From an uncultured Clostridia bacterium (GTDB lineage: Bacteria; Bacillota; Clostridia; Peptostreptococcales; Anaerovoracaceae), in assembly GCA_945644815.1 (NCBI GenBank), contig CALZFA010000005.1, positions 1-33,553 of the forward strand: a DNA stretch of 33,553 nt, given 5' to 3'. The position numbers and the translations under genes are program-made. Of the stretch, positions 1-33,553 are shown piece by piece. The notes beneath the pieces were generated by a model. That model was not told the origin of the DNA and did not search any database. It saw only the letters and a list, made by a program, of their open reading frames with translations. Each line of letters starts with the position of its first letter. Position 1 is the first letter of the stretch.

Positions 1-112
1 CAAAATAATCAGCAAAAGTTGCTTTTTCCTGAATATCGATGATTACTATATCCTGAGCTTTCTTGTCAGATAATGTTTTTGCCGCCAGAAGCGCATAATC
101 ACTATTGGTCAT
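1..112 (-). CDS. rsfS: Ribosomal silencing factor RsfS, N-terminal part (runs off window edge)
   Basis: My translation of the minus strand from ATG at 112: MTNSDYALLAAKTLSDKKAQDIVIIDIQEKATFADYF, which resembles RsfS N-termini; located after yqeK as is usual in Firmicutes; overlaps the yqeK stop. Confidence 0.85.
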   Translation of the reverse strand, partial: MTNSDYALLAAKTLSDKKAQDIVIIDIQEKATFADYF

Positions 113-698
113 TTTCTTCCTCCAGATTATTTTTTTCTTTTATAACCTTTTCCAAATATTTCTTGGCAAAGATTGTGTTCTCATCAAGATATTTACCTGC
201 CGATTGAACATAACTCGCCGTGTTTTTAAGAGACATAAGACAGGCTTTATCCAAGTCCTCATAAGCTGCTTTCCTGAGCTCGTCCACACCGGGATAGAAG
301 CGGTTAGGCTCTATAGCATCAGCAAGATATACTACTTTTTCCAGTGTAGACATCCCTGCCCTGCCTGTAGTATGATATGAAACAGCATTTATTATATCCG
401 GATCGGTTATCTCAAAATCTCTTTCCATTATAATGGCTGCTATTTTTCCATGAGCCAGATTGGCATTATCTATGTATTTGTCATCAAGCCCAAGATATTT
501 GACATAATAGTTCAGGGTTTTTTCTGCCACACCTCTGTACATATCATGGAAAAGTGCCGCAATCTCCGCTTTTTTAGGATCAGCGCCGTATTTTTCCGCC
601 AGTTTCACAGCAGTCTGTCTTACTCCTTCAGTATGAACCTTTCTTTTTTCTGAAAAATTATTTTCAATATAGTGTCTTATCTCACTCGTACAATCCAT
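102..698 (-). CDS. yqeK: HD-domain protein YqeK (bis(5'-nucleosyl)-tetraphosphatase-type)
   Basis: HD motif 'AALFHDMYRG', 'HGKIAA', 'YLADAIEPNR'; position next to nadD and rsfS. Confidence 0.93.
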   Translation of the reverse strand: MDCTSEIRHYIENNFSEKRKVHTEGVRQTAVKLAEKYGADPKKAEIAALFHDMYRGVAEKTLNYYVKYLGLDDKYIDNANLAHGKIAAIIMERDFEITDPDIINAVSYHTTGRAGMSTLEKVVYLADAIEPNRFYPGVDELRKAAYEDLDKACLMSLKNTASYVQSAGKYLDENTIFAKKYLEKVIKEKNNLEEENDQ

Positions 699-2055
699 TA
701 TCCTTAATGTACCTTTCTACTGACTCCGGCACCAGAGCTGAAACTGTTCTTCCGTTTTTTAAGGATTCCCTGATGTCCGTAGAAGAAATATCAGGCATCT
801 GCGCCGCCAGCTTAATGACTTTCGTATGGTATAAATCCTGATAGGTCTTTATTTTCTTATCCAGTTCATCTTCAATGTATCCCGGTCTCACGCTGACAAT
901 AAAGGAAAATTTCTCCAGAAGATCAACGCCCTTGTACCATCTGTCCACCTGCATAAATGCATCTGTTCCCGTAATGAAGAAAAGGTCTTTGCCCGGATAT
1001 TGTCTTTTTAGCTCTGACAGAGTATCAAAGGTATAGGATACTCGCATACGGTCAATTTCCAAAGCAGAAACCTCCGAGCCGGGAACATCTTCAAAGGCTA
1101 TCTTTGCCATTGCAAGCCTATGGTCGTCATCTGTCACCCTCCTGCCTTGCTTGAACGGCTGGATATATGCCGGCATAACGATGAGCTTCTCAAGTTGTGC
1201 TTCCGAAATTGCCGCCCTTGCAAGTGAAATATGTCCAATATGAACGGGATCAAAGGTACCGCCCAAAATGCCTATGCGATTAGAAGCATCCGAAGAAATG
1301 TCCCTTACCTTTATGTCTGACCCCTCTCCTTTCTTTTCTTCCGGAATAGGTCTCTGCATAAATTCAATCCCCATGTCGAAAAACGATTCACAATATTCTT
1401 TTATCTCAACTGACGGATTCTGATCTCTAAGAGCTCGCCAAAAAGCCTGAACAAAATCATCTTCTGCTCCCCAGCTCATATTAAGCGGTCCGCTCCCTCC
1501 ACCGGAGCCGACTGCACTGACTATCGCCTTTCCTTTTTTTATCAGCTGCGGGAACCATATCATTGTAACCGTCAGACTTGCATAAGACCTTGTCCTAATA
1601 TAATAACACTCAAATACTGCGGTTACAAAATAATACACCTCGTTATTGCTCGATGGAAATCGGACAATCTGCATCGGAGCTACAGGAGCATTTCCGGAAA
1701 TTGTCTTTCCCGCATTGTAAATCGCATCACAGCAGACACTGAAGGTGCCGTTAAAAGTCATCACCTTTTGTTTTTTTGTTTCCGTAGTGCCTCGAATTGA
1801 TGCCGCAATATCATCAAATTCATATCTGAGATACTTTTTTGCTTCTTCGCTCAGTGATGCATCAGGAAGAGCATCCTCAAAATTGCGTTTTGCCTCTTCA
1901 TAAGATTTATCGGAAACCGCTATCATAATATCCCGAAGCAACGTTCTTGCAATTCTGCCGCAATTCTTGCAAAAACTTTCTCCTTGATTTGCGAGAGAAA
2001 AAGAATCGTCAAAGAATGAAATCTTTTTGCCGCAGTTTATGCATTTCCTTGTCAT
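682..2055 (-). CDS. nadD: Fusion protein: N-terminal zinc ribbon + uncharacterised domain (DUF6054-like by recall) + C-terminal nicotinate-nucleotide adenylyltransferase
   Basis: C-terminal half 'RIGILGGTFDPVHIGHISLARAA...DLFFITGTDAF...ISSTDIRE' is NadD; N-terminal 'CINCGKK...FCKNCG' zinc ribbon and 'SYASLTVTMIW...VSAVGSGGGSGPLNMSWGAEDDFV'. One uninterrupted ORF. ATG at 2055 follows GAGG; the track start at 2061 is TTG. Confidence 0.9.
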   Translation of the reverse strand: MTRKCINCGKKISFFDDSFSLANQGESFCKNCGRIARTLLRDIMIAVSDKSYEEAKRNFEDALPDASLSEEAKKYLRYEFDDIAASIRGTTETKKQKVMTFNGTFSVCCDAIYNAGKTISGNAPVAPMQIVRFPSSNNEVYYFVTAVFECYYIRTRSYASLTVTMIWFPQLIKKGKAIVSAVGSGGGSGPLNMSWGAEDDFVQAFWRALRDQNPSVEIKEYCESFFDMGIEFMQRPIPEEKKGEGSDIKVRDISSDASNRIGILGGTFDPVHIGHISLARAAISEAQLEKLIVMPAYIQPFKQGRRVTDDDHRLAMAKIAFEDVPGSEVSALEIDRMRVSYTFDTLSELKRQYPGKDLFFITGTDAFMQVDRWYKGVDLLEKFSFIVSVRPGYIEDELDKKIKTYQDLYHTKVIKLAAQMPDISSTDIRESLKNGRTVSALVPESVERYIKDNGLYE

Positions 2056-2082
2056 CCTCAATATCCCTTCCCTACTGAAATA

Positions 2083-3846
2083 CTATTCCACTGTGATTCC
2101 AAGTTCATCGAGCTGGGTCTTATCCACAGGTGCAGGCGCCTCACTTACCAGACATTGTGCGTTCTGATTCTTAGGAAAAGCTATCACCTCTCTTATGGAC
2201 TGCTCGCCCAAAAGCAGCATTACAAGCCTGTCCAGGCCGTATGCAAGGCCGCCGTGCGGAGGTGCACCGTATTTAAACGCTTCGATAAGGAAACCGAACT
2301 TTTCTTCACACTCCTCTTTGGAAAGACCAAGAATTTCGAACATTTTAGCCTGGAGGTCTTTATCATGAATTCTGATGGAACCTCCGCCCAACTCAACACC
2401 GTTAAGAACAATATCGTAAGCTTGAGCCTTAACTCTTACCGGATCAGTATCCAGAAGCGGAACCTGGTCAAGCTTTGGACAGGTGAATGGGTGATGCATA
2501 GCTTTAAGATTTCCGGTTTCATCGTCTTCCTCAAACATCGGAAAGTCTACAACCCATAAAAGATTGTACCGTTTGTCGTCCAAAAGTCCCATCATTTTTG
2601 CAATTTCTCTCCTAAGAAAGCCCAGCGTGTCAAATACAACCTTCGGCTTATCTGAACAGATAAGAATAAGGTCGCCTGGTTTTGCGTCAAAGACTGCTGC
2701 AATATTCCCCAACTCTTCCTGAGTAAAGAACTTGTTTACAGAAGAATTATATTCTTCTTCAGTGGCTCTTATCCATACAAGGCCCTTTGCACCATACGCC
2801 TTTGCCTGTTCCGTGAGCTTGTCTATATCCTTACGACTGAATTTTTCGCTTCCTCCGTCGATACATATACCTCTAACGTCTCCGCCTGCGGTCAGAGCAT
2901 CGGTAAAAACCTTAAATTCACAACCTGCGACCACGTGATTCAGCTTTTTAAGCTCAAAACCGAATCTTGTATCCGGCTTATCAGAGCCGTATCTTTCCAT
3001 AGCCTCGTCCCAGGTGATTCTCGGGAGAGGTGTCTTGATCTCAACTCCCATAAGTTCATAAAAGAGTTTCTTCAGAAAACCCTCCTGAATTTCTATAACA
3101 CCATCCATGTCAACAAAGGACATTTCGAGGTCTATCTGAGTAAATTCAGGCTGTCTGTCCGCACGCAGGTCTTCATCTCTGAAACATTTAACTATCTGCA
3201 TATATCTGTCAGTTCCCCCTACCATGAGAAGCTGCTTAAAAAGCTGCGGAGATTGAGGTAGTGCATAGAAAGATCCCGGATATACTCTGCTCGGTACAAT
3301 GTAGTCCCTTGCACCTTCAGGTGTAGACTTAATAAGCATAGGGGTTTCCACCTCGGTAAACCCACAGCTGTCAAAATAATCCCTGACCAGCTTAGTCACC
3401 TGATGGCGGAAAGTAAGGTTACGCTGCATCTTGCTTTTTCTTAGATCTAGATAACGATATTTAAGTCTGAGATTATCATCCACGTTATCATCATCTTTAA
3501 TGTATATAGGCGGTGTTTCGGCTTCTGAGTATATCACAAGATCAGAAGCAAAAACTTCAATTTCGCCGGTAGCTATGTTTAAATTCTTTGCACTTCGTTC
3601 ACAGACAGTCCCCTTGACTCCCACCACGTATTCGCTTCTCAGAGAATCAGCCCTGTTAAAAAGCTCTTCTGGGATCTTATCATCAAAAGTGACCTGTACA
3701 ATTCCGGTCTTATCTCTTAAATCAACAAAAATAAGTCCGCCCAGGTTTCTCCTCTTGGCTACCCAACCGTTGAGTATAACTTCCTCACCTACATTACTCA
3801 TACTGAGGCTGCCGCACATATGTGTTCTCTTAAATAATGTACCCAC
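2083..3846 (-). CDS. aspS: Aspartyl-tRNA synthetase
   Basis: Class II aaRS motifs 'FRDEDLRADRQPEFTQIDLEMSF', 'GGLAYGLDRLVMLL'; 587 aa. Confidence 0.97.
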   Translation of the reverse strand: MGTLFKRTHMCGSLSMSNVGEEVILNGWVAKRRNLGGLIFVDLRDKTGIVQVTFDDKIPEELFNRADSLRSEYVVGVKGTVCERSAKNLNIATGEIEVFASDLVIYSEAETPPIYIKDDDNVDDNLRLKYRYLDLRKSKMQRNLTFRHQVTKLVRDYFDSCGFTEVETPMLIKSTPEGARDYIVPSRVYPGSFYALPQSPQLFKQLLMVGGTDRYMQIVKCFRDEDLRADRQPEFTQIDLEMSFVDMDGVIEIQEGFLKKLFYELMGVEIKTPLPRITWDEAMERYGSDKPDTRFGFELKKLNHVVAGCEFKVFTDALTAGGDVRGICIDGGSEKFSRKDIDKLTEQAKAYGAKGLVWIRATEEEYNSSVNKFFTQEELGNIAAVFDAKPGDLILICSDKPKVVFDTLGFLRREIAKMMGLLDDKRYNLLWVVDFPMFEEDDETGNLKAMHHPFTCPKLDQVPLLDTDPVRVKAQAYDIVLNGVELGGGSIRIHDKDLQAKMFEILGLSKEECEEKFGFLIEAFKYGAPPHGGLAYGLDRLVMLLLGEQSIREVIAFPKNQNAQCLVSEAPAPVDKTQLDELGITVE

Positions 3847-3848
3847 TT

Positions 3849-5105
3849 TTATTTTCTCCTAACCTCTTCGTATAAATCCTCGAATTTTACCTGTCGCTGT
3901 TCTGATTTTGACATGTCTTTAAGGGAAACCACTCCCTCTTTTAGCTCATTATCTCCGATTACAACGGTGTATCTTGCATTAAGTCTGTCAGCATACTTGA
4001 ACTGACCCTTTATATTTCTTGCCAATGTATCCATCTGAACACAAAGTCCTTTTTGTCTGAATGCCCTTGCAAGCTTCTGACCGTAAGCTTTTGCAGCTTC
4101 ACCCATAACGGCAATAAACACATCTACGCCTTCTTCTTCTGGGAATTCTGCACCATTGGCTTCCATGAGCATGATTAGTCTTTCAATGCCGAGGCCAAAA
4201 CCTACACCCGGAATCGGAGGACCTCCGACTTCTTCAACAAGATGATCGTATCTGCCGCCTCCGCATACGGTTCCCTGTGCGCCAAGGCTGTTTGTCACAA
4301 ATTCAAAGGCAGTCTTTGTATAATAGTCAAGTCCTCTTACGATGGTCGGGTCGATTTCAAAGGGAATATCCATGGAATTAAGGTTTTGCTGGAGTTCATC
4401 AAATGCTGATCTGCAATCATCGCAAAGGTAGTCAACCATCATAGGTGCCCCTTTTATAAGTTCCTGACATATAGGCGACTTGCAGTCAATAATCCTCATA
4501 GGATTCCTTTCGTATCTGTCCTTGCATGTATCACAAAGCTGATCGTATTTCGGCTCAAGAAAAGCTTTAAGTGCCTCCCTGTGTTTTCTTCTGCATTCAG
4601 GGCATCCTACGCTGTTGATTCTGAGGGTAATGTCCTTGATTCCCATTCCGGTAAGGAAATCATATCCCAAACAGATGATTTCCGCATCTGCCATCATATT
4701 AGGTGTTCCGAATGTTTCAATTCCGAACTGGTGGAACTGTCTCAGTCTTCCTGATTGAGGCTTTTCATATCTGAAACAAGGTATGTCGTAGTAATATTTA
4801 ATAGGCTGAACCTCAGCATACTGTTTGTGCTCGATGAAAGCCCTCACTACCGGAGAGGTCCCCTCAGGTTTAAGAGTAATATTTCTGTTTCCATGATCCT
4901 TAAATGTATACATTTCTTTTTGAACAACGTCCGTCGTATCGCCTATTCCTCTCTGGAAAAGTTCAGTATGTTCAAAAACAGGTGTCCTTATTTCCTTAAA
5001 GCCGTATCTCGCGCAGATTTCAGCAAACTTTTTTTCTACATAGTGCCATTTATACGCCTGATCCGGCATCATGTCTTTAGTTCCTTTTGGTGCGTTTGTT
5101 AACAT
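3849..5105 (-). CDS. hisS: Histidyl-tRNA synthetase
   Basis: 'KGTKDMMPDQAYKWHYVE', 'RYEKPQSGRLRQFHQFGIE', 'VRGLDYYTKTAFE', 'GFGLGIERL'. Confidence 0.97.
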   Translation of the reverse strand: MLTNAPKGTKDMMPDQAYKWHYVEKKFAEICARYGFKEIRTPVFEHTELFQRGIGDTTDVVQKEMYTFKDHGNRNITLKPEGTSPVVRAFIEHKQYAEVQPIKYYYDIPCFRYEKPQSGRLRQFHQFGIETFGTPNMMADAEIICLGYDFLTGMGIKDITLRINSVGCPECRRKHREALKAFLEPKYDQLCDTCKDRYERNPMRIIDCKSPICQELIKGAPMMVDYLCDDCRSAFDELQQNLNSMDIPFEIDPTIVRGLDYYTKTAFEFVTNSLGAQGTVCGGGRYDHLVEEVGGPPIPGVGFGLGIERLIMLMEANGAEFPEEEGVDVFIAVMGEAAKAYGQKLARAFRQKGLCVQMDTLARNIKGQFKYADRLNARYTVVIGDNELKEGVVSLKDMSKSEQRQVKFEDLYEEVRRK

Positions 5106-6501
5106 CCTTTTTTACCTCCATAAAAATATTTTTTTCTTTTCTGTCCAGCATTTCATCTATTCTGGAAATATAGATTTCATAATTTGATACATTAGGAACA
5201 CGCTCAAGTCTGTTTTCCTCCGGGTAATACATCTTGCTGATGCCGCCTGCACCAAGAGCGAGTATGGTCTGATGTTCTTCCATAATTCTAATATTATATA
5301 TGCAAGGGGTGTCTTCCTTACAATAACCGACATTTTCAAATGCTCCGGCCATATGCTTCTGCCTGTACAGATAATAAGGTCTGTACCCGCGTTCTGCCAG
5401 CATTTTTCTGCCGTCATTGAGCATTTTTTTTACACATTCAGCCTGTCTATAATGGTAGTCCTTATCCAGTTCAATAAGCTTTGATGCCCTTTTCACTGCT
5501 AAAGTATGAACGGTAATATTTTCAGGCTCAAGGTCAATAATTTTTTTTAAAGTTTCAGTAAAATCCTCTGGCTCCTCCTCGGGAAGTCCTGCTATTAAAT
5601 CAGCATTAACTATAGGTATTCCGACACGGTCAGATATTTGAAATGCATTAACTATATCCTCAGGCTGATGAGATCTGCCTATTATTTCAAGGGTTTTCTC
5701 TTTCATTGACTGAGGATTTATGCTTATTCTCTTAACGCCGTGGTTTTTCATAATTTCAAGCTTATCAGGTGTAATAGTATCGGGTCTTCCTGCCTCAACG
5801 GTAAACTCGAGTGTTCGAGTAAGATCCATATTTTGTTTTACTGTATTTAACAAATCATCAAGTTGCGCGGCTGTCAGAGTGGTAGGCGTCCCCCCTCCGA
5901 TATATATGGCTTCAGGCCACAGCCCTGTTTCCGTCATCCTTCTGCCGGTATAAACTATCTCTTTTTTCAGTTCCTTAAGATACCTTGCAATTTCACTTTC
6001 GGAAACCTGGTTTGAAGTAAATGAACAATAGAGACATCTTGTGGGGCAAAACGGAATACCGATATATACACCGACGGAATGTGGGTCAGGTCTGCCACAG
6101 ACTTGTTGCTGATAGCTGTATGTATCGACAAGAAGTTCCGCTTTTTCTTCGCTGAGAAGGTAATTGGAAATAAGCTCATTCCGTACAGCATCTATATTTC
6201 CCAGCTTTTCAAAGATTTCTCCTGTAAGCTTCGCAGGTCTTACTCCCGTTAGTATTCCCCATGGAGGCCGTTTTCCTGTTTCAGAACTTAAATACCTGTA
6301 AAGCTGACGCTTTATCTCATTCTTGTCTGCGGAAAGCTCATTGTTGAAACAGACTATATCCCCCGCTTTTTTTTCATGTTCAGGCAGAGCATCAAACTCT
6401 TCCTGCGTATATGCCCTGAATTCATCCTGTGAAACAAATACCTTAATTAGTTCAATAAAGTCGTACTTGTTTGAAACGTTTTTTATAACAAATTTATACA
6501 A
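5077..6501 (-). CDS. hemZ: Radical SAM coproporphyrinogen dehydrogenase-like protein HemZ
   Basis: 'IGIPFCPTRCLYCSF' CxxxCxxC motif, 'YIGGGTPTTL', HemN/HemZ C-terminal region; 474 aa. Confidence 0.9.
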   Translation of the reverse strand: MYKFVIKNVSNKYDFIELIKVFVSQDEFRAYTQEEFDALPEHEKKAGDIVCFNNELSADKNEIKRQLYRYLSSETGKRPPWGILTGVRPAKLTGEIFEKLGNIDAVRNELISNYLLSEEKAELLVDTYSYQQQVCGRPDPHSVGVYIGIPFCPTRCLYCSFTSNQVSESEIARYLKELKKEIVYTGRRMTETGLWPEAIYIGGGTPTTLTAAQLDDLLNTVKQNMDLTRTLEFTVEAGRPDTITPDKLEIMKNHGVKRISINPQSMKEKTLEIIGRSHQPEDIVNAFQISDRVGIPIVNADLIAGLPEEEPEDFTETLKKIIDLEPENITVHTLAVKRASKLIELDKDYHYRQAECVKKMLNDGRKMLAERGYRPYYLYRQKHMAGAFENVGYCKEDTPCIYNIRIMEEHQTILALGAGGISKMYYPEENRLERVPNVSNYEIYISRIDEMLDRKEKNIFMEVKKDVNKRTKRN

Positions 6502-7114
6502 AAGGGTTCCCTCTCTTTTCGTCGCCTACAGTGGTCATACCCATGTGCCCCGGATAAATTTTCGTATCATCAGAAAAAACATAGATTCTGTCCTTAATGG
6601 AATTTATAAGGGTTGTGTAGTCACCACCGTAAAAATCACTTCTGCCTATAGACATTCTGAAAAGAGTATCGCCGCTGAAAAGATGACCATCTGTATAAAT
6701 GCACATACCTCCTTTGCTGTGTCCCGGCGTGTGAATAAAGGTAAGCTCAATATTTCCTACTCTAAGGGTATCCTTATCATTTACACATATATCCGCACTC
6801 AGGCTTACAGGTCTGCCGCATACCTCTGTAGAAAGGTTAAGTCCCGGCTCAGCAAGCATTTCTGCCTCGTCCTTGTAAGCGACTAACTTTGCATCGGTAA
6901 AATCCATCAGATGCTGTTCAACTCCGCCTATATGATCGCCATGTCCATGAGTTAAAATAATATATTCTATGTTAACTTTTTCTTTCTTGACCTTTTCTGT
7001 CAGCTCCGGACAATATGCGCCCGGGTCAACGATAAATCCTTCCTTTGTATTTTCATCGTAAACAAGATATGTGTTTACCTCTATAGGTCCCGTTACGAAT
7101 CTTTCTATTACCAT
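6494..7114 (-). CDS. MBL-fold metallo-hydrolase (glyoxalase II-like)
   Basis: 'THGHGDHIGG', 'HTPGHSKGG', 'SGDTLF', 'YPGHM'. ATG at 7114 with upstream AAAGGAAAA preferred over the track start at 7156. Confidence 0.92.
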   Translation of the reverse strand: MVIERFVTGPIEVNTYLVYDENTKEGFIVDPGAYCPELTEKVKKEKVNIEYIILTHGHGDHIGGVEQHLMDFTDAKLVAYKDEAEMLAEPGLNLSTEVCGRPVSLSADICVNDKDTLRVGNIELTFIHTPGHSKGGMCIYTDGHLFSGDTLFRMSIGRSDFYGGDYTTLINSIKDRIYVFSDDTKIYPGHMGMTTVGDEKRGNPFV

Positions 7115-7133
7115 TATATGTTTTCCTTTCGTT

Positions 7134-7583
7134 CTAAAAGAGTTTTCGGCTGTCAAGAAGAATGGTCACAGGGCCGTCATTGTTGATTCTCACCAGCATT
7201 TCCGCCCGAAAAATCCCTTCTTCCACCTTTATCCCCTTTTCTCGAAGCTTTTCGTTTAAATATAGGTACAGCTTGTTTGCTTCCTCCGGTCTTGCCGCCT
7301 TGACAAAACTGGGTCTTCTCCCTTTTCTGGCATCTGCAAGAAGTGTGAACTGGGAAATGCTGAGAATCTCACCTTCCACATCCATTATGGAAAGGTTCAT
7401 TTTTTCTTCATTATCCTCAAATACCCTCAGTCCCGTAATCTTTTCTGCCAAATAGTCGGCATCAGCCTCTGTATCGCCGTCTTCAACACCCAAAAGGACT
7501 ACATATCCTTTAGCAATAGCCCCTGTAATCTTATTTCCGACGGAAACATCTGCATCTGTAACCCTCTGAATTACTGCTCTCAT
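7134..7583 (-). CDS. dtd: D-aminoacyl-tRNA deacylase
   Basis: 'MRAVIQRVTDADVSVG', 'SISQFTLLADARKGRRPSF'; 149 aa. Confidence 0.96.
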   Translation of the reverse strand: MRAVIQRVTDADVSVGNKITGAIAKGYVVLLGVEDGDTEADADYLAEKITGLRVFEDNEEKMNLSIMDVEGEILSISQFTLLADARKGRRPSFVKAARPEEANKLYLYLNEKLREKGIKVEEGIFRAEMLVRINNDGPVTILLDSRKLF

Positions 7584-7604
7584 CTATATCCTCTATATTC
7601 TCGT

Positions 7605-9806
7605 TTATGATTTTGCTCTGTAAACATGCAATACACCATCAATATTTCTCAGATTTCTTAGTACTTTCTGCATTTCCTGTGTGGAGGAAATAGATAGTGT
7701 TATTGTCATAGTCAGGCTTCCGTCTCTGCCACTTTTTGCATTTACGCCTGAAAGATGAATGTCCATATCCTCACACACCCTTGATATGTCAGAAAGCATT
7801 CCCTTTCTGTCATTTCCTACAATGCATATATCTGCATTATAGGACTTTCCTACCTTTAAATCTTCCCATTCCACCTCTATAAAACGAGCTTTTTCGTGTT
7901 CGGGAAGTGATGTTATGTTGGAACAGTCACAGCGATGTACTGATATGCCTCTTCCTTTTGTAATAAAACCCACTATTTCATCACCGGGTACCGGATTACA
8001 GCATTTAGCCAGCTTTATCATCAGGTTATCCGCACCCTTAACGATTATACCGGGACTATCCTGATTTCTGCGCTGAATTTTTGCTTTTCTTGCTTCAGCC
8101 GCTTTTATTTCATCGATGACCTCTTCATTGGTCTTTACCTCTGTCTTGGTTTCTTCGGCATAATAGTTGAACAGCAAATTGCAGAATTTGCTTACAAGGG
8201 TACCTCCATTGGAAAGCTGCTGATATGCCTCGTCAGGACCGGCGAAATTCATTGCTTTAAACGCTCTGCTGAGAAAGGCTGATTTGGCGCAGAGTGCCGG
8301 ATCCATACCTTTTTTTCTTATATATTTATCTACTAAGTCCTTGCCCTTATCAATATTGTCGGATTTATTTTCCTTTTTAAGCCATCCTCTGATCTTATTT
8401 CTTGCATTAGAGCTCTTTGCTATCTTCAGCCAGTCCACACTCGGTCCTGCTGAATTGGCAGAAGTTACTATTTCTACAATATCACCGTTCTGCAGAGTGT
8501 AGTCGATGGTCACCATCTTGCCGTTTACCTTCGCTCCTACACACTTACATCCGATGGCTGAATGAATCTTAAAGGCAAAATCAAGGGGCGTGGAACCTGC
8601 CGGAAGCTCTATTACATCGCCCTTTGGTGTGAAAACGAATACCTGACTTGCAAAAAGATCCATTTTCATAGTCTCCAAAAAGTCCTTTGGATCATTGATG
8701 TCCTGCTGCCACTCCAATGACTGCCTTAACCATGCAAGTTTAATATCATCACCTGTGGAGTTTCCTGATGTATCGCCCTCTTTATATTTCCAGTGAGCAG
8801 CAATACCGTATTCAGCAACCTGATGCATTTCATAGGTTCTTATCTGTATTTCAAAAGGCTCACCATTGTCACCTATTACTGTAGTATGCAGAGATTGATA
8901 CATATTAGGCTTAGGCATGGCAATATAATCCTTAAATCTGCCGGGAATCGGTTTCCACATGGTATGGACTATGCCTAAAACTGCGTAACAGTCTTTTACA
9001 TTGTCAACAATTATTCTTACAGCTATCAGATCAAAAATTTCGTCAATCTGCTTGTTCTGCAGTTTCATTTTTTTGTATATACTGTAGTAATGCTTTGCTC
9101 GCCCATAAATATCGTAATGAAGATTCATATCGTCAAGGGCATCTTTAATCTCGCCGATAACTGTGTTTATGGTGGCTTCGCGTTCCTCCTTGCGCTTATT
9201 TACCTTTTGCTTAAGTTCTTGGAACTCCTCGGGATGGAGATACTTGAGCGCCAGATCTTCAAGCTCAAATTTTACTTTGAAAATACCCAGTCTGCTGGCA
9301 AGAGGGGCATAAATATCTAATGTTTCATTGCATTTTTCAACAATTTTTTCAGGCTTCATATATTCCATTGTACGCATATTATGAAGTCTGTCCGCCAGTT
9401 TTATAATAAGAACTCTGATGTCTTTTGACATTGCAAGAAACATCTTGCGGAAATTTTCTGCCTGAATCTCTTCTTTTGATTCAAACTTTATGGCGCCCAA
9501 CTTTGTTACTCCGTCAACCAAAAGCGCAATCTCTTCATTAAAGTCGGCAACCAGCTGTTCTCTGGTATAATCTGTATCCTCAACAACATCATGCAAAAGC
9601 CCACCGACGATAGTAGCCTCATCCATGCCCATTTCTGCAAGAATGTATGCAACCTTTATAGGGTGAGTAAAATAAGGTTCACCACTTTTTCGAAGCTGGC
9701 CTTCATGCAGATTTTGTGCCGTATCAAATGCTTTTCCTATCAATTCGGTGTCATATTTAGAATTAATGCTCAGTATTTTTTGCAAAAACTCGGCTTTTGA
9801 TATCAT
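7605..9806 (-). CDS. relA: Bifunctional (p)ppGpp synthetase/hydrolase (RSH, RelA/SpoT)
   Basis: HD domain 'GGLLHDVVEDTDYT', synthetase 'GRAKHYYSIYKKM', 'AMPKPNMYQSLHTTVIG', TGS and ACT regions; 733 aa. Confidence 0.95.
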   Translation of the reverse strand: MISKAEFLQKILSINSKYDTELIGKAFDTAQNLHEGQLRKSGEPYFTHPIKVAYILAEMGMDEATIVGGLLHDVVEDTDYTREQLVADFNEEIALLVDGVTKLGAIKFESKEEIQAENFRKMFLAMSKDIRVLIIKLADRLHNMRTMEYMKPEKIVEKCNETLDIYAPLASRLGIFKVKFELEDLALKYLHPEEFQELKQKVNKRKEEREATINTVIGEIKDALDDMNLHYDIYGRAKHYYSIYKKMKLQNKQIDEIFDLIAVRIIVDNVKDCYAVLGIVHTMWKPIPGRFKDYIAMPKPNMYQSLHTTVIGDNGEPFEIQIRTYEMHQVAEYGIAAHWKYKEGDTSGNSTGDDIKLAWLRQSLEWQQDINDPKDFLETMKMDLFASQVFVFTPKGDVIELPAGSTPLDFAFKIHSAIGCKCVGAKVNGKMVTIDYTLQNGDIVEIVTSANSAGPSVDWLKIAKSSNARNKIRGWLKKENKSDNIDKGKDLVDKYIRKKGMDPALCAKSAFLSRAFKAMNFAGPDEAYQQLSNGGTLVSKFCNLLFNYYAEETKTEVKTNEEVIDEIKAAEARKAKIQRRNQDSPGIIVKGADNLMIKLAKCCNPVPGDEIVGFITKGRGISVHRCDCSNITSLPEHEKARFIEVEWEDLKVGKSYNADICIVGNDRKGMLSDISRVCEDMDIHLSGVNAKSGRDGSLTMTITLSISSTQEMQKVLRNLRNIDGVLHVYRAKS

Positions 9807-9848
9807 TAGCTGTAACTCCTGATTCTGGTTTAAATTATCCGGTCTGTT

Positions 9849-12059
9849 TTATTTTCTTGTTTTTTTGGCTTTTGATGCAGTAGCTTTCATATACTTTGAT
9901 GTCTCTTCGTTTCTGCAAAGTTCAAAGTAAATTGGGCTGCATACAAAAATTGATGACAAACATCCTACTACTACACCTATCATAAGAGGAATAACAAATT
10001 CTCTTATGGACGCTGACACCATAATGCATAGAGGTATCATGACCACCAAGGTTGTCAGTGATGTCATAATAGTTCTGTTAAGAGTCTGATTAAGACTTCT
10101 GTCTATATTGGTTTCGTTATTATCCTTGTTATGAATACGTTTGTTTTCCCTAATTCTGTCAAATATTACAATTGTATCGTTGATAGAATATCCTACCAGA
10201 GTAAGAATAGCAGCGATAAACGGATTGTTTACTGTAAAGCCGAATATTGCATAAAAAGCAATTACCATAAGCACATCGTGAACAACGCCTACAACGGCAG
10301 AAAATCCGTATTTCCATGATTTAAATCTGATTACAATGTAAATCAGCATACCTATAGCAGCAATAATAACTGCCTTCAGAGCATTTGCCTTAAGTTCGTC
10401 ACCTACGGATGGTCCAAACTGCTCTGAAGCAAGAACATCATCCTGAGTGACACCATACTTATCTCCCAGAGTTTCTATAATTTCTGTTCTTTCTGCGTTC
10501 TCCAGTGATTTAATTGTCTTTATAACGATCTGTGTATTACCTTCTCCTGCATAAATTATAGTAGGCTCAAGCTCGTAGTCCTTAAGTGTATCCTTTACCT
10601 CATCAATATCCACTTGCTTGCCCATTTCAACCTGAATGTTAGTTCCTCCGGTAAAGTCAATACCGTAATTCATGCCGCCAATTATCATAAACAGAAGTCC
10701 TATTACAATAATTGAAACGCTGATAATATAATACACTTTTCTATGTTTGATAAATGAGAAAGTTTTATTAAGCATCTGTTTTGGCGAACCGTCTTCATTA
10801 ACTCCAAAATACTTATTTTTAGAGAACTTTTTGCTCAGTGCAAGAAGTGAAATAAACAGTTGTGTTATTACTACCGCCGTGAAAATACTAAATACAATAC
10901 CTATAATAAGTGTAAGCGCAAATCCTTTAACAGAGGTCGTGCCGACTTCATAGAGAACTACAGCTGCAATCAAAGTTGTAATCTGTGCATCAAGCACTGT
11001 AGTTAGAGCGTTCTTAAATCCTGAATCTACAGCTACTCTGATAGATTTTCCCGCCATAATTTCTTCTTTAATTCTTGCAAAAATAATTACATTTGCATCT
11101 ACTGCCATACCGATGGAAAGAATAAGTGCTGCAATTCCCGGGAGTGTGAGCACTACTCCCATTCCCGCCATAGACCAAAGGAACAACACTACATAAAGCA
11201 GTAAAGCTATATCTGCTACAAGACCCAGCATCCCGTAGAATACCAGCATAAGTACAAATACTAAAGCAAGCCCTATTGCACCTGCAACGATGGATTTATC
11301 AAGTGCATCCGTTCCGATTGTTGCTGTCTGCACAGATGACTGTATTTCAACCAGTTCAACAGGAAGAGCTCCTCCGCGTATTAGGGCAGCAGTAGTAGAT
11401 GCCTCTTCTTTTGAATAGTTGCCTGTAATTTCACAGTTTCCACCGCTTATTACACCGTCTCTTACTCCCGGATGTGTAATTATCTCATTGTCAAGAACAA
11501 TACCTATTTCGTTCGATGCCATCCCATCAATTGTCGGGGTAACTTCCTTATTGAACGCCTTCCTTGTGCCTTCTTCGAAAAGTGAAGCACCTTCACTGTC
11601 AAACTCAAGAAGAATTTTATAGTTACTTCCGTCTGTAGCAATCTGTGCGTCTTTTACATTGCTTCCGTCTACAACAACTGTTCCGTCAGCAAGTATAAAG
11701 GTCAGTTTTGCAGTCTTTCCTATTGCCTCGATTGCTTCATCTGCATTGTTCACACCAGGTATTTCAACCCTTAATCTCTTATCACCTTCAATGGTGACAG
11801 AAGATTCTGCAACACCCATCTGATTAACACGGTTGTCCAGAACTGCTCTTGTCTGATCCATTAGATCTTCAAGTTCCTCACCGGTGGCATCGGTCTGGGC
11901 TTCCATAACCACATATACGCCGCCGTTAATATCCAGACCGTACTTTAATGCGTCTTTTACTGAATCAACATCTCCTATTCCAAAGAGTGTCACAAACCAG
12001 CCAAAAACAAGTACAATGATTACCAATAAAGCCAGTCCACGTTTAAATTTTAGATTCAT
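9849..12059 (-). CDS. secDF: Protein translocase SecDF (fused SecD-SecF)
   Basis: 'LKYGLDINGGVYVVMEAQ', 'ILSIGMAVDANVIIFARIKEE' (SecD) and 'MNYGIDFTGGTNIQVE', 'GYSINDTIVIFDRIREN' (SecF) in one ORF. ATG at 12059 follows GAGAGG; track starts at 12077. Confidence 0.95.
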   Translation of the reverse strand: MNLKFKRGLALLVIIVLVFGWFVTLFGIGDVDSVKDALKYGLDINGGVYVVMEAQTDATGEELEDLMDQTRAVLDNRVNQMGVAESSVTIEGDKRLRVEIPGVNNADEAIEAIGKTAKLTFILADGTVVVDGSNVKDAQIATDGSNYKILLEFDSEGASLFEEGTRKAFNKEVTPTIDGMASNEIGIVLDNEIITHPGVRDGVISGGNCEITGNYSKEEASTTAALIRGGALPVELVEIQSSVQTATIGTDALDKSIVAGAIGLALVFVLMLVFYGMLGLVADIALLLYVVLFLWSMAGMGVVLTLPGIAALILSIGMAVDANVIIFARIKEEIMAGKSIRVAVDSGFKNALTTVLDAQITTLIAAVVLYEVGTTSVKGFALTLIIGIVFSIFTAVVITQLFISLLALSKKFSKNKYFGVNEDGSPKQMLNKTFSFIKHRKVYYIISVSIIVIGLLFMIIGGMNYGIDFTGGTNIQVEMGKQVDIDEVKDTLKDYELEPTIIYAGEGNTQIVIKTIKSLENAERTEIIETLGDKYGVTQDDVLASEQFGPSVGDELKANALKAVIIAAIGMLIYIVIRFKSWKYGFSAVVGVVHDVLMVIAFYAIFGFTVNNPFIAAILTLVGYSINDTIVIFDRIRENKRIHNKDNNETNIDRSLNQTLNRTIMTSLTTLVVMIPLCIMVSASIREFVIPLMIGVVVGCLSSIFVCSPIYFELCRNEETSKYMKATASKAKKTRK

Positions 12060-12125
12060 ATTACTAAAACCTCTCATTATAAAAATCTAATAATGCACAA
12101 AATCCGGCATTTTATTTTACATTCT

Positions 12126-12154
12126 ATTGTACTACTTTTTGGGTTTATATACAA
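12126..12154 (-). promoter_or_regulatory. Putative sigma-A-type promoter for secDF
   Basis: Minus strand TTGTAT - 17 nt - TACAAT, about 70 nt upstream of the secDF start and downstream of the yajC terminator. Confidence 0.5.
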
Positions 12155-12208
12155 GTAAAATCGTCTGTTTTTCAACATTATTTAATGCTTTCTCCTTCTT
12201 TACTAACT

Positions 12209-12236
12209 AAAAGAGGACAGCTTAAATGCCGTCCTC
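12209..12236 (-). terminator. Rho-independent terminator after yajC
   Basis: Minus strand GAGGACGGC-ATTTAA-GCTGTCCTC-TTTT: 9-bp stem (one GU), 6-nt loop, U-tract. Confidence 0.85.
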
Positions 12237-12275
12237 AGCCTTATTAATTCTTATTTCACACGATTGAAGCCCTTT

Positions 12276-12665
12276 TTATTCATTCTCAGAAGATGATTCC
12301 TGAGCTTCCATTTCTTCTACATCCGATGACTTTCTCAGTCTTTTAGGCATAATCTTCTTAGGCGCTTCTTCTTGCACATCGTCAACGGATTCTCGTCTAG
12401 GTGAAGCTTTTGTGACCGATGAAACAGACCATCTCATCATTTCAAACTTGACCTTGTCGGCACCAACCTGAATGATAAATGATTCGTCCTTGGTCTTTAC
12501 AATTTTACCGCAAATGCCTCCTATTGTAACTATTTCGTCTCCTACCTGCAGGCTTTTTCTCATGTCCTGAATCTGTTTGTCTTTTTTCTTCTGAGGCCTG
12601 ATCATTAAGAAATACATAACTACTATTAAAAGCAATAAAGGCACCAACTGAATCAAAGCATCCAT
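12276..12665 (-). CDS. yajC: Preprotein translocase subunit YajC
   Basis: 'LLLIVVMYFLMIRPQKKKDKQIQDMRKSLQVGDEIVTIGGICGKI'; upstream AGGAG SD. Confidence 0.95.
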   Translation of the reverse strand: MDALIQLVPLLLLIVVMYFLMIRPQKKKDKQIQDMRKSLQVGDEIVTIGGICGKIVKTKDESFIIQVGADKVKFEMMRWSVSSVTKASPRRESVDDVQEEAPKKIMPKRLRKSSDVEEMEAQESSSENE

Positions 12666-12709
12666 ATTTTTTCTCCTCTCAAGTGTGATTTAATTCTTTT
12701 TTTAAATGG

Positions 12710-12793
12710 TGCCGGCGATGGGGGTCGAACCCATACGGTGTTGCCACCACGGGATTTTGAGTCCCGCACGTCTGCCAATTCCATCACGCCGGC
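12710..12793 (-). tRNA. tRNA-Leu, anticodon CAA (genomically encoded CCA at 12707-12709)
   Basis: Minus strand GCCGGCGTGATGGAATTGGCAGAC...CGGGACTCAAAATCCCG...variable arm...GGGTTCGACCCCCATCGCCGGCA+CCA; 7-bp acceptor GCCGGCG/CGCCGGC; anticodon loop CTCAAAA gives CAA. Confidence 0.97.
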
Positions 12794-12816
12794 AAAATGT
12801 TATAAATAACATTACC

Positions 12817-12845
12817 ATAATATCATAACAAAACAGGTTTTTCAA
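12817..12845 (-). promoter_or_regulatory. Putative sigma-A promoter for tRNA-Leu (and probably yajC)
   Basis: Minus strand TTGAAA - 17 nt - TATTAT with extended TGA, just upstream of the tRNA. Confidence 0.7.
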
Positions 12846-12852
12846 TTAGTTT

Positions 12853-14496
12853 TTACTCATTATCTTCATTATTTTTTTCTTCTGTCAAAGTCCATCTCCA
12901 GGTATCGCAGTTCTTGTATATATTATTGAACATCGGCATCTTGTCAGCCTCAAATGTACTGGTTCCAATAAGACTCATTTTTTTGTAACAAAGTGTATAA
13001 TATGGCAATTCATCCAAAAGCAGCTCTTTAAGTTCCTTATATTTTTCCGTATATTGTTGTGGCGTATACAGCCTGTCCAGTTCGGCAGCTTTTGTAGATA
13101 ATCCGTAATTGGTATAACCCCATTCATTTTTTCCGTTAAAAAAGCTTCTGAGATCATAGCTTTCTTCAATTGTGTACCCTGTTATTAAAATGTCAAAATC
13201 CTTAGCCCTAATTGCTCGTATATATTCTGATGCAGGGAGAGATATTACCTCTGTCTTAAGTCCTAATAGCTCCAAATTATTCTTTATGATATGAGCAGCT
13301 GAACTTCTGGTTGCGTTATCCTTGCATGTAAGCACTTCAAGAGTATACCTCTTCCCATCCTTATCCTCCAATACTCCGTCTCCGTTTATATCCTTCCATC
13401 CCATTTGTGAAAGCATTTGCTGTGACTTTTTTATGTCATAGGAATACTCGGATAAGGTGTCTTTTACGCCCATAAAGTTAGGATAATATATGGTATCTGT
13501 CAAGATCCCGTCTCCCATATATGCGCCCTCAAGAATTTTTTTTGTATCAATTCCGTAAGCCAGAGCTTTGCGCATATTTTTTTTGCTTAAGTATGCACTG
13601 CTTGTATTAAAAACAAGAAACTCCACTTTGTTAGATGGAATATCAAATATCTGATAGCCTCTGTCAAGGGCAATTGACTTTCGATTTGCAGCCGAATCAA
13701 CATAACAGCTTACACTGTCTATTTCCATCATATTAGCTGCAAGGTCACGCTCCGGAAGCAGTGTGACAGTTATATTCTTCTCTGCTGCTGTTCCGAAATA
13801 ATTATCGTTTGGTATCAATTCCAGTTGTTTCTTTTTGTTATATGAATTATATTTGTATTGTCCTGTGCCGATAGGTCTGAAATCATCCTTAGCAGCAACA
13901 AAAGCTCCCGTGCCGGAATACTGCGATGATGGTACAATAGGAAAAACCAAATCATCAAGAGAACAGTTATAATTATTATTAAAATATATTGCAACAACAT
14001 TCTTGCTGCGCATAAAAGCAGAGTGAATTCTGCTAATCTTATTGTAATATGGACATTTTGAGCCTGCCGCCTTCATTGCATTTATGGTGAAAACAACATC
14101 TGATGCTTTAAGATTGTTGCCATTATGCCACTTTATACCGTCTTTCAACGTCACCTCTATAAATGCCTTTTCGGTATTTATTGTGTACTCAGATGCAAGT
14201 CGAGGTATAACACTCATGTTTTCATCATAATCATACAATCCATCGTAAATAAGTTTTGAAATGTAATAGACATCCTCGCTCTGTGAAATAACGGGATTCA
14301 AAGTATCTATTGTTTCCGAAGACAGAAAAAGGGTGTCTTGCTCAATGTACTCAATGCTTGGGTCAATATTCAGAACCTCTTCCTTATATATTTCAACGCT
14401 GGATAAAATGACGGCAAAAATAAGAATAATTATAACAACACCTATCCAGTATTTTTTCATAAAATCTAAAATTTTTGAGCCATTATTTTTTTTCAT
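12853..14496 (-). CDS. ABC transporter substrate-binding protein, family 5 (peptide/nickel-type), N-terminally membrane anchored
   Basis: 'LASEYTI..KAFIEVTLKDGIKWHNGNNLKASDVVFTINAMK', 'NKVEFLVFNTS...MRKALAYGIDTKKIL', 'GWKDINGDGVLEDKDGK' typical of SBP_bac_5; N-terminus 'YWIGVVIIILIFAVILSSVEIY' is a TM segment with no lipobox Cys. Confidence 0.88.
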   Translation of the reverse strand: MKKNNGSKILDFMKKYWIGVVIIILIFAVILSSVEIYKEEVLNIDPSIEYIEQDTLFLSSETIDTLNPVISQSEDVYYISKLIYDGLYDYDENMSVIPRLASEYTINTEKAFIEVTLKDGIKWHNGNNLKASDVVFTINAMKAAGSKCPYYNKISRIHSAFMRSKNVVAIYFNNNYNCSLDDLVFPIVPSSQYSGTGAFVAAKDDFRPIGTGQYKYNSYNKKKQLELIPNDNYFGTAAEKNITVTLLPERDLAANMMEIDSVSCYVDSAANRKSIALDRGYQIFDIPSNKVEFLVFNTSSAYLSKKNMRKALAYGIDTKKILEGAYMGDGILTDTIYYPNFMGVKDTLSEYSYDIKKSQQMLSQMGWKDINGDGVLEDKDGKRYTLEVLTCKDNATRSSAAHIIKNNLELLGLKTEVISLPASEYIRAIRAKDFDILITGYTIEESYDLRSFFNGKNEWGYTNYGLSTKAAELDRLYTPQQYTEKYKELKELLLDELPYYTLCYKKMSLIGTSTFEADKMPMFNNIYKNCDTWRWTLTEEKNNEDNE

Positions 14497-15088
14497 TTTC
14501 TACCCTTTCAATAAGGCTGTCAATCTGCCTGTATAGTTCTTCTAAAGTACCCGAATTATCAATAATATAATCTGCCAGAATAATTTTTTCATCATCACGA
14601 AGCTGATTTGCCATTCTGTCAAAAATAGATTGACGTTCCATTCCATCCCTTTTCATAAGACGATTCACACGTTGCTCCTGTTCACATATTACAAGCCAGT
14701 TTTCATCGGTGCAGTCATTCATACCACACTCAAAAAGAAGCGGAGCATCTAAAACAACAATACTTTCATTTCCCTGTACTTTAAGTTTTGCAATCCTTTG
14801 AAGAGTCAGTTCGATCACTTTTCGGGTGATAATTTCTTCGAGGATTTTGAGCTTTTGAGTATCATTAAAGACGATTGTTCCCAGTTTTTTTCGGTCAAGA
14901 CTGCCATCTTCAAAAAAAACGTCCTGACCAAATGCCGACATTATTGCTCCAAGTGCCTCCCCTCCTTTGGCGGTGAGCTCTCTTGAAATTTTATCTGCAT
15001 CGATTATGTGGCATCCTTTTCCTTTCAGATAAGCGGCAACCGTGGATTTTCCCGACCCCGTTCCGCCTGTCAGTCCTATTACTATCAT
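14483..15088 (-). CDS. coaE: Dephospho-CoA kinase
   Basis: 'MIVIGLTGGTGSGKSTVAAYLKGKGCHIIDADKISREL' P-loop; 201 aa; adjacent to polA. Confidence 0.96.
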   Translation of the reverse strand: MIVIGLTGGTGSGKSTVAAYLKGKGCHIIDADKISRELTAKGGEALGAIMSAFGQDVFFEDGSLDRKKLGTIVFNDTQKLKILEEIITRKVIELTLQRIAKLKVQGNESIVVLDAPLLFECGMNDCTDENWLVICEQEQRVNRLMKRDGMERQSIFDRMANQLRDDEKIILADYIIDNSGTLEELYRQIDSLIERVENEKK

Positions 15089-15105
15089 AATTACTTCTTT
15101 CCCGT

Positions 15106-17760
15106 TTATTTAAGGTCAAACCATGTATGACCCGTGTTTACTTCTGCAATAAGCTTTACAGACAGCTTCATGGCGTTTTCCATATTTCTCACAAGAAGCT
15201 CCTTGATTTCCTCGGTCTTATTTTCAGGCGTCTCTAATATAAGTTCATCATGAACCTGAAGTATAAGTCTGGCTTCAGGATATTTCATCTTTAATTCCCT
15301 ATACACATTTAACATTGCCAGCTTGATAATATCAGCAGCACTTCCCTGAATAGGAGTGTTCATTGCAAGTCTTTCACCCAGCTGGCGAACCATATATGAA
15401 GATGCGGTTATTTCATGGATAGCCCTCTTTCTCCCTAAAATTGTTTCAGAATACCCTGTTTTTTTGGCGTCTGAAATCCGCCCGTCCATGTATTCTTTTA
15501 CTTTACTATGTTTTTTGAAGTATTCGTTTATATATTCTTCTGCCTCTTTTCGTGTAATATGCAGTTCTTCACTGAGGCCAAAACCGCTCATCCCGTAAAT
15601 TACACCGAAATTAACAGCTTTTGCACGACTCCTTTCATATACTGTAATCTGTTCTGCCGGAACACCAAGAACTCTGGCCGCAGTCAGTCTGTGTATATCC
15701 TCTCCTTTGTTAAAAGCATCTATAAGACTTTCATCCTGAGAAAGATGGGCAAGAACCCTAAGCTCAATTTGAGAATAATCGGCTCCCACCAAGGTATATC
15801 CTTCCTCTGCCTCAAATGCGCATCTGAGCTTTCGTCCCAGTTCCTGTCTTACGGGAATATTCTGCAAGTTAGGCTCTGTACAGCTGATTCTTCCCGTTGC
15901 CGTAACGGTCTGCTGAAAATGAGCATGAATTCTTCCGTCGCAGGCTATCAAAGGTTTAAGGCCTTCCACATAAGTTGAATTCAGCTTTGTAAGATTTCTG
16001 TATTCCAAAACCGCAGGAACGATAGGATGTTTTTCTTTTATTTTTTCCAGAATATCCGCACCTGTGCTGTAACCCCGTTTTGTCTTTTTCCCTGAAGGAA
16101 GCTTCAATTTTTCAAAAAGAACTTCTCCCAACTGAACAGTTGAATTTATATTGAACTCATATCCGGCATATTCATAAATCTCAAGCTCAAGAAGTTTGAT
16201 CTTATCTTTAAGCTGAACTCCGAAATCGTCAATAAAGTCCTTATTTGCCTTTATTCCGTTTAATTCCATGGAGGCAAGAACCTCTATCAGCGGTAGTTCA
16301 ACATCATAAAGAATTTTGCAAAGATTATTATTTTCAATATCTGATTCCTGACATTGTCTTATGTCTCTTATAATGCCGCTCATCAATACTCCATAATCTG
16401 CTAATGCGTCATTATTGTCGGAAAATATTTCAAACTGACCGTTTTCACCAACAAATGAACTTTCATCAGGCAAATCCCTGTGCAGCTTTTCAAGTGTAAG
16501 AGTCTTTAAATCATATTTGTTTCTTGAAACATCAAGGACATATTCTGCTATAGCCGTGTCGTATGATATTGTAAAATTTTTGAGTCCAAAATACATAAGA
16601 GAATAGACATCATCTTTTATATCATGACCGAAAAAAGAGACATCAAGTCTGTCAATATATCCTGCGGCTTTATCAGCTTTTACTGACAAAGTGTCAATAT
16701 AAAATGCTTTTTCTTCGTCCATAATAAATATCCCCTGAATTTCGGGTGTTCTTATATGACTATGGTCACCGAAAACTTTTAGAAATACTTCCTTACCGGC
16801 CAGAACCATCAGTTTATCAAGTTCGTCTGCAGTTTTAATCACTTCTTTCTCAGCCTTTATCTGTTTAATGCCTTCAGAAGCGTCTTCATGAACGGGTATT
16901 TTCATCTTTTTTAGAAAACTGTTAAATTCCAGTTTCCTGTATATTTCTATCAGTTTGTCATAATCAGGCTCCTCTTCCTTTAAAGATTCAAATTTAAACT
17001 CTACAGGAACATACCTGTTTATGGTAGCAAGTTGCTTGCTCATAAGAGCCAGCTGGGCATTTTCTTCAACTTTATTGCGAAGACTTTCCTTTGCAATCTG
17101 CTCCGTATTGGCAAGCATATTATCTATTGAACCAAACTGTTGGAGCAGCTTTATGCCCGTTTTCTCTCCCACTCCGGGGATTCCCGGAATATTATCCGAA
17201 GAATCCCCCATCAATCCTTTTAAATCAATGAACTGAGCAGGAGTAAGATTATATCTTTCCAACATTTTATCATGATCAAAGAGCTCGAACTCGGTAACAC
17301 CCTTCTTGGTGATAAGCACCTTTGTCTTGTCAGTAGCAAGCTGGAGAGCATCCTTGTCGCCGGTTACAATCAGAGGCTCCATCTCCAGTTCCTCAGCCAG
17401 TCTTGCCACTGTGCCGATTATATCATCGGCTTCAAAACCTTCCATTTCAAGAATAGGTATGTTCATGGCCTGAAGAATTTCTTTGAGAAGGGGCATCTGC
17501 ATTGCAAGCTCAGGAGGCATAGGTTTTCTTCCGGCTTTATATTCCGTGTATTCAAGATGCCTGAAAGTTGGCGCCTTAAGGTCAAATGCTACCGTAAGAT
17601 AGCCCGGTTTATAGTCTTCTCTTATTTTAGTGAGCATGTTAAGAAAACCATAGATACCTTGTGTATATATTCCTTCCCGGGTTATCATTGGTCTCTGCAT
17701 AGCATAATATGCCCTGTTAATCAAGCTGTTCCCGTCGATAATGACAACTCTTTCTCCCAT
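15106..17760 (-). CDS. polA: DNA polymerase I
   Basis: 5' nuclease domain 'GDKDALQLA', 'GLMGDSSDNIPGIPGVGEKT'; polymerase 'GADYSQIELRVLAHLS', 'RSRAKAVNFGVIYGMSGFGL', 'LQVHDELILE'; 884 aa. Confidence 0.97.
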   Translation of the reverse strand: MGERVVIIDGNSLINRAYYAMQRPMITREGIYTQGIYGFLNMLTKIREDYKPGYLTVAFDLKAPTFRHLEYTEYKAGRKPMPPELAMQMPLLKEILQAMNIPILEMEGFEADDIIGTVARLAEELEMEPLIVTGDKDALQLATDKTKVLITKKGVTEFELFDHDKMLERYNLTPAQFIDLKGLMGDSSDNIPGIPGVGEKTGIKLLQQFGSIDNMLANTEQIAKESLRNKVEENAQLALMSKQLATINRYVPVEFKFESLKEEEPDYDKLIEIYRKLEFNSFLKKMKIPVHEDASEGIKQIKAEKEVIKTADELDKLMVLAGKEVFLKVFGDHSHIRTPEIQGIFIMDEEKAFYIDTLSVKADKAAGYIDRLDVSFFGHDIKDDVYSLMYFGLKNFTISYDTAIAEYVLDVSRNKYDLKTLTLEKLHRDLPDESSFVGENGQFEIFSDNNDALADYGVLMSGIIRDIRQCQESDIENNNLCKILYDVELPLIEVLASMELNGIKANKDFIDDFGVQLKDKIKLLELEIYEYAGYEFNINSTVQLGEVLFEKLKLPSGKKTKRGYSTGADILEKIKEKHPIVPAVLEYRNLTKLNSTYVEGLKPLIACDGRIHAHFQQTVTATGRISCTEPNLQNIPVRQELGRKLRCAFEAEEGYTLVGADYSQIELRVLAHLSQDESLIDAFNKGEDIHRLTAARVLGVPAEQITVYERSRAKAVNFGVIYGMSGFGLSEELHITRKEAEEYINEYFKKHSKVKEYMDGRISDAKKTGYSETILGRKRAIHEITASSYMVRQLGERLAMNTPIQGSAADIIKLAMLNVYRELKMKYPEARLILQVHDELILETPENKTEEIKELLVRNMENAMKLSVKLIAEVNTGHTWFDLK

Positions 17761-17779
17761 GAAAAACTCCCTTTATCTA

Positions 17780-19387
17780 TCAGACGATAATCTTAATCGC
17801 CATTACAATTGCAATAATTACACCTACTATAGACTCTCCTCCCAAAAGACCGGACGCTATAATTGTGCCGCGTCCTTCCTTTTCAAAGGACGGAAATGCC
17901 TTATCTACTGCAAATCTGATGAGCCCGCCGATAAAAGCAGTAGCCGAAAGATAAAACGGAAGATATACACCCAGTCCCAGCGTTATAACAGGAAAGTTTA
18001 CACAATAAAGTATTACCGCAACGACCAGTCCAATGACAAATGCCGGTATGTGTGATATTCCTCCCACCATTGCAGCAACTGCAGATGCCTGCGCAGCAGG
18101 AAACATTTCTCCGCCGAAGGCTTCTCCGCCATAGGCTTTAAGTATAACTGCAAGAATAACTACAGAAACCACTCCGCCGATAAGTGCGCCGACAACCTCC
18201 GCAATCCACTGCGCTTTTGGATCACTGTGAAGAATCTGCCCTGCTTTAAAATCATTCATAACATCGCCTACCAGACCGCAGGCAACAGCTACAACTGCAG
18301 CTACATAGAAAGCCTCAATATCGCCTATGTTTGAAACAGCCTTTGAAGCCAGCAGAACTATTATTCCAAAAATTTCCATAGGATTTATTCCTGATTGACC
18401 TACGCACTGTGCTGACATGGATGTTGCAAGCCAGGCACCCAAAATTGTTATTACGGAAGCCAAAAGTCCCATATCTGTCACAAATGTAAAAACGGCTGCA
18501 ATAACAATCATAACAAATGGAGCCCATCTCATGTTGATAAATGTATCACCAAGCTTATCTTTAATGAACATGGATCCAAAGATATCCTTTGCCTTTGGAA
18601 TAATTCCTTTTACAAGAATTCCAAGTCCTGTACCTACCATAAGTCCGATACCGAGAGATGATTTAATGTTTGCCGCCTCTGTTAGATCCCAGAAACCAAG
18701 TTCAGTGCCTCCTACAAGTATCCCGAAGTCTCCTATGAGTGCTCCGAGAAACCAGACTCCAATTACAACAGGACCTATTATGTAACCTATTGATATGAGC
18801 ATAGGAGAAAACCATATACCTGTCAAGGAGCCGTAGCTTCCGGCAATTTTGCTGCTTATAAGTGTGGCCGGTATTTTTTGAAGCCAGTCTCTCAAAGCGG
18901 TAAATACTCCTGCAATTCCCATGGAAATGAAGAGCAGACCTGCCTTCTTTTTGTCACTGTCACCTACCTCAAGTGTCGCAGCTGCAGCCTGTCCCATTGC
19001 ATAGGGAAGTTCTTTTGTTTCGATAAAGTACTTCCTGAAAAGAGCTGTGAAAATCAATCCAAGAACCACTCCTCCGAGCGTAACCGCCAAGAGTACAGTA
19101 ATTGAAAGCTCATTATCAGGATTTAACATCCAGATGCCCGGAATGGTGAAAGCCAATCCTCCTGCTACCATAGCTCCTGCAGACATTGCAGTCTGAGTAA
19201 CATTGATCTCCTGGAGATTGGTATTTCCCATGAGCTTCAGAACGAACATCGAAACAAGAACAACGAACATAATCGGCCAAGGCAGTGAGCTGAGTTTTAG
19301 TGCTATAAACATTGAACTCATAGTAAGAATAATGCTGCCGATTGAACCGATAACCAGTCCGCGCACCGTTAGTTGTTTTTCGTTCAT
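17780..19387 (-). CDS. OPT family oligopeptide transporter
   Basis: Polytopic, 'MNEKQLTVRGLVIGSIGSIILTMSSMFIALKLSSLPWPIMFVVL', 'ELPYAMGQAAAATLEVGD', 'DVMNDFKAGQILHSDPKAQWIAEVVGALIG' as in OPT transporters. Confidence 0.88.
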   Translation of the reverse strand: MNEKQLTVRGLVIGSIGSIILTMSSMFIALKLSSLPWPIMFVVLVSMFVLKLMGNTNLQEINVTQTAMSAGAMVAGGLAFTIPGIWMLNPDNELSITVLLAVTLGGVVLGLIFTALFRKYFIETKELPYAMGQAAAATLEVGDSDKKKAGLLFISMGIAGVFTALRDWLQKIPATLISSKIAGSYGSLTGIWFSPMLISIGYIIGPVVIGVWFLGALIGDFGILVGGTELGFWDLTEAANIKSSLGIGLMVGTGLGILVKGIIPKAKDIFGSMFIKDKLGDTFINMRWAPFVMIVIAAVFTFVTDMGLLASVITILGAWLATSMSAQCVGQSGINPMEIFGIIVLLASKAVSNIGDIEAFYVAAVVAVACGLVGDVMNDFKAGQILHSDPKAQWIAEVVGALIGGVVSVVILAVILKAYGGEAFGGEMFPAAQASAVAAMVGGISHIPAFVIGLVVAVILYCVNFPVITLGLGVYLPFYLSATAFIGGLIRFAVDKAFPSFEKEGRGTIIASGLLGGESIVGVIIAIVMAIKIIV

Positions 19388-19409
19388 CTTTTTACCTCTA
19401 CTAAAATTT

Positions 19410-20240
19410 TTATTTATTATCTGCCAAAGCAGTATAATACCCTATTGCAACGCACACCGCTCCACCAACAATATTTCCTAAAGTTACAGGGAGTAAATTT
19501 AATTCAAACATTCCTGACCAGTTAAGGTTTGCAAGAGCATCGAATCCCATTTCTGAGAGAGCAGTAAACATCTGATTGCTCTTCGCAAATATTCCTGCAG
19601 GAATAAAATACATGTTAGCTACGCTGTGTTCAAATCCGGCGGTTACAAAGAGCCAGATCGGGAAGAAAATCGAAAGGATCTTTCCTACCGTTGTCTGTGC
19701 ACCCGTTGAAAGCCATACGGCCATACATACAAGCCAGTTGCAGAGTATTCCGCTGACAAAAGCAGAACCAAAAGACATATTAACTTTTCCCGCTGCAATT
19801 TTCACGGTCATAGCCCCCAGCATACCTTCGCCGGAATTAAGCACACCGGAATAGTACACCATAAATGCTATGAGAACACCACCGATAAAGTTGCATATGT
19901 ATACTATCACCCAGTTTTTCAGCATGGAAGATACGGTTATTCTTTTATCTATGACCGCAGCAATCATTGTTGTATTTCCTGTAAACAGTTCCGCGCCTCC
20001 CAATACAACCATAATAAGTCCAACGGTAAAAATAGTTCCGGAGAGGATCTTTCCCAATCCGAAAGTTTCCGTTGAGGAAAGCAGTCCGTATGCCGCCATG
20101 TTGGCTCCCGCCCCGGCAAATGCTATGTATGCTCCGGCAAAAATTCCAAAAATAACCATACGCTTTATAGGCATACTGGCCTTTACCTTGGATGTCTCTA
20201 TGAGAGCTTTCAAGGTTTCGGCCGGTTTCATGTGATTCAT
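19410..20240 (-). CDS. Formate/nitrite transporter (FNT) family channel
   Basis: 'FAGAYIAFAGAGANMAAYG', 'GAELFTGNT', 'ILCNWLVCMAVWLSTGA', 'GFEHSVANMYFIPAGI' FNT signatures. Confidence 0.94.
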   Translation of the reverse strand: MNHMKPAETLKALIETSKVKASMPIKRMVIFGIFAGAYIAFAGAGANMAAYGLLSSTETFGLGKILSGTIFTVGLIMVVLGGAELFTGNTTMIAAVIDKRITVSSMLKNWVIVYICNFIGGVLIAFMVYYSGVLNSGEGMLGAMTVKIAAGKVNMSFGSAFVSGILCNWLVCMAVWLSTGAQTTVGKILSIFFPIWLFVTAGFEHSVANMYFIPAGIFAKSNQMFTALSEMGFDALANLNWSGMFELNLLPVTLGNIVGGAVCVAIGYYTALADNK

Positions 20241-20282
20241 TTTGTTTTCCTTTTACTTCTAAATATGTTGTTTATAATAAAA

Positions 20283-20458
20283 AATCCCAAATTACCGTCA
20301 AGGATATAATTGACGCCCTATCTTCCGATAGGTGGGTGTCCTGTTCCGTACCTCTGTCTTCCCCTCATGGGGGCCTGACATAACATACCGGAAACCCGGA
20401 CTCCCGATGCTCAAGTGTAGGTTCAATTATGTGTCCTTAACGCATAACCCAGGATTGA
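20283..20458 (-). ncRNA. ssrS: Putative 6S RNA (SsrS-like)
   Basis: Hand fold of the minus strand: long closing helix AATCCTGGGTTATGCGTTAAGGA / TCCTTGACGGTAATTTGGGATT (about 22 bp with one bulge and GU pairs), then ATAATTGA/TCAATTAT; open central region with 3'-side hairpin CCTATC-GGAA-GATAGG preceded by GACACCCA; apical interrupted stem GTCC..TTCCG..TGTC..CCCC-ATGA-GGGG..GACA..CGGAA..GGAC; T6 tract follows the closing helix. About 176 nt. Confidence 0.78.
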
Positions 20459-20485
20459 TATTATTTTAGGTTAAACGCACCGTAT

Positions 20486-21214
20486 TTATTCCTCATAAAG
20501 ATCAATTGAGCAATTTGTATAAACCTTTTGAACATCATCATTGTCCTCTAAAAGCTCAATCATCTTGGCAAGTTTGGCTATATCGTGCGGATCTGATGGC
20601 GCAGCTTCCATGGAAGGCACATAATCAATGTCTGATTCAGCGATTTCATATCCTGCATCCAAAAGTGCATGATGTACATCCGTATAAGCAGACGGTTCAG
20701 TGACGATTTCAAAGCTGTCTTCATGGACAACCATATCTTCTGCACCGGCTTCAAGGGCTGCTTCAAGAAGAGTATCTTCATCGATGGAATCACTCTTTTC
20801 AATAAGGATAATTCCTTTTCTTGAGAACATATAAGAAACGCACCCCGGTGTACCAAGGTTTCCCCCGTATTTATCAAATGTTGATCTGACTGCAGAGGTT
20901 GTTCTGTTATTATTGTCGGTAAGCGCCTCAACAATTACAGCAACTCCTCCTACTCCGTAACCTTCAAAGCTCAGTTCTTCATATGATTCGCCGGCAAGCT
21001 CACCTGTTCCTTTTTTAATAGCTCTTGTAATATTATCATTAGGCATTGAAATTGCCTTGGCTTTTTCAATTGCCAGTCTTAATGTTGCATTGTACTCAGG
21101 GTCTCCGCCGGCTTTAGCTGCTACCGTAATTGCTCTTGCATATTTAGTGAACATAGCAGCTCTCTTAGAGTCCTGTGCGGCTTTTCTTCCTGCTATTGTA
21201 CCGTGTCTTCCCAT
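20486..21214 (-). CDS. yebC: YebC/PmpR family DNA-binding/translation-related protein
   Basis: 'MGRHGTIAGRKAAQDSKRAAMFTKYARAITVAAKAGGDPEYNATLRLAIEKAKAISMPNDNITRAIKKGTGE'; ATG at 21214 with SD TTAGGAGGTG; the track start at 21319 lies upstream of the promoter. Confidence 0.96.
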   Translation of the reverse strand: MGRHGTIAGRKAAQDSKRAAMFTKYARAITVAAKAGGDPEYNATLRLAIEKAKAISMPNDNITRAIKKGTGELAGESYEELSFEGYGVGGVAVIVEALTDNNNRTTSAVRSTFDKYGGNLGTPGCVSYMFSRKGIILIEKSDSIDEDTLLEAALEAGAEDMVVHEDSFEIVTEPSAYTDVHHALLDAGYEIAESDIDYVPSMEAAPSDPHDIAKLAKMIELLEDNDDVQKVYTNCSIDLYEE

Positions 21215-21253
21215 GGAGACACCTCCTAACTTGTTATGTATTTTGGCTATGTT

Positions 21254-21282
21254 ATTATACAATAGTACCGGGTTCATTTCAA
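21254..21282 (-). promoter_or_regulatory. Putative sigma-A promoter for yebC
   Basis: Minus strand TTGAAA - 17 nt - TATAAT upstream of the SD. Confidence 0.8.
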
Positions 21283-21293
21283 GGTGTTTTAGT

Positions 21294-21323
21294 AAAAAAA
21301 CCCCGTGATTTAGAGTCACGAGG
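21294..21323 (-). terminator. Rho-independent terminator of the CoA-activase-like gene
   Basis: Minus strand CCTCGTGA-CTCTAAA-TCACGGGG-TTTTTTT, 8-bp stem. Confidence 0.88.
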
Positions 21324-21330
21324 ATTATAA

Positions 21331-24300
21331 TTATTTGTTTTCCATATTCTTATGAGCCTGGGACATCATAAGCTTTATCCTGTTAAGCTGATTGACGTTG
21401 CTTGCTCCAGGGTCATAATCAATGGCTACGATATTGGCCTCAGGAAAACGCTCTCTGATAGCTTTCATCATTCCTTTGCCCGTCACATGATTAGGCAGAC
21501 AGGCAAAAGGCTGAAGACAAGCAATATTAGTGGCTCCGCTCTTTATCAGCTCTATCATCTCTCCCGTTAAAAGCCAGCCCTCTCCGCACTGATTTCCTAT
21601 TGATACTATTTGTGATGCCTCTTCTGCCGTATGTTGGATATATGAAGGTTCATTGAACCGCTTGCTTTGCCTCAGGGCTTTTCTGAGGGGTTTTCTGAAC
21701 CACTCAATTAAAGTTATGCCAAGCTCATTAACCTTATACTGTTTATATGAACCTGAAAGCTTTTCATAGTTGAACTTCTTGCTGTACATGCCGTAAAGGA
21801 AGAAATCTATTAGATCCAGTACAACTGCTTCTCCGCCTTCCTTTTCGATAATATCCACAATATTATTGTTGGCATCCGGATGATATTTTACAAGAATTTC
21901 TCCCACAACACCGACCTTCGCCTTTTTAACATTTTTAAGAGGCAACGTATCGTATTCAGCTACAATCTGCGGTATCAGTTTTTTATATGTACTTAATTTT
22001 CCGTCCTTGCAGTTTTGGAAAATTGCTTCCTCATATTTTTTCATAATACCTTCGGCAGAGCCCGGCACATCTTCATATGGCCTTGTAGCATACAGAAGTC
22101 TCTGAAAAAGGTCTCCGTAAACAGCCGCCATAATAAGACGTTTTCCCATATCTATATCTATTTTGAATCCCGGGTTGGCTTCAAGTCCCACCATATTGAA
22201 TGAAACTACCGGTATCTGCTCCATTCCAAGGTCCTTAAGCGCCTTTCTGAGGAGTGCTATATAGTTGCTGGCTCTGCATCCTCCTCCTGTCTGTGACATT
22301 ATCAGCGCAGTTCTGTCCAGGTCATATTCTCCCGATTTCAATGCACTTATCATCTTCCCCAGAGTAACCAGAGTAGGATAGCAGGCATCATTATTGACAT
22401 ATTTCAGACCTTCATCCACAGCCGCCTTATCAACTGTTGGAATAACTACTGCATTATACCCGCTTTCACGCAATGCCACCTCAAGATACTGGAAATGTAT
22501 AGGTGACATCTGCGGAACTAAAAGTGTGTAGTTTTTTCTCATTTCTTCGGTAAAAAGTTTTCTTTCAAAAGGCTTTTCATTGTGGCAAGCCTTTATTCCG
22601 TTCTTTTCCCTTTCTTCCATAGCGGCTTTAAGTGATCTGATTCTGATTCTTATAGCGCCTAAGTTGTTACCTTCGTCTATCTTGAGTACAGTGTATAATT
22701 TACCTGAATTTTCGAGTATTTCCTCAACTTCATCGGTGGTAACGGCATCAACCCCGCAGCCAAACGAATTAAGCTGAACAAGCTCGGCATCGTCCATTGT
22801 ACCCACAACATTAGCAGCTTTATACAGTCTTGAATGGTAAACCCATTGATCAAGAACTCTTATAGGCCGAGGCAGCTCTATGTTATTACAGATTGAGTCC
22901 TCAGATACAACCACCATATCATAGGATACGATCATTTTATCTATTCCGTGATTGATTTCTGTGTCAAGATGATAAGGTCGACCGGAAAGGACTATTATCT
23001 TCTTGCCATATTCTCTGGCATATTCCACTGCACGTCTGCCTTCAGCTTCAACATCTTTTTTAAATGCAAGCTGCTCGGCTCTGGCGGCTTCAACAGCTTC
23101 TTTAACCTGTGAACGCAGTATTTTTATGCCTCTTCCTTTAAGGAGATCTAAAAGTCTTTCCGTTAGTCTTTTATCATCATCATAAGGGAGGAAATCATGT
23201 GTAAACTCTACACCCTCTTCATGAAATATTTCGTTCATATTGTTGGCGATTACCTCCGGATACGTGGCAACAATCGGGCAATTGTAATGGTTAGGAGCAT
23301 TGGCATCTTCGATCTGCTCATAATTTATACACGGATAGAAAATCCACTTTTCCCCCATTTCTACAAGAGTCTTTATGTGGCCATGGACAAGTTTGGCAGG
23401 ATAACAGGCTGTGTCCGATGAAATTGTATCCATTCCTTTTTCATATATCTCCTTGGATGACATAGGCGAAAGCACCACTCTCCATCCAAGCTTTGTAAAG
23501 AAAGTGAACCAGAAAGGATAGTCTTCATACATATTAAGTACTCTCGGTATAGCCACACTTCCCCTATTGGCTTCTTCTTCAGACAACGGCTCATAATAAA
23601 AAAGTCTGTGAAGCTTATATTCGTACAGATCAGGAAGATTAGAGGTTTTATTTTTCTTTCCGTCACCTTTTTCGCATCTGTTTCCTGTTGTATACCTGGT
23701 TCCATCATTAAAGCGGGTAATTGTAAGCATGCATTTATTCTCACAGCCGGCACATCTGGCATTACTGCTTCCTGCCTCAAAGGAGACAAGATCCTCGGCA
23801 TGGATAAGCGACGAGCGGTGTCCCTCCTCCCAGTTTGCCAGAGAGTTAAGAGCACAGCCGTATGCTCCCATGATACCGGCGATATCCGGTCTTACAACCT
23901 CTTTGCCCAAAACCTTTTCTATAGCCCTCAGAACCGACTCATTGAGGAAAGTTCCACCCTGAACGACTATTTTTTTCCCTGCTTCCTCAGGGTTCCTGAG
24001 TTTAATTACCTTGTAAAGAGCATTTTTGACAACCGAATATGACAGTCCGGCAGCAATATCTCCAATGTCGGCCCCTTCTTTCTGAGCCTGTTTTACCATT
24101 GAATTCATAAATACCGTGCATCGTGTCCCCAAATCCACGGGATTCTCAGACATAAGACCGATTCTGGCAAAATCTTCAACTTTCATGTCAACAGATTTTG
24201 CATAGGTCTCGATAAAAGAACCGCACCCTGAAGAACATGCCTCATTGAGCATAATGTTGTAGATTGCACCATCCTTTATCTTCATACATTTCATATCCTG

Positions 24301-25557
24301 ACCGCCGATATCCAAAATAAAATCCACACCCGGAAGAAATTCTTCGGCAGCCTTGTAATGAGCCATAGTTTCTATTATTCCAAAGTCAGCATTAAATCCG
24401 GCTTTAATAAGTCCCTCACCATATCCTGTTACGGTTGTGTTTCCTATCCAGCAGCCGGAAGGCATAAGCCTGTACACTTCTGAGAGAAGTTCTCTTGTGG
24501 CTCCAAGAGGATTTCCTTCGTTATTTTTATAATATGAATATACAAGATTCTCATCTTTATCAATTAATGCAGCCTTGGTTGTGGTTGAACCTGCATCAAT
24601 TCCAAGAAAAAGTGCCCCTTTGCAATTTTCAAGGGGTTTTCTCTTTATCTTCGCCATATCATGACGCGTTTTGAACTCTTCATATTCTTGTCGGTTTCTG
24701 AAAAGAGGTTCTATTCTCTTTGTTGAAGCTGCAGCCAGAGGGTCGACATTGTCAATACGTTCTACAATGGTACTGATATTGACCTCCTCGCATTTGTCCG
24801 CCATGAAGGCTGCCCCTAAAGCCACAAAATACTTAGAGTTTTCCGGGAAAATTACTTCTTCAGGTGCCAAATTCAATGTCTCTATAAATCTTTTTCTCAG
24901 TTCAGACATATATGTAAGCGGGCCCCCCAGAAAAGCCACATTTCCTTTTATTCTGTGTCCGCAGGCCAGTCCGCTGATAGTCTGATTGACTACTGCCTGG
25001 AAAATAGATGCGGCAAGATTTTCAATGGGTGCCCCCTCATTAATCAAAGGCTGTATATCTGTCTTTGCGAAGACACCGCAGCGAGCAGCGATAGGATATA
25101 TAACCGTATAGTCTTTTGCTGCCTCGTTAAGTCCATCTGCGTCGGTATTTAGCAAAATGGCCATCTGGTCAATGAATGCACCTGTTCCGCCTGCACAAGT
25201 ACCATTCATTCTCTGCTCCACAGTGCTTCCAAAAAAGGTTATCTTAGCATCTTCTCCCCCAAGTTCAATTACGACATCTGTCTGAGGAATAAGCTTCTGC
25301 ACTGCCAAAGAACATGTAACTACTTCCTGCTCAAATCTTGCATTTATAGTATCTGCAAGTGACAGTCCTCCGGAACCGGTTATTACGACTCTCACAGGAA
25401 TGTCTCCTTCTGCAACTATAAGATTTCTAAGTAACTCACTTACTTTGCTGAACACGCTTGACATATGCCGCTCATATTTCTGATAAACTATTTTATCGTT
25501 TTCATTAACAAGGATCAGTTTAACAGTAGTTGATCCAACATCAATTCCAAGTCTCAT
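21331..25557 (-). CDS. Large acyl-CoA dehydratase activase-related protein (two BadF/BcrA-type ASKHA ATPase domains + DUF2229/HgdB-like region)
   Basis: 'MRLGIDVGSTTVKLILVNE...MNGTCAGGTGAFIDQMA' and second 'LFLGIDAGSTTTKAALIDKDE...NEACSSGCGSFIETYAKS'; 'NARCAGCENKC'; 'SSDTACYPAKLVHGH', 'ILSGRPYHLDTEINHGID'. ATG at 25557 with SD GATGAGG; track start 25596 is an upstream extension. Confidence 0.9.
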   Translation of the reverse strand: MRLGIDVGSTTVKLILVNENDKIVYQKYERHMSSVFSKVSELLRNLIVAEGDIPVRVVITGSGGLSLADTINARFEQEVVTCSLAVQKLIPQTDVVIELGGEDAKITFFGSTVEQRMNGTCAGGTGAFIDQMAILLNTDADGLNEAAKDYTVIYPIAARCGVFAKTDIQPLINEGAPIENLAASIFQAVVNQTISGLACGHRIKGNVAFLGGPLTYMSELRKRFIETLNLAPEEVIFPENSKYFVALGAAFMADKCEEVNISTIVERIDNVDPLAAASTKRIEPLFRNRQEYEEFKTRHDMAKIKRKPLENCKGALFLGIDAGSTTTKAALIDKDENLVYSYYKNNEGNPLGATRELLSEVYRLMPSGCWIGNTTVTGYGEGLIKAGFNADFGIIETMAHYKAAEEFLPGVDFILDIGGQDMKCMKIKDGAIYNIMLNEACSSGCGSFIETYAKSVDMKVEDFARIGLMSENPVDLGTRCTVFMNSMVKQAQKEGADIGDIAAGLSYSVVKNALYKVIKLRNPEEAGKKIVVQGGTFLNESVLRAIEKVLGKEVVRPDIAGIMGAYGCALNSLANWEEGHRSSLIHAEDLVSFEAGSSNARCAGCENKCMLTITRFNDGTRYTTGNRCEKGDGKKNKTSNLPDLYEYKLHRLFYYEPLSEEEANRGSVAIPRVLNMYEDYPFWFTFFTKLGWRVVLSPMSSKEIYEKGMDTISSDTACYPAKLVHGHIKTLVEMGEKWIFYPCINYEQIEDANAPNHYNCPIVATYPEVIANNMNEIFHEEGVEFTHDFLPYDDDKRLTERLLDLLKGRGIKILRSQVKEAVEAARAEQLAFKKDVEAEGRRAVEYAREYGKKIIVLSGRPYHLDTEINHGIDKMIVSYDMVVVSEDSICNNIELPRPIRVLDQWVYHSRLYKAANVVGTMDDAELVQLNSFGCGVDAVTTDEVEEILENSGKLYTVLKIDEGNNLGAIRIRIRSLKAAMEEREKNGIKACHNEKPFERKLFTEEMRKNYTLLVPQMSPIHFQYLEVALRESGYNAVVIPTVDKAAVDEGLKYVNNDACYPTLVTLGKMISALKSGEYDLDRTALIMSQTGGGCRASNYIALLRKALKDLGMEQIPVVSFNMVGLEANPGFKIDIDMGKRLIMAAVYGDLFQRLLYATRPYEDVPGSAEGIMKKYEEAIFQNCKDGKLSTYKKLIPQIVAEYDTLPLKNVKKAKVGVVGEILVKYHPDANNNIVDIIEKEGGEAVVLDLIDFFLYGMYSKKFNYEKLSGSYKQYKVNELGITLIEWFRKPLRKALRQSKRFNEPSYIQHTAEEASQIVSIGNQCGEGWLLTGEMIELIKSGATNIACLQPFACLPNHVTGKGMMKAIRERFPEANIVAIDYDPGASNVNQLNRIKLMMSQAHKNMENK

Positions 25558-25660
25558 TAAATACCTCATCCAATATAAGAAATTCAAAATAACCATATTA
25601 TTTTAACATCAAAACGTGAAAGTTTGTAGAAATCAGCATGTTAAAATGTTGTTAAAATTA

Positions 25661-25689
25661 TTGCGTGAAATCAGAACTGCTGATATAAT
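25661..25689 (+). promoter_or_regulatory. Putative promoter for the Cys-cluster gene (predicted leaderless)
   Basis: TTGCGT (25661-25666) - 17 nt - TATAAT (25684-25689); predicted +1 falls at or next to the ATG at 25697. Confidence 0.55.
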
Positions 25690-25696
25690 TTCAGAT

Positions 25697-26236
25697 ATGA
25701 AAAGTACAATTAAAAAAAGAACATGGAAATCCATCTACAGGCTTTTAGACAGAGTCTCTCCTATAGATGGCGATTGCGGCAGGCTCTGCGGCTCTGTTTG
25801 CTGCACCTGCGGCTCCAAAGATAACACCAAAGGTGAAGATGAATTGGGTATATATCTATATCCCGGTGAGCATAAAATTCACAATAAAAAAGATGGTTGG
25901 CTTGAGTGGACCTCAGAATCAGCGGAAGACTATGACTTTCCCGAGAGCTGGTCCGGTCCCGTTTACTTTGTTAAATGCAAAACACCTCCTTTTTGCCCTC
26001 GAAACAAAAGGCCTCTGCAATGCCGGACATATCCCCTTGCACCGTTTATAAATGAAGACGGCATATTAGAGCTAATCTACAACTGTGAAGAGCTCCCTTA
26101 TTCCTGTCCTATTATTGACCATAAAATACCCCTTAACGAAGATTTTGTCAAGGCAACATACACAGTGTGGTCACACCTGATACGCGACCCTTTGATTTAC
26201 GATTTGGTAGAAATGAACTCTATTTCTTTTTTGTAA
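25697..26236 (+). CDS. Cysteine-cluster protein, YkgJ-like (putative metal-binding)
   Basis: 'DCGRLCGSVCCTCG...KCKTPPFCPRNKRPLQCRTYPLAPF...YNCEELPYSCPI': ten Cys, with RPxxCRxYP-type signature. ATG at 25697 preferred over track start 25616. Confidence 0.75.
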   Translation: MKSTIKKRTWKSIYRLLDRVSPIDGDCGRLCGSVCCTCGSKDNTKGEDELGIYLYPGEHKIHNKKDGWLEWTSESAEDYDFPESWSGPVYFVKCKTPPFCPRNKRPLQCRTYPLAPFINEDGILELIYNCEELPYSCPIIDHKIPLNEDFVKATYTVWSHLIRDPLIYDLVEMNSISFL

Positions 26237-27582
26237 AGCCTTCTCAACATAATCGCACTGTAAGTAAAGCCTATTATTTCTGCCAGCGGAAAGGATGCCC
26301 ATGAAAGCCCCACACCGCCTATCCTTATCAGGATATATGCAAGAGGAAGTATTCCCACAAGCTGTCTTAAGAGAGAAGCAAACAGGCTGAGCATTCCGTG
26401 ACCGGTTGCCTGAAACATTGTGGATGTAATTATTCCGAAAGCGGCCGGAATAAAACAGATACTGATGATTCTAAGAGCAGGTATACCTATCTTCAACATC
26501 TCAGAGGATGCGTCAAACATCTTGAGAAGCTCTGCCGGAAAAAGCTGAAACAGCAAAAAGCCACAGCCCATAACCGCAACGGCTATTTTAAGCGATTCCT
26601 TATACGCATCCATTAAACGATTTTTATCTCTTGCGCCATAGTTATAACCCATTATAGGCATTGCCCCCTGATTCAGCCCGAAAACAGGCATAAACACAAA
26701 TGACTGTATCTTGAAATATATTCCAAGTACGGCAACAGCAGTGGTAGAGTATACTACAAGAATTGTATTGTAGAGAATAAGCATAAGAGATCCGATTGAC
26801 TGCATTATAATAGACGGAAGCCCGACCTTATAAATATCTATCACCGTACTCCATTTCAGTCTGAAACCTTTTATTTTAATCGTCACAAGGTGTTCACCCC
26901 TTATTATGATGTACATACCGATGCACATTCCGCATAACTGGCCCGTCACCGTTGCAATGGCCGCGCCTGCCACACCAAGTTCCGGCATTCCCACAAGTCC
27001 GAAAATGAGTATGGGATCCAAGGCAATGTTTACAACGGTGCCAACAAGTCCGCATATCATAGGTGCTATCATGTTGCCCGTTGACTGGAGAATCTTCTCA
27101 AGAACTACCTGAATATTGAGAAAAACCGAACCCACGCATACTATAAACATATACACGCAAGCAGAATCATATATAGATGTTCCCTTTTCTGCATAGGTTC
27201 CAACAAAAGGTGCGGTCAAAAGTAGACCTGCAGCGAGAAATACAAGATAGTTCATAAATCCAATCCTTACCCCGGTAGAAGCTGCCTGATCTGCTTCCTC
27301 CCGGCGACCCGCGCCGAGTTTTCTGGCTATGAGAGAATTTATCCCTACTCCGCTGCCTACTGAAAGTGCAATTATAAGCATCTGTACAGGATTTACAATG
27401 GATACAGCTGTTAATGCGTCTTCGCTTAATTGTGCCACGAAGATGCTGTCCACAACATTGTAAAGTGCGTTTATTGTCATAGAAAGAACTGCCGGCCAAG
27501 CCATGCTTACAAGAAGCTTGCGTATAGGCATGGTTCCCATTTTGTTTTCTGCTGTTATCTCTATTGTCTTTTCTTCCGACAT
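26197..27582 (-). CDS. MATE family efflux transporter
   Basis: 'PIRKLLVSMAWPAVLSMTINALYNVVDSIFVAQLSEDALTAVSIVNPVQML', repeat in second half 'FGLNQGAMPIMGYNYGARDKNRL'; 461 aa. Confidence 0.95.
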   Translation of the reverse strand: MSEEKTIEITAENKMGTMPIRKLLVSMAWPAVLSMTINALYNVVDSIFVAQLSEDALTAVSIVNPVQMLIIALSVGSGVGINSLIARKLGAGRREEADQAASTGVRIGFMNYLVFLAAGLLLTAPFVGTYAEKGTSIYDSACVYMFIVCVGSVFLNIQVVLEKILQSTGNMIAPMICGLVGTVVNIALDPILIFGLVGMPELGVAGAAIATVTGQLCGMCIGMYIIIRGEHLVTIKIKGFRLKWSTVIDIYKVGLPSIIMQSIGSLMLILYNTILVVYSTTAVAVLGIYFKIQSFVFMPVFGLNQGAMPIMGYNYGARDKNRLMDAYKESLKIAVAVMGCGFLLFQLFPAELLKMFDASSEMLKIGIPALRIISICFIPAAFGIITSTMFQATGHGMLSLFASLLRQLVGILPLAYILIRIGGVGLSWASFPLAEIIGFTYSAIMLRRLYKKEIEFISTKS

Positions 27583-27691
27583 TTATCTTATCACCTCTCG
27601 TGTCTAAATCGCGAATTCGTATATTATACATTATTATCAGTCAAAATACAATGTAATATCTGTGAAAATTAGTCTTCTGCCGTAAAATCAG

Positions 27692-27719
27692 TTTACAAAT
27701 TTGAAATATATGTTATCAT
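27692..27719 (+). promoter_or_regulatory. Putative promoter for prfC
   Basis: TTTACA - 16 nt - TATCAT about 65 nt upstream of the start codon. Confidence 0.45.
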
Positions 27720-27782
27720 AAAAACTGCGGCAAAAACTAAGTTAAATACATTTTGCGGATATAAAAATATAAAGGAGAATAT

Positions 27783-29360
27783 ATGGCAACCAGATTAGAG
27801 GAAATACAGGCACGAAGAATTTTCGGTATAATATCCCACCCCGACGCAGGTAAAACTACTTTGACAGAGAAACTTCTGCTACACGGCGGGGCAATCCGCG
27901 AGGCGGGCACAGTAAAAGCAAGAAGGAACAGCAAATTTGCCACCTCTGACTGGATGGAGATAGAAAAACAGAGAGGAATATCTGTAACTTCTTCAGTTAT
28001 GCAGTTTGAATATGCAGGCAAAGTTATATCTATAATGGACACACCGGGTCATAATGATTTCGGTGAGGACACATATCGAATACTTACATCTGTAGACAGT
28101 GCTGTAATGGTAATAGACGGCGCCAAAGGTATAGAGGCACAGACAAAAAAGCTTTTCAAAGTCTGCTCTATGCGCGGGATACCTATCTTTACTTTCATTA
28201 ACAAACTTGACAGAGAAACCAGAGAGCCCTTTGACCTGGTTCAGGAACTTGAGGATGTTCTTGGACTTCCTTCTGTTCCCGTTACATGGCCCATTGGAAA
28301 CGGTCTGAATTTTGAAGGGATATACGATATCTTAAAGAATGAAGTACACTTGTATAAGGCCGGAAAAACAATCCCACTGGGCGATGATGGTGTATTCGGT
28401 CCGGAACTTGAAAATGAAGTGGCCGGTTACAATCTCTCCGCCCTTCGTGATGAAATAGAGCTTATTCAGGGCGCCGGAAATGAATTTGATATGGACCTCA
28501 TCTCCCGCGGAAAGCTGTCGCCGGTATTCTTCGGCTCGGCGCTGGCTGATTTCGGTACAATTCCTTTCCTTAATCATTTTCTGGATATGTCCCCTGCTCC
28601 GGGTCCTCGTAAGACGACTGACGGAGAAGTACAGCCTACAGATGACTTCTTCAGCGGCTTTATTTTCAAAATTCAGGCCAACATGAATCCGGCCCACAGG
28701 GACAGACTTGCATTCCTTAGAATATGCTCGGGAACATTTGAACGGGGCATGAGCGTAAAGCTGTCAAGAACCGGCAAGGAAATGAAACTCGCCCAGTCCA
28801 CAATGCTCATGGCAAACGAGCGTGAAACAGTGGATAAAGCCATCGCAGGCGATATAATCGGTATATACGATACCGGCAACTACCAGATCGGTGATACCCT
28901 GACCACGACTAAAGAACCCCTTTTTTTCGAGCCGCTTCCTACCTTTCCACCAGAGCTGTTCGCACTGGTAACACCTAAGAACACCATGAAGGCAAAGCAG
29001 TTTCAGAAAGGCGTGGATCAGCTGGCTCAGGAAGGAGCAATTCAGGTTTACAGAAACCAGTATAACGAGGTTGTTATCGGTGCTGTCGGTCAGCTCCAGT
29101 TTGAAGTCTTCGAATACAGACTTAAAAACGAATATAATGCGGAAATACGCTTGGACAGGCTGGATTTCAGCGTGGCCCGATGGGTGGAAACAGATGATCT
29201 TGAAAAAGTCAAGGATGTTCTTGATTCCAGAACAATGCTTGTGTTCGACCACTTTGAAAGACCTATCATACTCTTTGCCAACCAGTTCACACTCAATTAC
29301 TTCGTGGAAAAGCACGGAGATATCAATCTGGTGGAAGCACTGCAGGTTAAGCAGTTTTAA
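27783..29360 (+). CDS. prfC: Peptide chain release factor 3 (RF3)
   Basis: 'RIFGIISHPDAGKTTLTEKLLLHGGAIREAGTVKAR...SDWMEIEKQRGISVTSSVMQF', 'DTPGHNDFGEDTYR', 'NKLDRE'; SD AAAGGAG. Confidence 0.97.
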   Translation: MATRLEEIQARRIFGIISHPDAGKTTLTEKLLLHGGAIREAGTVKARRNSKFATSDWMEIEKQRGISVTSSVMQFEYAGKVISIMDTPGHNDFGEDTYRILTSVDSAVMVIDGAKGIEAQTKKLFKVCSMRGIPIFTFINKLDRETREPFDLVQELEDVLGLPSVPVTWPIGNGLNFEGIYDILKNEVHLYKAGKTIPLGDDGVFGPELENEVAGYNLSALRDEIELIQGAGNEFDMDLISRGKLSPVFFGSALADFGTIPFLNHFLDMSPAPGPRKTTDGEVQPTDDFFSGFIFKIQANMNPAHRDRLAFLRICSGTFERGMSVKLSRTGKEMKLAQSTMLMANERETVDKAIAGDIIGIYDTGNYQIGDTLTTTKEPLFFEPLPTFPPELFALVTPKNTMKAKQFQKGVDQLAQEGAIQVYRNQYNEVVIGAVGQLQFEVFEYRLKNEYNAEIRLDRLDFSVARWVETDDLEKVKDVLDSRTMLVFDHFERPIILFANQFTLNYFVEKHGDINLVEALQVKQF

Positions 29361-29370
29361 AATGTAAAGC

Positions 29371-29406
29371 AAAAGTGCCTCTCGATATTGAGAAGCACTT
29401 TTTTAT
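29371..29406. terminator. Bidirectional rho-independent terminator between prfC and the CAT fragment
   Basis: AAAAGTGCCTCTC-GATATT-GAGAAGCACTTTTTT: 11-position stem with one mismatch; T6 on + strand, T4 on - strand. Confidence 0.85.
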
Positions 29407-29708
29407 TACTTGTCTATCCACAAATGTGGATTTGCAAACTGAGCCTGCACCCCATCAAGAAATTCCGATACATAGTATCCGTCTGCAACTGCATGATGAC
29501 ATGTAAAAGAATACGGCATCCAAAGCCTGTCTTCATGCATAGTATATTTTCCTGCCTGAATAACAGGAAAAAAGCAGTCGCTCTGTGCATAAGGCACAGG
29601 ACTATAGTGTTCAAATTCTATCCAAGGCACCATTCCTATCATGCAGTTGTTCTCCGGAGGCGGAGCAGGCTTCGCCACGATTCCGTGATTATCTTTATAC
29701 GCAGTCAT
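29406..29708 (-). pseudogene. C-terminal fragment of a type-A chloramphenicol acetyltransferase-like protein
   Basis: 'MVPWIEFEHYSPVPY....FPVIQAGKYTMHEDRLWMPYSFTCHHAVADGYYVSEFLDGVQ' matches the CAT C-terminal half including HHAVADG; the upstream frame reads CLGRRSFEFREFSDNYQRD then hits TGA; the N-terminal half of a ~215-aa CAT is absent. Confidence 0.85.
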
Positions 29709-29860
29709 ATCACGCTGGTAATTGTCAGAGAATTCTCTAAATTCGAAACTCCTTCTGCCAAGACAGCTGTCTGAGTGTCACGTATAGATATGCAGCAAAG
29801 AAGCTGAGGATCACTTTTTTAGTTTATCTATTCTTTGGTACCAAGAAAAACAAAAAAAGA

Positions 29861-30212
29861 CCCGGGCAGAGCTATAAGCCGGGTTCTGTATTAAACAATC
29901 ATCTATCTCGACCTGCCATTGCTGACAGGCTCCAGCGACCTACCTTCCGGGCAGGCGACGGGCCGCCGCCTTCCTCGCCCTATTTGGTCTTGCTCCGGGT
30001 GGGGTTTACACGGCCAGCATGTCTCCATACTGCCGGTGAGCTCTTACCTCACCATTTCAACCTTACCACAGCCGTACTGTTTCGGCGGAATGTTTCTGTT
30101 GCACTTTCCCTATAGTTACCTACGCCGGACGTTATCCGGCACCCTTGCCCTGCGGAGCCCGGACTTTCCTCATGAGCCATAAAGCCCCACGCGATTGTCT
30201 GCTCTACCCGAG
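29861..30212 (-). ncRNA. rnpB: RNase P RNA component (class A-like)
   Basis: Minus strand CTCGGGTAGAGC...GAGGAAAGTCCGGGCTCCGCAGGGCAAGGGTGCC...GCTCTGCCCGGG; P1 helix of 12 bp CTCGGGTAGAGC/GCTCTGCCCGGG; T7 follows the 3' end. Confidence 0.96.
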
Positions 30213-30221
30213 AATTTTACA

Positions 30222-30250
30222 ATTATAAACTAAAAAAACGAACCTATGAA
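30222..30250 (-). promoter_or_regulatory. Putative rnpB promoter, overlapping the 3' end of the sORF
   Basis: Minus strand TTCATA (30250-30245) - 17 nt - TATAAT (30227-30222), about 9 nt upstream of the rnpB 5' end. Confidence 0.65.
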
Positions 30251-30346
30251 GGTTATGCTATATGTAATAACCACTGCTGCAATAAGCAAAATGACTACGA
30301 CCTGCATAACACGTTTTCTGTTTTTTTCCTTTTTACTGTTATTCAT
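30230..30346 (-). CDS. Predicted 38-aa single-pass membrane protein (not in the supplied ORF track)
   Basis: ATG at 30346-30344, stop TAG 30232-30230: MNNSKKEKNRKRVMQVVVILLIAAVVITYSITFIGSFF; basic N-terminus then hydrophobic segment; upstream AGGGG about 7 nt before the ATG. Confidence 0.65.
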   Translation of the reverse strand: MNNSKKEKNRKRVMQVVVILLIAAVVITYSITFIGSFF

Positions 30347-30359
30347 TTCCAAACCCCTA

Positions 30360-31139
30360 TCAAATTACTGCAAACGGATTCAAATTTACATCGCATTGAA
30401 TTATATCAACTCCAATGATTTTGTCAAGCATAGAGATGATATTTTCGCAGAAAATTTGCTCAGTACCATAGTGACCGCAATCCAAAACAGCAATATCAAG
30501 TTCTCTTGCTTCCTGAGCCGCATGATACTTCACATCACCTGTTATATAAAGGTCACAGCCTGCAGATTTTGCATTCCTTATAAATTCAGCTCCTGCACCT
30601 GTGCACCATCCAACCTTCTTTATTGTTCTGTCAAGTGAGCCTGCGTAATTAAAAAGTTTCTTATCCACCTTAAGTGCTTTTGATACATGTTCAATGAAAT
30701 GAGAAACCTTCATTCCCTTTCCTGATATTAATCCCATACGGCAGAAACCGCTGGAATCAGTACCCATAAGGCTGACATTTTCAAGTCCAAGTATCATACC
30801 CAGGTAGTCATTGTTGCCGCCATGGCACTTGTCAAAAGGTGTATGCGTGGAATACACGCTTATTCCGTGTTTTATCAGCTCAACTATATAGTTTCCCGTA
30901 TTGTTATTATGGTCAACATTGTTTATGCCACCGAAAATCAGCGGATGGTGTGTTATAATTAAATCTATATTATTAAGCACAGCATCAAAAATCACCTGTC
31001 TGTTGATTTCAAGAGCGACCATAACCTTTGAAATCTCCCCATCGGTAAGCTTGATTTGCCATCCCGAATTGTCCCACTCTTCCTGAGTTTCCAATGGTGC
31101 AATGTTTTCCAGCATACCGGTAAAATCATCAATTCTCAT
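30360..31139 (-). CDS. Nif3-like dinuclear metal-centre protein (YqfO family)
   Basis: 'LIITHHPLIFGGINNV', 'YSTHTPFDKCHGGNNDYLG', 'YITGDVKYHAAQEA', 'DCGHYGTEQ'; downstream of trmK. Confidence 0.94.
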   Translation of the reverse strand: MRIDDFTGMLENIAPLETQEEWDNSGWQIKLTDGEISKVMVALEINRQVIFDAVLNNIDLIITHHPLIFGGINNVDHNNNTGNYIVELIKHGISVYSTHTPFDKCHGGNNDYLGMILGLENVSLMGTDSSGFCRMGLISGKGMKVSHFIEHVSKALKVDKKLFNYAGSLDRTIKKVGWCTGAGAEFIRNAKSAGCDLYITGDVKYHAAQEARELDIAVLDCGHYGTEQIFCENIISMLDKIIGVDIIQCDVNLNPFAVI

Positions 31140-31845
31140 TCCGTAACCTCCCTAAAAGATACTCGAGATATTCCACCCTGTAGCTCTGGCGGCGCAGTTT
31201 TGCAGGTTCCTCCTGCCTTCCCTCTGACATGCTGCCAAGAATAAGCCTTTCAAGATTAAGCTTTTTCTCCAGGTACTCCTCTGTGAGTTCATTTTTGAAA
31301 TCTATCAGCTTGTGAGGAAACTCGTATTCAATGTCATCAGGCCCCAGATCACCCGCAACTGCCATCTCCTTCGGAACCACGGTAAGCACCTCACAGATAA
31401 ACTTGCCTTCTCTCACCAGCTTCTCTCCCGATATACTGAATCCGTTGTTATATAGCCACCATCTGAGCTGTCCTATACGGTTTCTCGGCTGGAGAATCAA
31501 TTTCCTGAATGACCATGCCTTTTGAACATCAGCGCCTAATATTTCTGTCATAAGGATTCCACCCATGCCCGCGATAACAACAGAGTCAACTTCTCCGCAG
31601 GACAGAACCTCGAGACCGCTTCCAAGACGCAAATCAAACTCTGTCTCAGGGTGAAGACTTCTGCAGTTTTCGTCAGCCTTTGACAAAGATCCTCTGCTGA
31701 TGTCCGCCATTATCACCTTTGGGCACAAGCCTGCTTCCCACAGATAAATAGGCAGAAAACCATGATCGGTTCCTATATCCGCCATGGTTTCGCCCTTTTC
31801 TATCTCTTCTGCAATTGTTTTAAGTCTGGGTGTAAGTTTAATCAT
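31129..31845 (-). CDS. trmK: tRNA (adenine(22)-N1)-methyltransferase
   Basis: 'LTPRLKTIAEEIEKGETMADIGTDHGFLPIYL', 'VVIAGMGGILMTEIL', 'LILQPRN'; between rpoD and nif3-like gene. Confidence 0.94.
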   Translation of the reverse strand: MIKLTPRLKTIAEEIEKGETMADIGTDHGFLPIYLWEAGLCPKVIMADISRGSLSKADENCRSLHPETEFDLRLGSGLEVLSCGEVDSVVIAGMGGILMTEILGADVQKAWSFRKLILQPRNRIGQLRWWLYNNGFSISGEKLVREGKFICEVLTVVPKEMAVAGDLGPDDIEYEFPHKLIDFKNELTEEYLEKKLNLERLILGSMSEGRQEEPAKLRRQSYRVEYLEYLLGRLRNEN

Positions 31846-33041
31846 TATTCAAGATAATCCTTAAGTTTCTTGCTCCTGCTCGGATGACGCAGTTTTCTAA
31901 GGGCCTTGGCCTCAATCTGACGAATACGTTCTCTTGTAACATCAAATTCTTTTCCTACTTCCTCCAAAGTTCTTGCCCTTCCGTCCTCAAGGCCGAACCT
32001 GAGTTTTAAAACCTTCTGTTCTCTTTCAGTCAGAGTATCAAGAACTTCAATCAGCTGTTCTTTAAGCATGGAAAAAGCTGCAGCCTCTGCCGGTGCCGGC
32101 ACATCCTCATCAGGAATGAAATCTCCCAAATGGCTATCCTCTTCCTCACCAATAGGAGTTTCCAGAGAAACAGGTTCCTGAGCTATCTTTTGGATTTCTC
32201 GCACCTTTTCAACGGAAATATTCATTTCCTCAGCTATCTCCTCAGGAGAAGGCTCACGCCCGTAGGTCTGAAGAAGCTGACGCGATACTCTGATAAGTCT
32301 GTTTATGGTTTCCACCATATGAACCGGTATTCTTATGGTCCTGGCCTGATCTGCTATGGAACGTGTAATGGCTTGTCTTATCCACCAAGTGGCATAGGTA
32401 GAAAACTTGTATCCTTTTGTATAGTCAAACTTATCTACTGCTTTAATAAGTCCGAGATTGCCTTCCTGAATTAAATCCAGGAAAAGCATACCTCTTCCCA
32501 CATATCTTTTTGCTATGCTTACAACAAGCCTTAGGTTGGCCTCGCAAAGACGCCTCTTTGCTTCTTCGTCTCCTTGTTCCATCCTTTTTGCCAGTTCTAT
32601 TTCTTCATCTGCAGAAAGAAGCGGCACCTTTCCGATTTCCTTGAGGTACATTCTCACCGGATCATCTACTGCGATACTCTTCGGCAGTGTGGCCTCCAGA
32701 TCCACATCGGCAGGCTCATCCATAATGAGGTCGGGATCCTCTGAAATATCCACATCGTCGTTTAGCAAAATATCGAAATCATCCGGCTCCGTTTCAGAGA
32801 CTATTTCAATATCCTTCGACATAAGTGCTTCGTAGATGTCGTCCATCTGATTTTTATCAAGATCCGTTGTTTCCATAACATCGGCCACAGCAGAATATGT
32901 CAGTTTATTTTTAGTCTGCTTTGCTCGTTCCAGAAGCGTAGATATTATCTCCTGTTTTTTTTCTGCCGGGGTCAAAACCGTCTCTTCTTTTTTTTCAATT
33001 GTTTCTTCAATAATACTTTTTTTATTGTCTTCTGCCGTCAT
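31845..33041 (-). CDS. rpoD: RNA polymerase primary sigma factor (SigA/RpoD)
   Basis: '[32 protein letters not shown]', '[56 protein letters not shown]', '[48 protein letters not shown]'. Confidence 0.98.
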
Positions 33042-33553
33042 TATTTTCTTCCCCCAAAAGAGTTTATTTCCTGCTGAACCTTCATCAGTTCCTCTGTAAG
33101 TTCTTTTATTGAATCACTGCCTGTTTCCTCATCTGCAAGCGAAATCCTGTCGATGAGTTCCTTTTCCCGTCTTACCGCCTTATTTCGTTTCCAGGTATTT
33201 ATACATTCTTCAAAAACCTGTTCCTCATTACCTGCAACTATAATTCCGTTGACAGCCTCAATAAAGGTCTGGCTCTCCATTGGATCAAGACTGTCCGTAA
33301 TATCCGAAAGTTCAAATTCTCTACGAAGTCCGTAAATCTCAAATATAAGATTTAATATTTTTCTGCCCAGCTCGCTTTCCATGATACCTTCATGCTCCAG
33401 GAGTTTCTCTGCAAAGCAAGGGTTTATAAACAGAACTTTAAGCAGCGTAGCTTCCATGCCGGAAAGCTCTTTTCTGCACTCTTCCTCCTGGTGCTTTTGT
33501 TTTATGACCGATGCTGAAGCAATATTATTATTGCCTGAGATTTCCATTTTTAT
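33041..33553 (-). CDS. dnaG: DNA primase, C-terminal region (partial, runs off window edge)
   Basis: Position directly upstream of rpoD and C-terminal helicase-binding-like composition; frame remains open to the window edge (ATA AAA ATG...), so the ATG at 33547 is probably internal. Confidence 0.8.

Follow-up and report, generated by a model that had tools for sequence, protein, structure and literature searches.

A zinc-ribbon and DUF6054 head on NadD in a clade of the Anaerovoracaceae

What is an apparently ordinary enzyme of NAD synthesis doing at the end of a much longer protein? The question is raised by a gene of an uncultured Clostridia bacterium of the family Anaerovoracaceae, located in a window of 33,553 nucleotides (the whole stretch of DNA analysed, contig CALZFA010000005.1). 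A sequence-only reading had seen there a NadD preceded by a zinc ribbon and an uncharacterised domain, and had proposed a regulatory or scaffolding coupling between the two halves.

A single gene between aspS and yqeK

The gene (682..2055, minus strand) encodes 457 residues in a single uninterrupted open reading frame, in the order zinc ribbon, helices, DUF6054, linker and NadD. The stop-free frame extends from 682 to 2061 on the minus strand and begins with TTG, with an ATG at 2055, six bases inside. Relatives start at the ATG matching 2055, preceded by a ribosome-binding site of the GGGAAGGG type, so that 682-2055 is the right gene, as first proposed; residues are numbered here from that ATG. 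The surroundings are normal for nadD, in a row hisS-aspS-nadD-yqeK (hisS being putative, named from its sequence): aspS (2083..3846, minus strand) lies directly upstream, while the 3' end of the fused gene shares 17 bases with yqeK (102..698, minus strand).

The NadD domain (nicotinate-nucleotide adenylyltransferase; residues 259-457 and the stop, 682..1281, minus strand) is complete. Equivalog models of NCBIfam give full-length matches above their curated cut-offs (NF000840, 190.5 bits for a cut-off of 150; TIGR00482, 184.3 bits for a cut-off of 112.45), Pfam also matches CTP_transf_like (PF01467) in this part, and structures 1kam and 8aih are matched in the PDB. The GGTFDPxHxGH and ISSTxxR motifs of the family are intact, as GGTFDPVHIGH (the HxGH nucleotidyltransferase motif) and ISSTDIR, and the yqeK neighbourhood is the usual one. 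The difference from ordinary clostridial NadD, with open frames of about 190-250 residues, is in the extra N-terminal residues, about 258 of them and not the 245 or so estimated at the outset, with NadD beginning at about residue 259-262. No canonical nadD other than the fused gene turned up in the genomes carrying the fusion, so that the fused enzyme presumably works; these genomes are drafts (that of the window is 86% complete), which leaves a slight chance that a second copy lies elsewhere in them. An internal re-start that would yield free NadD was rejected: the linkers of the fused genes share no conserved start codon preceded by a ribosome-binding site, and the linker in the window does contain AAAGGAGAGG, but with no ATG, GTG or TTG close behind.

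Could the joining be an accident of sequencing or assembly? The genome is a fragmented draft of 136 contigs, and this would be the one point in favour of that explanation. Yet the fused frame occupies the same place in seven other genomes, with 41-74% identity over its length for the four best, and eight independently assembled genomes with the fused frame rule the artefact out, leaving it hardly any credit. No stop or frameshift separates the two parts: the frame is open here and intact in relatives, as the first reading had it.

The components of the head

At the very N-terminus (residues 1-36, 1948..2055, minus strand), the cysteine pattern and a profile match point to a zinc ribbon of the DUF4428 type, with cysteines C5, C8, C29 and C32. 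The ribbon had thus been rightly recognised, its spacing less so: it reads C-x2-C-x20-C-x2-C, where some 22 intervening residues had been counted. The four predicted zinc-ribbon cysteines are invariant in nine of the nine aligned copies, including two that are devoid of the DUF6054 signature. The Pfam model of DUF4428 (PF14471) fails to match the protein of the window up to an E-value of 5 and weakly matches three of the seven N-termini scanned (best E-value 1.3e-4). In a profile comparison by hhalign of nine such ribbons with four DUF4428-headed proteins (three heads above the cut-off and one below), the probability reached 96.9% over 40 columns. The likeness to DUF4428 zinc-ribbon proteins thus comprises the ribbon pattern, its placement at the protein start and the profile match; the tails differ, SHOCT, YbjQ or DUF3320 there, DUF6054 and NadD here. 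Ribbons of this type do sit at the head of otherwise unrelated clostridial proteins with these three kinds of tails (L148, L149, L107, L108). The ribbon is followed by a helical stretch (residues 37-94, 1774..1947, minus strand), apparent in the alignment and the AlphaFold model, with helices predicted at 30-44, 49-65 and 70-87.

The next domain (residues 95-216, 1408..1773, minus strand) belongs to DUF6054, a resemblance that had been suggested and is now borne out: residues 142-210 score 42.5 bits against Pfam PF19524, for a cut-off of 27 (model positions 44-108 of 111), and the same model matches all seven intact N-termini scanned. The family signature, E, R, GG-x-G, N and WG, invariant across the 17 sequences aligned, is kept in the protein of the window (E149, R154, GG-x-G at 186-189, N192, W195-G196). 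DUF6054 proteins are usually free, about 110-130 residues long, whereas this copy is part of a fusion and is preceded by a zinc ribbon. Modelled alone by AlphaFold (pLDDT 85.5, pTM 0.80), the domain is predicted to be beta-alpha-beta4-alpha, in keeping with the earlier impression of a beta-rich extension. No credible sequence relative of DUF6054 was found in the PDB; the best fold matches of the model there are mostly of the SRPBCC/START/Bet v 1/PYL type, the top one with an E-value of 4.6e-5 and a probability of 0.99. Because their TM-scores are just 0.24-0.45, with an rmsd above 11 Å, where a confident superposition on an SRPBCC/START-like fold calls for a TM-score above 0.5, a START-like fold is a lead, not a proof. 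In the literature searched, no paper mentions DUF6054, an absence that is weak evidence since most subscription journals fell outside its scope.

Between head and enzyme stretches a linker (residues 217-258, 1282..1407, minus strand), presumably flexible in view of its low model confidence (AlphaFold pLDDT below 50 for residues 223-254). It is the fastest-evolving part of the protein, with 46% identity between the window's genome (G000; other G numbers are relatives compared) and G003. The model of the whole protein, based on 17 sequences, displays ribbon, three helices, domain, linker and NadD with a mean pLDDT of 80.5 and a pTM of 0.48, a low value that would fit domains loosely joined, although it is no proof of it.

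Spread, losses and constraint

A survey of NadD architectures across Clostridia had been proposed; in the searches described here, the same fusion turned up in seven further genomes, within three genera of one clade. Among 61 genomes, full-length matches are present in G000, G003, G005 and G001, four of the six genomes sampled from one genus, and in G033, with whole-length identities to the protein of the window of 74% (G003), 47% (G033), 43% (G005) and 41% (G001). A search of 351 genomes of the family with the N-terminal alignment added three fused copies (G200, G166, G180) and one pair of adjacent frames (G134), confining the nadD-linked module to three related genera of gut bacteria. The order aspS-[fusion]-yqeK is found at the same locus in G000, G001, G003, G005, G033, G166, G180 and G200. 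In none of the 351 genomes, including the fusion-less congeners G002 and G004, was a free zinc-ribbon-DUF6054 gene found away from nadD, and in samples of the order and class DUF6054 was met only as a free protein, besides ribbon proteins of other kinds. The fusion-carrying G033 and G005 have free DUF6054 genes as well (L036, L150), so that the fused domain is not the sole DUF6054 of these organisms. Within short flanks, the neighbours of free DUF6054 genes disclosed no informative recurring partner; a HisS-like gene lies nearby in eight loci, several of them from the same or related genomes.

In the class as a whole, NadD open frames are mostly about 190-250 residues long, and four of the five longer frames read have NadD at their N-terminus. 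These four (G616, G557, G689, G680), considered as candidates for the same fusion, were set aside: where scanned, their C-terminus is HD/YqeK, and Pfam confirmed two of the four as NadD-HD (YqeK-type).

In a tree of AspS, NadD and YqeK, the three genera constitute one clade (bootstrap 91, SH-aLRT 96), and the sister group, G024 and G008, has plain NadD. That the module-bearing genera form a single clade argues for a single gain. Its fate afterwards was varied. G002 and G004, of the first genus, are devoid of the N-terminal module and branch at separate points between fused relatives, a pattern suggestive of two losses, although support for the G003/G004 fork is low (87/59). The copies of G166 and G180 show decay of the DUF6054 signature (R, GGG, N-x-x-WG) but retain all four cysteines as well as FW in the final helix. 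The simplest account is a single gain with later losses and decay, replacement at the locus through recombination being a further possibility. G134 is a case apart: there, the zinc-ribbon-DUF6054 frame stops just before nadD, which is differently framed and has its own ribosome-binding site. Ahead of the nadD ATG, its frame stays open for 41 codons, and the two frames are parted at the junction by one base of an A6 run (L063, ~5378-5410), which may reflect gene fission, an indel of the draft assembly or slippage.

Between G000 and G003, dN/dS is 0.14 in the N-terminal region, 0.09 in NadD and 0.29 in the linker; the corresponding values for G001 and G005 are 0.20, 0.05 and 0.22, all of them rough as synonymous sites are near saturation. 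The head is clearly under purifying selection, with a weaker constraint than NadD. At larger distances it evolves much faster, with about 27-37% identity against 52-57% for NadD. The module is not obligatory, and since two congeners do without the extension and two copies without the DUF6054 signature, any regulatory or scaffolding coupling of the kind first proposed has to be optional.

What the head may do for NadD

The reading that we tentatively prefer, at somewhat less than an even chance, is that a zinc-ribbon/DUF6054 adaptor on a loose linker localises or modulates an otherwise normal NadD. A gene for a small protein, made of a DUF4428-type ribbon, helices and DUF6054, would have come once between aspS and nadD, in the ancestor of the three genera; while clade and synteny are observed, it would probably have been inserted first and only then joined in frame to nadD. 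The product would be a normal NadD bearing an adaptor head via a flexible linker. Through its zinc ribbon, the head might anchor NadD at a site in the cell or link it to a partner or to itself, and DUF6054 might be a small domain sensing a ligand or a partner, modulating this tethering. Given the losses of the head and the decay of its DUF6054 half, NadD catalysis does not depend on it. A role as an adaptor or in localisation is what we infer from the persistence of the ribbon, from ribbon heads elsewhere, their varied tails (SHOCT, YbjQ, DUF3320) being as expected of an adaptor, and from the placement of DUF4428 in SNIPE nucleases: those lacking a transmembrane helix may have an N-terminal DUF4428 or PH domain instead (PMC13190303). 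The protein of the window itself has no match to a defence system in PADLOC.

Nearly as likely, at about one chance in three, is that the head is a passenger: the loss of a stop codon between neighbours would have joined an unrelated small protein to NadD, the head would go on with a role of its own, independent of NAD synthesis, and the link would be one of co-expression only. The separate adjacent frames in G134, the two losses and the two decayed DUF6054 domains, together with the loose linker and fast evolution, are all consonant with this. Against it, the link has been kept in eight genomes of three genera, no free zinc-ribbon-DUF6054 gene away from nadD was found in the family, and the four cysteines and C-terminal FW helix outlast the DUF6054 signature, which suggests that the head keeps a role in its fused context. 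Following a more specific track, DUF6054 could be a miniature helix-grip domain (SRPBCC/START-like), binding a metabolite and setting NadD activity allosterically. The mostly START/Bet v 1/PYL-type fold matches and the conserved E, R and GGG-loop residues would agree with such a sensor, while the poor superpositions leave the fold match a lead and the flexible linker speaks against tight allostery of this sort; as the signature decays in two fused copies, allosteric sensing is possible but not favoured, and we hold it unlikely. The broader proposition that these bacteria control NadD post-translationally through a fused zinc-ribbon/DUF6054 sensor is doubtful as well. If true, it would give DUF6054 its first function and the NaMN adenylyltransferase step an unusual direct control.

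A last comparison is with the fusion of NadD to YqeK in mycoplasmas (JCVI-Syn3A), which has a proof-reading role (PMC9426524). By analogy, the head might be a proof-reading or repair partner, a very improbable reading given that YqeK is already next door as a gene of its own and that DUF6054 matches neither a hydrolase family nor a hydrolase-like fold. In both types NadD is joined to a neighbouring operon partner; in NadD-YqeK, also known from some Clostridia, this partner is a C-terminal HD hydrolase, whereas here it is N-terminal and matches no enzyme family. Elsewhere in this family, other genera have NadD and YqeK fused in a single frame (L016, L021, L025). The statement that NadD normally stands alone was therefore too strong, in view of the published case and of those in the host's own family.

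To be sure, the impact of the fusion is limited by its narrow spread, three genera, and by the apparent dispensability of the module. As far as searched, this clade-limited NadD architecture is real and previously undescribed: the literature covered, which left out most subscription journals, had nothing on point about zinc domains or N-terminal domains fused to NadD, nor any description of this head as a NadD-associated domain. Together with NadD-YqeK, it makes two known kinds of NadD fusion. DUF6054 is a widespread clostridial family. Its natural and mostly retained union with an essential, well-understood enzyme offers a first way to find out what it contacts, with fused, unfused and half-decayed copies inside a single clade as natural comparisons. 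Apart from this locus, the genome of the window (G000:C48; L110, L118) and many relatives have a frame of about 1,550-1,700 residues in which a nucleotidyltransferase domain distantly resembling NadD (CTP_transf_like, 33.8 bits) is accompanied by a weak match to a phosphoribosyltransferase; such frames recur in many of the genomes sampled from the order.
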